A stretch of 64,000 bases of DNA from Opitutia bacterium (GTDB lineage Bacteria > Verrucomicrobiota > Verrucomicrobiia > Opitutales > UBA953): positions 62,001 to 126,000 of the forward strand of contig BGOI01000002.1 in assembly GCA_003569165.1 (NCBI GenBank). Direction: 5' to 3'. The notes below the pieces were generated by a model, which was given only the letters and a program-made list of their open reading frames with translations, was not told the DNA's origin and ran no database searches. A program made the position numbers and the translations under genes. This document shows, one piece after another, positions 1-64,000 of the stretch. Every line of letters starts with the position of its first letter. Positions within the stretch are counted from its first letter, which is position 1.

Positions 1-703
1 GGCGGCGGCCGAGTCCTTCGTCGACCTTGGCCTGCGCGGCGGCGAGACGCGCGGAGGAAAGCGGATCGGAGTCGAGCAAGCCTGCGACGACGGTCTTCTC
101 GATAATCTCCATCTCGCGCCGGCGCGTCGCGAATTCAGTTTCTAGGTAGGCGAGCTGCTCGCGAGCGCCGCGAACGGCGAACCATATCCGGGCGACTTCG
201 GCAGACAGGGCGAGATCCGCCTGTTGGGTCGTAAACTTAGCCGCGCGCAAATCGGCTTCGGCGGCCTTGGACTTCGCGGCCTCGCGGCCCCAGATATCGA
301 GTTCCCACGAAGCCTTCACGCCAGCGGCGCCGACGTCGGTGCGACGCGGGATGCCGACGCCGAGCGGCACGCGACCGGTCTCCAGCGAGATGCGGGATGA
401 TTCCAGGCCGGCGCCGACGGAAACGGCGGGCTGATTGCCGGCATTGACGGAGGCAAGCAAGGCCACCGCTTCACGCTGACGCGCGCGAGCGATGGCGAGA
501 TCCGGGCTGTTCTTACGTGCCTGCGCAATGAGTTCGAGCAAGGCCGAGTCACCGAACGCCTCCGCCCACTTGGCATCAGCGGCGGCGCCAGCCTGCGAGA
601 ACGCACTCGGCGTGACGAGGCCCTTCGGCTTCGCCATCGGATCATGGGCGCAACCTGCGAGGACCAGCGCCGCGAGGAGGAAGCTCTTATTTACCCGGAG
701 CAT
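1..703 (-). CDS. Outer-membrane efflux lipoprotein, TolC/NodT-type (partial, runs off left edge)
   Basis: I translated this by hand from an ATG at 703; the frame is open to base 1, giving the first ~234 residues. The N-terminus (MLRVNKSFLLAALVLAGCAH) is a lipoprotein signal peptide with lipobox LAGC. What follows is typical of outer-membrane efflux proteins of the CusC/NodT group: long Ala/Glu/Arg-rich helices, repeated A-x-A-R patterns and the family-like WELDIWGR segment at about residues 120-127. It should form the outer-membrane channel of the exporter encoded just upstream. The start overlaps the end of the adaptor gene by 17 bases, so the two are probably translationally coupled. The C-terminal half lies outside the window. 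Confidence 0.85.
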   Translation of the reverse strand, partial: MLRVNKSFLLAALVLAGCAHDPMAKPKGLVTPSAFSQAGAAADAKWAEAFGDSALLELIAQARKNSPDLAIARARQREAVALLASVNAGNQPAVSVGAGLESSRISLETGRVPLGVGIPRRTDVGAAGVKASWELDIWGREAAKSKAAEADLRAAKFTTQQADLALSAEVARIWFAVRGAREQLAYLETEFATRRREMEIIEKTVVAGLLDSDPLSSARLAAAQAKVDEGLGRR

Positions 704-1610
704 TTTGAGAAGCGTCGATATAGACGTCCATCTGCTGGCCGACAAAGAGCACGCGGTCCGCAGGGCGATCGAACTGATAGATCACCTGCAGCACGCGGGT
801 ATCGACGCGCTCGATGCTCGCGCCAGTGAGCGAAGTCTTTGGGATGACGAAGGGTTCGATGCGGACGAACTTCAGGGCGATGGACCGGTCCTTGCCGCCG
901 GCAAGCGAGCTCTCGCCTTTTAAGTAGCCCTTGGCGGGCAGGCCTTCGCGCATGCGCGTGGCCAACTGCTCATCGACGTCGCAACGGATCTGCAGGCGAG
1001 TGATGTCGCCAAGGACGACGGGGGCCTTCGCGCCGGCCGCCACGAATTCACCGACCCGCACGCCGACCTGGAGCACCGTCGCGTCGATGGGCGAACGGAG
1101 GATGAGGCGGTCGAGCAGGACCGCCGTCTGGTCGAGTTGGGCCTTAGCTAAGGCGAGCTTCGCCTTGGCCTCCTTGGCAGCCATCTGATAAGAAAGGAGT
1201 TCGGAGGCGGAGACGGCGCCGCTATCCTTGATGCCCGTCCAGCGTCGGGCGGCGTCTTCGGCACGCTCGGCGGTAGCTTCGGCGGCGGCGACCGCGGCCT
1301 TCTGCACCGCTTGCTGGGCGCGGAGGTCACGCTCGTCGAGGGTCAGGATCGGGTCACCGGCCTTCACCTTATCCCAGACCTTCACATGGACCTTCGCGAC
1401 GGTGCCGGACGTAGGCGAACCGAGGAGGGTATTCTCGGCGGCGGCTTCAATGAGGCCGGCGGCGGCGATCAGGCCGTCCTTATCGCGCGTAGCGGGCTCA
1501 TAGGGCGGCGGCTTGATCGGCGCCTCGTTGGCCGTACCGCGGGTGAGCTGCAGGGCGGCGATCGCGCCGGCAAGGGCGAGGGCGAAGAGCAGGATGCGTT
1601 TCTTGAACAT
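687..1610 (-). CDS. HlyD-family periplasmic adaptor of an ABC exporter (DevB/MacA-like)
   Basis: A 307-residue membrane fusion protein with one N-terminal membrane segment (about residues 4-24). A lipoyl-like half-motif follows (SGTVAKVHVKVWDKVKAGD, about 68-87), then a coiled-coil hairpin (about 95-165) and the second lipoyl half plus beta-barrel (TVLQVGVRVGEFV onward). It should bridge the inner-membrane ABC permease to the TolC-like channel. It lies eight bases downstream of the ATPase gene and overlaps the channel gene, so permease, ATPase, adaptor and channel form one operon. The composition matches DevBCA-TolC glycolipid exporters and MacAB-TolC. The substrate cannot be read from the sequence. 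Confidence 0.85.
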   Translation of the reverse strand: MFKKRILLFALALAGAIAALQLTRGTANEAPIKPPPYEPATRDKDGLIAAAGLIEAAAENTLLGSPTSGTVAKVHVKVWDKVKAGDPILTLDERDLRAQQAVQKAAVAAAEATAERAEDAARRWTGIKDSGAVSASELLSYQMAAKEAKAKLALAKAQLDQTAVLLDRLILRSPIDATVLQVGVRVGEFVAAGAKAPVVLGDITRLQIRCDVDEQLATRMREGLPAKGYLKGESSLAGGKDRSIALKFVRIEPFVIPKTSLTGASIERVDTRVLQVIYQFDRPADRVLFVGQQMDVYIDASQNAPGK

Positions 1611-1618
1611 AAGGAGGA

Positions 1619-2347
1619 TTAGAGATGGGTGGTGTCGAGCAGCTTCGGATCGTCGACGACGCGGCTGATGCGGCCGTCTTCCATCTCCGCGATGCGGTCA
1701 GCGAAGCGGAAAATGCGGTGGTCGTGCGTGACGACGACCACGCAGCGTTCGGGCGAACGGGAAAGGTCACGGACAAGCTGCATGATGTGGCCGCCGGTGT
1801 CCTTATCGAGGGCTGAGGTCGGTTCGTCGCAGATCAGGAGCGGCGGCTCGTGGACGAGCGCGCGGGCAATCGCGACGCGCTGTTGCTGGCCGCCGGAGAG
1901 CGCGTTGGGGCGGCCTTCCTCGCGGCCCTTGAGGCCGACTTTATCGATGATGGCGAGCGAGCGAGCGTGGGCTTCGTCGTAAGGGCGACCCTGAATGAGC
2001 AGCGGCACCATCACGTTCTCCATCACGGTGAGCGTGGGGATGAGGTTGAATGACTGGAAGACGAAGCCGAGGTGCTTGCGGCGGAAAGCGGTGAGCTCTT
2101 CCTGGCCGAGGCCGTCGAGGCGCTGACCGAAGACCTCGACCGTTCCGGCCTGCGGCGTGAGCGTGCCCGCGATGACGGAGAGGAGCGTCGTCTTCCCGCA
2201 ACCCGAGGGGCCGACGAGCATGATGAGCTCTCCGCGGCGGGCTTCGAAGTCGGCCTGCTGGAGGGCGACGACTTGGTTCTCCGGTGTGCCGAAGAACATG
2301 TCGACGCCGGAGGCGCGGACGGCGACGGTGTGGGCGAGGTGGCTCAT
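1619..2347 (-). CDS. ABC transporter ATP-binding protein (DevA/LolD/MacB-type)
   Basis: A 242-residue cytoplasmic ATPase with all nucleotide-binding motifs. Walker [10 protein letters not shown] is at 46-54, the Q-loop region [10 protein letters not shown] near 96-104, the signature LSGGQQQR at 150-157 and Walker B LLICDEP at 170-176; the H-loop histidine is in VVVTHDHR. The close spacing and [15 protein letters not shown] sequence fit the LolD/MacB/DevA class that powers FtsX-type permeases by mechanotransmission. Its ATG overlaps the end of the permease gene by four bases (ATGA-type), which indicates coupled translation. Confidence 0.93.
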
Positions 2348-3534
2348 CCGCGGAAGACCGAGGCGGCGTCGACGCGCGACACCTTGATGATGCCGATGAG
2401 GGCGGAGACGAAGCTGATGCCCAGCACGAGGGCGAACGTCGCCCAGAGGATCTGCGGGTACATCACGAACGGCGGCATGCCCTTCTCGATCATCACGCGC
2501 CCGATACCCTGCGCCATCCCGGCGCCGAGGCCGAAGCCGATGAGGCCGGCAGTGAAGGCCTGCACGAAGAGCATGCGGGCGATGACGCCCATACCCGCGC
2601 CCATCGCCTTGATGGCCGCAAAGTACTTCAGATTCTCGAGGACGAAGGAATAGAACGTCTGGCCCGAGATGGCGATGCCGACGAACAGGCCGAGCAAGAC
2701 CGCCGTGCCGAAGGAGAACGGAATCCCCGTGTTAGTCCAGAACCACCAGAAGGTATTGCGGGCCAAACTGCGCTCACCCCAACTCCAGATCACCGTGTCG
2801 GACGTCCACGCCTTGAGGCCCGTATCGCGTTCGATGCGATCGCAGAGTTCGGCGGGCGTCACGCCCTTCTGCGGCTCGACGAGCATGAAGCTGAGCGTGC
2901 GACGGGCGCCGAGCGTGTAGCCCTTGGCGCGATCATAGGTCGTGTAGACGAACGGTCCGCCGGTGAACGCGCGCCTCACTTTGCAGATGCCGACGATGCG
3001 CGCCTGGATATCGTTGACCTCGAACGTGTCGCCGACCTTGAGCGGCGTGTTGCGCGGCTTGCCGTCCGGACCGACGGTCATGCGTCCCATCAGCGCGGCG
3101 CCCCATTCGTCGACGATAACGGTGTCGGGGAGGCGGAGGTCCTCGATGCGGCCCTGCGTGAGGACGGCCGGGGCGCCGGCGAAGGTGTCGGCATCAATGC
3201 CGACGAGCGTGATCAGCTTAAAGTTGCCGTCCTGCATGCGCGCCTGGACGAAGGAGGTGTGGAGCGGGGCGGCCCAGGCGACACCGTCGACGGAGCGGAC
3301 GCGACCGAGGTCCGTGTCGCGAAGCGGCTTGGCGTCATTAACCTGCTCGACCATCGGGTCGCTGACCCAGACCTGCGCGCGGATGTTGACCATCGGCGTA
3401 TAGGTCCAGCTCATGATCCCGAAGAAAACCGAGCTCTGCTGGGCCATCAGTAAAGCCGAGAACGCCAGGCCACACAGGAGCATCGCGAGCTTGGCGCGGT
3501 CTCCGAAGAGCATGTTAAGGGCGAGGCGATACAT
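2344..3534 (-). CDS. FtsX-like ABC permease (DevC/MacB-type)
   Basis: A 396-residue permease with the FtsX/MacB layout. There is one N-terminal membrane helix (about residues 15-35) and a large periplasmic domain of ~230 residues. Three C-terminal helices follow (about 270-385), including GLFVGIAISGQTFYSFVLENLKYFA-type sequence; the protein ends [11 protein letters not shown]. DevC proteins share this layout and the conserved ENL(K/R)(Y/D)(F/Y)A..KA.GA stretch seen here. With the downstream ATPase, adaptor and TolC-like gene it forms a tripartite exporter. It is the first gene of the operon; a hairpin terminator for the neighbouring minus-strand gene lies upstream. Confidence 0.88.
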   Translation of the reverse strand: MYRLALNMLFGDRAKLAMLLCGLAFSALLMAQQSSVFFGIMSWTYTPMVNIRAQVWVSDPMVEQVNDAKPLRDTDLGRVRSVDGVAWAAPLHTSFVQARMQDGNFKLITLVGIDADTFAGAPAVLTQGRIEDLRLPDTVIVDEWGAALMGRMTVGPDGKPRNTPLKVGDTFEVNDIQARIVGICKVRRAFTGGPFVYTTYDRAKGYTLGARRTLSFMLVEPQKGVTPAELCDRIERDTGLKAWTSDTVIWSWGERSLARNTFWWFWTNTGIPFSFGTAVLLGLFVGIAISGQTFYSFVLENLKYFAAIKAMGAGMGVIARMLFVQAFTAGLIGFGLGAGMAQGIGRVMIEKGMPPFVMYPQILWATFALVLGISFVSALIGIIKVSRVDAASVFRG

Positions 3535-3588
3535 CAGACGAGGACCTTGAGTGTCGCGTCAACAAGCCTCGGGTCAATGGGAAGTCAA

Positions 3589-3613
3589 ACGGCCCGGACA
3601 ATGTCTGGGCCGT
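3589..3613 (-). terminator. Hairpin terminator after the small membrane protein gene
   Basis: The 25-base segment folds into an 11-bp stem (one G-U pair) with a 3-base loop, built on ACGGCCC and GGGCCGT arms. On the minus strand it lies 27 bases past the stop at 3640 and is followed by a short T-containing stretch. This supports termination before the exporter operon; the weak T-tract keeps confidence moderate. Confidence 0.5.
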
Positions 3614-3639
3614 CGTAACCTGACCGTATCTTACTAAGC

Positions 3640-4029
3640 TTACTGAGCGATAACCGCTACGGACGGAAGCTTGACGAAGTTCGTCTTGAACCATTCTGGG
3701 CCCCAGGAGGCATTGACGGCCCAAGCGGCCACGAGGAGAACGAGTGCAATCGAGAAGCAGCGGACGACCTTGGCTTTGTCTTCGCTCTTCGAGGCGGCGT
3801 GCAGAAGACCGACCGCGGCGAGGGCGAGAATCGGGTGGAACCAGGAGATCGGGCGAGCCGTCTGGAAGAAGGCGACGATGCCCACGACGAGGTTGATATC
3901 GACAAGGACGGTGACGATGCGCTGGAGTTTGGTGTTCGGTCCCTTGAAAAGGGCGACGAGAATCACAATCAGGATGAGCAGCAGGAGCAGGGAGCCGTAA
4001 TGCTTATGTGCAGTGAAGAGCGGGTTCAT
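3640..4029 (-). CDS. Small four-helix membrane protein of unknown function
   Basis: A 129-residue protein with about four predicted membrane helices: residues 13-28 (LLLLLILIVILVALF), 38-56, 64-80 and 89-108. It is almost entirely membrane-embedded. The short hydrophilic C-terminus ends KLPSVAVIAQ. The His at residue 10 (HKHYGS) and the overall pattern resemble small uncharacterised proteins common in Bacteroidetes and Verrucomicrobia, but I recognise no named family with certainty. It follows the aquaporin gene on the same strand with a 50-base gap, so it may be co-transcribed with it. Confidence 0.65.
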   Translation of the reverse strand: MNPLFTAHKHYGSLLLLLILIVILVALFKGPNTKLQRIVTVLVDINLVVGIVAFFQTARPISWFHPILALAAVGLLHAASKSEDKAKVVRCFSIALVLLVAAWAVNASWGPEWFKTNFVKLPSVAVIAQ

Positions 4030-4079
4030 GGTTTTACCTTGAGAGGAGCCTGACCCAGTTCAAGCCATCCTGTCGGAAT

Positions 4080-4778
4080 TTACCGGTCTTCAGGGAAGAG
4101 CACCCGGAAGAACCAGGCCGCCAAGGCCGCCCCGACAAACTGGATGGTAATCTCCGCTAAAATGCGCGGGGCGACCTTAGCCAGGAAGAGAGTTTCCGTG
4201 ACGAAAGTCTTGGTGCCGATAAGCCCGTCGAGGAGCGCGGCGAGAACGCCCACCAGCGCCGACGCCAGCGAGACGGCCGGATTCATGGTCGGGTTGAAAT
4301 CTCCAAACGTACCCGAGAGGCCAAGGACAGCCACCGCGATGGCTAGTCCGAAATAACTGTTACCCGCCGTGAGGCGCGAAGTCCCGACCATCAAGATGAT
4401 GAAGGCCAGTGCGAAAGTGCAGAGTAGCTCGATGACCGCGGTGACGCCGAATCCAGCGAAGGCGGATTCGCTCAAGGCATCGATCGCCCCCCTGGCGTGT
4501 TCCGAATCATGGCCGAGGAGATAACCGGCGACCAGAGCAGCGAGGACGGCCGCCATCAGCTGCACGCCGACATAGGACCAGAGGGCGCGGGTGCTGGAAC
4601 GACCCCGCAGGCGGAACGCGAGCGAGACAGCGGGGTTATAATGGGCAAGCGAGACCGGGGCGCCCATGTAGATGAGGGCGCAAAGCAAAGCGGCGACCGG
4701 GAGCGCGTTGGACGAGACCAAGGCGGCAAGGCAGAGGAAGAAAGTCCCGACGGCCTCGATGAGCAGCTTATTGCGCAT
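4080..4778 (-). CDS. MIP-family channel (aquaporin-like)
   Basis: A 232-residue inner-membrane channel with the inverted-repeat aquaporin design. Six hydrophobic helices carry two NPA half-helices, HYNPAVSLA (NPA at 48-50) and TMNPAVSLA (NPA at 166-168). The first repeat keeps the Glu of helix 1 (LIEAVGTFFL) and the second keeps Glu in VIELLCTFAL. An oddity: the residue after the second NPA is Val, whereas water and glycerol channels normally have Arg there (NPARS) as part of the aromatic/arginine filter. Selectivity may therefore be altered. Substrate unknown. Length is normal for AqpZ-type proteins. Confidence 0.85.
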   Translation of the reverse strand: MRNKLLIEAVGTFFLCLAALVSSNALPVAALLCALIYMGAPVSLAHYNPAVSLAFRLRGRSSTRALWSYVGVQLMAAVLAALVAGYLLGHDSEHARGAIDALSESAFAGFGVTAVIELLCTFALAFIILMVGTSRLTAGNSYFGLAIAVAVLGLSGTFGDFNPTMNPAVSLASALVGVLAALLDGLIGTKTFVTETLFLAKVAPRILAEITIQFVGAALAAWFFRVLFPEDR

Positions 4779-4824
4779 GGGTGTAATGTCGTCCGTCGGC
4801 GGGCAGGCTCAAGCGCGGAGTCGC

Positions 4825-5979
4825 TCAGCGCGGCGCGCGGGCGTTGAGCCAATTCTCGCTGAAGGCCGCAATCTCTTCATACCCAGGCAGGCGACGGGTC
4901 CGCCCGCGCATTTCCCGGGCCGCTTCTTCCTGCGCTGTGAAGAGTTCGGTCATCGTCGCGTGGAGGGGCGTCTTATTGTTCTTATTATCGACGAGCCAGA
5001 ACCCCACCTGTTCGCCGTCAATGACCTCGTTGTTATAATACTGCCAGAACAAGGCCATCGCCGGCTTCCAGGTCATGAACTTGGCGAGGATCTCGCGATT
5101 ACGTTGGTCGTGCTTCGCGCCGTCGCCGCCGCACGCCTTCCAAGACAGGCCAAACTCGCCGATGAAGACCCGCTTCGCAGGGAGGCCAGCCTTGGCGGGG
5201 AGCTGGGCGTTGACGTAGTCCAACGTGGCCCGGATCTCTTCCCCCGGGAGCAGCTGACTGTCGTAGGCGGAATAGGAAACAAAATCGACGTTCACTTTGG
5301 GCAACACTGCGTTCACGAGTCGCTTGCGGCCATCCTTCATTGCGTCGCGGACACGGTTGACCTCGGCGTAGGTATAGACTCGGCACTTGGCGTAGGACAC
5401 TTCGGAGCGGGCGTCGTCGACGGCCTTCTGGCGAATACTGAGCCATTCGATCATTGCCGCGACAAGCTCGGGCGAGGCGTCCTTCTTTACGTCCTTATCC
5501 GGGAGGAGATACCAGTCGCCTTCCCAATGGCCGAGGAAGAAGGTCTTGCCCGCCGTATCATAGCGCGTGAGCAGGTCCTTCGTAAAATGGTAGACGGCGT
5601 TGTATTCGCGGCGCTTGAGCTCGGGCGTGAATCCTTTCGTCCACTCGTTCGAGGAACGGTACCACAGCACGTAGTGCGTGAAGGGCATCGCGATATACGG
5701 AGTCAGCTGCTGTCCAGAGTCCGCGTTGATCTTGAGGATGCGCGAACCCATTGCGCTGATGCCCTTGGCAGCCTCGAGCACTGCCTCGTCCTTGGTGAAC
5801 TTATAGGCTGGACCGAAAACTTGGGTACCCACGACCTGCGGAAAGGCGTCAGGCATCGTCGGCACCGCAGGCAGCCGGGACATCTCCAAAGGCTGGTCGG
5901 GGCGCTTCTTACCCTGAGCCACCAGGGCAAGCGGGAACAGCAGAAGAACTCCCAGAAGGAAGCGAGGGGTTGAACTCAT
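4825..5979 (-). CDS. Secreted putative glycoside hydrolase-like TIM-barrel protein
   Basis: The frame is open from 6048, but the ATG at 5979 (MSSTPRFLLGVLLLFPLALVAQG) gives a clear signal peptide, so I use that start (384 residues). The mature protein has the spacing of a clan GH-A (beta/alpha)8 barrel. FFLGHWEGDW near the middle could supply the acid/base Glu, and VFIGEFGLSW about 130 residues later could supply the nucleophile Glu at a strand end; WQYYNNE follows. I do not recognise a specific CAZy family and assign the class from motif logic only. It is probably exported to the periplasm. It may be divergently transcribed from the small secreted protein at 6057. Confidence 0.6.
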   Translation of the reverse strand: MSSTPRFLLGVLLLFPLALVAQGKKRPDQPLEMSRLPAVPTMPDAFPQVVGTQVFGPAYKFTKDEAVLEAAKGISAMGSRILKINADSGQQLTPYIAMPFTHYVLWYRSSNEWTKGFTPELKRREYNAVYHFTKDLLTRYDTAGKTFFLGHWEGDWYLLPDKDVKKDASPELVAAMIEWLSIRQKAVDDARSEVSYAKCRVYTYAEVNRVRDAMKDGRKRLVNAVLPKVNVDFVSYSAYDSQLLPGEEIRATLDYVNAQLPAKAGLPAKRVFIGEFGLSWKACGGDGAKHDQRNREILAKFMTWKPAMALFWQYYNNEVIDGEQVGFWLVDNKNNKTPLHATMTELFTAQEEAAREMRGRTRRLPGYEEIAAFSENWLNARAPR

Positions 5980-6056
5980 GGGGTGAACCTCAGGGCGAGG
6001 GACTTGAATTGTCCTTCTCCGACACCCTTCCTTCAAGCCCGTTCCCACCCAACACC

Positions 6057-6524
6057 ATGATAACCATCAAAACCACCCTGGCCGCCGCGCTTCTCGCCGT
6101 CGGCCTACACGCCCAACTCGCCGCCGCCCCCGCCAAGGACGAAGGCCAAACCGCTGATCCAGAGCACGCCCGGCTCGTCGCTGCCCGCAAGGCGGCGAAC
6201 GACCTACCAGAGGTCATGTCGGCCGAACAGCAGGCTAAGGCCGATCGGGCGCTCACTAATAAGGCCTATGCCGAATACAAGGTAGCGCGTAAGCGCTCGA
6301 CCGACTCCGAAATGGCCTACCGAAAAGTCTTCGACTCCGCTCTCGCAAAGGTCGACGAAGGCGCACCGGCCTTACAGGAGAAAGAGCGGGCTGCCTTCCG
6401 CGAGCGCATGCTCAAAGCTCGGACCGCCAAGAAGGGTGCGGCAAAGAAAGTCGTCCCCAAAGCAGACGACGATGAGGACGATGCGGAAGACGAGCCATCG
6501 AACCCGACTAAAACTTCCAACTGA
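6057..6524 (+). CDS. Small secreted charged protein of unknown function
   Basis: The ATG at 6057 gives 155 residues with a signal peptide (MITIKTTLAAALLAVGLHAQLAAA) and is preferred to the longer in-frame start. The mature part is Ala/Lys/Glu-rich and probably alpha-helical. It ends in a low-complexity tail: a Lys-rich segment (KKGAAKKVVPKA) followed by an acidic run (DDDEDDAEDE) and Asn/Thr-rich end. No domain recognised. Such proteins are often periplasmic or chromatin-like, but the signal peptide argues for the periplasm. A strong terminator follows directly. Confidence 0.6.
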   Translation: MITIKTTLAAALLAVGLHAQLAAAPAKDEGQTADPEHARLVAARKAANDLPEVMSAEQQAKADRALTNKAYAEYKVARKRSTDSEMAYRKVFDSALAKVDEGAPALQEKERAAFRERMLKARTAKKGAAKKVVPKADDDEDDAEDEPSNPTKTSN

Positions 6525-6532
6525 AGAGGACC

Positions 6533-6556
6533 GACCCGCCGCAAGGCGGGTCTTTT
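6533..6556 (+). terminator. Bidirectional rho-independent terminator
   Basis: An 8-bp perfect stem GACCCGCC / GGCGGGTC (6533-6540 and 6545-6552) with GCAA tetraloop is followed by TTTT. It sits nine bases after the stop of the secreted-protein gene. It overlaps the stop of the convergent PLP-enzyme gene, so it may serve both strands. Confidence 0.85.
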
Positions 6557-8054
6557 ATTTAGCGAGCGCAACTTCGAACGCCGACCAGATCTCTTCCAGT
6601 GGCTCAAGCCCGACGGAGATCCGCAGGAGATCAGGGTCGAGTCCAGCAGCACGGATATGCGCCCTCCCCTGCTCATTCGTCACTTCGTCGAAATGCGCGA
6701 GCCACATGAACGGCGACGCGATGGTGAACGCGAGGCCGAAGCTGGGACCCTTGACCACCGCCAAGCGATCGTAGGCGGCGCGCATCGCGCCTTCGCGTAG
6801 CTCGACAGTGACCAGCGAGCCTGCGCCCGCGCCCGGACGCATGATTGCGCGATAGTGGTCGGCGGTAGGGCCGGTGAGGGCGGTGCGCACGCGCACGACG
6901 GAAGGGTGCGCGGCGAGACGTCGCGCGAGTTCGGTCGCGTTGGCCGAGAGCTTCGCGGTGACCTGCGCGACCTGCGCCGCTTGCGGGGCGAGCGCCGCGG
7001 CGTCGAGCGCGTGCAAGGGGACGTGCCGCTGCCGGGCGGCGGCCAGGAGCTCGGCGGCGCGCGGGCGCGCGGGATTCACGGCGAGGACCCCCGCCATGAC
7101 GTCGCCCGACGAGGCGGCGTACTTCGTGAGGCTACAGGGGACGAGGTCGGCGTAAGGCAGGACATCGGTGGCGGCGACGCCGGCGGAACTCGGGTCGACC
7201 ACCAACATCGCCCCGTGAAGATCGCAAAGCGCGCGCAGCGCACGCAGGTCGACGGTCTGGAGCTGCGGATTGTTCGGCGCCTCCGTGAGGACGCCCGCGA
7301 CGTCTCCCCGCGCGAGGAGGCGCCCGACCTCAGCGAGGTCGGTGACGTCATGGACGAACCTGCGCTCGACGCCGGGATTCTTCTCCAGCAGGCGGATCGA
7401 ATCGACGTACAGCCAGCCCAGCTGGATCCAGACGCGGCGGCCGGCGGCGGACTGCACGACGTCGACGGCATGCAGGGCGGCGTCGACGGCGTTCATGCCC
7501 GAGGAGCAGAGGAGTAGGTCCGCGGGCGCGACGCCTTCGAAGAAGGGCATGAGCGCGGTGCGCACTTCGGCCGAGCCCGTGTCGGGCGCGTCCGGCTCAT
7601 CGGCGAGCCAAGCCTCGGCCTGACGGGAAGAAATGAGCGCGCCCGTGTGCTGCACGAGCTTGGCCAGCCGGTTTGCGGCGTCGCCTGACTCGACGATGAG
7701 CAGGATGCCTGCCCCGCCGACACCAACGGCCAGCGTGCGTGCGCCGGCCTGCGCTGCGAGCCGCCGTGCGACATCCTCCCGGGCAAGGGGGAAAAGCGCC
7801 CAAGGCGGGGCGGGCCAGCTCGGCGGCAGATACTCCGAGTCCGGCGTGAAAGCGCATCGCCGGGCCAACTCCTCCGCGGCCGCCGAGACGAACGCGTTAC
7901 GCACAAAGCGCGGGTAGCCGGCGTGGAGCAGTTTCCAGACGCGCTCCTCCTTCCGCTCGTAGCTCTCGACGTCGGCGAGCGTCGGCAGGCAGACGACGGT
8001 CGCATGCGGCGAGTCGGGCACCGTGACGCCCAGGGCTGGCGAAAGGAGCGGCAC
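6555..8054 (-). CDS. Cys/Met-metabolism PLP-dependent enzyme (cystathionine gamma-synthase/lyase-like)
   Basis: A 499-residue fold-type I PLP enzyme. The probable Schiff-base Lys is K311 in CSLTKYAASSGDVMAG, the usual S-x-T-K-Y-(x)-(x)-GH/GD pattern. Upstream are TEAPNNPQLQTVDL (260-270, like the TPTNP motif) and VVDPSSAG with Asp 287. The C-terminal domain ends LLRISVGLEPLEEIW, a hallmark of the MetB/MetC group (RlSvGlE). It is ~100 residues longer than typical MetB because of an N-terminal extension of no known function. It lies two bases downstream of lysA, so the pair is probably an operon for methionine/lysine synthesis from aspartate. The exact reaction is not decided by sequence. Confidence 0.8.
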   Translation of the reverse strand: MPLLSPALGVTVPDSPHATVVCLPTLADVESYERKEERVWKLLHAGYPRFVRNAFVSAAAEELARRCAFTPDSEYLPPSWPAPPWALFPLAREDVARRLAAQAGARTLAVGVGGAGILLIVESGDAANRLAKLVQHTGALISSRQAEAWLADEPDAPDTGSAEVRTALMPFFEGVAPADLLLCSSGMNAVDAALHAVDVVQSAAGRRVWIQLGWLYVDSIRLLEKNPGVERRFVHDVTDLAEVGRLLARGDVAGVLTEAPNNPQLQTVDLRALRALCDLHGAMLVVDPSSAGVAATDVLPYADLVPCSLTKYAASSGDVMAGVLAVNPARPRAAELLAAARQRHVPLHALDAAALAPQAAQVAQVTAKLSANATELARRLAAHPSVVRVRTALTGPTADHYRAIMRPGAGAGSLVTVELREGAMRAAYDRLAVVKGPSFGLAFTIASPFMWLAHFDEVTNEQGRAHIRAAGLDPDLLRISVGLEPLEEIWSAFEVALAK

Positions 8055-8056
8055 GT

Positions 8057-9313
8057 TCAGAGACCTTCGGCGGGCTGCTCGTTCTGCAGGATCTGCTCCA
8101 GCGACTGGCGCCGACGAATCAGCGAGAACTTGCCGTCGCGACGCAGGAGGACTTCCGGCGCCTCGGGGAAAGAGTTATAATTCTTCGTGCTCATACCAGC
8201 GCAATAGGCGCCCGCTCCGCCGATGACGCAGAGATCGCCAGCGGCCGCTTCGGGCAAGCTCCGGGTGGCGAGGGTCTCGGGTTCGCCAGGCGCGCAGCTA
8301 ATCAAGTCTCCCGATTCACAACAATGTCCAACGATGACGTACTCACGCGAGGTGCCGGTGGCCTTCGCGGGATAGAGATGCACTGGGTGCTGCGAGCCGT
8401 AGAGAGAGGGACGCAGAATCTCGGTCATACCTGAATCGAGCTTGAGGAATTCGCGGGCTCCAGTGGAGACGATGTCTTGGACGCGCGAGAGCACTGCGCC
8501 GGCGTTAGCGACGAGGAATGTGCCCGGCTCGATCTCGAGGCGGAGCTTACGTCCGTCGGCTTGGGCGAATTTCTCGAAGGCGCCCTTGACTGGTGCGCCG
8601 ACGACCTGCGGGTCCGTACCCTTCTCCGCCGCGACGCGCGCGACCTTGTAGCCGCCGCCGAGGTTGAGGGTGTGCACGGTCGGGAAACGGCTGACGAGCG
8701 CGAGGCTCGCCGCCGAGACTTCCTGCCAGACGACGGGGTCGCTGCCGGAGCCGATGTGGGTGTGGATGCGGACGACCTTCAGTCCGTACTGCTTCACGAT
8801 AGCCTGAGCCTGATCCGCCCACTCATGCCAGATACCAAAGGAGGAGTCTGGTCCACCCACGTTAGTCTTGCCAGTGCCGCCCGAGCCACGGCCGGGGTTA
8901 AAGCGCAGCCCGACCTCGTGGCCCGGGAGAGCCTTGCCGATGCGCTCGAGCTGGTGGAGGGAGCAGGCGTTGACGTGCACTCCCTTATTAAGAAGAGAGG
9001 GGAAATCCTCCGGGAGTTCCTGAGAGGAGAGCGAGATGCGATCCGCCGGGACTCCGGCGAACATGGCCCGCCGGACTTCCCAGCCCGAGCTAGCGTCGAA
9101 ATGCAGGCCCTTGTTCGCGAAGACCTTCAAGACCGAGGCGTTCGGGCAGGCCTTCATGGCAAAGCGGACCGTTACACCGAAGGCGTTCGGGAAGGCCAGC
9201 ATGGCGTCAGCCTGGGCCTCAAGGGTGACCTGATCATAGACATAGCAAGGGGTGCCATGGGCCGCCGCGATCTGGCGGGCCGAATCAGGAAGAAGGAAGC
9301 GGTGATTTTCCAC
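8057..9313 (-). CDS. lysA: Diaminopimelate decarboxylase-type enzyme
   Basis: A 418-residue fold-type III PLP decarboxylase. The PLP Lys is K54 (RFAMKACPN); HIGSG (187-191), NLGGGY (217-222) and EPG (262-264) bind the phosphate. The catalytic Cys from the partner subunit is in GHCCESGD (331-332), and [10 protein letters not shown] is the usual C-terminal motif. It would convert meso-diaminopimelate to L-lysine in the cytoplasm. The C-terminal NYNSF and length fit LysA better than arginine or ornithine decarboxylases, although related carboxynorspermidine or other amino-acid decarboxylases cannot be fully excluded. It shares a 121-base divergent promoter region with mnmE. Confidence 0.88.
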
Positions 9314-9434
9314 GGGAGTGTCTCGGGCGGACTGTGTCAGGCCCGCCCTTCCCTTCCAGCCTTTTTGCGGACGTATGACACCGCTTGCCTCCCCTCCCCT
9401 CGCCCCTTGGGATGACCCCAGCTCACGCTATCCT

Positions 9435-10793
9435 ATGTCCGCCACCGAGACCATCGTCGCCGCCGCGACACCCGCCGGCCGCTCGGCCTTGGCCATCGTG
9501 CGCGTCGACGGCCCGCTGGCCTCGGCCATCGCAACGGCCGCCCTCGCTCGCAAGACCCCGCTCGCCGAGAAGACTTCGACGCTCGGTATCTGGCGCAATC
9601 AGGACGGCGAGCCCATTGACCAGGTCGTCGCCGTGCTCTGGCATGCTGGCCGCTCTTTCACGGGTAACGACTCACTCGAGATCACCTGCCACGGCAATCC
9701 GCTGCTCGTGCGCCGGATCACCGAAGATTGCCTCGCGCGCGGAGGCCGCATCGCCGAACCCGGCGAGTTCACGCGCCGCTCCTACCTCGCCGGCCGCATC
9801 GACCTCACTCAGGCCGAGGCCGTCGCGGATCTGATCCACGCCAGCTCCGAGCGCGCGCTCGCCTCCGCCCGCCGCATGCTCGCTGGCGAACTCGGCCGGC
9901 ACGTGGCCCGCTGGACCGACCGCACGCTGCAGATTCTCGCCGAACTCGAGGCCCACATCGATTTCCCCGAGGAAGATCTTCCGCCGGAAGACCCGCGTGG
10001 CCCTTCGGCCCGCTTGATTGAAATTGCGTCAGAACTTTCTGGATACGCCCGCACGGCGAAGCACGACGGAGCCCTGCGCACCGGTCTGCGCGTCGCCGTC
10101 GTCGGCGCACCCAACGCCGGGAAGTCGAGCCTGCTCAACGCACTCGCCAGCGCCGACCGCGCCATTGTGAGCCCCGAAGCCGGCACCACGCGCGATTACC
10201 TCGAAGCTCCCGTCGCGGGCCTACCCCTCGCCGTCACGGCGATCGACACCGCTGGTTTGCGCGACGGCGGTTCGACGCTGGAGAATCTCGGCATGGCGCG
10301 CTCGCTCGAACAGGCGCGCGGCGCGCATCTCCTTCTTCTTGTCGTCGATGCTTCGACGGAGCCCCCTGCCCTGCCCGCAGATCTCGTCGCGCTGCTCGAC
10401 CCCACGCGCACGCTCATCGTCGCCAACAAGTCGGACCTGCCCGCGCATCGTGCGCAGAAAGATTTCCTGCCACAGATTGCGAAGCTTTCTGCCTGCCTCT
10501 TAGACGGACGTGACGCCGAAGCGCTGCGCGCCAAGCTCGGGGACTTCCTCATCGCCAAAGAGATCGCCCCGGGGGCCGAAGACCTCGTGGTCAGCGTCCG
10601 CCATGCCGAGGCCCTCGCCCGGGCGGCGACCGCCCTTTCCGAAGCTGCCGGCCACCTCAAGGCCCCCATCCAGACCGAGCTCGCGGCCGCCCAAGGCCGG
10701 GTCGCCCTGGACGCCCTGGGGGAAATCGTCGGTCGCATCGATAATGAGCGTATGCTGGACAAGCTCTTCGCTTCCTTCTGCATAGGTAAGTGA
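9435..10793 (+). CDS. mnmE: tRNA modification GTPase MnmE
   Basis: The ATG at 9435 ([13 protein letters not shown]) gives 452 residues, the normal MnmE length; the upstream extension lacks similarity to the family. The N-terminal folate-binding domain ([10 protein letters not shown]) and helical domain flank a G domain with G1 GAPNAGKSS, the switch motif [17 protein letters not shown], and NKSD. The C-terminal pentapeptide FCIGK carries the catalytic Cys. MnmE and MnmG together add the (carboxymethyl)aminomethyl group at U34 of certain tRNAs. Its stop (TGA 10791-10793) lies 23 bases before the mnmG ATG, and the GC-rich G domain shows normal codon usage. Confidence 0.96.
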
Positions 10794-10816
10794 TTCCCTC
10801 TGGTGAGGGAGCGCCT

Positions 10817-12697
10817 ATGCGACCTCACAAACAAATCCGCCTCGGGCCTGATCGCCCCTATGACGTCATCGTCTGCGGGGCCGGCCATGCCGGCGTGGAA
10901 GCCGCCCTGGCCGCCGCCCGCATGGGCGTGGATGTCCTGCTCCTGACGGGGAACGTGGACACCATCGCCCAGATGAGCTGCAACCCAGCCATCGGCGGGC
11001 AAGCCAAGGGACACATCGTCCGGGAGATCGACGCCCTGGGGGGCGAGATGGGCCTGACCGCCGATGTGACCGGCATCCAGTTCCGCCTCCTCAACTCCTC
11101 CAAGGGGCCCGCCGTCCAAGCCCCCCGCGCCCAGTGTGATAAGAAGGCCTACCAGTTCCGGATGAAGCACCTCTGCGAACTGCAGGACGGCCTGACCATC
11201 TTCCAATCCCAGGTCACCGGGCTCATCTTTAAGAACGGCGCCGTGGTCGGGGTGCAGACCAACCTCGATCTCGACTTCCACGCCAAGACCGTGGTCGTCA
11301 CCACCGGCACTTTCTTGCGCGGCCTGATGCACATCGGGGCGAATAAAACCGAGGGCGGTCGCCTAGGTGATTTTAGTGCTAAGTCATTGTCAGCCAGTTT
11401 CTTAGAGGCTGGTATCGAACTCCAGAGACTCAAGACGGGCACCCCGCCGCGCATCCTGGGACGGTCCATCGATTTTAGCAAATGTGAGGAGCAGCCGGGC
11501 GATGCCTCCCCCACCCTTTTTGCCTTCCACGATACCCGCCAGCAGGCCGATTTGTTCCACGTGGAACAAGCCGGTGAGCGCCTCCCCGGATGGACCCCTG
11601 GAAGTGAGCAGGTATCCTGTTGGATGACCGAGGCGACCAGCGCCACCGGCAAGATTGTCCAAGAGAACCTCCACCTCTCTCCTCTTTTTGGCGGCGAGAT
11701 CACTGGGGTCGGGCCGCGCTACTGCCCGTCCATCGAGGACAAGTTTGTGAAGTTCTCGGATAAGGACACCCATAAGCTCTACCTCGAGCCCGAAGGCCGC
11801 AACACCGACGAATGGTATATCAACGGCCTTTCGACCTCCCTGCCCTTTACCGTCCAACTCCAGATGCTGGCTTCGGTCCCCGGGCTAGAGAAAGCCGTTA
11901 TGCTGCGCCCGGCCTATGCCGTGGAATACGATTTCGCGCCCCCTACCCAGCTTTACCCCACCTTGGAGTCCAAAAAGGTCGAAGGCTTATTCTTTGCCGG
12001 CCAGATCAATGGAACCTCTGGGTACGAGGAAGCCGGCGCCCAAGGCCTCGTCGCCGGGGTTAATGCCGCCTGTAAGGTCAAAGGTCAGACTCCCATGGTC
12101 ATTGGCCGCGACGAAGCCTATATCGGAGTCCTGATCGATGATTTGGTGACCAAAGGCACCCAGGAGCCTTACCGGATGTTTACCAGCCGGGCTGAATTCC
12201 GCCTCTTATTCAACCACGGGAGCGCCGAACTCCGCCTTAAGGATAAAATCGCCGAGTTCGGCTTAGTCCCGCCGGATCGCCTAGGCCGAATCCAGGCCAA
12301 GGCTGAGAAAGTCGCTCATTGGATCGAATATCTGGAAAAATTAGCCATCCCGGGCGGGATTGCCGGCGACGTCATCCGTCGTAACTGGGAATCGACCCCT
12401 AAGGACCTGCCTCCAACATTCCTGGCCGAAGCCCCTGAAGTTCAGGCTGAAGTCATGTACCGGGTCAAATACCGCGGCTATCTGGAACGCGAAACGCGCA
12501 ACGCCCGCAAGCTACATGACCTGGACTCCTTTAAGGTGCCTGAAGGCTTTGATTTCTTAAAAGCCTACGGCTTACGCATTGAAGCCCGCCAGAAGCTCCA
12601 AGCCATTCAGCCCAAGACCCTGGGCCAAGCCAGCCGGATCAGCGGGGTCAACCCAGCAGACATCTCACTGCTGATGGTTCTTTTCCGGGCAAAGTAA
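10817..12697 (+). CDS. mnmG: tRNA uridine-5-carboxymethylaminomethyl modification enzyme MnmG (GidA)
   Basis: I choose the ATG at 10817 because GGTGAGGGAG lies seven bases upstream; a GTG at 10790 overlapping mnmE is the alternative. The 626-residue protein starts with the FAD-binding motif [21 protein letters not shown]. It contains [24 protein letters not shown] and the [10 protein letters not shown] segment, and has a C-terminal MnmE-binding helical domain. It is the FAD partner of MnmE. An in-frame 16-bp parS palindrome encodes part of the loop sequence LFHVEQ. GidA genes often lie near oriC in bacteria, consistent with the parS sites here. Confidence 0.97.
11553..11568. promoter_or_regulatory. 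parS centromere site 1 (inside mnmG)
   Basis: The sequence TGTTCCACGTGGAACA is a perfect 16-bp palindrome. It matches the near-universal ParB-binding consensus TGTTtCACGTGaAACA, with the internal C/G variant known from Pseudomonas. It sits in the mnmG coding frame. A second identical copy lies 1.2 kb downstream, and repetition of such a long palindrome supports function. No parA or parB gene is in the window. Confidence 0.85.
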
Positions 12698-12725
12698 TCC
12701 CAAAGGGAAGGGGAGAGCAGGGCGG

Positions 12726-12741
12726 TGTTCCACGTGGAACA
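12726..12741. promoter_or_regulatory. parS centromere site 2 (after mnmG)
   Basis: A second perfect TGTTCCACGTGGAACA, 29 bases beyond the mnmG stop codon in non-coding DNA, identical to the copy at 11553. Being outside a gene, it is not explained by coding constraint. Together the two mark a likely ParB-loading locus and origin-proximal position. Confidence 0.88.
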
Positions 12742-12911
12742 CGCCCTATGTAAAGATTATGGCCGCAGCGTGTGACGTTCGTGTTTCTTATATTCATAAC
12801 TCGTTATTCAATAATGACTTATAGAATAAATAAACTCCGTCACACATTCGGCATGATTGTCACCTAGCTCTGGCTCTTCGTTTGGCGGTGCCTTTAAGTA
12901 ATGGCGCACCC
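12742..12911. promoter_or_regulatory. AT-rich intergenic island upstream of the response-regulator gene
   Basis: This 170-base gap between parS site 2 and the phoB-like gene is strikingly AT-rich from about 12785 to 12835, against a GC-rich background. It contains inverted GTGTGACG (12770-12777) and CGTCACAC (12838-12845), which flank the AT-rich core. It also has TTATTC/GAATAA arms inside that core and another GTCAC at 12859-12863. It probably holds the phoB-like promoter with regulator sites; a DNA-unwinding role is possible but unproved. No gene seen. Confidence 0.5.
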
Positions 12912-13607
12912 ATGGACGCCGAACATCTCAAGCGCATCCTGATCGTCGACGATGAGTCGGACGTGACGGAACTATTGGACTACAAGTTCAAGCAAGCCGG
13001 CTATGCCATCCGCACGCTCAACGACCCGCTTCGCGCCATCGGCCTCGCCCGCGATTTCCGTCCTGATCTGATCATCCTCGACGTCATGATGCCTGAGCTC
13101 ACGGGCGTGCAGCTACTGCGCATGGTCCGCGCCGACGCACTCCTCCAGGACACGCCGGTCATCTTCCTCACCGCCAAGGGCGAGACGGTCGACAAGGTGA
13201 AGGGCCTCGAGTCCGGCGCCGACGATTACGTGACCAAACCTTTTGATACCCGCGAGCTGATGCTGCGCGCGCAGGCCTTATTGCGCCGCGCGAAGTCTGC
13301 CGCCGCCAAGCCTTCGACCCGCCTCGCCGCCGGCGCACTGATGCTCGACATCGAGCGCCACGAAGTGACCGCCTCGGGCAAGATTATCGAACTGACCGCC
13401 ACCGAATTCAAGTTGCTCCGACTGCTCCTCGAGCGGAAGGGCAGGGTGCAGTCGCGCGAAGAACTCCTCTCTGACGTCTGGAACTATTCGCCGGACCTCG
13501 AGACCCGCACGGTCGATACCCACGTCCGACGTCTGCGCGAAAAACTCGGCCCGTCCGGCGATGTGATCGATACCGTGCGCGGCGTCGGTTACCGCGTGAA
13601 CGGCTAA
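12912..13607 (+). CDS. phoB: OmpR/PhoB-family response regulator
   Basis: The ATG at 12912 gives 231 residues. The receiver domain (about 1-118) has the acidic pair DDE near residue 14, the phosphoacceptor Asp in [11 protein letters not shown], the Thr of FLTAKG and the Lys of VTKPFD. The C-terminal winged helix (about 135-230) has the OmpR/PhoB features [39 protein letters not shown] and a DTVRGVGYR end. The histidine kinase gene follows 49 bases later. The PhoB assignment rests on the kinase's PAS-containing PhoR layout and on family resemblance; no pst operon is adjacent, so the signal is not certain. Confidence 0.82.
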
Positions 13608-13656
13608 ACCGCTTTGCGCTCGCGCGTCTGGCGGAGCCGGACAGCATTCTCCGCAG

Positions 13657-14898
13657 ATGTCTTGGCTTCCCTGGTTACTCCTGCTCGCGCTCGTCGTCAC
13701 CGCCGTCTGGTACCTCGCCGAGCTTGCCAGCCATGTGCGTTGGGCCCGCCGCGCGCTGCTCGCCGAAGGTGGCGCACCGCGTCCGCAAGGCTGGCTAGTA
13801 CGGAAACTGCGCCTGGAAGAACTGTTCATCGCCATTGAACGACGCGCCGCCAATGAAGGCGAGATCCGCGCCGCGGCCGCCCGGCGCATCGAAGCGCTCT
13901 TAGCGCCGCTCACCGACGCCGTGCTTGTCGTCGACGCTCAGGATCGCCTCCGCCTCGCTAACCCGGCGGCGGCCGCGCTGTTCGGCCTCTCCGAAGAAGA
14001 TGCCGGTGGGTCCATTGTGCCGCTTGTCCGCAGCGCCGACTTTATCGAGCTCGTCCGGCGCGTCCGCAGCGAAGGCGACGCCCGCTCCATGATCCTCCTT
14101 AATCGCGCGCCCTTATCCGACGTTTGGATTCAGGCCGCGGGGGCGCGCACGGATCCGGAAGCGTTTGACGACGGCGCCGCGATCTTTGTGTTAGCAGACG
14201 TGACGGCGCTAAAGCGCCTCCAGGCAATGGAACGGGACTTCGTTACGAACGTCTCCCATGACCTGCGTACGCCGGTGACGATTCTCCGCGGCTACGCGGA
14301 GACTTTAGCGGAAGACCAGGCGACGATGTCCCCTGAAGACCGTGCCCGGTTCACGCAGAAGATTGTGAACTCCGTCGGCCGCCTGCAGGGCCTCGTCGAA
14401 GGGCTACTCGCCCTCGCGAGCCTCGAGTCTGCCCAGGATGTCCGCCGCGAGCCGGGCGCACTCCATATCGCGGCCCGCGAAGTGGCCGAAGAATTTGCCG
14501 CCCGCTGCAAGGCCGCCGGCGTAAAACTGGAATTGAAGTTGGAGGCCGCCAATGGTGGCGCCGCCGATCCGGTCCAAGCCCGGCGGCTGGTCCAAAACCT
14601 GATTGATAACGCCTTGGCCCACGCCGCCGGCATGAGCCGTCTGGTGGTGTCGACCCGAGATACCCCAAATGGCGTGGAGCTGACCGTGGAAGATGATGGG
14701 GCAGGGGTGACCCCGGCAGACCTACCGAGGCTCTTCGATCGCTTTTATCGGACCGATAAATCCCGCCGGGCGGGGGGCAGCGGGCTGGGCCTAAGCATCG
14801 TCCGCCAGGTAGCCGAACTCCATGGAGGCTCTGCCTCAGTGGAGCCCGCCCGCCCAAAGGGGCTACGGATTACGGTAACCCTGCCGGCGTCGGCCTAG
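13657..14898 (+). CDS. phoR: PhoR-like sensor histidine kinase
   Basis: A 413-residue kinase with an N-terminal membrane helix (MSWLPWLLLLALVVTAVWYL). There is no large periplasmic domain; a PAS domain follows at about 85-185 (VLVVDAQDRLRLANPAAAALFGL), as in PhoR. The H-box FVTNVSHDLRTPVT carries the phosphorylated His, the N-box is NLIDNALAHA, and the G boxes are DDGAGV and GGSGLGLSIV. It would phosphorylate the regulator encoded just upstream. The absence of an external sensing domain fits PhoR, which senses transport through PstSCAB/PhoU rather than ligand directly. Confidence 0.82.
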   Translation: MSWLPWLLLLALVVTAVWYLAELASHVRWARRALLAEGGAPRPQGWLVRKLRLEELFIAIERRAANEGEIRAAAARRIEALLAPLTDAVLVVDAQDRLRLANPAAAALFGLSEEDAGGSIVPLVRSADFIELVRRVRSEGDARSMILLNRAPLSDVWIQAAGARTDPEAFDDGAAIFVLADVTALKRLQAMERDFVTNVSHDLRTPVTILRGYAETLAEDQATMSPEDRARFTQKIVNSVGRLQGLVEGLLALASLESAQDVRREPGALHIAAREVAEEFAARCKAAGVKLELKLEAANGGAADPVQARRLVQNLIDNALAHAAGMSRLVVSTRDTPNGVELTVEDDGAGVTPADLPRLFDRFYRTDKSRRAGGSGLGLSIVRQVAELHGGSASVEPARPKGLRITVTLPASA

Positions 14899-14910
14899 AT
14901 TCTGACATGA

Positions 14911-14940
14911 AAAACCCGCCGTTTTTCGGCGGGTTTTGGC
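14911..14940 (+). terminator. Rho-independent terminator after the two-component genes
   Basis: AAAACCCGCC / GGCGGGTTTT form a 10-bp stem (14911-14920 and 14928-14937) around a GTTTTTC loop, 12 bases after the kinase stop. The symmetrical A and T flanks let it act on both strands, so it also follows the minus-strand tRNA-Gly. Confidence 0.88.
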
Positions 14941-14952
14941 TCCATTTTAAAG

Positions 14953-15027
14953 TGGAGCGCGCGACTGGACTTGAACCAGCAACAGCCACCTTGGCAAGGT
15001 GGTACTCTACCATTGAGCTACGCGCGC
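14953..15027 (-). tRNA. tRNA-Gly (anticodon GCC)
   Basis: The minus strand folds into a full cloverleaf. The acceptor is GCGCGCG/CGCGCGC, the D arm contains GCTCAATGGTAGAGT, and the anticodon stem CCACC/GGTGG encloses loop TTGCCAA, giving anticodon GCC (reads GGC/GGU). The T arm CTGG-TTCAAGT-CCAG is normal. The discriminator U73, a glycine identity feature, is followed by an encoded CCA. 75 nt with CCA. Confidence 0.96.
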
Positions 15028-15053
15028 GTTGGATAGGAAGCAGACCAAACGCC

Positions 15054-15902
15054 CTACCGAGTGTCAAGCCTTTGGACGAACCTCGTCCGGGCGGCCTTGG
15101 GAGCAGGGGAGAGGCCCTGCTTTTCAAGCAGGGCGGCTGCTTCATCGGAAACAAGCCACCGCAAGGCCGGGCTGAGCGCCCGTAGACGATCCTGCCGAAC
15201 ATAAAGGATGAGCGGGACCTGCAGGGGGTAATCACCGTTATGGACGTTGTTCTCATCGGGACCATAGGCGGTGGGCGACTTGCCAGGGCGACCATCCGCA
15301 ACCTGGAGAACCTTCCCGCGGCCGGACGGAGGGCGGGGGATGAGGATGATGCTCCCCGCGCGTGAGGCCAGCAGATCGGCCGCTAGGTCGGGTTCGATTC
15401 TTAACCGGACATCCGGCCGGAACGGCTGTCCCTCGAGCGCGATCCCTTGGAAGATTTCCAGCACCATGGAGCCAGACGGCGAGCAGACCGCGGGGGTGAT
15501 GAGCTCGGAGCGCGCGGCGGGGTCGAGGTCATTCCAATTACGCGCCGGGGACCGCGGATCGCTCGCAAACGCGTTCGCCAGATTTTCCAGCGTAATAGAT
15601 TCGCCGCGGTTACTGCCGTGGGTGGCGACCACTACCACCGCGCTCGCGAGACGGAATTCGACGACGCCCATCTTGTCAGCGGGGATGGGCGCGACCTCGC
15701 GGTCACGCACCATGAGTATGGCGGCAGAAGCCCGACCGTCGATGAACGCTTGCCGCCCGGGAAGCGTGCCACCGAAGTCGGCGGAGCTCTTGCCAGCGGC
15801 CGTATCAAAACCACGGGCGACGGAGCCGGCCAATAAGTCCGAACCGACGATATCGGCGCCGCGAAGCGCCACGCAGGAAAGCAGGAGAGCGAGCAGCCTC
15901 AC
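15054..15902 (-). CDS. Periplasmic substrate-binding protein, PstS-like
   Basis: A 282-residue protein with a short signal peptide (MRLLALLLSCVALRGA). It resembles the PstS/PBP-like superfamily in its order of elements: IVGSDLLAG at the N-terminus, a DGRASAAILMVRDREV segment, a FASDPRSPARNWNDL segment, SPSGSMVLEIF, and a final YVRQDRL plus helical cap. Residues typical of phosphate coordination are only partly recognisable, so the ligand is uncertain. It overlaps the sigma-54 regulator gene by four bases and is the last gene of that minus-strand operon. No ABC permease genes are nearby, so it may sense rather than transport. Confidence 0.65.
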   Translation of the reverse strand: MRLLALLLSCVALRGADIVGSDLLAGSVARGFDTAAGKSSADFGGTLPGRQAFIDGRASAAILMVRDREVAPIPADKMGVVEFRLASAVVVVATHGSNRGESITLENLANAFASDPRSPARNWNDLDPAARSELITPAVCSPSGSMVLEIFQGIALEGQPFRPDVRLRIEPDLAADLLASRAGSIILIPRPPSGRGKVLQVADGRPGKSPTAYGPDENNVHNGDYPLQVPLILYVRQDRLRALSPALRWLVSDEAAALLEKQGLSPAPKAARTRFVQRLDTR

Positions 15903-17281
15903 GCCGTCTCAGGGCCGGGATCCAATTCCGGCCATTGCAGGAGTTTACGATGCAGCGTGCGACGCGAGATTCCCATCAACTCGGCCGCGCGCGTACGATT
16001 GCCTGCGGCGGCGGCTAAAGCCTGTTTCAAGAGCTGCTTCTCATTGAGCTCCCGATCCAGGATATTGGCTCCGGTTGAGAGCTGGGTCGAAACCGAACCA
16101 GCGGGGGCGGAGGGTTGGGAAAAACGCGAATCCAGATCACTCGCGGCGACCGACTTACCCGCACGGAGGACGGCGAGATTCTCGCAGGCATTGCGGAGCT
16201 CGCGAATATTCCCGGGCCAAGGATAGCGCACGAGCACGGCCAAGGCTTCCGGCGAAAGCTTAGCGGCGGCGACCGAGTTCTCTTTCGCGAAGCGCTCGAG
16301 ATAATGTGAAAGGAGCAGCGGGACGTCATCCTGACGTTCGCGCAGGGGCGGCAAGCGCAGCGGGACAACGGACAGGCGATAGTAGAGGTCTTCGCGGAAT
16401 TTGCCCTCCTTCACCATCTGCTGAAGGTCGCGGTTGGTGGCGCAGACGAGGCGGAGGTCGAGGGCGATGGGGCGATGTGAGCCGAGGCGCTCGACGGAGC
16501 GGGTCTCTAGGAAGCGCAGGAGCTTGACCTGGGTGGTGGCATCGATTTCCCCGATTTCATCCAGGAAAAGGGTGCCGCCGTCGGCAGACTCGAAGCGACC
16601 CACGCGCCGCTCGTTCGCGCCGGTGAAGGCGCCCTTCTCGTGTCCGAATAATTCGGACTCGAGCAGGTTGGCAGGGATGGCGGCGCAGTGCACCGCCATG
16701 AAAGGTCCTTTCGAGCGCTGGCTCGCCTGATGGATCATCTGGGCGAAGAGCTCTTTGCCCGTGCCAGTCTCACCGAGCAGGAGGATCGTCGCGTTCGATG
16801 AAGCGACTGAACGCACTTGTTCGATCGAACGCTGGAGAGCGGCGGAGGAACCGACGATCTCGCCCAGCGAAAACTTGCGGTCGAGGCGGGCTTTTAGCGT
16901 GACGACTTCTTTCTCGGTGGTGCGGGCTTTCAGCCCGCGATCCAGAACGAGCTCAACCTGGCGGAGGTCCACCGGCTTCTGGAAGAACCAATAGGCCCCG
17001 AGGCTCATCGCCTTCACGGCGGTATCCACGTCACCGTATGCCGTCATCATGATGCAGACCGGCTGGTTGGGCAGCTTGAGCGCGCGGTCAATGACCGCCA
17101 TGCCATCTTCGCCCGCCATGCGCAGATCCGTTAGCACGGCGTCTGGCGGCACATCCTGCATGAGGCGCGCCGCTTCCGCGGCATCCTTCGCGACAAAGGT
17201 CTCGTAGCGATCTTCCAGGGCGGCCCGCAGGCCCTCCCGAATATTCTTCTCGTCGTCGACGATGAGGACCGTGGGTTTCAT
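15899..17281 (-). CDS. NtrC-family sigma-54-dependent response regulator
   Basis: A 460-residue regulator with three domains. The receiver (1-120) has acidic DDE, the phosphoacceptor Asp in AVLTDLRMAGEDG, T in MMTAYG and K in FFQKPVD. The AAA+ domain (about 140-380) has Walker A GETGTGKE, the sigma-54-contacting GAFTGA loop in GHEKGAFTGA, and Walker B GGTLFLDEIGE. The C-terminal Fis-type helix-turn-helix (about 425-455) is GNRTRAAELMGISRRTLHRKL. It activates RNA polymerase bound by sigma-54. No cognate kinase is adjacent. It starts three bases after hemA. A sigma-54 promoter match lies before the TorF gene at 40.5 kb. Confidence 0.93.
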   Translation of the reverse strand: MKPTVLIVDDEKNIREGLRAALEDRYETFVAKDAAEAARLMQDVPPDAVLTDLRMAGEDGMAVIDRALKLPNQPVCIMMTAYGDVDTAVKAMSLGAYWFFQKPVDLRQVELVLDRGLKARTTEKEVVTLKARLDRKFSLGEIVGSSAALQRSIEQVRSVASSNATILLLGETGTGKELFAQMIHQASQRSKGPFMAVHCAAIPANLLESELFGHEKGAFTGANERRVGRFESADGGTLFLDEIGEIDATTQVKLLRFLETRSVERLGSHRPIALDLRLVCATNRDLQQMVKEGKFREDLYYRLSVVPLRLPPLRERQDDVPLLLSHYLERFAKENSVAAAKLSPEALAVLVRYPWPGNIRELRNACENLAVLRAGKSVAASDLDSRFSQPSAPAGSVSTQLSTGANILDRELNEKQLLKQALAAAAGNRTRAAELMGISRRTLHRKLLQWPELDPGPETA

Positions 17282-17284
17282 GGC

Positions 17285-18325
17285 TTAGGCTTCTGAAGAA
17301 GTCTGATGGTTGGCCGCACCCCAGGCGCGGGCGGCCTTCTCCGCCAAGGCGATGCGCGCACGGTCGACTTCGGCCAGACGAGCCTTGAGGTTCGCGTTCG
17401 AAACGCGGGCGAGGTCGTCCAGGTCGCAGAGATAGGTGCCATCGAGGCCATGGGCACCCGCGGCGAAATTACGCGGTACGCCGAGGTCGACGAGGAGGAG
17501 AGGACGGCCCGCGCGACGGCCGGCAATCTCGCGGAGGGAAACGGCGTCGAGCAACGCTCGCTCCACGGTCGCGCAACCCACAATCACGTCGTGGGTGTGA
17601 GCCTGACGTAATGCGTCGGCGAGCGTGAGCGAAGATCCGGAGAATTCCTCGGCCAGCGCGCGGGCATTCTCGAACGTGCGTGAGGCGACGGAAACCTGGG
17701 AGGCGCCGCGCGAGACGAGCGCTTGGACGACCTGACGGCCGACGTCGCCCGTGCCAAGCACGAGCACCCGGGCCTCGGCAAGCGAACCGAAGACCCGCAA
17801 GGCGAGATCGACGGCGACGTTACCGAGACTCACCTGGCCCTGTGAGATGCCGGTGTTGGTGCGCGCCCAGGCGCCAGCTTGGAAGGCACGCTGGAAGACG
17901 CGGTTGAGCACCGGACCGGTCATGCCTCGCGCCAGCGCGTCGGCGTAGGCATCCTTAACTTGTCCGGCGATCTCGACTTCACCGACCATCTGGGACTCCA
18001 GACCAGAGACGACCGAGAAAAGATGTTCGACGGCCTGCAGGCCGGGGACCGGACGCAAGTGCTGGTCGAGCACGGCCGCAGACGCACCGGTCGCCTTAAG
18101 CAGTGCGCTACGTACATGCAGCGCGGCGGCTTCGTCGCCCACCGCGTAAGCCTCGAGACGATTGCAGGTCGCGAGCAGCACCGCCTCGGCGAGGCCAGCT
18201 TCGCGGGCCGCCGCGTAGAAAACCTCCGCCCCGCCGGCGGGGACGGTGAACGTCGCGCGTTCGTCAAGGCCAGCGGTGCGGTGGGTGGCGCTCAGCGCCA
18301 CCAAATTGCGGGCGCGTTCGCTCAT
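17285..18325 (-). CDS. hemA: Glutamyl-tRNA reductase, short form without the dimerisation domain
   Basis: The start at 18325 (MSERARNLVALSATHRTAGL) overlaps the end of the upstream gene as ATGA and matches the family N-terminus. The 346-residue protein has the catalytic Cys at C54 (LATCNRLEAY), the SQMVGEVEIAGQVK motif and NADPH-binding VLVLGTGDVGRQVV. VDLGVPRNF and LDDL follow. It ends shortly after the NLKARLAEVDRARIA helix. Canonical HemA (~420 residues) continues with a ~100-residue helical dimerisation domain that is absent here; the next gene begins three bases later, so no extension is hidden. It makes glutamate-1-semialdehyde for heme synthesis. Confidence 0.9.
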   Translation of the reverse strand: MSERARNLVALSATHRTAGLDERATFTVPAGGAEVFYAAAREAGLAEAVLLATCNRLEAYAVGDEAAALHVRSALLKATGASAAVLDQHLRPVPGLQAVEHLFSVVSGLESQMVGEVEIAGQVKDAYADALARGMTGPVLNRVFQRAFQAGAWARTNTGISQGQVSLGNVAVDLALRVFGSLAEARVLVLGTGDVGRQVVQALVSRGASQVSVASRTFENARALAEEFSGSSLTLADALRQAHTHDVIVGCATVERALLDAVSLREIAGRRAGRPLLLVDLGVPRNFAAGAHGLDGTYLCDLDDLARVSNANLKARLAEVDRARIALAEKAARAWGAANHQTSSEA

Positions 18326-19179
18326 CGGGACGAGGGCAGCGAAAGATAAAGGGCGACGAGCGCCGGAATCGCGACGAGCAGGGAAGCGCGCGCGAAAGCG
18401 GCTCCCGGAAGACGTTGACGGCGGCGTTGCACGACGGTCCAGAGACAAGCGAGCCAGGTGACAAGCGCCGCGATGAACTTCGGAGCGGCCACGGCGGCCA
18501 AATCGCGCTGGGCCCAATCCGTCGCGCCAATCACCAAGGAAAGTCCGAGGAGCCAGACGGCCGCGCCCATCAGCTGCGCACCGATGCGATCCAGTGGAAC
18601 CAGCGCAGGCAGCAAAGCATAGATGCCGCCGAACTGATGCCGCGCCAAGGCGCGGTCCTGCAGGAGATAGGCGGCCGAGTTGAGCGCCTGCGCGCCGAGC
18701 ACGCAGTAGGCCAGGATCGCCGCACCCACATGGATGGCGATGAGCGGCTTGCCGGTCGTGTCTAAGCCTGGGTGTTCCACAACACCGAGAAAGGCGGCCG
18801 CCCCGAGACACAAAGCGGTCGTACCCGCGATCGCCCAGGTCGGCAGGCGATGGTTAAACGTCAGGTCGAGAAAGAGAGCTAAGCCAGATACGCCCCAAGC
18901 AATGGAGAGAAGTACTTCCGCCGCACTCGCGATCGGCAAGGAATGCGTCTTCAGCCCTTGGTAGGCTAGCATCGTGGTGAGCAGAACCCATCCGCCGCGG
19001 AGCAACCAGAGGCCGGAGGTCTGCAATTTTCCAGAGGCGAGCCGAGGAGCCAGAGCATCGGGCAAGGCAGCGAGCACAAAGACGGCGGCACAGCCCAGCA
19101 AGCAGTCCCGGGCGAGGGGATGGGCGGCAAGTTCGGCAGCCAAGGGGAACATAAGATGAGATAAGGGTAGGTGTGACAT
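18322..19179 (-). CDS. HemX/CcsA-type membrane protein (cytochrome c assembly family)
   Basis: A 285-residue inner-membrane protein with about eight helices. Family features are IHVGAAILAYCVLGAQALNSAAYLLQDR in the middle and a conserved C-terminal helix group. The HemX/YpjD subfamily sits next to hemA in Bacillus and other genomes, as here. The heme-binding tryptophan motif (WGxxWxWD) of true CcsA/CcmC is not visible, which supports HemX-like over a heme-lyase role. The start may be the ATG at 19152. It heads the hemX-hemA-regulator-binding protein operon, with ATGA coupling to hemA. Confidence 0.75.
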   Translation of the reverse strand: MSHLPLSHLMFPLAAELAAHPLARDCLLGCAAVFVLAALPDALAPRLASGKLQTSGLWLLRGGWVLLTTMLAYQGLKTHSLPIASAAEVLLSIAWGVSGLALFLDLTFNHRLPTWAIAGTTALCLGAAAFLGVVEHPGLDTTGKPLIAIHVGAAILAYCVLGAQALNSAAYLLQDRALARHQFGGIYALLPALVPLDRIGAQLMGAAVWLLGLSLVIGATDWAQRDLAAVAAPKFIAALVTWLACLWTVVQRRRQRLPGAAFARASLLVAIPALVALYLSLPSSR

Positions 19180-19247
19180 TTTGGCAAACCCTCAAGCCGT
19201 CCTGTTTTCTTGCGGACGAGGGCAGTGGGGCTAGGTTGGCTTTCCTT

Positions 19248-19703
19248 ATGGCACACGACCTCTACGACCTTACCCAGCACCCGCCCCGCAGCCCCCGCGT
19301 CCGCCTCGGCGGGTTCGTCATCCTGCCCCGGATGATTGACAAAGCCCGCGCCACCAAAGCCGGGAAAAATGGCGAATATAACTACGGATGCCCACTGGAT
19401 GCCAACGTCCTGGACTTCCTGGGCGTCGAGGCAAATGCACTTAAAGCACAGGTTGACAACGGCTTAGGAGATGGAGAGATCCTTATTTGGCTGATGGCCA
19501 ATGCCAAGAAGCCCCGTTCAGCCCAGGAAATCGCTGCTTTCAGCGCCTTCCACGAGCAACGCGCCCCCAGCTCACCCGGTAGCCGTGCTAAGATGAGCGA
19601 CTACCAGTCCTCGACGCCGGCCGGAGCCAAACGTGAAGACATCACCACCTGGTTTGACGTGCTCGACCTGGATGATCACCAGAGCTTCGGCGGCAAGGTC
19701 TGA
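19248..19703 (+). CDS. DUF5069-family protein
   Basis: The ATG at 19248 (MAHDLYDLTQHPPRSPRVRL) gives 151 residues, starting at the conserved DLTQxPPRSPRxRLGG motif of DUF5069. The same family features IDKARA, GEYNYGCPLD and an alpha-helical C-terminus ending FDVLDLDDHQSFGG are seen. The function is unknown; the family is frequent in Verrucomicrobia and Planctomycetes. It is cytoplasmic by absence of a signal. It is divergent from the hemX-like gene across a ~70-base gap that should hold both promoters. Confidence 0.82.
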   Translation: MAHDLYDLTQHPPRSPRVRLGGFVILPRMIDKARATKAGKNGEYNYGCPLDANVLDFLGVEANALKAQVDNGLGDGEILIWLMANAKKPRSAQEIAAFSAFHEQRAPSSPGSRAKMSDYQSSTPAGAKREDITTWFDVLDLDDHQSFGGKV

Positions 19704-19788
19704 GCCGGCTTCGCCACCCCTGAAATAAATAGGCATTATTTAGATTATCGATGCACCGTAAGCCAAGAATCCTGCTACAATTATCCGC

Positions 19789-20259
19789 ATGAAATCGTTC
19801 CTCGCTTCCCTCAGCCTGATGCTCTGCGCCGCCCTCGCCTCCGCCGCCGACTTTGATTGGAAGACGCGTTTCCCGGAAGGGCTCATCGACGCAAACGGCA
19901 AGGCCGTCGACCTCGCTACGCTGAAGAATAAAACCGTGGCGGTGTACTGCTCCGCCCATTGGTGCCCGCCCTGCCGCGTCTTCACGCCGCAACTCGTCAA
20001 GTTCGCCAACGCGAACAAAACCAAGCTCGCCGTGGTCTTCATCAGCAGCGACAAGGGAGCGGACGAGATGTTCGCGTACATGAAGGAAACCAAAATGCCC
20101 TGGCCCGCCGTCCCGTTTAGGTCTGCCGGAGGCGGGGCGATTAAGAAGGAACAGGACGTGTCCGGCATCCCAACGCTCCTCGTGTACGGCAAAAATGGCG
20201 AGCTTCTCACCAAGAACGGCCGGGATTTAGACGCCCTCAAGAAGCTGCTCGGCAAGTAA
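19789..20259 (+). CDS. Secreted thioredoxin-like (nucleoredoxin/TlpA-type) protein
   Basis: A 156-residue protein with a signal peptide (MKSFLASLSLMLCAALASA) and a thioredoxin fold. The redox motif is WCPPC, in YCSAHWCPPCRVF at about residues 50-62, and cis-Pro is in SGIPTLLVYG. Its W-C-P-P-C and VFISSDKG elements match tryparedoxin/nucleoredoxin-like proteins. It probably acts in the periplasm as a disulfide reductant. The phosphatase gene starts directly at the stop codon (TAA then GTG), so the two are co-transcribed. Confidence 0.83.
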   Translation: MKSFLASLSLMLCAALASAADFDWKTRFPEGLIDANGKAVDLATLKNKTVAVYCSAHWCPPCRVFTPQLVKFANANKTKLAVVFISSDKGADEMFAYMKETKMPWPAVPFRSAGGGAIKKEQDVSGIPTLLVYGKNGELLTKNGRDLDALKKLLGK

Positions 20260-20718
20260 GTGCCCAAACGACCGAGACGAATCCTCCTCGTCTGCATGGG
20301 TAACATCTGCCGGTCTCCGACGATGGAGGTCGTGCTCCGCACCAAGGCCAAGCAGGCCGACCTCGCCATCGAGTTCGATTCCGCTGGCACGGAAAGCTAT
20401 CACATCGGCGACCCGCCCGATCCGCGCTCGGTGCGGCATGCGCAGACGCGCGGCTATGATCTTTCGGCGGTGCGCGCCCGCCAGGTCCACGCCTCGGATT
20501 TCCACGAGTTCGACCTCATCCTCGCTGCGGATGAGATCAATCTCCGCGAACTCCGTCGGCGTTGTCCGCAGGAGCTGCATCCCCGCCTTCGCCTTTTCTT
20601 GGATGATATCGCCTTGCCGGATCCCTATTACGGCGAAAGCGACGGTTTTGAAAAAGTGTTGGATTTGGTCGAAAAACAGGCGGTTTTACTACTGTCCAGA
20701 TGGTCGCTTCCGAACTGA
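20260..20718 (+). CDS. Low-molecular-weight protein-tyrosine phosphatase
   Basis: The GTG start at 20260 follows the preceding stop directly. The 152-residue protein has the LMW-PTP P-loop VCMGNICRSPT, with nucleophile Cys and phosphate-binding Arg. The general-acid Asp is in the LPDPYYGE loop near the C-terminus. DSAGTESYHIGDPPDPR is also family-typical. It dephosphorylates phosphotyrosine proteins or arginine-phosphate targets in the cytoplasm; the substrate is unknown. Confidence 0.92.
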   Translation: MPKRPRRILLVCMGNICRSPTMEVVLRTKAKQADLAIEFDSAGTESYHIGDPPDPRSVRHAQTRGYDLSAVRARQVHASDFHEFDLILAADEINLRELRRRCPQELHPRLRLFLDDIALPDPYYGESDGFEKVLDLVEKQAVLLLSRWSLPN

Positions 20719-20761
20719 GTGATTGCCGTGGACGTGCGTGCGGCGTTGGATGCTGGTACCG

Positions 20762-21118
20762 ATGTATCAAGTGAACTTCAGCGACCAAGCGATGCGCGAG
20801 CTCGGGAAGCTACCCACCTTGGAGCAGATGGATGTCGTCGAGGCGTTCACTTCGCTCACGCCGGAAGAACTCCTGCGCGGAAGCACCGAGCTCGGCACGG
20901 TCCGTCGCGGCGGTCACACTTACCACCGACTACGCGTCGGTGAATTCCGTATCTACTTCGAAGCCAGCGAAGGATTCCTGATGGCCAACTACGTCCTGCA
21001 CAAGCACACGTACGCCGACTTCGCCTTCCGTTCCCATCTGCCCTTTCCCGAGGACGAAGCCCGCATCGAACAAGAAGGCGGTTTCTGGAAATACCTCGAC
21101 GAAACCCCTAAGCCTTAA
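20762..21118 (+). CDS. RelE/ParE-superfamily-like protein of unknown function (no antitoxin seen)
   Basis: The ATG at 20762 gives 118 residues. The core, YQVNFSDQAMREL then GTVRRGGHTYHRLRVGEFRIYFEASEGFLMANYVLHKHTYADF, matches the order of a RelE/ParE fold: N-terminal Ser/Asp-rich strand and helix, central L-R-V-G-E-F-R-I-Y strand, terminal strand with catalytic-like His/Lys. No antitoxin gene is adjacent; the neighbours are the phosphatase and pssA. It may be a domesticated single-gene member. Assignment is by fold pattern only. Confidence 0.55.
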   Translation: MYQVNFSDQAMRELGKLPTLEQMDVVEAFTSLTPEELLRGSTELGTVRRGGHTYHRLRVGEFRIYFEASEGFLMANYVLHKHTYADFAFRSHLPFPEDEARIEQEGGFWKYLDETPKP

Positions 21119-21120
21119 TC

Positions 21121-22005
21121 GTGACCACTCCCCCCTTAAAGCCCCAGTATTCCTCACCAGAAGAGGCCGCCCGGATCTACCTGCTGCCTAACCTCTTCAC
21201 GGCGGGCAACATGCTCTGTGGCTTCCTGGCCATCAAGAACTGCATCGAGGCGCGCTTCACTTCGCTGACCGCCGACGGCCGGGCGGATCACTATATTATG
21301 GCGGTCTGGTTCATCCTTTTCGCCTGCGTCTGCGATCTTTTCGATGGCCGGGTCGCCCGCGCCACCAAGCGGGAATCGCTCTTCGGGGCCGAATTCGATT
21401 CCATCGCGGACACGGTCTCATTCGGCGTGGCCCCGGCGCTCATGGCCTGTTTCTTGGTCATCAAGCCTGAGGCCACGGATAACGTCCAGCTGATCACCTG
21501 GCTGCTGGCATTCATCTATCTTCTGTGTGCAGGGGTGCGTCTGGCGCGTTTTAACGTCCTGACCAACCCACTCGTCCCAGGTAACGAGAAACGTGCCGCT
21601 GGGGGCGATTTCGTCGGCCTGCCGTCGCCTGCCGCCGCTGGGATGATCGCCTCGCTGGTCTTGGTCTTATCCAAGATCATGGAAGCCGAGGGGCCGCTCG
21701 AGGTGGCCGTCCAGGCCTGGTCTTGGACGCTCCTTCCCCTGATGTTAATCATCTCTTTCCTGATGATTAGTAATGTGCGTTTCCCTAGTTTTAAAAAGAT
21801 AGATTGGACCGCTCGCACGCGTACCCGCGGCTTCATTGTGATTTTCTTGGTCGTGGGGACGGTGTTGTGGCAACCCCAGTATTCCTTCCCGGCCATTTTC
21901 CTTGGCTATATCAGCTACAGTATCTTCCGTCATATCTTCCTTCTCAAAAAGAGTGAGATGGACCCAGCGCCGGACGACGATGATGAGCCGGTGTCCAAGG
22001 TGTGA
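21121..22005 (+). CDS. pssA: CDP-diacylglycerol-serine O-phosphatidyltransferase
   Basis: GTG start at 21121, two bases after the preceding stop. The 294-residue membrane enzyme has the CDP-alcohol phosphotransferase signature DGRVARATKRESLFGAEFDSIAD (DGxxAR...GxxxDxxxD) at about 79-100, within 7-8 membrane helices. The N-terminal LLPNLFTAGNMLCGFLA is the hallmark of type II PssA. It makes phosphatidylserine, the precursor of phosphatidylethanolamine. Its stop codon lies in the DnaA-box cluster that precedes dnaN. Confidence 0.93.
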   Translation: MTTPPLKPQYSSPEEAARIYLLPNLFTAGNMLCGFLAIKNCIEARFTSLTADGRADHYIMAVWFILFACVCDLFDGRVARATKRESLFGAEFDSIADTVSFGVAPALMACFLVIKPEATDNVQLITWLLAFIYLLCAGVRLARFNVLTNPLVPGNEKRAAGGDFVGLPSPAAAGMIASLVLVLSKIMEAEGPLEVAVQAWSWTLLPLMLIISFLMISNVRFPSFKKIDWTARTRTRGFIVIFLVVGTVLWQPQYSFPAIFLGYISYSIFRHIFLLKKSEMDPAPDDDDEPVSKV

Positions 22006-22195
22006 ATAGGCCGTGAAGGATTGGTTCGTCTGGCCTCATGTGAACAACCGAGGACTTATTCACCCCGGATACACAGCCACCTTAGCTGCCGATAAGACCG
22101 CTCATCAGGGGCTTGCGGAACTATACACGGGATTCCGACACCTACTGATGCTACTGGTATTTATAAATGAAGAGTAAGTAGATACAGAGAGTCCC
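22001..22195. promoter_or_regulatory. DnaA-box cluster and AT-rich tract before dnaN (candidate origin or dnaN control region)
   Basis: The ~250-base gap holds several near matches to the DnaA box TTATNCACA. CTATTCACA (rc of 22001-22009), TTGTTCACA (rc of 22039-22047) and TTATTCACC (22056-22064) each differ at one position. GGATACACA (22067-22075) and CTATACACG (22121-22129) differ at two. An AT-rich run (GGTATTTATAAATGAAG, from 22156) follows. Clustered boxes plus an AT-rich tract before dnaN are typical of oriC. dnaA itself is not in the window, so this may instead be DnaA-controlled dnaN expression. Confidence 0.55.
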
Positions 22196-22254
22196 GGTAT
22201 GTGGGCAATGAGGGGTTGCCTCACCCCCTGCCTGTCCTCAATTCTCCCGTCATC

Positions 22255-23382
22255 ATGAAGTTCAAGGTTAACCGAAATCACTTTTTCAACGGCCTCTCCA
22301 GCGTCACCAACGTCGTGGGTAACCGCGCGACGATGCCGATTCTGCAAAACGTGCTCATCGAAGCGGAAGGGGACACAATCACCCTAACCACCACCAACCT
22401 CGATCTCGGTATCTGCTGCCGCATCAAGGCTTCCGTATCTTCGCCGGGTCGCATCACCCTGCCAGTCAAGAAACTGGTTCCCATCATCCGCGCCCTTTCG
22501 AGCAGTGACACGATTGTCGAACTCACCGGCAAAGACCGCGTGAAAATCACCTCCGGAAGTTCCGTCTTCCAAATTGCTGGTCTGCCGGCTGATCAGTTCC
22601 CACCCATTTCCAATTTCACCGGACAACCGACGATTTCCATCAACCAGGACGATCTCGGCGACATGCTCCGCAAAGTGAGCTACGCCCAGTCCTCCGATGA
22701 GAATCGTTACATCCTCAACGGCGTCTTTTTTGAATTCGCCGAAGGCAAGCTCACCGTCGTCGCGACCGATGGACGTCGTCTCGCAAAATGTGAACGCAAG
22801 ATCGCCGGATCCGACAAGGCTCTGGCCCTCATCCTGCCCGCGCGCACGATCATCGAACTGATGCGCCTGCTCAAGTCTGGCGGCGAAGCCCACGTCTCGC
22901 ACAACGAACGCCAGGTCGGCTTCACGATCGACATCCCCAAGAACGAAGAAGGCCTCGTGGACCGCATCCAGCTCGTCTCCAAGGTCGTCGAAGGGAACTA
23001 TCCGAACTACCGCCAGGTCATCCCGAAGGAAGCCGGCTCCAAGGTCCGCCTCGAGCGCGAGAAGCTCCTCGAAAGCGTCAACCGCGCCGCGCTGATGACC
23101 GACGATCGTAATAACACGATTCGCATGAGCGTCTCGAAGAAGACCCAGAATCTTGAAATCTCCGCCAAGTCCGAAAGTGGCGAAGCGCATGAACCCATCG
23201 CCGTGAAGTACGAAGGCCCGGACGTGAATATCGCGTTCAACCCTCAGTACATCACCGACCCGCTCAAGGCCCTCACCGAGGATGAAATCGATTTCGAATT
23301 CAAGGACGAGATGTCCCCGGGCGTCATTCGTGGACTCAAGGACGACTTCCTCTGTGTCGTGATGCCTCAGCGCATCTCGTAA
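22255..23382 (+). CDS. dnaN: DNA polymerase III sliding clamp (beta subunit)
   Basis: The ATG at 22255 (MKFKVNRNHFFNGLSSVTNVV) is the family N-terminus, giving 375 residues, the normal length. Three clamp domains are visible, with ASVSSPGRITLPVKKL at the domain 1/2 boundary, ATDGRRLAKCER in domain 2 and the C-terminal FLCVVMPQRI (MPxR) end. It forms the ring dimer that tethers polymerases to DNA. The position after a DnaA-box cluster is typical of a replication-initiation region. It is convergent with plsC. Confidence 0.97.
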   Translation: MKFKVNRNHFFNGLSSVTNVVGNRATMPILQNVLIEAEGDTITLTTTNLDLGICCRIKASVSSPGRITLPVKKLVPIIRALSSSDTIVELTGKDRVKITSGSSVFQIAGLPADQFPPISNFTGQPTISINQDDLGDMLRKVSYAQSSDENRYILNGVFFEFAEGKLTVVATDGRRLAKCERKIAGSDKALALILPARTIIELMRLLKSGGEAHVSHNERQVGFTIDIPKNEEGLVDRIQLVSKVVEGNYPNYRQVIPKEAGSKVRLEREKLLESVNRAALMTDDRNNTIRMSVSKKTQNLEISAKSESGEAHEPIAVKYEGPDVNIAFNPQYITDPLKALTEDEIDFEFKDEMSPGVIRGLKDDFLCVVMPQRIS

Positions 23383-23394
23383 AGAGCCGCCCGA

Positions 23395-24039
23395 TCAGAG
23401 TCCGGGGTCGTCGCAATCCGGAAGCGACTTGATCCGCTCGAGGATCCGGCGGGACGCTTCGATGGAGCGATCAGCGTGATCGCTGCCAGGATCGTATTCC
23501 GACGGTTGCATCGCCTTGCCGAAACGCACGCGGATACGCGCCGAGCCGAGCGGGAAATTGGCGCCGCGCGGCAACATATCGCGGGCCCCGCGAATATGAA
23601 TTGGGACGACCGGAACCCCCGAGCGACAGGCCAGCAGGCCGGCCCCGGCCTTAGGCGCGGTGATGACCCCATCTTGGCTGCGGGTGCCCTCCGGGAAGAT
23701 CAGGAGGCCTTCGCCAGCCTTCAGGGCGGCCAAGGCGGACCGGATGGCCCCGATATCAGCTTCCCCACGGTCGACCGGAATAGAATGGCAGGCCTGGATC
23801 ACGAAGCCGAAGAGTGGATTATCGAAAAGCGTGCGACGTGCGATGAACGAAATCTCGCGCGGCAGACTGGAGCCGATCAAGGGCGGGTCGAGCATACTTT
23901 GGTGATTAGAAGCGAAGAGACAGGCGCCGTCCGGAACGTTCTCCCAGCCTTCGACCTCCAGGGTGGAAAAGACTTCCATGAATGAGCGCGCGCCGTGGTA
24001 GACGGCCTTGTAGATTAGGTTCTTCGAATCGAGGATCAT
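23395..24039 (-). CDS. plsC: 1-acyl-sn-glycerol-3-phosphate acyltransferase
   Basis: A 214-residue membrane-associated acyltransferase. Motif I is NHQSMLDPP (the HX4D catalytic pair), motif III is FPEGTRSQDG, and VPVVPIHIRGARD is the fourth block. It converts lysophosphatidate to phosphatidate. Its ATG overlaps the end of the aroA-cmk gene by four bases, so it belongs to the tyrA-aroA/cmk-plsC operon, an order known from several bacteria. Length and motifs are complete. Confidence 0.93.
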   Translation of the reverse strand: MILDSKNLIYKAVYHGARSFMEVFSTLEVEGWENVPDGACLFASNHQSMLDPPLIGSSLPREISFIARRTLFDNPLFGFVIQACHSIPVDRGEADIGAIRSALAALKAGEGLLIFPEGTRSQDGVITAPKAGAGLLACRSGVPVVPIHIRGARDMLPRGANFPLGSARIRVRFGKAMQPSEYDPGSDHADRSIEASRRILERIKSLPDCDDPGL

Positions 24040-26072
24040 CGGGGCAGCGCGGCGATCTTAATCAATTCGGAGATTTCCGCCACGACTTGCTCGAGGGAGA
24101 GATCGGTATTATCAATGCGATGGGCACCCTTGGGGCAGACTAGAGGCGCAGTCTTACGCGTCGAATCCAGTAGGTCGCGCTGGGCCACGGCGTCGGACTG
24201 GCCTTCGGCAGCGCGTCGCTGCGCGCGCACGGCTTCATTCGCTTCGAGGAAGATACGGACTTCAGCGTCAGGCAGTACGACGGAGCCGATGTCACGGCCT
24301 TCCATGACGACCCCAGTAAAGCCGTTTTCCTGGGCCAGCTTCACCTGGCTACGTTGATACTCGAGGAGGAAGGTGCGGATGACGGGCAGGGCGGCCATCT
24401 TCGAGACAGCCGCATTCACTTCAGGTGTTCGGAGCGATTCATCTGAAGGCAACTGCCCGCCCAGCGTCAGCGAGGAGCTTCGCGCCCAGCCACATTCTAC
24501 AATCTGTGACCCCATGCGGATTTTCTTCAGCGCCGCAGAGATGGAAGCCGTATCCTCCGCCGTGGCACCCATATCTAGTAAAGCACGGGTCAGGCTGCGA
24601 TAATGGGCGCCAGTGTCGACATGGAGTAGGCCCATCATCGCAGCCAGGACACGGCTGGTGCTAGATTTGCCCGAAGCGGCGCCGCCGTCGACGGTGACGC
24701 GCACGAAATTGGTCCGCAGGGCCTCGAGGGCGACGAAAAAATGCGGGAACGTTTTACTTGTGCAGGCGGGGTCTTGGACGGCGATCCAAGGGCGCCCGTC
24801 ACCGAAGAGATCTAGGCAGCCCAGCACACCGAAGCTCATCGCCATCCGATGATCTTCGTAAGTGTGGATTTCGACTGGTCCATTCGCCGCAGCTTTACGG
24901 AGCGCGCCTTTGTCGGGGAAAATCGTCAGCTCCGAAAGCGTATCATCTGCGCGCAGCTCCCGGGCCGTCGGTTTTACGCGGATGCCGAGTCGCTCTAATT
25001 CAGTCGCCATGGCGAGGACGCGGTCGGTTTCCTGTTTGCGGGTGTGGGCGATACCGCTGATGCGTACCGGACCTGTAGCGAGAGTGGCGAGGGTCGCCAG
25101 CGTCAGGAAAGTGTCTGAGAAGGCATTGAAATCGAAATCGCCGCCCTGAATATTCTTCCACGACTGAACGACCATATTGCCGTCGGCGGGACGTAAAATA
25201 GCACCACAAGCGGCGGCGACCTTGGCGAAAGCGGTATCCCCTTGTAGGCTGCCATGGGCATAACCCTCGATACGAACGCAGGCTCCGAAGCCGGTGACTG
25301 CGGGCAAGGCAATGAAGTAACTCGCCGCGGTGGCGTCGGGTTCGATGGCGTATACCGGGTGACAGGAGACGTAGCTGCCGGGTTCATCACAAGCCCAGCA
25401 GCCGTTTTCCTGGCGGCGGAGTGGACGACCAAATTGGCCGCACATGCGGGCGGTCATTTCGACGAACGGCTCCGACACCGTCGCGCCTTTCATGGTGACG
25501 GAGGCGCCTGGGCTTAGTGGCAGGACCATCAAGAGCGCCGAGAGTAATTGCGAGGAAGCAGAAGCGTCGACGGTGAGAGCCCCGAGCTTGCCCGACGTAT
25601 GCAAGGTGAACGGAAAATGTGTTGCGGGTGAACCATCAGGTTTCGAGGCGCGGCAGCCTGCACCCGCCAGGGCATCAAGCAGGCCGCTCATAGGGCGCGA
25701 GCGCATGGCCTCATCGCCATCGAGCTCGAAACAACCATCTGGAGAGAGGGCGAGGAATGCCGTGAGGAAGCGTGCCGCGGTCCCGGCGTTACCGACAAAA
25801 AGCTTGGCTCGGTTGTTCGGAATTTTCCCCGATAGGCCGGTGATACAAATCACATGGGCCGGCTCATCGGTAATGACGTCGAAGCCGAGGCTCTGCAACG
25901 CGGCAATAAGGATGCGAGTGTCGCGGCTGAAGAGTGCGCCGGTCAGCACCGTGCGCCCGTCAGCCAAGGCGGCGAGAATCAACGCGCGATTGGTGATGCT
26001 CTTCGACCCTGGGACTTGGGCGACGCCACGGGCAGGCGTCTGGAATGGGCGGATGACGAGAGTTGGACTCAT
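24036..26072 (-). CDS. aroA-cmk: Fused 3-phosphoshikimate 1-carboxyvinyltransferase and cytidylate kinase
   Basis: A 678-residue fusion. Residues 1-440 are EPSP synthase: GSKSITNRALILAALADG (shikimate-3-P site), LFVGNAGTAARFLTAFLA, the catalytic Asp in NAFSDTFLTLATLATLATG, and YEDHRMAMSFG. Residues ~455-670 are cytidylate kinase: VRVTVDGGAASGKSSTSRVL (P-loop), HVDTGAHYR, and VVMEGRDIGSVVLPDAEVRIFLEAN. It joins step six of the shikimate pathway with CMP/dCMP phosphorylation. The start overlaps tyrA (ATGA). In many genomes the two are adjacent separate genes; this single frame has no stop between the domains. Confidence 0.93.
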   Translation of the reverse strand: MSPTLVIRPFQTPARGVAQVPGSKSITNRALILAALADGRTVLTGALFSRDTRILIAALQSLGFDVITDEPAHVICITGLSGKIPNNRAKLFVGNAGTAARFLTAFLALSPDGCFELDGDEAMRSRPMSGLLDALAGAGCRASKPDGSPATHFPFTLHTSGKLGALTVDASASSQLLSALLMVLPLSPGASVTMKGATVSEPFVEMTARMCGQFGRPLRRQENGCWACDEPGSYVSCHPVYAIEPDATAASYFIALPAVTGFGACVRIEGYAHGSLQGDTAFAKVAAACGAILRPADGNMVVQSWKNIQGGDFDFNAFSDTFLTLATLATLATGPVRISGIAHTRKQETDRVLAMATELERLGIRVKPTARELRADDTLSELTIFPDKGALRKAAANGPVEIHTYEDHRMAMSFGVLGCLDLFGDGRPWIAVQDPACTSKTFPHFFVALEALRTNFVRVTVDGGAASGKSSTSRVLAAMMGLLHVDTGAHYRSLTRALLDMGATAEDTASISAALKKIRMGSQIVECGWARSSSLTLGGQLPSDESLRTPEVNAAVSKMAALPVIRTFLLEYQRSQVKLAQENGFTGVVMEGRDIGSVVLPDAEVRIFLEANEAVRAQRRAAEGQSDAVAQRDLLDSTRKTAPLVCPKGAHRIDNTDLSLEQVVAEISELIKIAALPR

Positions 26073-26923
26073 TCGGACCGGTCCAGGTTCTGTCGGGCGA
26101 TGCGGGCGTCGGCGAGGAGGCGGCGAAGGGCTGGGGCGTCGTTGGCTTCGATCGCGGCGCGAAGTTCCGCGGCGCGGCGTTCGAGGGCGAGCAGGCCGGC
26201 GGCCGTGTGGCGGGCGTTGGCGAGCATGATACCCACCCAGAGGTTCTCTTCGCCGGCGGCGACCCGGGTTGAGTCGCGCAGGCCGGCTCCCGCGGCGAAG
26301 CGACGGAAGCCAGGCTGATCCATGACGGCGAGCATGAGCGCCGAGGCCGCCGCGTGGGGGACATGGCTAATGGCGGCGACAATCTCGTCATGCATGGCGG
26401 CATCGGTCTCGTGCAGGACCGAGCCGAGTTCTTGCCAGAAGAGGCGGACGGCGGCCAAGGCCTTGGGGTCCTCGGCTCCGGTCGGGGTAAGAAAGCAGAC
26501 GCGCCCTTCGAAAAGATTGGCGGCGGCGTGGGCGGCACCGGCTTTTTCGCCGCCGGCCATCGGATGGGCGCCGACGAAAGGATTGGCGGCGGGGAGAAGT
26601 CGGGCGGCGAGCAGGATAGCACCTTTAACGCTGCCCGCATCCGTCACGATGGCGCCAGGGCTTAGGCCGGGGGCGATGGCCAGGAAGGTTTCTTCGGCCG
26701 TATCTACCGGGGTCGTCACGATGACGAGGTCAGCGCCCCGTACGCAGGCGGCCGCATCGTCGAAGACTTCGGCGACACCAAAGCCGCGGAGCGTAGCACG
26801 GGAGGTTTCCGACCGCGACCAGCAGGCGAGGGATCCAGCCAGGCTGCGGCGCGCCGCTGCGAGGAGGATTGAGCCGCCGATGAGGCCGGCGCCGACGACG
26901 GCGATGCGCTTGAATTGTGCCAT
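26069..26923 (-). CDS. tyrA: Prephenate dehydrogenase
   Basis: The ATG at 26923 (MAQFKRIAVVGAGLIGGSIL) gives 284 residues with the NAD(P)-binding GAGLIGGS at the N-terminus. Family features TPVDTAEETF, VTDAGSVKGA, HPMAGGEKAG and VAAISHVPHAAASALM (catalytic His) are present. It oxidatively decarboxylates prephenate to 4-hydroxyphenylpyruvate for tyrosine. The longer in-frame start (27091) lacks a match. It heads the aroA/cmk-plsC operon and is divergent from the FGE-like gene across an 89-base gap. Confidence 0.92.
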   Translation of the reverse strand: MAQFKRIAVVGAGLIGGSILLAAARRSLAGSLACWSRSETSRATLRGFGVAEVFDDAAACVRGADLVIVTTPVDTAEETFLAIAPGLSPGAIVTDAGSVKGAILLAARLLPAANPFVGAHPMAGGEKAGAAHAAANLFEGRVCFLTPTGAEDPKALAAVRLFWQELGSVLHETDAAMHDEIVAAISHVPHAAASALMLAVMDQPGFRRFAAGAGLRDSTRVAAGEENLWVGIMLANARHTAAGLLALERRAAELRAAIEANDAPALRRLLADARIARQNLDRSE

Positions 26924-27012
26924 TTCCAATATTGAAGGTATGACTTTGATGAACCAGAGTGACGAACTATTAAAGCAAACAAACCGCTGGCGACGAAGTT
27001 GGCGGCCCTGAC

Positions 27013-28770
27013 ATGACCCAAGGCCCCCCGAACCCCAAGAACGACTTTGTCGCCACTCCTGACCCGCGGGCCGGTCGCCGGAAGCTTTCACTAGGACAAA
27101 TCTGGCTCAAGATCCGGGTTCCTTTCCTCATCGGCGTCCTACTGGCACTCGGGGTTGCGAGTCTGCTGCTCTATACTTCCGAGCGTCGGAGTACGCGCCA
27201 AGCGGAGCTGATTGTCTCGCCGGAGGCGGCCGAGGCGCTCCGGCTGCGCTCGCTCCAGCTCGAAGCAGACTTCGAGAAGATCCGGCAGGAACGCTTCGAA
27301 TTGAAGGAGGCGGATATCGCCCTGCTGGAAGAGGCCTTACGACTACAGGAGGAATACATCTCCGCCCGCCAGTCCGTGGGCACCGATAATGTCCGGCAGC
27401 AGTCCCTGCGGCGTCGCCTGCATCTTATCCGTGGTGAAAAGCTGAGGCACGACTCCGACGAGGCCGAAGCGAAGGCACTTACGTTAGCTAAGACCGACGA
27501 AGCCGCCGCGATTCCGCTCCTCCGCCAGGCTATCGCGTGGGAGCAGGAGATTGAGACGAAGTGGGAATTCTCAGGACTGGCTGACTCCGGACGGCGGGCG
27601 CGGCTGGATACGCGCGTCCGTCGGCTTGAATCAGCCCCGCTTTGGCAGAAGGGGCGCGCTATCGAAGCGGAAGCCGAAAAGCTTTTCTCGGCGGGCAAGT
27701 TCGCCGAGGCGGCCGCCAAGTTTAACCAAGCCATCGATTGCGAGACGGACTTCCTCGCCCGCTACCGCGATGTGCGGAATACCGAGTTTGGCCGATCAGA
27801 TAAACTCGCGGAACGCCGCGAGACCGCCTTTTCCGGCGAAGCCTGGAACGTCATCCTTGCTCAATGCGCCTCGGCCGAAGCTTTAGAAAAGAAAGGCGAG
27901 TGGAACGCCGCGACCCAGGCTTGGCAGTCCGCTGTGGATGGGTTCGCCAAGCTGCTTACCGATTACCCGAAGAGCAGCTTCGCCGACCGGACGAAGGAGG
28001 CGGCAATCGCGACGCGGCTTAATTTCGCCCGCTTCCATAAGGAGATTGGCGCATTGCGCGCCCGCAGCGAGCAGCTCCGCTCCGCTTTACGTACCCGTCG
28101 CGCGGACGATGCGCTCCGGCTGGTGGACGAACTGATTACCGAGGCCCGCCGCATCGGCTCAGCCAATACTGGGGTCTTCCGGCCAGAGGATGAGGAGCGC
28201 AAGGAACTCGAATACCTCGCGATCAATGGCGCCGTCGTCCGGAGCACCTTAGGTAACATCGACCAGAATCTCCGCCCAGTGCCCGCTGCATCCGTGCGAA
28301 TCTATCGCACGGAAATTCCGCAGGGACTTTATGCCTCGGTCATGGGTGCCAACCCTAGCTCCACCCGTCGTGAAGCGAATCCCGTCGAGTCGGTGACTTA
28401 TGCCGAGGCGGAGACTTTCGCAGCCCGGCTTGGGTGGATCCTGGGAGCCAAGGTGCGCCTACCGACGTCGGCAGAATTCACGGCCGCCGCCGGCGACCTA
28501 AACCAACCGTCCCTTCAGTCGCAGGCTTGGACCGCTGAGAATACCGATGGTACGACCGTTCGTCCGGTCGGCGCCGCCGCAGCCAATGCCGCCGGGATTC
28601 ATGACCTGATCGGCAACGTCGAAGAATGGACCATCGCCGCAGCGGGTGAGACCCGCGCCCCGGTACTGGGGGGCAGCGTCCTGACCCCGTTGGGCAAGGC
28701 GTGGTCCACGCGGGAGGTCTTCAAGCGGGAGAAGAGTCGCACCCTCGGATTTCGTATCGTCATTGAATAA
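27013..28770 (+). CDS. Membrane-anchored protein with C-terminal formylglycine-generating-enzyme-like (SUMF1) domain
   Basis: A 585-residue protein. One membrane helix lies near 36-54 (FLIGVLLALGVASLLLY), followed by a long charged helical and TPR-like periplasmic region (about 60-420). The C-terminal ~150 residues read as an FGE-sulfatase domain: IPQGLYASVMGANPSS (Q-x(2)-Y..VMG.NPS), NPVESVTYAEAETFAARLG, VRLPTSAEFTAAA and VEEWT...RTLGFRIVIE. The Ca/Cu-binding cysteines of true sulfatase activators are not evident, so this may be a non-catalytic FGE-like fold, common in PEGA/kinase-linked proteins. Divergent from tyrA. Confidence 0.75.
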   Translation: MTQGPPNPKNDFVATPDPRAGRRKLSLGQIWLKIRVPFLIGVLLALGVASLLLYTSERRSTRQAELIVSPEAAEALRLRSLQLEADFEKIRQERFELKEADIALLEEALRLQEEYISARQSVGTDNVRQQSLRRRLHLIRGEKLRHDSDEAEAKALTLAKTDEAAAIPLLRQAIAWEQEIETKWEFSGLADSGRRARLDTRVRRLESAPLWQKGRAIEAEAEKLFSAGKFAEAAAKFNQAIDCETDFLARYRDVRNTEFGRSDKLAERRETAFSGEAWNVILAQCASAEALEKKGEWNAATQAWQSAVDGFAKLLTDYPKSSFADRTKEAAIATRLNFARFHKEIGALRARSEQLRSALRTRRADDALRLVDELITEARRIGSANTGVFRPEDEERKELEYLAINGAVVRSTLGNIDQNLRPVPAASVRIYRTEIPQGLYASVMGANPSSTRREANPVESVTYAEAETFAARLGWILGAKVRLPTSAEFTAAAGDLNQPSLQSQAWTAENTDGTTVRPVGAAAANAAGIHDLIGNVEEWTIAAAGETRAPVLGGSVLTPLGKAWSTREVFKREKSRTLGFRIVIE

Positions 28771-28801
28771 ACGCCCGGGGTCCTAATTATAAAGCGACCC
28801 C

Positions 28802-30703
28802 ATGGCTACCCCAGTCCATCGACTCCAACGTGCCGCGTTCCTTTTCGCGACCTATGGAGCCTTGGCCGCGTTGTCCCTCTGGTTCGCTTACGAGCTTCGC
28901 TTCGCCGGGCCTGAAGTGCTATCCGGCGTCGAGGGCACGGCCGCCGAGGCCTATCTTTATGTTCAACGCCCGCTGGTGCTGCTCTGGCTGATCCCCCTCA
29001 AGGTACTGTTGCTCTGGGCCTGGGGCCAGTTCCGCGGTGTCTTCTATTACTTCCGGCTGACCGACGCGTTGCGTATGGTCTTTGCACTGGCCGCTGCCAC
29101 GGCTATCGCCTTCACGCTGCCCTCAATCATCGGCAGCGGCGACCCAGCACAGGCGTTCAACGCCCCCCGCGGCGTCACGCTGGTGGACTTCAACCTGTCG
29201 CTGGTGTTGTTCGTCGGCTTCCGGGTCTCGATCCGCGCTTTGCGCGAACGCTTCTGGAGCAAGGAGCAGACGACCCAAGGCGCGGTCGAGCGTATCGCGA
29301 TTGTCGGTGCCGGTCAGTCCGGGGCGCAGCTCGCCTCGGAGCTCATGAGCCGCCGCGGCCACGGCATCGAGCCCGTCTGTTTCCTGGATGATGACGTCGC
29401 CAAGCATAACCTTCATATCCATGGCGTGCCGGTGATTGGCGCCCCTGAGCGGATGCCCGAGTTGGCTGAGAAATACGGCGTCACCGAGATCATCCTCGCC
29501 TTGCCCGCTTCGGCGGTACGCCGCATCCGCGAGGTGAGCACGCTCGCCGCGGCCAGCAACCTGCGCGTGCTCGTGGTGCCCTCCATGTCCGAAATGGCCG
29601 GTGGGCGCGTCCGCGCGAGCGACATTCGCCCGATCTCGGTTGAGGACATCCTCGGCCGCGAACCCGCCAAACTCGACGATGAAGCCATCGATGCGATGGT
29701 CAAAGGTCGCACCGTGCTCGTCACGGGAGCCGGCGGGAGCATCGGCGCCGAGCTTTGTCGCCAGGTCGCGGCGAGGTCGCCGGCCCGCCTCATCTTACTC
29801 GATCAATGCGAGGTGCTTCTCTATCAGGCCGAACAGGAGCTCATCTCCGCTGGCGCCGGTGCGCTCATCACGCCCATCGTCGGCGACGTCACGGATGTCG
29901 ATCGCATGCGCGACGTCTTCTTCCGCTTCAAGCCCGAGCTCGTCCTTCATGCTGCGGCGCACAAGCACGTGCCAATGATGGAGTCGCAACCCTCCGAAGC
30001 CCTCAAGAATAACGTTCTCGGCACGGAGGTCGTCGCCCGTCTTGCCGCGGAGTTCGGTGCGGCGAAGTTTGTGCTCATCTCCTCGGACAAAGCCGTCAAC
30101 CCGACCAACGTGATGGGCGCCAGCAAGCGCCTCGCCGAACGCGTGGTCCGGACGATGCAGGCCGAAGCGGGGGCCAAGACGGCCTTCCTAGCCGTGCGCT
30201 TCGGTAATGTCCTTGGATCTTCCGGATCGGTGATCCCCATCTTCCGACGCCAGATCGCTGCCGGCGGTCCCGTCACGGTAACGCACCCTGAGGTGAAGCG
30301 CTACTTCATGACCATCCCTGAGGCGGTCGGGCTCGTACTGCAGAGCGCGACGCTTGGGGCTGGCGGAGATATTCTCGTCCTCGAGATGGGTGAGCCCTTG
30401 AAGATTGTCGACGTGGCCCGCCAGCTCATCGAGCTCAGCGGCCTGCGCCCTGATATCGATATCGAGATTCGAATCATCGGCCTGCGCCCGGGTGAGAAGC
30501 TGGTCGAGGAACTTCAATACGAAGGGGAGCAGTATCGCCCGACCGAGCACCCGCGCGTCTTCCGCTTCATGGCGGACCTCGTCCCGCAGGATTCGGTGGA
30601 ATCCTTGGTGAGCCGCGTCCGCGCCCTGCTTCCGTTGGAACGCCAGGCCTGCAAGCAGGGCATGCGGGACTTAGTCCCGGAATACGTGCCCTTTGCGGAG
30701 TAG
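28802..30703 (+). CDS. CapD/WbpM-type membrane-bound UDP-sugar 4,6-dehydratase
   Basis: A 633-residue enzyme with four N-terminal membrane helices (about 1-125). A first Rossmann region follows (IAIVGAGQSGAQLASEL, about 163), then a short-chain dehydrogenase domain (VLVTGAGGSIGAELCRQVA, about 302). In the second domain, HAAAHKHVPMME, the SSDKAVNPTNVMGASKR region and AVRFGNVLGSSGSVIPIF are hallmarks of FlaA1/WbpM/CapD. It makes 4-keto-6-deoxy sugars (UDP-GlcNAc C6 dehydration) for surface polysaccharide. It has its own ATG, 31 bases after the preceding stop. Confidence 0.9.
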   Translation: MATPVHRLQRAAFLFATYGALAALSLWFAYELRFAGPEVLSGVEGTAAEAYLYVQRPLVLLWLIPLKVLLLWAWGQFRGVFYYFRLTDALRMVFALAAATAIAFTLPSIIGSGDPAQAFNAPRGVTLVDFNLSLVLFVGFRVSIRALRERFWSKEQTTQGAVERIAIVGAGQSGAQLASELMSRRGHGIEPVCFLDDDVAKHNLHIHGVPVIGAPERMPELAEKYGVTEIILALPASAVRRIREVSTLAAASNLRVLVVPSMSEMAGGRVRASDIRPISVEDILGREPAKLDDEAIDAMVKGRTVLVTGAGGSIGAELCRQVAARSPARLILLDQCEVLLYQAEQELISAGAGALITPIVGDVTDVDRMRDVFFRFKPELVLHAAAHKHVPMMESQPSEALKNNVLGTEVVARLAAEFGAAKFVLISSDKAVNPTNVMGASKRLAERVVRTMQAEAGAKTAFLAVRFGNVLGSSGSVIPIFRRQIAAGGPVTVTHPEVKRYFMTIPEAVGLVLQSATLGAGGDILVLEMGEPLKIVDVARQLIELSGLRPDIDIEIRIIGLRPGEKLVEELQYEGEQYRPTEHPRVFRFMADLVPQDSVESLVSRVRALLPLERQACKQGMRDLVPEYVPFAE

Positions 30704-30754
30704 TTTTTACGCTTCGGGCTTCACAGGCGGGCATGCCTGCGACACGCTTCGGGC

Positions 30755-31276
30755 ATGGCTCGCGCGCTTTCCTCCGCACCTCTGGTCGGTATCATCATGG
30801 GTTCTCAGTCCGACTGGGAGACGATGGTCAACGCCGCCGACACGCTCAAGAAGCTCGGCGTCCCCTTCGAGGCCGAGGTCGTCAGCGCCCACCGCACGCC
30901 GCTTAAGCTCAAGGACTACGCCTTGGCCGCCCGCCGTCGCGGGCTAAAGGTCATTATCGCCGGCGCCGGCGGTGCGGCGCACCTCCCTGGCATGGTCGCT
31001 GCCATGACCTCTCTTCCCGTCATGGGAGTTCCCGTGCAGTCCAAGTCGCTCGACGGTATCGACTCACTTCTCTCCATCGTCCAGATGCCGGCCGGTATCC
31101 CCGTCCATACTTTCGCCATCGGCCGAGCTGGTGCTATCAACGCCGCCCTCGGCGCCGCCGCGGTGCTCGCCTTGTCCGACGCTAAGCTAGCTAAGAAGCT
31201 TGATACCTATCGCGCCGAACAGACCAAGGCCGTGCTCGATAACCCGATCCCCGGTCGCAAGGGCAAGAAGCGCTAA
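30755..31276 (+). CDS. purE: N5-carboxyaminoimidazole ribonucleotide mutase
   Basis: A 173-residue PurE. N-terminal [13 protein letters not shown] and SAHRTP motifs define the active site, and [17 protein letters not shown] and [30 protein letters not shown] are near-identical to the family. It interconverts N5-CAIR and CAIR in purine synthesis. purK follows after a three-base gap, so the two form the usual purEK pair. The class I (N5-CAIR mutase) assignment fits the presence of purK. Confidence 0.97.
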
Positions 31277-31279
31277 GCC

Positions 31280-32413
31280 ATGGAGCGACCCCTGCAGCCC
31301 GGCGGCACCATCGGTATCCTCGGCGGCGGCCAGCTCGGCCGCATGTCGGCCATCGCTGCGCGCCGGCTCGGGTATAAGGTGCGCACGTTCGACCCTTCCG
31401 CCGGTGCCTGCGCCGCGGGTATCGCTGACGAGCATGTCACTGCTGATTGGAGCGACACCGCCGCGCTGACGCGCTTCGCCGCAGGCTGCGGCCGTATCAC
31501 GCTCGAGTTCGAGAACATCCCGCCTACGACCGTGGAGTTCGTCGCGAAGTCCGTCCCGTGCCATCCATCCGCTAAAGTCTTGGCGACCTGTCAGAATCGT
31601 CGTCGCGAAAAGGAGTTCCTCCGCGCTTCCGGCATCCCTTGCGCGAACTTCGCCGTCGTGTCTTCGCTCGCCGAGCTTCAGGCCGCAGTGAAGACGGTTG
31701 GGTTTCCGTGCGTGTTGAAGACGGCGGATTTCGGCTATGATGGCAAAGGCCAGGTGAAGCTGCCGAACGCCGAGGCGGATCTCGCCGCCGCTTGGGACAA
31801 AATCGGTGGCGCGGTCGGCGTCCTCGAAGCCTGGGTGCCGTTCCAGATGGAGATCTCGGTGCTCGTCGCCCGCACGGTCGACGGACGCACTGCGGTCTAC
31901 GATCCGGCTGAAAACATCCACCGTAATCACATCCTACATCTTTCCATCTCCCCGGCTCGCATCTCCGAAGCGACGGCCGCCGAAGCCCGCGCTTTGGCCC
32001 TCAGCATCGCCGACAAGATCCAGCTCGTCGGCCTCCTCGCCGTCGAGATGTTCGTGAAGGACGGCCGCATCGTCGTCAACGAGCTCGCCCCGCGTCCGCA
32101 CAACAGCGGCCACCAAACCTTTGACGCCAACGAGACCAGCCAGTTCGAACAGCACATCCGCGCCGTGTGCGGCCTGCCGCTCGGCGGAACGAAGCCGCTG
32201 GCTCCTTCCGCCATGGTGAACCTGCTCGGCGACGTCTGGCGCAACGGCCAAGAGCCCGACTGGACTAAAGTCCTCGCGGATCCTTCCGCCAAGCTGCACC
32301 TCTACGATAAGGGCAAGGCCGCTCCGGGTCGCAAGATGGGCCACATCACCGTTACCGCGCCGACGCTCGAAGAAGCGATCCGCCGCGCCGAGGCGTTACA
32401 CGCCGCACTCTGA
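31280..32413 (+). CDS. purK: N5-carboxyaminoimidazole ribonucleotide synthase
   Basis: A 377-residue ATP-grasp enzyme. The N-terminal GGTIGILGGGQLGRM is the family signature. KTADFGYDGKGQ binds ATP, VLVART and YDPAENIHRNHIL follow, and VNELAPRPHNSGH contains metal-binding residues. It carboxylates AIR using bicarbonate and ATP, feeding PurE. It ends at 32413, directly against the convergent small membrane-protein gene at 32414. Confidence 0.97.
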   Translation: MERPLQPGGTIGILGGGQLGRMSAIAARRLGYKVRTFDPSAGACAAGIADEHVTADWSDTAALTRFAAGCGRITLEFENIPPTTVEFVAKSVPCHPSAKVLATCQNRRREKEFLRASGIPCANFAVVSSLAELQAAVKTVGFPCVLKTADFGYDGKGQVKLPNAEADLAAAWDKIGGAVGVLEAWVPFQMEISVLVARTVDGRTAVYDPAENIHRNHILHLSISPARISEATAAEARALALSIADKIQLVGLLAVEMFVKDGRIVVNELAPRPHNSGHQTFDANETSQFEQHIRAVCGLPLGGTKPLAPSAMVNLLGDVWRNGQEPDWTKVLADPSAKLHLYDKGKAAPGRKMGHITVTAPTLEEAIRRAEALHAAL

Positions 32414-32866
32414 TTAGTCGAGCAGCTCGGGCTTGCGGCTGAACAGTTCGACCGGAATCTGACCGAGGCTGAGGAAGAGCAAGACGGCCTGGAAGACCGG
32501 GATCTTCGCCTTTAGGCCGGCGTTCTGGGCGATGTAGTTCTTGGCCATCACTTCGCAGATCATCGCCATCGCGAAGACGACGGAGGCGACGCAGAGCAGG
32601 CTGAAGAGCCAGCGCCACGCCGTTGGGTTCGCGATGCGGCGCCAGGGGAGGAATAGCAGGCCAGCGTAGGCGATGAAAAACCAGGACTCCACGCGGAGAG
32701 CGACGGGGAAGGTGACGATGGCGGGATCCCAGCGGGGCGGGATATGGAGAGGGCCGAGGCTGACTCCGCCGATGAGACCATTGACTCCGAGTCCTACGCA
32801 CAGGAGGCCGAACAGGATTACGATAATACGGCCGTAGCGGATACGTTGGGCGGTGACGTCGTTCAT
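32414..32866 (-). CDS. Four-helix membrane protein of unknown function
   Basis: A 150-residue integral membrane protein with about four hydrophobic segments: residues 13-36, 50-75, 85-105 and 120-140. A WDPAIVTFPVALRVESWFF segment lies in its first loop. No catalytic motif or family recognised. It lies between prmA (same strand, upstream) and convergent purK; its start is 38 bases downstream of the prmA stop, which suggests the two may be co-transcribed. Confidence 0.6.
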   Translation of the reverse strand: MNDVTAQRIRYGRIIVILFGLLCVGLGVNGLIGGVSLGPLHIPPRWDPAIVTFPVALRVESWFFIAYAGLLFLPWRRIANPTAWRWLFSLLCVASVVFAMAMICEVMAKNYIAQNAGLKAKIPVFQAVLLFLSLGQIPVELFSRKPELLD

Positions 32867-32904
32867 GAGGCGAGTGAAGGCGGAAGGGCTGCCGAAGCAA
32901 ATAC

Positions 32905-33792
32905 TCAGAGCGGGCGGAAGAGGGCGACGTCACTCCATTCCCCCATGATACGTCCGTCCGACTTCATGCCCTCGCCCCAAGCTTCGCGGCATTTACCTTC
33001 GAAGTGGGCGCGGACCGTGTCCTGTTCCTTAGCGAGGATGCCGCTGAGCGCGAGGACGCCGCCGGGGCTGACAGAGTCGATAAGGTTGTCGGCGTAGATG
33101 CAGAGTACGTCGCTGATGATATTCGCGAGTACGACGTCGGCGCGGCCGGTGAGGCGGAAGCCTTCTTCTAGTCCAGCGTGATGGAAGGCCACCGCCTCAT
33201 CGGCGATGCCGTTCTCTTCACGGTTGGCGATGCTGACGCGCACTGATTCCGGATCGCGGTCGAAACCGGCGATTCGTCCGCAACCGAGCTTGGCGGCGGA
33301 AAGGGCGAGGATGCCCGAGCCACAGCCCGCATCCGTGACCGAGACCTTAGCGGCGGCGTGCGTCTCCAAAAAATCCATCATACGGATGGCGCAGAGCCGG
33401 GTGGTCGGATGGTCGCCGGTGCCGAAGGCCAGGCCGGCGTCGAACCAGATCACCGCGGCGTCGGCGGGAACGGCGTGCTTGCCGCGCATCCAGGCGGGGA
33501 CCCAGTGGAGGCGGCCATGATCCCAAGGCTTGAGGTGTTCCTTATAGGCTTCCTTCCAGTCCTTGTCGGCCATGACGGTTTCTTCATAGGCCGCGGGGAG
33601 TTTCTTGAAGGCTTTGCGTAGGCCAGCCCAAGCTTCGTCGGCCTCGGGCTTCGTGTCGAAGTAACCCATCACGAAGTGAGGCTTCCCGGGGCCTTCATGG
33701 AAGAGCATCCACGACGAGCGGGTGAGTTCACAGAAATGGTCCTCTAACGGTTGGACCATGTCTTCATGAATGGGGGACTTCAGTTCAATCAT
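32905..33792 (-). CDS. prmA: Ribosomal protein L11 methyltransferase
   Basis: A 295-residue class I methyltransferase. The C-terminal SAM domain carries VTDAGCGSGILALSAAKLG and DRDPESVRVSIANREENG. DVVLANIISDVLCIYADNL is the NPPY-like substrate block, and FGTGDHPTTRLC is characteristic of PrmA. The N-terminal ~110 residues form the L11-recognition domain. It trimethylates ribosomal protein L11. Its ATG shares one base with the purN stop (TGATG), so the pair is translationally coupled. Confidence 0.9.
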   Translation of the reverse strand: MIELKSPIHEDMVQPLEDHFCELTRSSWMLFHEGPGKPHFVMGYFDTKPEADEAWAGLRKAFKKLPAAYEETVMADKDWKEAYKEHLKPWDHGRLHWVPAWMRGKHAVPADAAVIWFDAGLAFGTGDHPTTRLCAIRMMDFLETHAAAKVSVTDAGCGSGILALSAAKLGCGRIAGFDRDPESVRVSIANREENGIADEAVAFHHAGLEEGFRLTGRADVVLANIISDVLCIYADNLIDSVSPGGVLALSGILAKEQDTVRAHFEGKCREAWGEGMKSDGRIMGEWSDVALFRPL

Positions 33793-34370
33793 CAGGAAAG
33801 GGCCTCGCTCAGTCGGGCGATGACGGCGGGGAGCAGGGCGTGCTCAGCGGCGTGAATCTTGTGAGCGAACGACTCGAGCGTGTCGGCGGCCTCGCGGGGC
33901 ACGCGGGTCTGGCCGAGGTGGGCGCCGCTATCGATCTCTGCGTTGACCCAGTGGACGGTGCAGCCCGCTTCCGGGGCACCGGCGTTCCACGCTTGGCCGA
34001 TACCATCGAGGCCTGGGAACGCGGGGAGGAGGCTTGGGTGCAGGTTGATGATCCTTCCGGCGAAGGCGTCGAGGAGGGGGGCCTTGATCACGCGCATGAA
34101 GCCGGCGAGGACGACGAGGTCGACTTTTGCGGCCTTGAGGTCGTCAGCCCAGGCCTGCTCGCGCTCCGGGGAGAACTTCGTCTTGAAGGGCCCTGTGTCG
34201 AGGAAGCGGGCGGGCACTCCATACTTTGGGCCCAGCTCGAGCATCTTGCAGGTCGGGACGTCGCACCAGATGCCAACGACCTTAGCCTTCCCGAGCCTGC
34301 CTTCGGCTTGGGCGCGAAGGACCGCGTCGGCGTTGGAGCCGCGACCGGAGCCAAGGAGGGCGACGCGCAT
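33792..34370 (-). CDS. purN: Phosphoribosylglycinamide formyltransferase
   Basis: The ATG at 34370 (MRVALLGSGRGSNADAVL) gives 192 residues, the normal PurN length; the longer start is unsupported. GSGRGSN binds the phosphate, INLHPSLLPAFPG contains catalytic Asn and His, and GCTVHWVNAEIDSGAHLGQ contains the catalytic Asp. It transfers a formyl group from 10-formyl-THF to GAR in purine synthesis. It is the first gene of a purN-prmA pair and is divergent from the lipoprotein gene at 34472 across a ~100-base gap. Confidence 0.94.
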   Translation of the reverse strand: MRVALLGSGRGSNADAVLRAQAEGRLGKAKVVGIWCDVPTCKMLELGPKYGVPARFLDTGPFKTKFSPEREQAWADDLKAAKVDLVVLAGFMRVIKAPLLDAFAGRIINLHPSLLPAFPGLDGIGQAWNAGAPEAGCTVHWVNAEIDSGAHLGQTRVPREAADTLESFAHKIHAAEHALLPAVIARLSEALS

Positions 34371-34471
34371 GACGGGAAGGTGTCGCCGTGGTTCGTCTCC
34401 TGCAAACGGATTTTCGAATTCGGACTTTGAACCCCTCGGTAATCCGCTGAAGATGGCGGACACTGCTTCCC

Positions 34472-35778
34472 ATGGACCGCCGCGAGTTTCTTCACCTCAC
34501 CGCCCTGGGTTCGCTGGGCGCCGTCGCTCTTTCCGGCTGCGCCTCCGGCGGGGGTGGATACGTCGGTCCAGCACCTACCGCCCCTGCACCGGTCGCCCCG
34601 GTCAGCGGCAAGGTCATGCTCGGTATCGACGTCCTCGCGGCCGAAGGGTTTGCCCGCATCAAAGGGCTTCGCTGCGGACTCGTGACCCATCGCGCCGGCG
34701 TCAATGGCCTCGGCCAACGTACGGTCGACGTCCTCGCCCGCGCGCCAGGCGTGAAGCTCGTGAAGCTCTTTGGTCCGGAACACGGTATCGACGGAGACGC
34801 CAAGGCCGAGGTTTCGGTGAAGAACGCCAAGGACGCCCGCACGGGTCTGCCGATCTATTCGCTGTACGGCGCGACGCGGCGTCCGACACCGGAGATGCTA
34901 TCCGGGCTCGATGTCGTCCTCATCGACTTCCAAGACGTCGGGTCGCGCTCTTATACTTACATCAGCTGCATGCGCTATGTGATCGAGGCATGCTTCTCGC
35001 TCGCCCGTCCGGTGCGCGTGATCGTCTTGGATCGGCCGAATCCGCTCGGCGGCGAAAAGGTCGACGGACCTTTCCTCGACCGCAAGTGGCGTAGCTACGT
35101 GGGCGCTTACGAGACGCCATATGTCCATGGCCTGACCATCGGGGAGATCGCCCGCTGGGCCGTAGCCACCCCGGGGGTGCTCGAGCTGGACGACGCCCAG
35201 CGCCGCCGTGGCTCTCTGGATGTCGTGACGATGCGCGGTTGGCGCCGGTCGATGACGTGGAACCTCACCGGTCTCAATTGGGTGGCGACTTCGCCGATGA
35301 TCAACAGCTCCAAAGCGGCCTTGGCTACGCGATGACTGGTCTCGGTTGCATGGATTCCGGCTTCAGCCACAGCTCTGGCGCCGAACAAAACTTCCGCTTC
35401 CTCACCTACCCTCGCCGCAAGGCCGCCGACCTGATGTCGGCGTTCGGCAACGCTGTCCCTGGGCTTACCCTGCAACCGCAACAACAGGCCGACGGCACGC
35501 AGGGCGTCTACCTCGCTGTGGGCGATTGGCCGAAGCTGCGCCCCACTGCGATCTCGCTGTTCATGCTCCGTCAGGCCTGCGTCTGGGCGCCGAACCCGTT
35601 TGTCGGCCTAAGTACCGGGAAGCGGGAGCTCTTCATCAAGCACCTCGGCAGTGAGGCGTTCTTCGATGAACTACGCACACAGGGAGCGCGAATCGACCTC
35701 GCCCGCTGGATGAAGCGCTGGGACGGCGACGCCGCGGCCTTCCGCGCGCGCACCGCCCCCTTCTACCTTTACGGCTGA
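34472..35778 (+). CDS. NamZ/DUF1343-family lipoprotein (frameshift in this sequence)
   Basis: The N-terminal frame (34472-35335) has a Sec/Tat-like lipoprotein signal (MDRREFLHL, lipobox ALSGC). It carries the DUF1343/NamZ features [45 protein letters not shown] and LDRPNPLGG. The family continues in another frame from about 35325 to 35778 ([18 protein letters not shown] to FYLYG). Joining them needs one added base near 35319-35325 in GGCCTTGGC, so a one-base deletion is inferred. NamZ of Bacillus is an exo-beta-N-acetylmuramidase; a role in peptidoglycan recycling is likely. True pseudogene or sequencing error is unresolved. Confidence 0.78.
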
Positions 35779-37692
35779 TCAGTAGGAGCGGCCTTCGCGC
35801 TTCTCCCAGTAGTTGATGTAGGCCTGGTTGAGCACGCCGAGACCGCCCGGTGTCGGGTAGTCGCCGGTGAAGTACCAGTCGCCGCGGCTCTTCGGACACG
35901 CCTTGTGCAACGACTCGATCTTCTGGAAGACTAGGATCAGTTCACCCTTCCAGGCGCTCTTCGAAGGGTAGACGAGCTCGGCCGCCTTGGCGGCGATCTC
36001 GATTTCCGTGAAGGCAGCGTAGATCCGCTTCACGTGGTTTTGCATCTCCTTCGTCGGTTTCTTCGACTGCGCGACGCAATCTTCATAGACCTCGCGGAGC
36101 AGGTCGGTCATGCCGCGTTCCTTGCAGAGCGCGACGGCCGCCTGGAAGGCCAGGAACTTGCCCATCTCGGACATGTCGATGCCGTAGCAGTCCGGGTAGC
36201 GGATCTGCGGGGCCGTCGAGGCGATGACGATGCGCTTCGGATTCGGGCGGGCCAGGATGCGCAGGATGGACTGGCGGAGGGTCGTGCCGCGGACAATCGA
36301 GTCGTCGACGCAGACGAGCGTGTCGCCGTCGCGGACGGTGCCGTAGGAGATGTCGTAGACGTGCGAAGCCATCTGCATGCGGTTCTTCTCCTGGGAGATG
36401 AACGTGCGCAGCTTGACGTCCTTGTGGGCGACCTTCTCGCCGCGTGGCCAACCACCGAGCACGAGCTTGTCGATGAGGGCTTCGTCGAGCTTACCGGCGC
36501 GTTGGGCGGCGACGAGTTTATCGCGGACCTGCGAGCGGCGGCGCTTTCGGAGTTCTTCCATCAGGCCGTACCAGGCGATTTCCGCCGTGTTCGGGATGTA
36601 GGAGAAGACTGCGTTATCGTGGTCGTCGCGAATCTGCGCGATGACATCGTCAGCGAGGGCGGCGCCGAGGGCTTTACGTTCGGCGTAGATCTCGGGGTCG
36701 TTGCCGCGCGAGAAGTAGATGCGCTCGAAGGAGCAGGAGCGGGTCTCGCCGGGGGCGTGGAAGGACTCGATTGAATGACGGCCGTCGGCCTTCATGATCA
36801 AGGCCGAGCCCGGAGGCAGCTCATGTACGTCTTCCTGATTCACTCCGACGATGGTCATTAGCGCGACACGCTCGGAAGCGACCGCGATGAGGTCTTCGGT
36901 CCGGGCATACCAACAAGGGCGGATGCCGTTCGGGTCGCGGATGACGAAGCTATCCCCGTTGCCGATGAGGCCGGCGATGGCGTAGCCGCCGTCCCAGTTC
37001 TTGGCGGCTTTGCGCAGGACATTACCGATGTCCATGTGCTTGGAGATTTCGGACTGCACCGCGGCACCTTCGAGTCCCTGGTCCTTGAAGGCCTTGAAGA
37101 GGCGATCGTGTTCTTCGTCCAACCAGAAGCCGATCTCCTCCAGGATCGACTGCGTGTCGGTCGAGTAGATGACGTGCGCACCGCGCTCCGTGAGCGAAGA
37201 GTTGAGCTCGCTGGTGTTCGTCAGATTGAAATTACCCGCGACGAGGAGGTTGCGGGTCGGCCAGATGGACTTACGCGCGTAAGGGTGGCAGGAGACTGAG
37301 TCGAAGTTGCCCGAGGTGCCGTAGCGGAGGTGGCCGAGGAGGAGTTCGCCGCCGAAGTCAAAATGTCGCTTAACCGTTTCCGGGAATTCAGGGACGATGA
37401 CCCCTTCGCGCATCTTGTCGGAGTAGGTCTTGATCTGGCGGGTGAAGATCTGGGTTAGCCCCTGGGCGCCGATTTCGCGGTCGCGGAAGAGGAAGGCCTC
37501 GCCATTTTCGGCGCCGATCTTGACGCAACCGATACCCGCGCCGTCTTGGCCGCGGTTGTGCTGCTTCTCCATCAGGAGGAAGAGCTGGTTGAAGCCGTGG
37601 AGCGGAGTGCCGTACTTCTCCTGATACCATTTCAGGTCCTTGGTCAGCCGGACAAGGGCAATGCCGCATTCGTGCCTTAAAGAGTCGCTCAT
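35779..37692 (-). CDS. purF: PurF-like amidophosphoribosyltransferase (long form)
   Basis: A 637-residue enzyme with an N-terminal Ntn glutamine amidotransferase. The candidate nucleophile is Cys 9 (MSDSLRHECGIALV), after an eight-residue propeptide; QHNRGQDGAGIG and YGTSGNFDSVSCHPYAR are PurF hallmarks. The C-terminal phosphoribosyltransferase has the PRPP motif CVDDSIVRGTTLRQ. PurF is usually ~470-510 residues; this and related Bacteroidetes-type proteins are ~630, with extra segments near the middle and C-terminus. It makes 5-phosphoribosylamine, the first purine step. Terminal gene of the minus-strand block starting at 40363. Confidence 0.87.
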   Translation of the reverse strand: MSDSLRHECGIALVRLTKDLKWYQEKYGTPLHGFNQLFLLMEKQHNRGQDGAGIGCVKIGAENGEAFLFRDREIGAQGLTQIFTRQIKTYSDKMREGVIVPEFPETVKRHFDFGGELLLGHLRYGTSGNFDSVSCHPYARKSIWPTRNLLVAGNFNLTNTSELNSSLTERGAHVIYSTDTQSILEEIGFWLDEEHDRLFKAFKDQGLEGAAVQSEISKHMDIGNVLRKAAKNWDGGYAIAGLIGNGDSFVIRDPNGIRPCWYARTEDLIAVASERVALMTIVGVNQEDVHELPPGSALIMKADGRHSIESFHAPGETRSCSFERIYFSRGNDPEIYAERKALGAALADDVIAQIRDDHDNAVFSYIPNTAEIAWYGLMEELRKRRRSQVRDKLVAAQRAGKLDEALIDKLVLGGWPRGEKVAHKDVKLRTFISQEKNRMQMASHVYDISYGTVRDGDTLVCVDDSIVRGTTLRQSILRILARPNPKRIVIASTAPQIRYPDCYGIDMSEMGKFLAFQAAVALCKERGMTDLLREVYEDCVAQSKKPTKEMQNHVKRIYAAFTEIEIAAKAAELVYPSKSAWKGELILVFQKIESLHKACPKSRGDWYFTGDYPTPGGLGVLNQAYINYWEKREGRSY

Positions 37693-37744
37693 CGCAGGCC
37701 TCGGAGTTTGCCCACTCGGCGCGCGTCCTGTCCAGCGCTTACTA

Positions 37745-38797
37745 TTAAGAGCGGAGGACTCGGTCGAGCCGGGCGAGGCTTTCGCCGATCAGGCCGGCCA
37801 TGTCCGTGTGTTGCCGGAAGGCCGGATCGCGGTGGTATTCGGCCAGACCGTCGGCCAGTTCCTTCGCCTTTTCGTTACTAGTGAGGGGGTTGGACCGCAT
37901 AGCGGCCAGGAGGTCCTTGACCCGGTCGGGAGCGGCGAGGTGGCGGCGGTGGATCAGCGACTGTTCTTCGCGGCGGTACTGGGCGGCGGAGGCGGCGTTG
38001 ATATGCTTGGCGCAGAGCTGGGCGAAGGGGCGGTTCTCCTTGAACGAGCCCGGGAGGTAGAACCGTAGGCGCCCATCATAGCTCTGCTGGTCGAAGTCCA
38101 TCGCACGCACCCGGATAGCGGTCGCGTCGAAGTCCGGGGTGACGGCGATGACGAAGTTATAGGCGCGCATGTCGCCAAGGAGGCGCACCAAGCAGCGTTC
38201 TTCGAACTTGATGAGCTCCTTAGCCAGGCGCACCGGGTGGTGCCCGTCGGCGGCGAGCCACTTCTCGGCGAAAATGTCGCCGGGAATGCCTGTCACGTGT
38301 TCCTCGACCAAGGTCTCGCCCCAAGTGAGGTAGAGCATGCGGTTCGGGGAGAGCAGGTGCTCGAGCTCCAGGCCGCAAACGCGAGAGGCGTCGCCGACCT
38401 TTACGTAGAAGTAGTCGTGGTTTTCGTTGTAGGCGTTGACGATACGCACGCGGAACGGCTGCGAGTTGCCAAAAGAGCAGAAGTCGACGCGGTCGACGTA
38501 CACGTGGCTGAAGACCTTCATGCCGCCTTCGCCGCGGAGCAGCGCGTACGTCTCGAGCAAACCCTGGGAGAGGTGGCTCATGACTTCGGGCGGATACGCG
38601 ACGGTTTCCCAGAGCGTGTCCTTGCCGCGTTCGAGCAAAGGCATCGCGGCAGTGAAGTCGCGCAACTCCGCGTAAGTGACGGGCAAGGGGACTTCGCGGC
38701 CTTCGCGAGAGAGATAGGCACGGAGCTCGGCGCCGATCGGATAGGCCGGCTTGCGGTTCGTCCGCTTGAATTCAGCTTCGGATCCGGCGGCGTCCAT
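37745..38797 (-). CDS. Conserved protein with possible kinase-like fold, function unknown
   Basis: A 350-residue protein I do not recognise by name. Several segments follow the order of protein-kinase-like ATP sites. FYVKVGDASR could hold the VAIK Lys, ELEHLL the helix-C Glu, LVEEHVTGIPGD a hinge-like block, LLGDMRAYNFVIAV a catalytic-loop-like D-x-x-x-x-N, and RAMDFDQQ a DFG-like Asp. This is pattern reading, not a family match. It lies between the NUDIX gene (two-base gap upstream) and the PurF-like gene (52 bases downstream). Confidence 0.5.
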   Translation of the reverse strand: MDAAGSEAEFKRTNRKPAYPIGAELRAYLSREGREVPLPVTYAELRDFTAAMPLLERGKDTLWETVAYPPEVMSHLSQGLLETYALLRGEGGMKVFSHVYVDRVDFCSFGNSQPFRVRIVNAYNENHDYFYVKVGDASRVCGLELEHLLSPNRMLYLTWGETLVEEHVTGIPGDIFAEKWLAADGHHPVRLAKELIKFEERCLVRLLGDMRAYNFVIAVTPDFDATAIRVRAMDFDQQSYDGRLRFYLPGSFKENRPFAQLCAKHINAASAAQYRREEQSLIHRRHLAAPDRVKDLLAAMRSNPLTSNEKAKELADGLAEYHRDPAFRQHTDMAGLIGESLARLDRVLRS

Positions 38798-38799
38798 CG

Positions 38800-39354
38800 T
38801 CAGTCGAGATTAGGACGGTCGCGGGTCTCTTCGACGATCATCTGGAGCGGCTGGCCTGGGTGGCATTCGGCGCGATAGGCCATGAAGCCGCGACGGTGTT
38901 CGTCGTAGACGGGCCAGAGCAGGGTGCGGTCGGTCTCCGGGATGGCGGTGCGGTCCAATTCTTCGCGGGCGAAGAAGCCGAATTTCCCTTCGTCGATCGT
39001 CTGCGGGAGCCCCGTCAGCGGCTTGCGACAGTCGAAGAGGAACATCAGCCAGTGCGACTGGCCCTCGTAGCCCTTCTCGGAGATCATCCCAAAGAGGTGA
39101 AGGTCGTTTGTCGTTACCTTCGCGCCGGTTTCTTCCTCGGTCTCGCGGACGGCGCATTCAAAAGGGGATTCGCCCGTGGCCATCTCGAGCTTACCGCCGA
39201 TGGGGCTCCAGCAGCCGATGTTGGGCGCCTTGGTGCGTTGGATGAGCAGGAGCCGGCCGGCCTCGTCATGCATGAAGACGAGGACGCTGATCTTGAAGGG
39301 AAGGGGAGCACCGGCGGACATAGGCACAACCTTGCGGGCAGGCTTCGATGGCAC
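38800..39354 (-). CDS. NUDIX hydrolase
   Basis: A 184-residue protein with the NUDIX box GKLEMATGESPFECAVRETEEETG (Gx5Ex7REUxEExG; positions about 55-78), which binds divalent cations to hydrolyse nucleoside diphosphate-linked substrates. A likely shorter start is the ATG at 39321 (MSAGAPLPFKISVLVFMH). The substrate is unknown; the family cleans the nucleotide pool or processes nucleotide sugars. It is followed after two bases by the kinase-like gene. Confidence 0.88.
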   Translation of the reverse strand: MPSKPARKVVPMSAGAPLPFKISVLVFMHDEAGRLLLIQRTKAPNIGCWSPIGGKLEMATGESPFECAVRETEEETGAKVTTNDLHLFGMISEKGYEGQSHWLMFLFDCRKPLTGLPQTIDEGKFGFFAREELDRTAIPETDRTLLWPVYDEHRRGFMAYRAECHPGQPLQMIVEETRDRPNLD

Positions 39355-39370
39355 AACCCCGGAGTGCTCT

Positions 39371-40363
39371 TTAGCCGGCTAGGATGGCGTCGATCCGCTT
39401 CAGTTCATCAGAGGCGAACGGAGCAGAATGAGCGGCGGTCACGCACTGCTCGAGTTGGGCCACCTTGCTGGCGCCGATGATCGCGGAGGTCACACGCTTG
39501 TCGCGGAGGACCCAGGCCAAGGCCATCGAAGCGAGGGGCTGCCCGCGCTCTTCCGCGACATTGGCGAGTTGGCGGACTTTTTCCATGCGGTCGGCGTCGA
39601 CTTGTTCGGGGCGCAGGAAGCCATGAACCTTTCCGGCCCGCGCGTCCGTTGGGATCCCTTTAAGGTAACGGTCGGTCAGCATGCCTTGAGCCAGGGGGGA
39701 GAAGACCGCGCAGCCGATGCCCTCCTTCTCGACGGTATCGAGGAGACCCGCTTCTGGGGTGCGCTCGAACATGCTGTACTTGGGCTGATGCACGACACAG
39801 GGCGTACCGAGGTCGCGGAGGATGGCGCAAGCTCGGGCGGTATCGGCCGGGTTATAGTTGGAGATGGCGGCGTAGAGGGCCTTGCCCGAGCGGACCGCTT
39901 GGGCGAGCGCGCCCATGGTTTCTTCCATTGGGGTGTTCGGATCGCGCCGGTGACTGTAGAAGATATCGACGTACGGGAGCCCCATCCGCTTCAGCGACTG
40001 GTCTAGGGAGGCCAGGAGGTATTTGCGCGAGCCAAAGTCGCCATGCGGGCCAGGCCACATGGTATAGCCCGCCTTGGTCGAGATGATCAGCTCGTCGCGA
40101 TAGGCGCCGAGGTCTTCACGGAGGATGCGACCGAAGGTTTCCTCCGCCGAACCCGGGATGGGCCCGTAGTTGTTCGCGAGATCGAAGTGCGTGACGCCGA
40201 GGTCAAAGGCCCGTAGGGCGATCGCGCGGGCATTGGCGAAGTCGTCGACGCTCCCGAAGTTATGCCAGAGGCCGAGCGAGATCTTGGGGAGGTGCAGGCC
40301 AGACTTGCCGCAACGCGCTTGGAACGACGGGTGGGCGTAGCGAGCAGGGTCAGCTTGGTACAT
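39371..40363 (-). CDS. Aldo/keto reductase (YghZ/Kv-beta-type)
   Basis: The ATG at 40363 (MYQADPARYAHPSFQARCG) gives 330 residues; a longer frame to 40492 is unsupported. The AKR fold shows FDLANNYG (catalytic Asp/Tyr), ISTKAGY (Lys), YSHRRDPNTPMEE (His) and a C-terminal NADPH motif SAIIGASKVAQLEQC. The N-terminal LPKISLGLWHNFG pattern and length match the YghZ/L-glyceraldehyde-3-phosphate reductase subgroup, close to beta subunits of K+ channels. It likely reduces aldehydes such as methylglyoxal with NADPH. Confidence 0.88.
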   Translation of the reverse strand: MYQADPARYAHPSFQARCGKSGLHLPKISLGLWHNFGSVDDFANARAIALRAFDLGVTHFDLANNYGPIPGSAEETFGRILREDLGAYRDELIISTKAGYTMWPGPHGDFGSRKYLLASLDQSLKRMGLPYVDIFYSHRRDPNTPMEETMGALAQAVRSGKALYAAISNYNPADTARACAILRDLGTPCVVHQPKYSMFERTPEAGLLDTVEKEGIGCAVFSPLAQGMLTDRYLKGIPTDARAGKVHGFLRPEQVDADRMEKVRQLANVAEERGQPLASMALAWVLRDKRVTSAIIGASKVAQLEQCVTAAHSAPFASDELKRIDAILAG

Positions 40364-40435
40364 GGATACAATCAAGCGGGCATGCGTCTTTTTAGCCAGC
40401 GGTAAAACTAAAGGAACCTGCTGAATTTCGGCACG

Positions 40436-40452
40436 CGTGACGAAATCGTGAC
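40436..40452 (+). promoter_or_regulatory. Direct repeat resembling a Pho box or activator site
   Basis: CGTGAC occurs at 40436-40441 and again at 40447-40452, exactly 11 bases apart. On the minus strand this reads TGTCACG, an ATTT spacer, then CGTCACG, the architecture of a PhoB box (7-base repeats, 11-base period). It is ~35 bases upstream of the sigma-54 promoter. It could instead bind the sigma-54 activator. Confidence 0.4.
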
Positions 40453-40486
40453 ACCTTTCCCGTCGCGCAAACACGGAAAAACACTT

Positions 40487-40502
40487 TGGCACGGACGATG
40501 CT
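40487..40502 (+). promoter_or_regulatory. Sigma-54 promoter for the TorF porin gene
   Basis: TGGCACGGACGATGCT matches the -24/-12 consensus TGGCACGNNNNTTGCW at 11 of 12 defined bases, with the invariant GG and GC at exactly 12-base spacing. It lies 44 bases upstream of the torF ATG, and transcription would begin near 40512. An NtrC-family activator is encoded at 15899-17281. Confidence 0.75.
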
Positions 40503-40545
40503 CAAAGGGATGTGCACCTAAGCACCAACCAAAACCAACACTACC

Positions 40546-41229
40546 ATGAAGACTCACACCAAACTCGCAGTAGCCTTCCTCGCCGCTGCTTCCTCCATCG
40601 CCGCTCACGCCGCCGACGCGCCCTCGGCCTTAACCACCTCGGGCAACGTCGCCTTCACCAGCGACTACGTCTTCCGCGGCATCACGCAGAATGGCGGCAA
40701 GACTGCCCTCCAGGGCGGCTTCGACGTCGCGCACACCTCCGGCCTCTCGGCTGGCGTCTGGGCTTCGAACGTCAACTGGACTAACACCACCCTGGAAGTG
40801 GATCTCTATGCCAACTACGGCTTCAGCCTGAGCAAGGACTTCTCCGCCTCCGTCGGCTACCTGGCGTACGTCTACGAAGGCAACTCCGCCCTCAACACGG
40901 GTGAGATCAACGCCTCGGTCTCGGCCTACGGCTTCACCGCTAAGCTCTCCCACGCCGTCACCGATTACTTCGGCATCGCTGGCAGCGGCACCCAGTACTA
41001 CGAGCTCAACTACGCTTACGAAGTCGCCGCCGTTAAGGGCCTCAGCCTGGCTCTCCACTACGGCGTAACCGACGGCAAGAATGCCGCCGACAACGACGAA
41101 GATTACGCAATCGCGCTCTCTTACCCGGTCGCGGGCTTCACTGGCACCGTGTCCTACTCGAACGGCAGCGGCACCTTCGCCGGTACCTACGAAGGTATCA
41201 CGGCCGTCACGCTCAAGAAGACCTTTTAG
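40546..41229 (+). CDS. TorF-family outer-membrane porin
   Basis: A 227-residue beta-barrel with signal peptide MKTHTKLAVAFLAAASSIAAHA. The TorF family hallmark TSDYVFRGITQNGGKTALQGGFD is near the start of the mature protein. Alternating aromatic strands follow (FDVAHTSGLSAGVWASNV; YANYGFSLSKDFSASVGYLAYVYEG), and the C-terminal residue is Phe (VTLKKTF), as required for BAM insertion. Substrate unknown; the family is named in TIGR02001. Its promoter is sigma-54-like, so expression is probably under NtrC-type control. Confidence 0.85.
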   Translation: MKTHTKLAVAFLAAASSIAAHAADAPSALTTSGNVAFTSDYVFRGITQNGGKTALQGGFDVAHTSGLSAGVWASNVNWTNTTLEVDLYANYGFSLSKDFSASVGYLAYVYEGNSALNTGEINASVSAYGFTAKLSHAVTDYFGIAGSGTQYYELNYAYEVAAVKGLSLALHYGVTDGKNAADNDEDYAIALSYPVAGFTGTVSYSNGSGTFAGTYEGITAVTLKKTF

Positions 41230-41254
41230 TCCTAGGTAGTTGCTTATAGCACCA

Positions 41255-41285
41255 AGGGCGCCCCCGGGAGGAGGGGCGCCCTTTT
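41255..41285 (+). terminator. Rho-independent terminator after torF
   Basis: AGGGCGCCCC (41255-41264) pairs with GGGGCGCCCT (41273-41282) around an 8-base loop. It is followed by TTT, 26 bases beyond the stop of torF. The ten-pair GC-rich stem makes this a strong terminator. Confidence 0.87.
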
Positions 41286-41347
41286 CATGTCCCACCATCA
41301 GGGCCACTGGCTTGCGCTAGCCGCACCATGCGGCACGTTGCACGTGC

Positions 41348-42163
41348 ATGCCCGAACTCGCTGAAGTCGAATATTTCCGTCGCCGCTGGCAACCCGGCGT
41401 CGGACGAAAGGTCGCGACGGTATTCTTGAATCCTAAGGCTCGGATCGGTCGTGGCTTGGATGTGAAGGCGATGAGCAAGGCGCTCACGGGTGCGAAGCTG
41501 ATCGAATCTTTCGCCGCGGCGAAGCAGATGGCCTTCTGTTTTTCGGGCAATATCTGGCTCGGCGTGCATCTCGGGATGACGGGACGCCTTGAAGCCGGCG
41601 ACGCCGATCGCGAGCCGACTCCTTACGACCACTTCAAGCTGACAATGACCGGCGGTAAGGAACTCGCCTTCGTCGACCCTCGGCAATTCGGTCGCATCCA
41701 GTTCTGGCAAGGCGAGGGCGTTCCGCCGTGGTGGGAGAAAATCCCGCAAGCAATCCTCTCGCCCGAATTCACCGTCGGAGTCGTCGAGGTCTTCCTGCGT
41801 CGTCGTGCGCGCACGGCCATCAAGGCGGTGCTGCTGATGCAGGAGCGCTTCCCGGGCATCGGCAATTGGATGGCCGATGAAGTGCTCTGGCGTGCGGGCT
41901 TTCATCCGCAGGCCAAGGCTGGCTCGTTCGGGCCGAAGTCGGTACGCAAACTGCACGCGACGCTCCGTGAAGTCTGCGCGGAAGCGATGGAGGTCATCGG
42001 CAAGGATTGGTCCGACCCGCCGGACAGCTGGCTCTTCAACCATCGCTGGAAAGACGGCGGTCGCTGCCCGCGTTCGAAGAAGCCGTTGGTCCGCGAAGAC
42101 GTCGGCGGTCGCACCACTTGCTGGTCGCCCGAGCGCCAGATGCTCGGCGCCGAACGCCGTTGA
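41348..42163 (+). CDS. mutM: Formamidopyrimidine-DNA glycosylase family protein (Fpg/MutM-like)
   Basis: A 271-residue Fpg-family enzyme starting MPELAEVEYF, with catalytic Pro 2 and Glu 3. LGVHLGMTGRL carries the conserved Met/Arg region, and ERFPGIGNWMADEVLW is the H2TH domain with catalytic Lys context. The C-terminal zinc finger normally has four Cys (CxxC...CxxC). Here GGRCPRSKKPL and TTCWSPERQ keep only two (the second Cys of each pair is Ser or absent), so the finger is degenerate. It would remove oxidised purines such as 8-oxoG. Its own gene upstream of rsmD. Confidence 0.82.
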   Translation: MPELAEVEYFRRRWQPGVGRKVATVFLNPKARIGRGLDVKAMSKALTGAKLIESFAAAKQMAFCFSGNIWLGVHLGMTGRLEAGDADREPTPYDHFKLTMTGGKELAFVDPRQFGRIQFWQGEGVPPWWEKIPQAILSPEFTVGVVEVFLRRRARTAIKAVLLMQERFPGIGNWMADEVLWRAGFHPQAKAGSFGPKSVRKLHATLREVCAEAMEVIGKDWSDPPDSWLFNHRWKDGGRCPRSKKPLVREDVGGRTTCWSPERQMLGAERR

Positions 42164-42193
42164 CCTTCCGCGCGTCCGCGCGAATTTGAACCC

Positions 42194-42760
42194 ATGCGCG
42201 TCACCGGCGGCATCGCCCGAGGTATCCAGCTCCGCGTTCCCACGCAGGGTGGAGTGCGCCCGGCCACGGATTATATCCGCGAGGCGGTCTTCAACTCTCT
42301 GGCGGCCTTCGTGCCCGGCACCGCCGTACTCGACCTCTTTGCTGGCACGGGTGCCTATGGACTCGAATCGCTTAGCCGCGGTGCCCTGCGCGCGACGTGT
42401 GTGGACGAGCGTATCGGCGCCGAGCTCACGGCCAATGCCGCCGCGGTCGCGAAGTCGATGGGCCAGGCCGAACTTCCCTTCATCAAGATCACCGGCGACG
42501 CGACCAAGCCCGGCGTGGCCGAAGGTCGCTTCGACCTAATCTTCGCCGATCCGCCTTGGGAACTTTGGCAGACGAAGGGAGCCGAGATCGCCGCGACGGC
42601 GGTGGGTTACGCGGAAGAAGGCGCTCATGTGCGCGTGATTCTTGAAGCGCCTGGGGGCTATGAAGTTCCGATCCCTGAAGGATGGAAGCTCCGCAAGGTT
42701 ATCGGTAAAGGCAAAGGCCAGCCCGCTGCTTCGGTTCTCGTCCGCAAGGCCGCGGAGTAA
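42194..42760 (+). CDS. rsmD: 16S rRNA (guanine966-N2)-methyltransferase
   Basis: A 188-residue RsmD. The N-terminus (MRVTGGIARGIQLRVP) followed by RPATDYIREAVFNSL is the family hallmark. The SAM motif VLDLFAGTGAYGLESLSRGA and catalytic DLIFADPPW (DPPF/W) are intact. It methylates G966 of 16S rRNA in the 30S subunit. It follows the Fpg-like gene (30 bases) and is convergent with rsmE, whose stop meets its own. Confidence 0.93.
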   Translation: MRVTGGIARGIQLRVPTQGGVRPATDYIREAVFNSLAAFVPGTAVLDLFAGTGAYGLESLSRGALRATCVDERIGAELTANAAAVAKSMGQAELPFIKITGDATKPGVAEGRFDLIFADPPWELWQTKGAEIAATAVGYAEEGAHVRVILEAPGGYEVPIPEGWKLRKVIGKGKGQPAASVLVRKAAE

Positions 42761-43486
42761 TCAGCCGCCGACTGGACGGTGTTTTTCCCAAGCGCGTAAT
42801 TGCGCGAGCATGAGCGCGCCGCCGACGAGCGCAGCGGCTTCGACGCGCAAGATGCGGTCGCCGAGATGCGCGAAGGCGAAGCCATGGGTGCGTAGTGCCG
42901 CACGTTCGCTGTCGCTGAAGCCACGCTCAGGTCCGATTGCGAGCACGGCAGCTTTCGCTGGAGAGGAAATTTCTGGAGCGCCCGTCGCTTCATAGGGATC
43001 GAGCGCGAGCTTCCAGGCGTTCGCATCGAGACCGATGAGTGCTTCGGCCAGTGAGCCGACGCGCGTCACTTTGGGCACGAGTGTCGAGCACGCCTGCTCA
43101 GTGCCCTTGAGGACATGCTCGCGCCATTCGCCGTCTTTCCAGAGCGAGCTGGTGAGATAACCCGGATCACCTTTCTCGGATTCAAAGAAGATAATCTGCG
43201 CGGCGCCAAGACTCGCGAGGTCGTGCAGGACTTTCTTCGCGGTTTGGGGACGCGGTAGCCCGACGATGACCGTGAGTGGGTGGCGAGTCTGCGGAGATTT
43301 TTCCCAGGCGACCGCGAAGGTGAGCTGCGGTGCGAGCGAGGTGATCGTGGCGATTCCGCGCAGTCCGTTCTCGACGCCGACGTGGAATGTGCCGCCGATC
43401 GCGAGTCCGACCGTCTCGCGCAGGTGACGGGCGCGGGCGTCATCGGGCGGCAGCCCAGATTCGGCTTCTTCGGCGGTTATGAGCAC
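42761..43486 (-). CDS. rsmE: 16S rRNA (uracil1498-N3)-methyltransferase
   Basis: The reading frame is open from an ATG at 43570. I prefer the GTG at 43486 because AGAGGTG lies six bases upstream and the predicted N-terminus (VLITAEEAESGLPPDDARARHL) resembles family starts. It gives 241 residues. The SPOUT-type C-terminal motifs ELIIGPERGFSDSERAAL-like AIGPERGFSDSERAAL and LGDRILRVEAAALVGG are present, as is ELRAFESEKGDPGYL-like IIFFESEKGD. It methylates U1498 of 16S rRNA. The upstream stretch (43487-43570) would add 28 unmatched residues if the first ATG is used. Confidence 0.85.
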   Translation of the reverse strand: MLITAEEAESGLPPDDARARHLRETVGLAIGGTFHVGVENGLRGIATITSLAPQLTFAVAWEKSPQTRHPLTVIVGLPRPQTAKKVLHDLASLGAAQIIFFESEKGDPGYLTSSLWKDGEWREHVLKGTEQACSTLVPKVTRVGSLAEALIGLDANAWKLALDPYEATGAPEISSPAKAAVLAIGPERGFSDSERAALRTHGFAFAHLGDRILRVEAAALVGGALMLAQLRAWEKHRPVGG

Positions 43487-43583
43487 CAGATTCACCTCTA
43501 CTAAGGTGGGAGGCCGGTCTGGGCTGGCGAGAGGGAAGGGTGCTAACGCTTGCAGGTCTGGCCTCCCCATTTAACATCTCGGC

Positions 43584-44219
43584 ATGGACCTTTCGGAATT
43601 CCGTAAAGAGTACGCGGCGCACGGTATCGACCGCCATGAACTGCTCGATGCCCCCCTGGCTCAGTTCAAGGCCTGGTTCGACCAGGCCAAGACTGCTGGG
43701 GTGATCGAGCCCAACGCCATGGTCCTCTCGACCCTTGGCCTGGATGGCTTTCCCTCTTCCCGGACCGTCCTGCTCAAGGCTGCCGACGAGCGTGGGTTCT
43801 CCTTCTTTACTAACTACGACAGTAAGAAGGGGGAGGAAATCGCCGCCAACCCCCGGGTCACCCTGCTTTTCCCATGGTTTTCTCTCGAGCGCCAGATTCA
43901 CATAACTGGTTCATTGATAAAGACTTCTGAAGAAGAGTCGGTGACTTATTTTGCCCGTCGCCCCTATGGCAGTCAGCTGGGGGCCTTGGCCTCCGATCAG
44001 AGCGATATCATTGCCGACCGTGGGGTCTTGGAGGCTCGTTTGGCGGAGCTGAAAGCCAAGCATCCGGAGGGCCAGGTCCCGAAGCCCCCGCATTGGGGCG
44101 GGTACCGCCTGGTCCCGACCAGCTTCGAGTTCTGGCAGGGCCGCACCAATCGGCTCCATGACCGCTTCCATTACTCCCTAAATAAGGGCGTTTGGGATAT
44201 CGTGCGCCTTTCTCCGTAA
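43584..44219 (+). CDS. pdxH: Pyridoxamine 5'-phosphate oxidase
   Basis: A 211-residue PNPOx. Family features include AMVLSTLGLDGFPSSRTVLLK (FMN contact), SKKGEEIAANPRVTLLFPW, the QVRIGS-like RQIHITGSL, FARRPYGSQLGALASDQS, and the C-terminal LVPTSFEFWQGRTNRLHDRFHY and W. It oxidises pyridoxine/pyridoxamine phosphate to PLP, feeding the many PLP enzymes in this window. It is divergent from rsmE and the last gene before the atp operon. Confidence 0.95.
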   Translation: MDLSEFRKEYAAHGIDRHELLDAPLAQFKAWFDQAKTAGVIEPNAMVLSTLGLDGFPSSRTVLLKAADERGFSFFTNYDSKKGEEIAANPRVTLLFPWFSLERQIHITGSLIKTSEEESVTYFARRPYGSQLGALASDQSDIIADRGVLEARLAELKAKHPEGQVPKPPHWGGYRLVPTSFEFWQGRTNRLHDRFHYSLNKGVWDIVRLSP

Positions 44220-44221
44220 TC

Positions 44222-44265
44222 GGGTCACTGGGATTAGTTTACCTAATAGGGGGGCCTATTGACCC
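44222..44265. other. Intergenic hairpin before atpB
   Basis: In the gap between pdxH and atpB, AATAGG-GGGG-CCTATT makes a six-pair hairpin (44245-44260). It is nested inside outer GGGTCA/TGACCC arms (44222-44227 and 44260-44265). No T-run follows, so it is not a textbook terminator. It may end pdxH transcription or shape the atp leader. Confidence 0.4.
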
Positions 44266-44341
44266 TTACTCTGGGCATGGGGGTGCTCGCAGGGTTGACC
44301 ATCCTGCGGGGAATCATTCACCAATCCTTTCCCGCGTCTAA

Positions 44342-45190
44342 ATGCGCCCTCTTTTCCTCCTCAGTCTCTTTGCCCCAGCGTTCGCTCTCGCGAGCGCTGA
44401 AGGCGTTAATCCGAAGGCGACCGACCTCTTTGAGATCGGCGGCATCCCGGTCTCCAACTCGATCCTGACCACCTGGATTCTCGCGGTCCTCATCATCATC
44501 GCCGTCCGCGTGCTTGTCGGCACTCCGAAGATCATCCCCAACAAGGGCCAGGCCCTCGTCGAGAATGTCGCCTCCGGCCTGCGCGACGCCCTCGAGCCGA
44601 TTGTCGGCAAGAAGATGATCGGCAAGACCTTCCCCGTCCTCTGCGGCTTTTTCGTTTTCATCCTCCTGATGAACTGGAGCGGCCTCCTCCCCGGCGTCGG
44701 TACGATCAAGTATATGACCGCGGAGCACGGCTGGCAGGACGCCATCCGCCCGGCGAACTCCGACCTTAACACCACGCTCGCGCTGTCGGTCCTCTCGTTC
44801 CTCGCCTGGACTTATTTCGTGCTGCGTTACGCCGGGATTAAGGCGCTGGTCTTCGATCTCTTCGGCAACAAGGCCGACAAGAAGGAACTCAGCTTCCCCA
44901 TGTGGCTCATGCTGGGCTTCATCTTCCTTGGCGTCGGCGGCATTGAAGTCCTCTCGATCGCCTCCCGCTTGATTTCTCTCCCGTTCCGTCTCTACGGCAA
45001 CGTCTTCGGTGGAGAGAACCTGATCCATACCCTCGGCGGCATTGCTCCTTACGTCATCCCTGCCATCGCCGGCATGCTCGAAGTCCTCGTCGGCCTCATC
45101 CAGGCCTTCGTCTTCACGCTCCTCTCTGCCGTCTACATCGGCCTCATCTGCAACCATGATGCTGGCCACGACGACGAACACGCCCACTGA
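44342..45190 (+). CDS. atpB: F0F1 ATP synthase subunit a
   Basis: A 282-residue membrane stator subunit. The N-terminus (MRPLFLLSLFAPAFALASAEG) looks like a signal peptide. The C-terminal helices carry ISLPFRLYGNVFGGE with the essential Arg (E. coli R210 equivalent) and the paired Gln/His-rich helix (LEVLVGLIQAFVFTLLSAVYIG). With the c ring it conducts protons. It begins the complete operon atpB-E-F-H-A-G-D-C; no atpI precedes it, only a 122-base leader. Confidence 0.95.
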   Translation: MRPLFLLSLFAPAFALASAEGVNPKATDLFEIGGIPVSNSILTTWILAVLIIIAVRVLVGTPKIIPNKGQALVENVASGLRDALEPIVGKKMIGKTFPVLCGFFVFILLMNWSGLLPGVGTIKYMTAEHGWQDAIRPANSDLNTTLALSVLSFLAWTYFVLRYAGIKALVFDLFGNKADKKELSFPMWLMLGFIFLGVGGIEVLSIASRLISLPFRLYGNVFGGENLIHTLGGIAPYVIPAIAGMLEVLVGLIQAFVFTLLSAVYIGLICNHDAGHDDEHAH

Positions 45191-45267
45191 CCCTTTCACT
45201 TTCGAGGCGCGCGACATGCCGGGAATCCCCCGGCGGCGCGCCAAGAAAAAACCAAAAACAAAACAAC

Positions 45268-45471
45268 ATGATCATCGCTGAAATCACTGGTTCCCTCCCT
45301 GCCGCTGCCGGCTGTCTCGCTGCCGCTATCGGCGTGGGTCTCGTTGGCGCCAAGGCCGTCGAATCCGTGGGTCGCAATCCGGATGCTTCCGCCAAGATCC
45401 TCGTCCAGTCCATCCTGGGCATGGCTCTTGCTGAAGCCGTCGCGTTCTACGCGATCTTCCTCGCGAAGTAA
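45268..45471 (+). CDS. atpE: F0F1 ATP synthase subunit c
   Basis: A 67-residue hairpin, slightly short for the family. Helix 1 GCLAAAIGVGLVGAKAVESVGRNP and the polar loop RNPDASAK precede helix 2 ILGMALAEAVAFYAIFLA, with essential carboxylate Glu in ALAEAVAFY. The polar Gln and Ser of Na+-type rings (Q in helix 1, ES in helix 2) are Val and Ala here, so the enzyme is predicted to use protons. RBS AAAAACAAAACAACATG is A-rich. Confidence 0.95.
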   Translation: MIIAEITGSLPAAAGCLAAAIGVGLVGAKAVESVGRNPDASAKILVQSILGMALAEAVAFYAIFLAK

Positions 45472-45555
45472 CCGGTCACGTGGCGCGGCCCCGCAAGGGG
45501 CCCGCCACTTCTCTTTTCCAGCGCTGATTCCCAACCTCCTTTCAAAGTCCTCACC

Positions 45556-46140
45556 ATGACCTTCCTCTCCGCTCTCCTCGCCGCCGACACCGCCAAGGCC
45601 GCCGCCCCCGGCGCCGAATCCACTGGCCCCGGCACCGACATCATCAACCTTTTCGGCTCCTTCGGCGTCGATAAGCCCCACCTGATTGTCCAGATCGTCA
45701 ATTTCACGATCCTCGCCTTCGTCCTCTACAGGTTCGCCATCAAGCCCGCCCTCGGCCAGCTCGAGGAACGCATCCGCCAGGCCGAGCAGCTCCAGAAGGA
45801 CCGCTCCGCCGCCGAAGCCCAGCTCGCCTCCGCGCAGAAGACCGCCGAAGCCAAGCTCGTCGCCGCCTCTGAAGAAGCCACCAAGATTCTCGTCGAGGCC
45901 CGCAACTCCGCCAAGGCCACCATCGAAGCCTCTCGCGCCGAAGCCCAGGCCGCCCAGACCGAAGTCATCGCCAAGGCCACGGCCGCCATCGAAGCCGATC
46001 GCGTGAAGATGATGAACGAAGTCCGTGGCGAAGTCTCCCGCCTCGTGGTCGAGACCGCCGCCAAGGTGCTCGAACAGAATCTCGACGACTCCATGCGCGG
46101 TCGCCTCAACGAGGCCGCCGTCAAGCAGCTCGCTCGCTAA
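45556..46140 (+). CDS. atpF: F0F1 ATP synthase subunit b
   Basis: A 194-residue peripheral-stalk subunit. After a short N-terminal extension (through residue ~35), a membrane helix (LIVQIVNFTILAFVLYRFAIKPALG, about 40-65) carries the IV.FxILxxLLxKfxxkPI-like start. It is followed by a long Ala/Glu/Lys/Arg coiled coil (LEERIRQAEQLQKDRSAAEAQLASAQK onward). It dimerises and links the a subunit to F1 via delta. Ending DDSMRGRLNEAAVKQL. Confidence 0.93.
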   Translation: MTFLSALLAADTAKAAAPGAESTGPGTDIINLFGSFGVDKPHLIVQIVNFTILAFVLYRFAIKPALGQLEERIRQAEQLQKDRSAAEAQLASAQKTAEAKLVAASEEATKILVEARNSAKATIEASRAEAQAAQTEVIAKATAAIEADRVKMMNEVRGEVSRLVVETAAKVLEQNLDDSMRGRLNEAAVKQLAR

Positions 46141-46155
46141 GCCCTTTCTCTTCCG

Positions 46156-46551
46156 ATGTCCGCCGCCTCCGTCCGAGCCGAAGCCAAGCGCCTCCTCGCC
46201 ATGTCCCTTGAGGACGGCGTGGTCTCCGCCGACCTGGTCGGAGCCGTGCTCGCCGCGCTCACGAAGTCCCGCGCGTCCCACCAGCTCCGCCCGCTCCTCC
46301 GCGCCTACCTCGCGAATATCCGTCGCGAGCTCGCCCGTGGCGAAGCCCGCATCGAGCACGCCGGTCCGCTCGCCTCCGCCGAGGCCGACGCGATCGCCGC
46401 ACACTTCTCCAAACTCCTCGGACGCACCGTCCGCCCGGTCGCCCGTCGTAACGACGCGCTCCTGGCTGGGTTCCGCGTGCGTGTCGGTGACGACGTCACC
46501 GACCTCACAGCCTCCCTCCGCCTGGCCAACCTCGCCAAGTCCCTTTCCTGA
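46156..46551 (+). CDS. atpH: F0F1 ATP synthase subunit delta (short)
   Basis: The gene starts 15 bases after atpF and ends 37 bases before atpA, so no sequence is hidden on either side. The 131-residue product is shorter than typical delta (~175-180). It keeps the OSCP-family C-terminal motif (FRVRVGDDVTDLTASLRLANL, equivalent to RV.VGDkvlDGSv...L) but the N-terminal helical bundle is reduced. It caps F1 and binds the b stalk. Position fits atpH, but identity rests on the C-terminal motif plus operon place. Confidence 0.82.
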   Translation: MSAASVRAEAKRLLAMSLEDGVVSADLVGAVLAALTKSRASHQLRPLLRAYLANIRRELARGEARIEHAGPLASAEADAIAAHFSKLLGRTVRPVARRNDALLAGFRVRVGDDVTDLTASLRLANLAKSLS

Positions 46552-46588
46552 ACTCCTCCCCCAACCTTAACCCGATTTACTAAACACC

Positions 46589-48115
46589 ATGAGCAACGCG
46601 ATCGACCAGATCCAAAAAGCCATCGCCGGCCTTGATACCCGCGCCGGCAAATCCAACGTCGGCACTATCGTCACCCTTGCGGACGGTGTCGCCTCCATCG
46701 ACGGCCTCTCGGGCGTCATGATGAACGAGATGATCGAGCTGCCAGGAGGCCTTCAGGGCGTCGCGCTCAATCTCGCCGAAGACACCGTCGGTTGCGTGAT
46801 CATGGGCGACATCTCCAGCCTCAAGGAAGGCATGGAAGCCAAGACCACCGGTCGCCTCCTTTCCATCCCGGTCGGCAAAGGCCTTCTCGGTCGCGTCGTC
46901 GACGCCCTCGGCAACCCGCTCGACGGCAAGGGCCCCATCGTCTCCAGCGAACGCTACCCGGTCGAGAAGATCGCCCCGGGCATCATCCCTCGCAAGTCCG
47001 TCGACCAGCCGATGCAGACTGGCATCATGGCCATCGACGCCATGATCCCGATCGGCCGCGGCCAGCGCGAGCTCATCATCGGTGACCGCGCCACGGGCAA
47101 GACCACCATCGCGATCGACACGATCATCAATCAGGCCAACGCCAACCGCGTCGGTCTCGCCTCCGGCGACCCCAACTTCCGCCCGGTGTACTCGATCTAC
47201 GTCGCCATCGGCACGAAGAACTCCTCCATCGCTCGCACGATCGGCACCCTCGAGAAGGCCGGCGCCACGGAATTCACCGTCGTCGTCGCCGCTTCGGCCG
47301 CCGACAACGCCGCCAATCAGGTCTTCGCTCCTTTCTCCGGCACCGCCATCGGCGAGTGGTTCATGGAAAACGGCCACGACGCGCTCATCGTCTATGATGA
47401 CCTTTCCAAGCACGCCGCTGCCTACCGCCAGATCTCGCTCATCTTGAAGCGTCCGTCCGGCCGCGAAGCCTACCCGGGCGACGTCTTCTACCTCCACTCC
47501 CGCCTCCTCGAGCGCTCCGCTCGTCTCGCCGGTAAGGGTTCGCTCACCGCTCTGCCAATCATTGAGACGCAGGCCGGCGACGTGTCCGCGTACATCCCGA
47601 CCAACGTGATCTCGATCACCGACGGCCAGGTGTTCCTCCAGACCGATCTCTTCAATCAGGGCATCCGTCCCGCCGTCTCCGTCGGTCTCTCCGTCTCGCG
47701 CGTCGGTTCCGCCGCGCAGATCAAGGCCTTCAAGCAGGTCGCCGGTAAGGTGAAGGGCGAGCTCGCCAACTATCGCGAACTCGCGGCGTTCGCGCAGTTC
47801 GGCTCCGACCTCGATGCGCAGACCAAGGGTATTCTCGATAAGGGCGACCGTTTCGTCGAACTCTTCAAGCAGCCCCCGACCGCCCCGAAGTCCGCTGACA
47901 TCCAGTGCGGTATCATCTGGGCCATGCAGAACGGCTTCTTCAACGACATGCCGGTGAAGTCCGTCCAGGCCGCCTCCGCTTCCCTTCAGGCCCATCTCGA
48001 AACCGCAAAGCCGGCCATTCTCGCGAAAATCCGCCTCGGTAACAAGATCGAGAAAGACGGCGAAGCCGAACTGAAGTCCGCCTGCGAAACCTGGCGCCGT
48101 AGCTTCAAGGTCTAA
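46589..48115 (+). CDS. atpA: F0F1 ATP synthase subunit alpha
   Basis: A 508-residue subunit. P-loop [14 protein letters not shown], the [27 protein letters not shown] segment, [16 protein letters not shown] and the [22 protein letters not shown] motif are family hallmarks. [19 protein letters not shown] is the conserved C-terminal block. It forms the non-catalytic nucleotide-binding sites of F1 and pairs with beta. Complete length. Confidence 0.97.
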
Positions 48116-48156
48116 GCCCTCGGTTCTCTCCCTCTTCCTCCACACCGCCACGCCAC

Positions 48157-49034
48157 ATGCCTAAGGGACTCCGCGAGATCCGTAACCGAATCAAATCGGT
48201 TAAGAGCACCGGCCAGATCACTCGAGCCATGCAGCTCGTGGCGTCGTCGAAGATGAAGCGCGCGCAGGACTCCGCTCGTGCGGGCCGTGCCTACGCCGAG
48301 CTCCTTGGCGAAATCCTCGACACCGCCCAGTCCAAGGTCGGTGATTTCACCCACCCTCTCCTGACGAAGCGCGAGGTCAAGGTCCGCGGCATCCTCCTCG
48401 TCACGCCCGATAAGGGCATGGCTGGCGCGCTCAACGGTAACCTGATCCGCCTCGCCGCTGAACAGAAGAACGCCGTCTTCGTGTGCATCGGCCGCAAGGG
48501 CGCCAGGCCATTGCCCGCTCCGGACGCAAAATCCTCGCCGACTTCCCGGTCACCGACCGCGCGAACTTCTCCGAAGTCCGCCCCGCCGCCGAATACCTGA
48601 TCAAGGCCTTTACCGAGGGCACGGTCGATACGGTCGAAGTCCTCTTCGCTCACTTTAAGAACACGATGGTGCAGACCCCGCGCGTCCTGCAGCTCCTGCC
48701 GGCCGACAGCCTCGTCGCCCAAGCCCGCGAGTTCCGCACCAAGCTCGGCATTCCTGCGCCAAAGATCGAGGACGACGAACGCGACATGCTCTTCGAGCCT
48801 TCCGCCGCCGCGATTCTCAACCAGCTGCCCGCTCTCTTCTTTAAGCAGGCCGTTCACCAGGCCGTCCTGGAATCTAAGGCTTCCGAGTTCAGCTCGCGCA
48901 TGGTCGCCATGAAGGCTGCCACCGACAACGCCAAGAAGATCAGCGCCGCCCTCTCCCTCGAGTATAACAAGGCTCGTCAGGCCGCGATCACCCAGGAAAT
49001 CCTGGAGCTCACCGCCGGCGCCGCCGCCCAGTAA
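48157..49034 (+). CDS. atpG: F0F1 ATP synthase subunit gamma (frameshift in this sequence)
   Basis: The N-terminal frame (48157-48600) has the gamma start MPKGLREIRNRIKSVKSTGQITRAMQLVA and VTPDKGMAGALNGNLIR. After VFVCIGRKG it loses similarity. A second frame then continues the family from about 48505 to 49034 (QAIARSGRKILADFP to the C-terminal helix AATDNAKKISAALSLEYNKARQAAITQEILELTAGA). Restoring one missing base near 48500-48506 (GGCGCCAGG) fuses them into about 292 residues, the normal gamma length. Gamma is the rotor shaft and essential, so a base-calling deletion is the likely cause. Confidence 0.85.
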
Positions 49035-50492
<1,458 letters not shown>

Positions 50493-50498
50493 GCCCCC

Positions 50499-50930
50499 AT
50501 GTCCCTTACGGTCGAAATCGTCACTCCTGATCGCCGCGCCTACGAAGGCACGGCGGATAAGGTGACCCTGCCCACCGCCATGGGTAGCATCGGCATCTTG
50601 CCCGGCCACCAGCCTATCACCGCGATCATCGCCGCCGGCGAAGTCATCCTCACGATCGACGGCAAGATCAGCCGCCTCGCCATCGACCAAGGTTTTGTGC
50701 GCGTCGTCTCCGATAAGGTCTCGGTCGTGACCGAAGCCGCCATCGACGAATCGAAGATCGACCTCAAGTCCGTCGAGACCGCCGAAGCGCGTGCGCGCGA
50801 AGCCGTCGAAGCCGCCCGTGGTCAGAAGGATATCGACCCAGTCGAGATCGCGAAGATGGAGCAGATTCTCCGCTTCGCCTTGGTGCAGCGCCTGGTGAAG
50901 GGTCGCACTTCGCAGGGAATGACGGAGTAA
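50499..50930 (+). CDS. atpC: F0F1 ATP synthase subunit epsilon
   Basis: A 143-residue subunit with the beta-barrel N-terminal domain (MSLTVEIVTPDRRAYEGTADKVTLPT) and characteristic GSIGILPGHQPITAIIAAGEVIL and VRVVSDKVSVVTEAA. A C-terminal helical region follows (IAKMEQILRFALVQRL). It regulates ATPase direction through its C-terminal helices and connects gamma to the c ring. Last gene of the atp operon; a hairpin precedes the next operon. Confidence 0.93.
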   Translation: MSLTVEIVTPDRRAYEGTADKVTLPTAMGSIGILPGHQPITAIIAAGEVILTIDGKISRLAIDQGFVRVVSDKVSVVTEAAIDESKIDLKSVETAEARAREAVEAARGQKDIDPVEIAKMEQILRFALVQRLVKGRTSQGMTE

Positions 50931-50982
50931 GTTGCCGCTTCTCGGCCTCTCCGCTCCGTTTTTCGTTTAAAGTCATTTAAGC

Positions 50983-51019
50983 GGAACTTGCCCCTCCTTC
51001 ACGGGAAGGGCAGAGTTCC
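50983..51019 (+). promoter_or_regulatory. Hairpin covering the ribosome site of the sugar-oxidation operon
   Basis: GGAACT (50983-50988) pairs with AGTTCC (51014-51019) and TGCCC (50989-50993) with GGGCA (51008-51012). The result is a long imperfect hairpin ending three bases before the GTG start at 51023. The purine-rich GGGAAGGG that would bind 16S rRNA lies in the stem. It could occlude translation or act as an attenuator between the atp and sugar operons. No poly-T tail is present. Confidence 0.45.
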
Positions 51020-51022
51020 CTT

Positions 51023-51841
51023 GTGATTAAATCTGCGATCACGGTCTCACTCGTCGCCCAAGCCAAGGGCGGACCGTTCGTCTATTGGGACGGCCTCGAC
51101 GCCGCCGTGGCCTCCGCTGCGAAGCTCGGCTTCGACGCAATCGAGATTTTTGCCCCCTCGGCCGCCTCCATCGACCGCCCGGCGCTTCACGCCCTGCTCA
51201 AGCAGCACCATCTCTCCGCCGCGGCCTTCGGCACCGGTGGAGGTTGGCTCGTCCACAAGTGGCACCTGACCCATGCCGACCCATCCATTCGTAAGCAGGC
51301 CCGCGAATTCATCCGTGCGATCATTGACGTCGCCGGCGAATTCAAGGCGCCCGCCATCATCGGTTCAATGCAGGGCAAGGCCGAGGGTGACGTCTCCCGC
51401 GACCAGGCCCTGACCTGGCTGGCCGAAGCGCTCACCGATCTCGGCGCCCACGCCGCGCAATACGGAGTGCCGCTCCTCTACGAGCCGCTCAACCGCTACG
51501 AGACGAATCTCCTGACCCGCCAGCTCGACGCCGCGCAGTTCCTCGAAGCCCGCCAGGTCGCGAACGTGAAGCTGCTCTGCGACCTGTTCCACATGAACAT
51601 CGAGGAGGTCTCGAACGCCGCCACGCTCCGCGCCTGCGGTCGCCACGTCGGTCACGTTCACTTCGCCGACAGCAACCGTCAGGCAATCGGCTTCGGGCAC
51701 ACGGACGCCGCTTCGGTCGTCGCCGCGCTGAAGGATATCGGCTTCGCCGGTTATCTCTCCGGCGAGATCCTTCCTTTGCCTGACTCCGAAGCCGCTGCCG
51801 CGCAGACGATCAAGGCCATCCGCACCCACTTACCCCGCTAA
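51023..51841 (+). CDS. Xylose-isomerase-like sugar phosphate isomerase/epimerase
   Basis: GTG start at 51023, 272 residues. A TIM barrel of the AP_endonuc_2 family: FDAIEIFAPSAASIDRP, the mid-barrel YEPLNRYETNLL motif with catalytic Glu, LLCDLFHMNIEE, GHVHFADSNRQAIGFGHTD (metal His/Asp) and the terminal GYLSGEILPLPDSEAA. It likely epimerises or isomerises a keto-sugar acid in the operon. First gene of a compact five-gene cluster with FucU, AKR, alcohol dehydrogenase and amidohydrolase. Confidence 0.88.
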   Translation: MIKSAITVSLVAQAKGGPFVYWDGLDAAVASAAKLGFDAIEIFAPSAASIDRPALHALLKQHHLSAAAFGTGGGWLVHKWHLTHADPSIRKQAREFIRAIIDVAGEFKAPAIIGSMQGKAEGDVSRDQALTWLAEALTDLGAHAAQYGVPLLYEPLNRYETNLLTRQLDAAQFLEARQVANVKLLCDLFHMNIEEVSNAATLRACGRHVGHVHFADSNRQAIGFGHTDAASVVAALKDIGFAGYLSGEILPLPDSEAAAAQTIKAIRTHLPR

Positions 51842-51845
51842 GACC

Positions 51846-52292
51846 ATGCTCAAGCACCAGCTCATCCATCCGAAGATCTCCGAAGTCCTCGCCCGCGCGG
51901 GCCATCACTCGGTCATCCTGATCGCCGACGGCAACTACCCGGTCTGGGGCAAGAAGGGCCCGAACGCCGAGCTGGTCTCGCTCAATCTCTCGCCGGGCAT
52001 CCCGACCGTCGCCCAAGTGTTGCGCGCGGTGCTCAGCGCGGTGCCGGTCGACGCGGTCAACACGATGGGCATCCCGCCCGACGATTCCTACGCGCAGAAG
52101 GGTGAGCCGCCCGTGTGGGCCGAGTTCCGCCAGGAAGTGAAGGCCGCCGGCCTGAAGCTCGAACTGCAGCCGGTCCTGAAGTGGGATTTCTACAAAGCCG
52201 TCGAATCCGCCGACCACATCCTCACCATCCAGACCGGCGACCAAGCCCTCTGGGGCAATGTGCTTCTCACCGTCGGCTGCCGCACGGCCTGA
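51846..52292 (+). CDS. fucU: RbsD/FucU family sugar mutarotase
   Basis: A 148-residue protein with the FucU/RbsD layout. Short MLKHQLIHPKISEVLARAGHHSVILIADGNYPV start includes the conserved HPxxxxxLAxxGHxxxIxxxDxxFP motif. VNTMGIPPDDSYAQKG and a C-terminal ILTIQTGDQALWGNVLLTVG follow. It interconverts sugar anomers, most likely L-fucose. The length and GDxxPxxxxxxxxG pattern suit fucose mutarotase over RbsD. Four-base gap from the preceding gene. Confidence 0.85.
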   Translation: MLKHQLIHPKISEVLARAGHHSVILIADGNYPVWGKKGPNAELVSLNLSPGIPTVAQVLRAVLSAVPVDAVNTMGIPPDDSYAQKGEPPVWAEFRQEVKAAGLKLELQPVLKWDFYKAVESADHILTIQTGDQALWGNVLLTVGCRTA

Positions 52293-52303
52293 ACTTTCAC
52301 ACC

Positions 52304-53236
52304 ATGAAGACTCGCCCCCTCGGCAAGACCGGGATCGAACTCCCCATCCTCAGCTTCGGCGCCTCCTCGCTCGGCCAGGAATTCCGCAGCGTCGCCCTTG
52401 ATGACGCGCTGAAGTCCGTCCAGGTCGCCCTCGACTGCGGCATCAACTTCATCGACACCTCGCCCTTCTACGGCCGCGGTATTTCCGAAGTACTCCTGGG
52501 CGTCGCCCTCCGCGGCGTCCCGCGCGATAGCTACAAGCTGTGCACGAAGCTCGGCCGCTATGACCTGACGCACTTCGACTTTAGCGCCAAGCGCGTCGCG
52601 GAGAGCATCGACGTCTCCCTGCACCGCCTCGGCACCGACCACCTCGATATCATCCTCTGCCACGACATCGAGTTCGTCTCGATGCAGCAGATCGTCGATG
52701 AGACCATCCCGGCCCTCCGCAAGGCGAAGCAGGCCGGCAAGGTGAAGGCCATCGGCTTCAGCGGCTACCCGCAGAAGATTTTCAAGTTCATCTGCGAGCA
52801 GGCCGAGGTCGACTGCGTGCTGAGCTACAACCAGCACACGCTCCAGAATACCCGCTTCTCCGATGAGACGGTGCCTTACCTGAAGGCGAAGGGCATCGGC
52901 GTCATGAACGCGGGCCCCTTCAGCGCCCGTCTGCTCACCAACGCTCCGCTCCCGGCCTGGCTCAAGGAGCCGGAGGAAGTGAAGGCCGCCGCCCGCGCTG
53001 CCGCCGCCCATTGCGCCGCCAAGGGTAGCGACATCGCCAAGATCGCGTTGCAGTTCTCCCTCCTGCATCCCGACATCACCACGACGGTCTCGGGCAGCGC
53101 CAATCCGGTCAACATCCGCAACTGGGCCAAGTGGGCCGCGGAACCGATCGACCAACAGCTGCTCGCCGAAGTGCACGCGATCTTCGCTCCAGTCAAGAAC
53201 CTCGGCCACCTCGAAGGCCTGAAGGAGAACAACTGA
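52304..53236 (+). CDS. Aldo/keto reductase (L-fucose/L-galactose dehydrogenase type)
   Basis: The ATG at 52304 (MKTRPLGKTGIELPILSFGAS) gives 310 residues. AKR catalytic features FIDTSPFYG (Asp, Tyr), LCTKLGRY (Lys) and LCHDIEFV (His) are present. SLHRLGTDHLDII and a cofactor-binding TVSGSANPVNI terminal block also match. Its subfamily resembles L-galactose/D-arabinose dehydrogenases, and with FucU and a lactonase-type amidohydrolase it would oxidise an aldose to its lactone. Same-strand neighbours at 12 and four bases. Confidence 0.87.
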   Translation: MKTRPLGKTGIELPILSFGASSLGQEFRSVALDDALKSVQVALDCGINFIDTSPFYGRGISEVLLGVALRGVPRDSYKLCTKLGRYDLTHFDFSAKRVAESIDVSLHRLGTDHLDIILCHDIEFVSMQQIVDETIPALRKAKQAGKVKAIGFSGYPQKIFKFICEQAEVDCVLSYNQHTLQNTRFSDETVPYLKAKGIGVMNAGPFSARLLTNAPLPAWLKEPEEVKAAARAAAAHCAAKGSDIAKIALQFSLLHPDITTTVSGSANPVNIRNWAKWAAEPIDQQLLAEVHAIFAPVKNLGHLEGLKENN

Positions 53237-53240
53237 GCCG

Positions 53241-54268
53241 ATGAAAGCCATCCGTCTCGACCAGCCGCAGCAGTTCACGCGGATCGATATCCCAGAGCCG
53301 CCGGCCCCTGCCGCCGGCGAAGCGGTCGTCCGCGTACACCGCATCGGCATCTGTGGCACCGACTACGGAGGCTACCTCGGCAAGATGCCGTTCTATTCCT
53401 ACCCCGCGTATCCCCGGCCACGACTCGGCGTCGAGGTCCTCGCGGTCGGTCCGGGCGTGACCAACGTGAAGCCGGGTGACCGCTGTTCGGTCGAGCCCTA
53501 CATCAACTGCCAGACGTGCTATAGCTGTCGCCGTGGGTTCACCAACTGCTGCGAGAACCACCAGACGCTCGGCGTGATGTGCGACGGCGGTATGGCGGAG
53601 AAGTTTCTGCTGCCGGTCCGTAAGCTGCACATCTCCACGAAGCTTTCCTACGACCAGCTCGCGCTCGTCGAGACGCTCGCCATCGGCTGCCACGCCGTCG
53701 ATCGCGCCGCGCCCAAGGCCGGTGAGACGGTCCTCGTCATCGGCGCCGGCCCCATCGGCCTCTCGGCCGTAGAATTCGTCAAGGTCTCCGGCGCAAAGTG
53801 CGTCGTGATGGACATGAACGCCGATCGCCTGAAGTTCTGCACGGACGTCATGAAGGTGGATGGCGTCATTCAGGCCAAGGGCGATGGCTCCGAAGTCGCC
53901 GCGCTCGCCGCCCTTACGAATGCCAGCTCGCCGACGTGGTCATCGACGCCACGGGCAGCAACAAGTCGATGGTCGCCTGCTTTGCTTACGCGGCCTTCGC
54001 TGCCCGCGTGGTCTACGTGGGCATCACGCAGCAGGAGCTGACCTTCCCGCATGCCCCGCACCTGCATCGTCGCGAGCTGACCATCATGGCCAGCCGCAAC
54101 GCCCTCTCGAAGGACTTCGCCCGTATCATTAAGCTGATCGAAGACGGCGTGATCGACACGAAGCCCTGGATCACGCACCACGCGAAGTTCGAAGACCTAA
54201 TCGCGACCTTCCCGACCTGGCTTAAGCCGGAGTCCGGCGTGATCAAGGCGATCGTCGACGTGGTCTGA
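53241..54268 (+). CDS. Zinc-binding medium-chain alcohol dehydrogenase (frameshifted, with indels)
   Basis: The first frame (53241-54041) shows an MDR alcohol dehydrogenase: GICGTD (Cys, Asp), the four-Cys structural zinc lobe CQTCYSCRRGFTNCCENHQTLGV, and the NAD(P) loop VIGAGPIGLSAVEF. From about 53914-53923 similarity moves to another frame (QLADVVIDATGSNK on to the end at 54268); one base is missing there. Also, YPAYPRPRLGVEV replaces the canonical YPRIPGHELGVEV, explained by an extra C in 53402-53405 and one base lost near 53423. Restoring these regenerates the GHE zinc ligand. A sugar-acid dehydrogenase is likely. Confidence 0.82.
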
Positions 54269-54272
54269 CGTC

Positions 54273-55106
54273 ATGCGCCTCGACGCCCACCAGCACTTCT
54301 GGTCGTACGACGCGGCGCAATACCCGTGGATTCCGCCGGGCTCCCCGCTGCATCGTAGCTGGCTGCCCGATGATCTGGCCGCCTTGCAGCAGCCGCTTGG
54401 CTTCGATGGCTCGATCGCCGTCCAGGCTCGTCAAGTCGTCGGCGAATCGGACTGGCTCCTCGGTCTAGCGGATAAGCACACCAACGTGAAGGGTGTCGTC
54501 GGCTGGGTCGACCTTCGCTCTGACCGCGTCGAGGAAGATATCGCCCGCCTTGCCGCGCACCCGAAGTTCGTCGGCGTCCGTCATGTCGTCCAGGAAGAGC
54601 CCGACGACGACTTCATGCTCGGGAAGGATTTCCAGCGCGGCATCTCGAAGCTTCAGGCGCACGGCCTGACCTACGATATCCTCATTTATCCTAAGCAGCT
54701 CGAGGCCGCCATCCGCCTCGCGGAGAACTTCCCCCACCAGGCCTTCGTCCTCGATCACATCGCGAAGCCCCACATCAAGGACGGCACCATCGAGCCGTGG
54801 AAGTCACAGCTCCGTCGTCTGGCTAAATTGCCTAACGTCCATTGCAAGGTCTCGGGCATGCTCACCGAGGCCGACCATAAGGTCTGGCAGGCCGAACAGT
54901 TCCGTCCCTATCTCGACACGGTATTCGAGGCCTTTGGTCCTTCGCGCCTGATGTACGGTTCGGATTGGCCGGTCTGCCTCTTTGCTGGTAGTTACGAGCA
55001 GGCCTTCCGTCTCGTTGACGATTACGCCCGCGGTCTGACCGAGTCCGACAAGGCTGGTCTCTTCGGCGGTAACTGCGTCCGCTTCTACTTCGCCGGTAAG
55101 CGCTAG
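54273..55106 (+). CDS. Amidohydrolase-2 family lactonase (L-fuconolactonase-like)
   Basis: A 277-residue amidohydrolase starting MRLDAHQHFWSYDAAQYPW, with the metal-binding His-x-His. FVGVRHVVQEEPDDDFML, FVLDHIAKP and LMYGSDWPVC (the terminal metal Asp) match the L-fuconolactonase/L-rhamnonolactonase group (COG3618-type). It would open the aldonolactone produced by the aldo/keto reductase. It ends the five-gene cluster and is convergent with the membrane protein gene at 55103, overlapping by four bases. Confidence 0.88.
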   Translation: MRLDAHQHFWSYDAAQYPWIPPGSPLHRSWLPDDLAALQQPLGFDGSIAVQARQVVGESDWLLGLADKHTNVKGVVGWVDLRSDRVEEDIARLAAHPKFVGVRHVVQEEPDDDFMLGKDFQRGISKLQAHGLTYDILIYPKQLEAAIRLAENFPHQAFVLDHIAKPHIKDGTIEPWKSQLRRLAKLPNVHCKVSGMLTEADHKVWQAEQFRPYLDTVFEAFGPSRLMYGSDWPVCLFAGSYEQAFRLVDDYARGLTESDKAGLFGGNCVRFYFAGKR

Positions 55107-56407
55107 CGGATAGCCGTGTTGGCGTCCTTCGTGACTTTGAAGATCCAGCCGTTGGCTTGCATGTCGATGTTCAGCCCGCGCTTGTCCCGGGAGATCTCGG
55201 CCGGTAGCGGTTCAGCGTTGCAGCGAAAAAGCTTCAGCTTCTCTTCGCCTACGTATTCGCCTTGCACCTTCGTACCCGAATTAGCCACCTCGATGGCTAG
55301 GTAGCAGTCGAAGACGCCGCCCGGCGTCTCGCCGATGAGCACTTCGACCGGCACCTTGGTGCCCTTGGTCGCCTGGATCCACGGGCCCGCCTTGAGGCGA
55401 TGCAAGCTCCCTGGTTTGCGATCGATCTTGAACTCCTTGGTGACCTTCTCGCCGAAGTCCCGGTAGTTGCCGCCGCCGGCGAGGAAGGTCTCGTAGCCGT
55501 CGTCGAGGGCGATCTTCCGGTTCCAGCGGACGAGCAGGAAGTCGTCGCCCGAGCCCACGAAGCGGAAGGGCAGGGAGCTAGGCACCTCGACGTAGCAACG
55601 ATAGTGGATGACCCACCGGGAGGGTTTGACCTGCTTCTCGACTTCGAAGGCCTTGGGCGCGTCGTTGGCGGAGCGCCCGGTGATGAATAACTGGCCCGAG
55701 ATGAGCGTGTCGGGTGCTTTGTAGAATTTGCTCAGTTTGCCCGGGCTCCAGCCGGCTTCGAGGAAGTCGCGCACGGCCGCCCGATAGGGAGCGATGCCCG
55801 TCCTGCCGTCCACCATCGCGGTGGGTTGGCGACCGCTGGTCTGCTTGAGGTCGTAGAACGTGCCGATGAGTCCGCCGGTACCGACCCCCGTGCTGCCCTT
55901 CATGCCGAACAACGAGACGAAATTCCGGCCACCGCCCGAGCCGATGCCTTTGCCGGCGCCGATGCCGCCGCCCGAACCACCACCGAAGCCCTTCGAGCTG
56001 CCGCCGCCGACGGCACCCGCGGTGGCGAGGGGATTCGCCATCGTCGGCACGCTGCTGATGGACATCGCGGCGTTGGCGTTCTTGCTGGTGATGCGCGAGC
56101 TGGTCTTGGTCAGCGCCTTCACGTTCTTGGGCTGCAGCTTGGTCTTATATTCCTTGGCCTTCGGGCCGCCGGACCCGCCGCCCGCACCGGTCGCGAAAGT
56201 GTTAGGGTCCTTTTTCCCGGAGAGATCCGTCACGGTCGAGACGACCCAGACGATGGCGATGATCACCAATAAAATGTGGAGGAGGACGGAAAGCGCCAAG
56301 CCTTCCCACCGAGCCGCTGCCAGAGCGTACGGGTGGGTCGATGCAGCGGCGTCGAGGGGGACGCCTCCGCGGATTCGTCCTGGGGTGCGGACATACGAGT
56401 ATTCCAT
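55103..56407 (-). CDS. Membrane-anchored Gly-rich protein with PA14-like C-terminal region
   Basis: A 434-residue protein. A cytoplasmic N-terminus (~35 residues) and a single membrane helix (about 38-58, LSVLLHILLVIIAIVWVV) precede a periplasmic linker. The linker includes a Gly/Ser-rich run (about 133-160). The C-terminal ~230 residues contain LIGTFYDLKQTS and FRFVGSGDDFLLVRWNRKIALDDGY. This resembles PA14-type sugar or glycan-binding modules, common in envelope proteins of Verrucomicrobia and Planctomycetes. No catalytic residues recognised. TonB-like layout is also possible. Convergent with the lactonase gene. Confidence 0.6.
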   Translation of the reverse strand: MEYSYVRTPGRIRGGVPLDAAASTHPYALAAARWEGLALSVLLHILLVIIAIVWVVSTVTDLSGKKDPNTFATGAGGGSGGPKAKEYKTKLQPKNVKALTKTSSRITSKNANAAMSISSVPTMANPLATAGAVGGGSSKGFGGGSGGGIGAGKGIGSGGGRNFVSLFGMKGSTGVGTGGLIGTFYDLKQTSGRQPTAMVDGRTGIAPYRAAVRDFLEAGWSPGKLSKFYKAPDTLISGQLFITGRSANDAPKAFEVEKQVKPSRWVIHYRCYVEVPSSLPFRFVGSGDDFLLVRWNRKIALDDGYETFLAGGGNYRDFGEKVTKEFKIDRKPGSLHRLKAGPWIQATKGTKVPVEVLIGETPGGVFDCYLAIEVANSGTKVQGEYVGEEKLKLFRCNAEPLPAEISRDKRGLNIDMQANGWIFKVTKDANTAIR

Positions 56408-56523
56408 TACAAGGAAGCGGGCTGTCCATCGCGAAAACCAGTCAGCCGCCCCCGGCTGTCATAATATTCATATGCGGCTGGCATCGGCTTGCCCCGCCCG
56501 CCCTTGCCGCCATCTTCCATTCC

Positions 56524-56727
56524 ATGGATTCCCGGCTACACGACCTCGAAGAACGCCTGACTTTCCTGCAGCGCCACGTGGAGCAGCAGGACCGGGTCAT
56601 CCTCGAGCTTTCCCGGGAGGTTTCCAAGCTGTCCGATCGCCTGGCCCGCACCGAAGCCAAGCTAAGCCAGTCCGCCGACGCCGGCGACCAGGCCCCGCCC
56701 GCCGACGAGCGCCCGCCGCATTGGTAA
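56524..56727 (+). CDS. slyX: SlyX-like protein
   Basis: The ATG at 56524 (MDSRLHDLEERLTFLQRHVEQ) gives 67 residues, the SlyX length. The sequence is a coiled coil (VILELSREVSKLSDRLARTEAKL), and the terminal PPADERPPHW matches the family's PPH(Y/W) end. The function is unknown, though E. coli slyX lies next to slyD. The longer reading frame starting at 56341 reads into unrelated sequence and is not used. Confidence 0.78.
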   Translation: MDSRLHDLEERLTFLQRHVEQQDRVILELSREVSKLSDRLARTEAKLSQSADAGDQAPPADERPPHW

Positions 56728-56778
56728 ACGGTCGGTTTTAGGATTTGAGGCCGGTCACGGTCACCATAGGCTCCGGGT

Positions 56779-57165
56779 ATGGACAACGATTCGCTGACCT
56801 ATCTCGAATACGGGATCTATCTTTTGGTTTCGCTCTCCGTCACGATCTGGGTCGGACGCACGCTCTTCCGCAGCGGCCGCCCGTTCCTCCTCGAGGCCTT
56901 CCATGGCAACGAGACGATGGCCGACTCGGTCAATAATCTGCTGATCATCGGCTTCTACCTGGTGAACGCGGGCTTTATGCTCCTCTTCCTTTCTTCGAAG
57001 GAGCATCCGAAGACCGGCATCGAGGTCGTCGAGCATCTCAGCAAGTCGGTCGGCGTGGTGATCGTAGTCCTCGGCGTGATGCACCTCATTAACCTCGTCG
57101 TGCTGAACTCCCTGCGCACCAGCGGTAACGCGGCCCGCCCGCCCGTCTTGCCTCCGAAAGCCTGA
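56779..57165 (+). CDS. Three-helix membrane protein of unknown function
   Basis: A 128-residue membrane protein with three hydrophobic segments: residues 10-30 (YGIYLLVSLSVTIWVG), 53-74 (LLIIGFYLVNAGFMLLFLSS) and 88-112 (KSVGVVIVVLGVMHLINLVVL). The C-terminus is Pro-rich. Arrangement and conserved HxxxH-less layout suggest an integral membrane protein of unknown role. The SRAP gene follows 13 bases later. No family match identified. Confidence 0.6.
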   Translation: MDNDSLTYLEYGIYLLVSLSVTIWVGRTLFRSGRPFLLEAFHGNETMADSVNNLLIIGFYLVNAGFMLLFLSSKEHPKTGIEVVEHLSKSVGVVIVVLGVMHLINLVVLNSLRTSGNAARPPVLPPKA

Positions 57166-57178
57166 GCAGACCGAACGC

Positions 57179-57880
57179 ATGTGCGGCCGCGTTACCCAGT
57201 TCTCACGCTGGGAAGAAATCGTCAAAAGCCTCGCGGCCCCGTCGGCGGAGGTCTCGCCACGTTATAACATTTCGCCCGGCACGCCGTTGGTCTCCGTCCG
57301 CCGCGAGCAGGGCGTCCTTCGCACCGAAGCGCTCCCTTGGGGCTTCGTGCCGCCCTGGGCGCCGGCCGACGAACAGGAAGGCCACGCCAACGCCCGGGCG
57401 GAAGGCATCTTCGATCGCCCGACGTTCCGTGACTCGGCCCGCCATCGCCGCTGTGTCATCCCGATCGACGGCTATTACGAATGGAAGACGGAAGGGAAAC
57501 TGAAGTCCCCGTATTATTTCCGCGCGGCCGATGGCGGCCCACTCGCAGTCGGTGGGCTCTGGTCGCTCCACCTCGCCGCCGACGGCACGCACCGTCGCAC
57601 GCTCTGTCTGGTGACGGTCGCGCCGAATCGCGAAGCGGGCGAAGTCCACTCCCGCATGCCGGTCGTGCTCTCCGGCGCCGAGCGCCAGGCCTGGCTCTCA
57701 GAAAAGGCTTTCGCCGCCGAGGATTTCGCCCGCCTCGCCGTCACCGCTCCTGACCGAGCTTTGTCGATGCATCGCGTGTCGCCCGACGTCAATCGGGTCG
57801 CGATCGATGCTGAGCGACTGGTGCTTCCGCTGGTCGGCGCGATGGACCAACCGGACTTCTTCGGGGATTTGCTTGGCTAA
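57179..57880 (+). CDS. SOS-response-associated peptidase (SRAP/HMCES-type)
   Basis: A 233-residue SRAP protein starting MCGRVTQF, with Cys 2 exposed after Met removal as the DNA-protein crosslinking residue. The conserved YNISPGTPLVSVR, ANARAEGI, CVIPIDGYYEWK (Glu) and HSRMPVVLS (His) residues are present. It shields abasic sites in single-stranded DNA by forming a covalent Cys adduct. The genomic order follows a small membrane protein. Complete length. Confidence 0.93.
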   Translation: MCGRVTQFSRWEEIVKSLAAPSAEVSPRYNISPGTPLVSVRREQGVLRTEALPWGFVPPWAPADEQEGHANARAEGIFDRPTFRDSARHRRCVIPIDGYYEWKTEGKLKSPYYFRAADGGPLAVGGLWSLHLAADGTHRRTLCLVTVAPNREAGEVHSRMPVVLSGAERQAWLSEKAFAAEDFARLAVTAPDRALSMHRVSPDVNRVAIDAERLVLPLVGAMDQPDFFGDLLG

Positions 57881-57907
57881 CGGGGCGTTTTTGGACAGAC
57901 CTCTGGC

Positions 57908-58309
57908 ATGGCCGAGCCGACGCATATCCCGAAAATCGTGGAGAAGCCGTGGGGCCGCGAAATCTGGTATGCCGATCAAGCCGCTTACGCCGGCAAGGTG
58001 CTCGAAGTGAAGCAGGGCCGCCGCCTCAGCCTGCAATACCACGAACGCAAGACGGAGACGCTTTACCTCCTTTCCGGTAAGGTTCTCCTCACCTTCCGAT
58101 CAATCGCATCCGGCGAGACTCCGGCCGTATCCCTCGTCACGCCGGCCGACCAGCGCGTCTGGCTGCCGGGTCAGGCCTTGCACGTGCCGGTGCGCACCAT
58201 CCACCGCTTCGAAGCCCTCGAGGATAGCGTGCTGCTCGAAGTCTCCACGCCTGACCTGACCGACGTCGTCCGCCTGCAGGATGACTTCTCGCGACCCGCT
58301 CGCGACTGA
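57908..58309 (+). CDS. Cupin-domain mannose-6-phosphate isomerase-type protein
   Basis: A 133-residue cupin with KPWGREIWYAD at the start and the cupin motifs LSLQYHERKTETLYLLSG (metal His/Glu) and VPVRTIHRFEA, typical of the C-terminal domain of mannose-6-phosphate isomerase or GDP-mannose pyrophosphorylase. It is stand-alone here. It may catalyse sugar-phosphate isomerisation or act as a sugar sensor. The ROK kinase follows 14 bases later, so the two may process the same sugar. Confidence 0.8.
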   Translation: MAEPTHIPKIVEKPWGREIWYADQAAYAGKVLEVKQGRRLSLQYHERKTETLYLLSGKVLLTFRSIASGETPAVSLVTPADQRVWLPGQALHVPVRTIHRFEALEDSVLLEVSTPDLTDVVRLQDDFSRPARD

Positions 58310-58323
58310 CCCTTTCTATTCCT

Positions 58324-59286
58324 ATGCGCAAAGTTTTGGCTTTTGACCTCGGCGGCACGAAATTCGCCTTCGGCGTCGTCAACCAGGACGGCACCGTGCT
58401 CGGCTCCGGCCGCGTCGAGACGTTCGCCGAAAAGGGACCGCAGCAGGCCTGCGAGCGCGTGGCCGAAGCCGCGCATCAGCTGCTCGCCGAGCTGAAGCTC
58501 AAGCCGGTCGACTTCGTCGCTATCGGCGTGGCTTCCCCGGGTCCGCTCGACATCGCCCGCGGCTGCGTCGACGGCTCCCCCAATCTCCCCGGCTGGACGG
58601 GCTTCTCGATCACGGACTTCCTGAGCAACTCTTTCGGCGGCCTGCCTGCGCGCATCGACAACGACTGCAACGCCGCCGCGCTCGGCGAATACCGTTTCGG
58701 CGCCGGCAAAGGAAAGAAGAACGTCGTCTATATCACGGTCTCCACCGGCATCGGTGGCGGCGCGGTCATCGACGGGCGCCTGATGCGCGGCTCCAACGGT
58801 AACGCGGCCGAGCTGGGCCACATCCCGCTGACGATGGACGGGCCTCGCTGCGGCTGCGGCAACCCCGGCTGCTGGGAAGTCTACGCCTCCGGCACCGCCA
58901 TCGCCCGCCGCACCCGCGAGGCCCTCGCGGCCGGCCGCCCCTCGAGCATCGTCAAGTTCGCCGGCAGCATCGACCAGGTCACCACGCATCACCTCTTCCA
59001 GGCGATGGCTGAAGGCGATGCGCTCGCCAATGAGATCTGGGCGGAGTCCATCAACTACCTCGGTCGCGGCCTCGGCGCGGTGATCAACACCTTCAACCCC
59101 GACGTGATCGTGGTCGGCGGCGGCGTGACCGCGGCCGGCGACGCGCTCTTCGTCCCGATGCGCAAGAGCGCCAACAACTACGCCTTCCCGCGCCTCTCGG
59201 CGGTCTGTTCGATCGTCCCGGCCGGTCTCGGCGGCAACGTCGGCGTCGTCGGCGCGGCGGCCTGCGCCTTCGAGCACGTCAGCTGA
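58324..59286 (+). CDS. ROK-family sugar kinase (glucokinase-like)
   Basis: A 320-residue ROK kinase. The N-terminal ATP motif LAFDLGGTKFAFGV, a substrate motif near ARIDNDCNAAALGEYRFG (catalytic Asp), ITVSTGIGGGAV, and the ROK zinc-binding AELGHIPLTMDGPRCGCGNPGCWE are all intact. A glycine-rich VVGGGVTAAG lies near the end. It phosphorylates glucose or an N-acetylhexosamine; the exact sugar is not decided by sequence. Adjacent to the cupin and glycosyltransferase genes. Confidence 0.92.
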   Translation: MRKVLAFDLGGTKFAFGVVNQDGTVLGSGRVETFAEKGPQQACERVAEAAHQLLAELKLKPVDFVAIGVASPGPLDIARGCVDGSPNLPGWTGFSITDFLSNSFGGLPARIDNDCNAAALGEYRFGAGKGKKNVVYITVSTGIGGGAVIDGRLMRGSNGNAAELGHIPLTMDGPRCGCGNPGCWEVYASGTAIARRTREALAAGRPSSIVKFAGSIDQVTTHHLFQAMAEGDALANEIWAESINYLGRGLGAVINTFNPDVIVVGGGVTAAGDALFVPMRKSANNYAFPRLSAVCSIVPAGLGGNVGVVGAAACAFEHVS

Positions 59287-59302
59287 GCGCGCCCTCGCCG
59301 TG

Positions 59303-60031
59303 ATGCGCGTCTCCGTCGTCATCCCGGCGTTCAACGAGGAAAAACTGCTGCCGGCGACGCTTGCGTCCGTGCAGGCGGCCGCCGCGGCTTTTATTGCCCG
59401 CGGATGGACCTGGGAATGCGTGGTCTGCGATAACAACTCCACCGACGGAACGGCTGACTGCGCTCGCGCGGCTGGTGCGACCGTCGTCTTCGAACCGGTG
59501 AACCAGATCGGCCGGGCCCGCGATGCCGGCGCCCGCGTGGCGACCGGCGAGTGGCTGGTCTTCATCGACGCGGATTCGACTCCCTCTTCGGCCCTGTTCG
59601 CGGCCATTGCTGACGAGATTTCTGCTGGCCGTGCGCTCGGCGGCGGGAGCACGGTCGAGCTCGAGCTTGGCACGCCGCGCTACGCCCGCACCGTCTGCGG
59701 ATTCTGGAATCTTTGGAGCCGCCTCGCCGGATGGGCTGCCGGGTCGTGCGTATGGGTAGAGGCTGCGGCCTTCCGCGAAGCCGGTGGCTTTGGGACGGAA
59801 TACTACGCTGGAGAAGAAGTCTTTCTCAGCCGTCGGCTCAAGCGTATCGCCCGTCGCCGTGGCCGCCGCTTCATCATCCTGGCTGACCACCCGCTACGCA
59901 CGTCCTCGCGCAAGCTGAAGCTCTATACGGTCACGGAAGCGGCCCGCTTCTTCTTCCGCATGCTGTTCACCGCCGGCCGTGCGGCGAGGCGTCCGGAGAA
60001 CTGCGATATCTGGTACGACGGCCGGCGCTGA
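59303..60031 (+). CDS. Family 2 glycosyltransferase
   Basis: The ATG at 59303 gives 242 residues; a GTG three bases earlier is possible. The GT-A fold shows VVIPAFNEEKLLPATLASV, CDNNSTDGT (nucleotide), and the DxD motif in LVFIDADSTPS, with VWVEAAAFREAGGFGTEYYAGEEVFLSRRL holding acceptor-side residues. It probably transfers a sugar in surface or cell-envelope glycan synthesis. No membrane helices. Follows the ROK kinase after 16 bases. Confidence 0.88.
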   Translation: MRVSVVIPAFNEEKLLPATLASVQAAAAAFIARGWTWECVVCDNNSTDGTADCARAAGATVVFEPVNQIGRARDAGARVATGEWLVFIDADSTPSSALFAAIADEISAGRALGGGSTVELELGTPRYARTVCGFWNLWSRLAGWAAGSCVWVEAAAFREAGGFGTEYYAGEEVFLSRRLKRIARRRGRRFIILADHPLRTSSRKLKLYTVTEAARFFFRMLFTAGRAARRPENCDIWYDGRR

Positions 60032-60037
60032 CCGCCC

Positions 60038-60700
60038 TCAGAGGCGCTGACGCTTCCACTTCGGAATCGGGAAAGCCGTGACCTTGTCTGAACGTAATTC
60101 GACGGCGTCGCGGTGGCGCAAGGCCTTGGCCTCGGCGTCGGTGACGATCTCGTAGTGCCGCGCGGCGGTGATGAGATCGGCGATCTCCCAGCAGTCCTTG
60201 GGATTATTCACCCATTTCTCGGGCGGCAGGCGGCTCAGGTCGTAAGGCTTGGAATAGCTCCGTAGGGTCTTGCGCGGGCCTTTGGCGTATTCGTGGAAGT
60301 AGGACATCGCGAGCTCGCGGACGCTGCGGTACACTGGGTCACGCCAGCGGAGGCAGACGTAGTTGGTCTTGGAGATGGCTCCCCACTTACCGTTCACACG
60401 GAAAGGCGCGATGACATGATCCATGTCCTGGTGGGCGCTGAAATCCAAGAGCAGGGGAGGGTGGCCCTGTAACCAGAGCGCAAAGGCCGCGACCATGGCG
60501 CCCTCGATACAATGGGCCCGGCGATGCTGGAGCGTCTGCTCGACGGATCGGGCGGTATCACCCTCGGGCTCGAAGTTCTGCGGGAAGTCGACGAGGAAGT
60601 CCTGGATGGCCTTAGGGGTGGATAGTCGGGCCAGTGTACGCGCCGCCGCCAAGCTGAGGCCGCGCTTCTGCGCGAGTCGGATTCGGGCGGCGAGCGACAT
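60038..60700 (-). CDS. Transglutaminase-like protein
   Basis: A 220-residue protein. A transglutaminase-type catalytic triad is proposed from QHRRAHCIEGAMVAAF (Cys), DMDHVIAPF (His) and a following polar NGKWGAISKTNY (Asp/Asn replacement unclear). The remaining C-terminus (residues ~140-220) carries conserved Trp and basic residues. Families of this type process cell-wall peptides or proteins. It has no signal peptide. Convergent with the glycosyltransferase gene (six-base gap). Confidence 0.7.
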   Translation of the reverse strand: MSLAARIRLAQKRGLSLAAARTLARLSTPKAIQDFLVDFPQNFEPEGDTARSVEQTLQHRRAHCIEGAMVAAFALWLQGHPPLLLDFSAHQDMDHVIAPFRVNGKWGAISKTNYVCLRWRDPVYRSVRELAMSYFHEYAKGPRKTLRSYSKPYDLSRLPPEKWVNNPKDCWEIADLITAARHYEIVTDAEAKALRHRDAVELRSDKVTAFPIPKWKRQRL

Positions 60701-60848
60701 GCCCTAGGTCTAGCCACCCGCCCCGATTCCTCAAGGAGCGAGTGCGCCCCCTGCTTTCGGATTGGCTAACCTCCCGACCTGCGTTTGCCTGCTACGTCCG
60801 CCATGCCGATCTTCGAACCCACCATCGCCGACGGCGGCGGCAACTGAG

Positions 60849-61496
60849 ATGGATCCCCAAGACCTCCGCGACGGGCTACTCCAGCTCATCCTCCTGATCA
60901 TCTCGATCGGCCTCCACGAGTTTGGCCACGCTTGGATGGCCGACCTGCGGGGCGACCCGCTTCCCCGCATGCAGGGTCGCGTGACGCTCAACCCCTTCGC
61001 GCACGCGGACCCGATCGGCACGATTGCGATCCCGGCGGTCATGATCTTCCTCAGCCCGGGCTTCGGGCTCATCGGCTGGGGTAAGCCGGTCCAGATTTCC
61101 CTACCCAATCCGCAGACCCGCCGGATGGATGATATCTATATCACCCTGGCCGGTCCGGCGATGAACCTCGTGCTCTGCTTCGTCTTCGCTGTCATCGGCG
61201 GATTAGGGAATTTCGACCCGAAGACCCAGGAGGTCGTCATCGATTTCCTCCGGATGGGGATCATTCTCAACGCCAGCTTGGTGGTCTTTAATCTTATCCC
61301 TCTGCCGCCCCTCGATGGCTCCCGTCTGGCTCTTCGCCTGGGACTCTACTCGGAGGAGCTATTCCTGACCTTGGCGCGCTGGGGTTTCGTTATCCTCATC
61401 ATCCTTATCAACCTGCCCCCGTTCACCCGTCTGATGTCCGCCGGCATCCGGCTCCTCGTGCTGCCTTGGTTCGGGCTCTGGGACTTCCTTGCCTGA
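60849..61496 (+). CDS. Site-2 protease-type metalloprotease (M50)
   Basis: The ATG at 60849 gives 215 residues. The zinc-binding HEFGH motif is at about 23-27 (ISIGLHEFGHAWMADLRGD), and the second metal site NLIPLPPLDGS is near 167-177; both lie in membrane helices. This is the compact M50 group (like FtsH-linked or RseP-less relatives) without PDZ domain. It probably cleaves membrane proteins within the bilayer. It precedes the RodZ-like gene by 58 bases. Confidence 0.9.
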   Translation: MDPQDLRDGLLQLILLIISIGLHEFGHAWMADLRGDPLPRMQGRVTLNPFAHADPIGTIAIPAVMIFLSPGFGLIGWGKPVQISLPNPQTRRMDDIYITLAGPAMNLVLCFVFAVIGGLGNFDPKTQEVVIDFLRMGIILNASLVVFNLIPLPPLDGSRLALRLGLYSEELFLTLARWGFVILIILINLPPFTRLMSAGIRLLVLPWFGLWDFLA

Positions 61497-61554
61497 GCGC
61501 GGGTCCGGCCACGAGAGGCTTGCCTATTCGCGGCCTTCGGGCGAATCTCCGGGC

Positions 61555-62357
61555 ATGCAAACCCTCGGCGAACGTCTCCAAGAAGCCCGTCAGCGACTGG
61601 GCGTGACCCTCCGCGAAGCGGCGGAGTTCACCAAGATCCGCACCGATTACCTCCAGTCGATGGAGGCCAACCAATTCGAATCCATCCCGCTCGCCGACGT
61701 CTACAAGCGTGGCTTTGTGAAGGTCTACGCGAAGTACCTGCGCCTCGATGACGAGAAGGCTGGCGCCGATTTTAATACGCACCATTCCGCCAAGGCTTCG
61801 CGCCGTCCACTCGAAGCAGCCGCCGACGAAGACGCCCCGTTCGAGCCAGAGTCCGGTGTCAGCTCGATCACGCTCAGCCGCGACGCGTTGATCTATGTCG
61901 TCATCGGCATCGCGGTCGTCGCGATCGTTCTCGCACTGGTTTTTTCCTGAGCTCGCCCGCGGCTCAGCGGACGCAGCCTAAGCCGGCAACGGTGGCTGTC
62001 ATCCCGGCGCCGCCAGCGAGCCGACCTCATCAAATCACGCTGACGTCGGTCAAGGCGGGGGTCCGCTACCAGGTCATCGAGTTGAACACGGGCGAGACTC
62101 CTGGTCTCGGCATGCTTTCCCCGCGCGACAAGCCGGTGGTCATCAACGTGAAGGGTCCGAGCGAGCTGCGATCCTCCGCGGTCGAACACCTGCGCGTGAA
62201 GATCGACGGTATCCCGTTCCCGATCCCTAGCACCATCACGGGCGCGATGTTCGTGGCTCTGCCCGATACTTTTACCTCCCCGCCCGGCCCCCCGCCCGCA
62301 CCCGTGCCGACCCCTGCGCCCAAGGCCCCCGCGCCCAAAGCGAAGTCGGCTCGTTGA
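61555..62357 (+). CDS. RodZ-like helix-turn-helix membrane protein (frameshift in this sequence)
   Basis: The ATG at 61555 gives MQTLGERLQEARQRLGVTLREAAEFTKIRTDYLQSMEAN, the RodZ-type HTH_25 domain, and a membrane helix near 110-131 (ALIYVVIGIAVVAIVLALVF). This frame stops at 61950. Another frame continues without a stop from the T-run at 61940-61945 to 62357, with a Pro/Ala-rich linker and a beta-rich domain (HQITLTSVKAGVRYQVIE...). One additional T in the T6 run joins them as one protein of about 267 residues. A one-base homopolymer deletion is likely; programmed slippage is the alternative. Confidence 0.7.
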
Positions 62358-62395
62358 GTCGAGGGGGTTGACCGTCCGCCCGCCCGGGCTTATCA

Positions 62396-63023
62396 ATGGG
62401 CATAGTGCCGCCGCGCCTCGAACAACGTGTCCTCGTCCTTAACCGTCTCTGGCAGCCGGTTAATATCGTGGGCGTCTTGCGGGCGATGAGCCTGCTGTTC
62501 CGGGGCCGCGCTTCGGCAATCCATGCCGATCCTTCCGGCCACCGCGTGATGAGCTCCGAGGAGTGGATGCGTTTTCTCCGTGGAGGCCCCGCCGCCTAAT
62601 GCCGAATCCGTCCGCACGACGCATATCGTGCTCCGCATCCCGCGCGTCCTCCTCCTCGGCGAATACGACCGCGTCCCGCGCCGCGAGATCCGCTTCTCCC
62701 GTCGCAACGTCTACCTGCGCGATGCGAATACCTGCCAGTATTGCGGCCGTCCCTTTCGCGACGAGGAGCTCAATCTCGACCACGTGGTGCCTCGAGATAT
62801 CGGCGGCAAGACGAACTGGGAGAACATCGTGACGGCCTGCGTGCGCTGCAACTCCCGCAAGGCCAACCGCCTGCCCGAACAAGCCGGCATGACGCTCCGT
62901 CACGCGCCCACGAAGCCGAAGTGGCGCCTGGTGGTGGCGTCGTCCCTGTCCGTCGACGAGGTCGAATGCTGGAAGGAATTCCTCGAAGTCACGCCCGCCG
63001 GTCAGCTTCCTTGGCGGAACTGA
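62396..63023 (+). CDS. HNH endonuclease (frameshift in this sequence)
   Basis: The first frame (62396-62599) starts MGIVPPRLEQRVLVLNRLWQPVNIVGVLRAMSLL, the typical start of the stand-alone HNH family. The second frame (from about 62590 to 63023) continues it with IRFSRRNVYLRDANTCQYCGRPFRDEELNLDHVVPRDIGGKTNWENIVTACVRCN, an HNH zinc-finger nuclease. Joining requires removing one C from the CCCC at 62587-62590. The full protein would be about 208 residues, normal for the family. A homopolymer insertion is likely. Confidence 0.8.
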
Positions 63024-63039
63024 GCGACGGCGCTTTCCT

Positions 63040-63113
63040 TGGTGCGGGTAACCAGATTCGAACTGGTGTATCCACTTTGGAAGAGTGGTGTCCTACCACT
63101 GAACGATACCCGC
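63040..63113 (-). tRNA. tRNA-Gly (anticodon UCC)
   Basis: Minus-strand cloverleaf: acceptor GCGGGTA/TACCCGC, D arm GTTCAGTGGTAGGAC, anticodon stem CCACT/AGTGG with loop CTTCCAA (anticodon UCC, reading GGA/GGG), T arm ACCAG-TTCGAAT-CTGGT. Discriminator A and encoded CCA at the 3' end. 74 nt. It lies 16 bases after the HNH gene. Confidence 0.95.
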
Positions 63114-63229
63114 GTGGCCAAGGACGCTCACTATTCCGAGCCGTTCGCCCGGGGTCAAGCCTCGCTCATCGTCCGCCCGGGCCCCCGAAGTGGAAAACGG
63201 GCCGGGGAAAGCGGGGTTTGTCGACCCGA

Positions 63230-63793
63230 TTAAGCCCAGGTGCGGTGGATGACGCTGATGGTACCGTTGGTCTCAAGGATCACATCCTTAGCCTGCTCGA
63301 TATTCGCGAGTCCGGCCGAACGGAGCGACGACATGAGTTCGTGGTGCGTGATCCGCTCGCGATGCATGACCTTTTCCTGCACCGCGCCATCGCGGACAAG
63401 GAAGACCGGCCGGCCGACCAGCGCCCAATGTACGAATCGGAAATGGCGCGAGAGCAGGAGCATGCACCAGTTAATACTGATGAGCGTTCCGGCGAGGAAG
63501 AGCCCGCCGCCCAGGCTGTTATCGCCGCCGTTCATGGCATTCTGCACGGTGTTACTCAGGATGAGCAGCAGGATGAAGTCGAACGGCGTCAGCATTCCCG
63601 TCTGCCGGCGACCGGTGAGGCGGATGAGGCATAGCAGGAAGCCGTAGACGATGATGCCGCGGATCAGGAGCTCCCACCAGGGAAGCACGGGGATGAGCAT
63701 GGTCGCGAAGTCGAAGGGCTGACGGGTGGCTAGGGCGAGCATGGGCCAAGATAGGCCCAGCCGCCGCCTAAGGCGATAGCGTTTGCGCTTCAC
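63230..63793 (-). CDS. DUF421/YetF-family membrane protein
   Basis: A 187-residue protein. After a basic N-terminus, two or three membrane helices span residues 40-110 (LLIRGIIVYGFLLCLIRLTGRRQTGMLTPFDFILLLILSN). A cytoplasmic YetF domain with VGRPVFLVRDGAVQEKVMHRERITHHELMSSLRSAG follows. The R-x-G-R-R-x-x-G-x-L-T-x-F-D motif is the family hallmark. A shorter start at 63742 is possible. The role is unknown. Confidence 0.85.
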   Translation of the reverse strand: MKRKRYRLRRRLGLSWPMLALATRQPFDFATMLIPVLPWWELLIRGIIVYGFLLCLIRLTGRRQTGMLTPFDFILLLILSNTVQNAMNGGDNSLGGGLFLAGTLISINWCMLLLSRHFRFVHWALVGRPVFLVRDGAVQEKVMHRERITHHELMSSLRSAGLANIEQAKDVILETNGTISVIHRTWA

Positions 63794-63822
63794 GCAGGGC
63801 CGAGTTCCGTCATCCTGCGCCC

Positions 63823-64000
63823 ATGGCTCGCTCCGCTCGCTCCTCCGCCCCAGCCGTCCGTGATGTGCTGATGATGGCGACTCCCTCCAAGAACGCCGAC
63901 CTTCGCTGGTTCGGAGGTTTCCACGCCTCCGACCCGTTCCCGGCTTTCTCCGCCAAGGGGCGCCGCATCGGCCTGCTGCCCGGGATGGAAGTCGGCCGTG
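63823..64000 (+). CDS. N-terminus of a probable M24-type peptidase (partial, right edge)
   Basis: I read this frame by hand from the ATG at 63823: 59 codons before the window ends, starting MARSARSSAPAVRDVLMMAT. The pattern LRWFGGFHASDPFPAF and KGRRIGLLPGMEVGR resembles the creatinase-like N-terminal domain of Xaa-Pro dipeptidase-type M24 proteins (D-x-F...G-x-x..L..s.E..R). Most of the protein lies beyond the window, so the assignment is provisional. Confidence 0.5.
   Translation, partial: MARSARSSAPAVRDVLMMATPSKNADLRWFGGFHASDPFPAFSAKGRRIGLLPGMEVGR

Follow-up and report, generated by a model that had tools for sequence, protein, structure and literature searches.

A very probable chromosomal replication origin between pssA and dnaN, away from dnaA, in an Opitutales bacterium and its relatives

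The chromosomal origin of cyanobacteria, including that of Cyanothece ATCC 51142, usually lies beside dnaN with dnaA located elsewhere, as described in the available parts of the literature (PMC6323995, PMC2275245, PMC4674748). A comparable position upstream of dnaN is occupied by the basal unwinding system (BUS) of Bacillus subtilis incC and of C. difficile oriC2, in which a DnaA box is followed by a short spacer, DnaA-trios, and an AT-rich tract (PMC8287927, PMC6669920, PMC7561715, each as available in part). The search rule for the BUS, in the accessible portion of its source, combines a box of at most two changes, a spacer of up to 16 bases (peak 10-13), and three or more NAN trios (PMC8287927). 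In Methylacidiphilum, belonging to another class of the same phylum as the Opitutales, the origin was located by GC skew, and its reported distance upstream of dnaA is 250 nt for M. infernorum (PMC2474590) and ~6.6 kb for M. fumariolicum (PMC4210602), as stated in the available excerpts of these two sources. For the Opitutales themselves, no oriC was found in the titles and abstract openings of the literature searched; DoriC may already list such origins.

The window, meaning the whole stretch of 64,000 nucleotides that was analyzed, corresponds to positions 62001-126000 of contig C2 (140,432 bases) from an uncultured freshwater Opitutia bacterium whose assembly comprises 2.03 Mb in 37 contigs and is 86.6% complete. 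By DnaN, most of the closest named relatives were titled as MAGs of uncultured Opitutae, Opitutales, or Verrucomicrobia, several of them lake-derived by name; the searched order is called Opitutales here on the strength of such titles, two of which deviate (Polynucleobacter and Akkermansia) and are probably mislabeled. The dnaN start codon (ATG) is at 22255 and the intergenic gap between pssA and dnaN spans 22006-22254, starting at 22006 rather than 22001 because pssA ends at 22005. Comparison of sequences across the order indicates that the segment from 22001 to ~22190 is very probably the chromosomal oriC, situated in the pssA-dnaN interval with dnaA located elsewhere. The features of the locus are the following:

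11553..11568, no strand assigned: parS copy 1, inside mnmG (perfect palindrome)
12726..12741, no strand assigned: parS copy 2, after mnmG (perfect palindrome)
21121..22005, plus strand: pssA, CDP-diacylglycerol-serine O-phosphatidyltransferase, left neighbor (TIGR00473 above cut-off)
22001..22009, minus strand: DnaA box B1 CTATTCACA, distal, overlapping the pssA stop codon (one change)
22039..22047, minus strand: DnaA box B2 TTGTTCACA, distal (one change)
22056..22064, plus strand: DnaA box B3 TTATTCACC (one change)
22067..22075, plus strand: weak box-like 9-mer GGATACACA, low confidence (two changes)
22121..22129, plus strand: proximal DnaA box B4 CTATACACG, adjoining the trios (two changes)
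22130..22141, plus strand: 12-base spacer GGATTCCGACAC in which TTCCG is conserved (from the alignment)
22142..22165, minus strand: eight unbroken DnaA-trios, each triplet having A at its center when read 3'->5' (from sequence and alignment)
22157..22190, no strand assigned: AT-rich tract (74% AT), a probable DNA unwinding element that overlaps the end of the trio run
22255..23382, plus strand: dnaN, DNA polymerase III beta sliding clamp, right neighbor (TIGR00663 above cut-off; PF00712, PF02767, PF02768)

The layout is the same as that of the cyanobacterial origins, as far as the cited sources describe them, in being intergenic and directly before dnaN, in having few DnaA boxes with an AT-rich stretch, and in the absence of an adjacent dnaA. 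The type is not the same: the boxes at this locus are TTATTCACA-like, the species-specific cyanobacterial box TTTTCCACA was not found among them, the phylum is a different one, and the linkage to parS is observed here for genomes of this order only. The succession of box, short spacer, trios, and AT-rich tract upstream of dnaN likewise resembles that of the BUS, whereas the Firmicutes origins, in the accessible parts of the reports, are bipartite with dnaA adjoining; here dnaA is carried by a different contig and a single origin part was identified. As in Methylacidiphilum the origin was located by GC skew (in the present case that of relatives), but its place is beside dnaN instead of upstream of dnaA.

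The five 9-mers named in the original prediction, three with one change and two with two changes from TTATNCACA, were all recovered at their positions, and four of them lie between pssA and dnaN as it had claimed; the exception is the first, which reaches into the pssA stop codon. Whereas 9-mers of one change were at chance level over the whole window (10 vs. 9.8 expected), the 254 bases from 22001 to 22254 contained three compared to 0.187 expected under a first-order Markov model built on that stretch (P(>=3) = 0.0006). Perfect TTATNCACA boxes numbered 20 genome-wide, the sole copy on contig C8 being ~45 kb from dnaA; none occurred in the cluster or elsewhere on C2, so that they were of no use as an origin locator here.

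Conservation of the boxes was evaluated in an alignment of the dnaN upstream regions of 54 relatives plus the window (55 regions; 33 representatives at 90% identity), with two of 56 relatives left out that were without 300 bases upstream. At most two changes to TTATNCACA were found for B1 in 53/55, B2 in 54/55, and B3 in 55/55 regions (31/33, 32/33, and 33/33 of the representatives, respectively), compared to 0.78% of the 9-mers at other alignment columns. The positions of B1-B3 were nearly fixed among relatives with DnaN identities as low as 68%, and the most distant relative (L061, 66% DnaN identity) was without B1 and B2. B4 and the site at 22067-22075 are less secure as boxes, as B4 had at most two changes in 24/55 regions and three or four in the other 31, and the weak site at most two in 21/55 with a partly conserved CACA; the B4 bases T (22124) and C (22128) were invariant in 33/33 representatives. 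A box cluster that exceeds chance and is conserved in relatives, as expected of an oriC, is therefore present at this locus.

The strongest feature, overlooked by the original prediction, was the combination of the box at 22121-22129 with the 12-base spacer and the trio run, which reads CTA CTG ATG CTA CTG GTA TTT ATA on the plus strand. Among 360 boxes of at most two changes on both strands of 138 kb of C2, B4 was the sole box beside six or more trios, and the scan of 76 kb of C8 gave one run of six. Set against the BUS rule, the spacer of 12 and the eight trios fit, and B4 has two changes to TTATNCACA and three to the TTATCCACA of the rule. From its sequence, the spacer at 22130-22141 may hold a degenerate second box. 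The trio run after B4 in the aligned regions comprised at least five trios in 28/55, four in 11/55, and at most two in 16/55, with runs of five or more in 52% of the 33 representatives vs. 3.5% of shuffles. The trio sequence of the window, 5'-CACCTACTGATGCTACTGGTATTTATA, starts with the same CACCTACT as the trio predicted for C. difficile oriC2, given as 5'-CACCTACTACTATTACTACTATGA in the available part of PMC7561715. An AT-rich run had been placed near 22156, and the tract was indeed delimited at 22157-22190; its best 30-mer, starting at 22159, is 77% AT, a value equalled or exceeded by 0.06% of the 30-mers of the window. An AT-rich candidate unwinding element, such as an oriC is expected to carry, thus lies beside the boxes.

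The layout was followed into other genera with 28 wider dnaN loci, minus three that were a fragment, a contig end, and a second copy. In 21 other-genus loci, boxes of at most one change were on the minus strand in 20/22 cases at 181-300 bases before dnaN and on the plus strand in 17/18 cases at 81-180 bases before it, and this distal-minus and proximal-plus orientation gave a Fisher P of 4e-8, uncorrected for kinship. By analogy, the constant plus orientation of the proximal boxes fits the inactivation of the B. subtilis unwinding region when the trio-proximal boxes were reversed, as described in the accessible part of PMC6669920. The strict unbroken-trio rule applied to 26 wider loci gave results mostly not above chance (P < 0.05 in six), the significant loci having their trios at the conserved place in four cases (the window, G144, G084, and G130) and elsewhere in two (G035 and G132). 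A CATAATAAGA-like word, whose best match fell 79-97 bases upstream of dnaN in 13/21 other-genus loci, was rejected as a candidate, its P values being circular because the word was derived from the same data. The box-trio structure upstream of dnaN was absent in two loci of family f17 and one of family f21 (L082, L083, and L096). With parS on a different contig in G052, 163 kb between parS and dnaN in G100, and dnaA only 10 kb from dnaN in G083, the origin may be separated from dnaN in these families.

Two parS sites had also been suggested ~10 kb from the cluster, and the two copies in the window are perfect palindromes of TGTTCCACGTGGAACA with zero expected by chance. Exact parS was identified in 95 of the 132 genomes of the order, with one to three copies each, and distances were obtained for the 55 of these 95 genomes that had places among the matches listed. 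Within the matches listed, parS and dnaN shared a contig in 30/55 genomes and were at most 60 kb apart in 28 of these 30, the exceptions being G032 (74 kb) and G100 (163 kb); the remaining 25 genomes, G052 among them, had parS and dnaN on separate contigs or gave no dnaN match, which is uninformative either way. Again among the matches listed, parS and dnaA shared a contig in 10/55 genomes with the nearest pair 272 kb apart, and the circular parS-dnaA distance in G048 was ~0.3 Mb, calculated from a rounded length. The locus accordingly has the nearby parS of an oriC. The sole ParB_N-domain match in the genome (C5:81970-82248) was not on the parS contig.

In the genome itself, no GC-skew minimum was found at dnaN and the cumulative curve of C2 peaks ~20 kb beyond it. 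On either side of dnaN, four-fold-site skew was negative for genes of the plus strand and positive for those of the minus strand; on C2 and C8 it is set by the coding strand, where C is preferred, masking replication skew. The skew of the genome is therefore uninformative, because the coding-strand third-position bias dominates. The skew was sampled in six relatives, namely the single-contig genomes G130, G051, G020, and G110, a large contig of G106, and contig C4 of the same-genus G035, and in all six the sign turned from negative to positive across dnaN (in G051, single stretches were noisy and the sign change spans the ends of the record). The cumulative minimum of G130 was at C1:2,097,018 (215 kb read) next to a minus-strand dnaN C-terminal match at 2,097,759-2,098,109, and that of G035 was at C4:93,807 (60 kb read) next to a dnaN match at 93,164-93,520, so both finely mapped minima are <2 kb from the dnaN start. 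A skew minimum at the orthologous site was consequently found in relatives, with fine mapping in G130 and G035 only.

Boxes that directly precede dnaN could alternatively constitute a DnaA-controlled promoter or leader of this gene with replication starting elsewhere, and DnaA is a transcription regulator at other sites too, according to the available parts of PMC11317965 and PMC4447404. This explanation is considered very unlikely, as it leaves the skew sign change across dnaN in 6/6 relatives and the clustering of parS unexplained, and a layout of box, spacer, and trios characterizes an opening element in the accessible text of PMC8287927. In addition, a simple sigma-70 scan of 21900-22400 displayed one match (0.4 expected), which is on the minus strand inside pssA and leaves room for promoters of other types. 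These boxes may have a promoter function alongside the origin, but it would account for neither the skew nor parS.

That dnaA lies outside the window was correctly stated in the original prediction, the gene being carried by a different contig, C8, of this assembly (C8:13790). Its leader was aligned for 11 of 14 loci (three partial loci omitted; one of the 11 short). In the dnaA leader (L002:15075-15400, C8) a minus-strand box near -275 was conserved in 10/11 leaders, a convergent plus-strand partner of at most one change in 6/11, and a further box at the start of dnaA in 10/11. These conserved boxes, along with the origin mapped upstream of dnaA in the available part of the M. infernorum report (PMC2474590), would favor an oriC upstream of dnaA on C8 as in Methylacidiphilum, with the element at dnaN secondary. 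Such an arrangement is rated as even less probable than a dnaN promoter, since the skew around dnaA in the same-genus G035 goes from plus to minus (five stretches only), which is opposite to an origin, 2.1 Mb separate dnaA from the skew minimum in the closed G130, and parS is at least 270 kb from dnaA in the 10 genomes where they share a contig among the matches listed. The dnaA leader was rejected as the origin on skew and parS, and from their sequence its conserved boxes are probably involved in dnaA self-regulation. Finally, a chance grouping of weak matches, in keeping with a window-wide match count at chance and none perfect, has a negligible likelihood in light of the local P of ~0.0006 and is refuted by the positional conservation in 55 upstream regions (33 at 90% identity).

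The origin between pssA and dnaN with a split dnaA arrangement, as originally predicted, is supported by the skew of relatives, the conserved boxes, the trio run, and the parS linkage. Points against it are the skew of the genome itself without a minimum, the lack of a perfect box, a poor B4 in 31/55 regions, the short trio runs (at most two) in 16/55, the absence of B1 and B2 in L061, the few wider loci (4/26) with strict trios above chance at the conserved place, the f17 and f21 loci without the structure, and the incompleteness of the MAG. At this origin we infer DnaA binding, opening, helicase loading, and firing, in which DnaA would bind B3 together with the reverse-oriented distal pair, B1 and B2, their occupancy raising the local DnaA concentration. 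DnaA on the forward box B4 would then seed an ATP-DnaA filament on the adjoining minus-strand trios; the filament would stretch the minus strand and open the duplex into the AT-rich tract, where two helicases would be loaded.

The place of dnaA differed widely among the relatives. The dnaA-dnaN distance was 2.1 Mb in G130 and 1.9 Mb in G051, in both of which dnaA was within ~0.3 Mb of the point opposite dnaN towards the skew maximum (i.e., the terminus side), compared to ~0.25-0.3 Mb in G036, G099, and G048 and 10 kb in G083 (family f17; parS on another contig). No single dnaA position is therefore conserved, and the placement in G130, G051, and G035 is unlike the usual layout with dnaA near the origin. 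Three of the six single-contig genomes with a dnaA match had records starting at dnaA (C-terminal domain at ~1.1 kb), with dnaN ~0.25 (from rounded length), 1.06, and 2.1 Mb from dnaA. No dnaA or dnaN match was present in the single-contig genome G097 (f17, 95% complete). We tentatively suggest, at slightly under an even chance, that in much of the Opitutales the origin stayed with dnaN and dnaA was free to move, coming to lie near the terminus in several lineages; the suggestion is not made more firmly because dnaA and dnaN of G083 are so close. If true, the initiator gene would be low in copy number and copied late, and timing would proceed without reliance on a near-origin dnaA dosage.

As far as the literature was searched, the origin appears ordinary in mechanism, less usual in place, and new for the group, and is notable mainly for the separation of oriC from dnaA. 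It places a replication origin for a large and mostly uncultured bacterial order, in which read-depth growth-rate estimates and replichore maps should be centered on dnaN. The order is also a natural setting in which to ask whether the control of initiation depends on a dnaA gene close to oriC.

Other contents of the window included two tRNAs as the only Rfam matches at the gathering threshold. A PLP enzyme encoded at 6555-8051 (minus strand) had as its best NCBIfam match, nearly full length, BesB (L-2-amino-4-chloropent-4-enoate dechlorinase/desaturase) with a score of 310 vs. a model cut-off of 800 bits, i.e., far below it. At 24036-26072 (minus strand), EPSP synthase (aroA) and cytidylate kinase (cmk) domains were joined in one reading frame.
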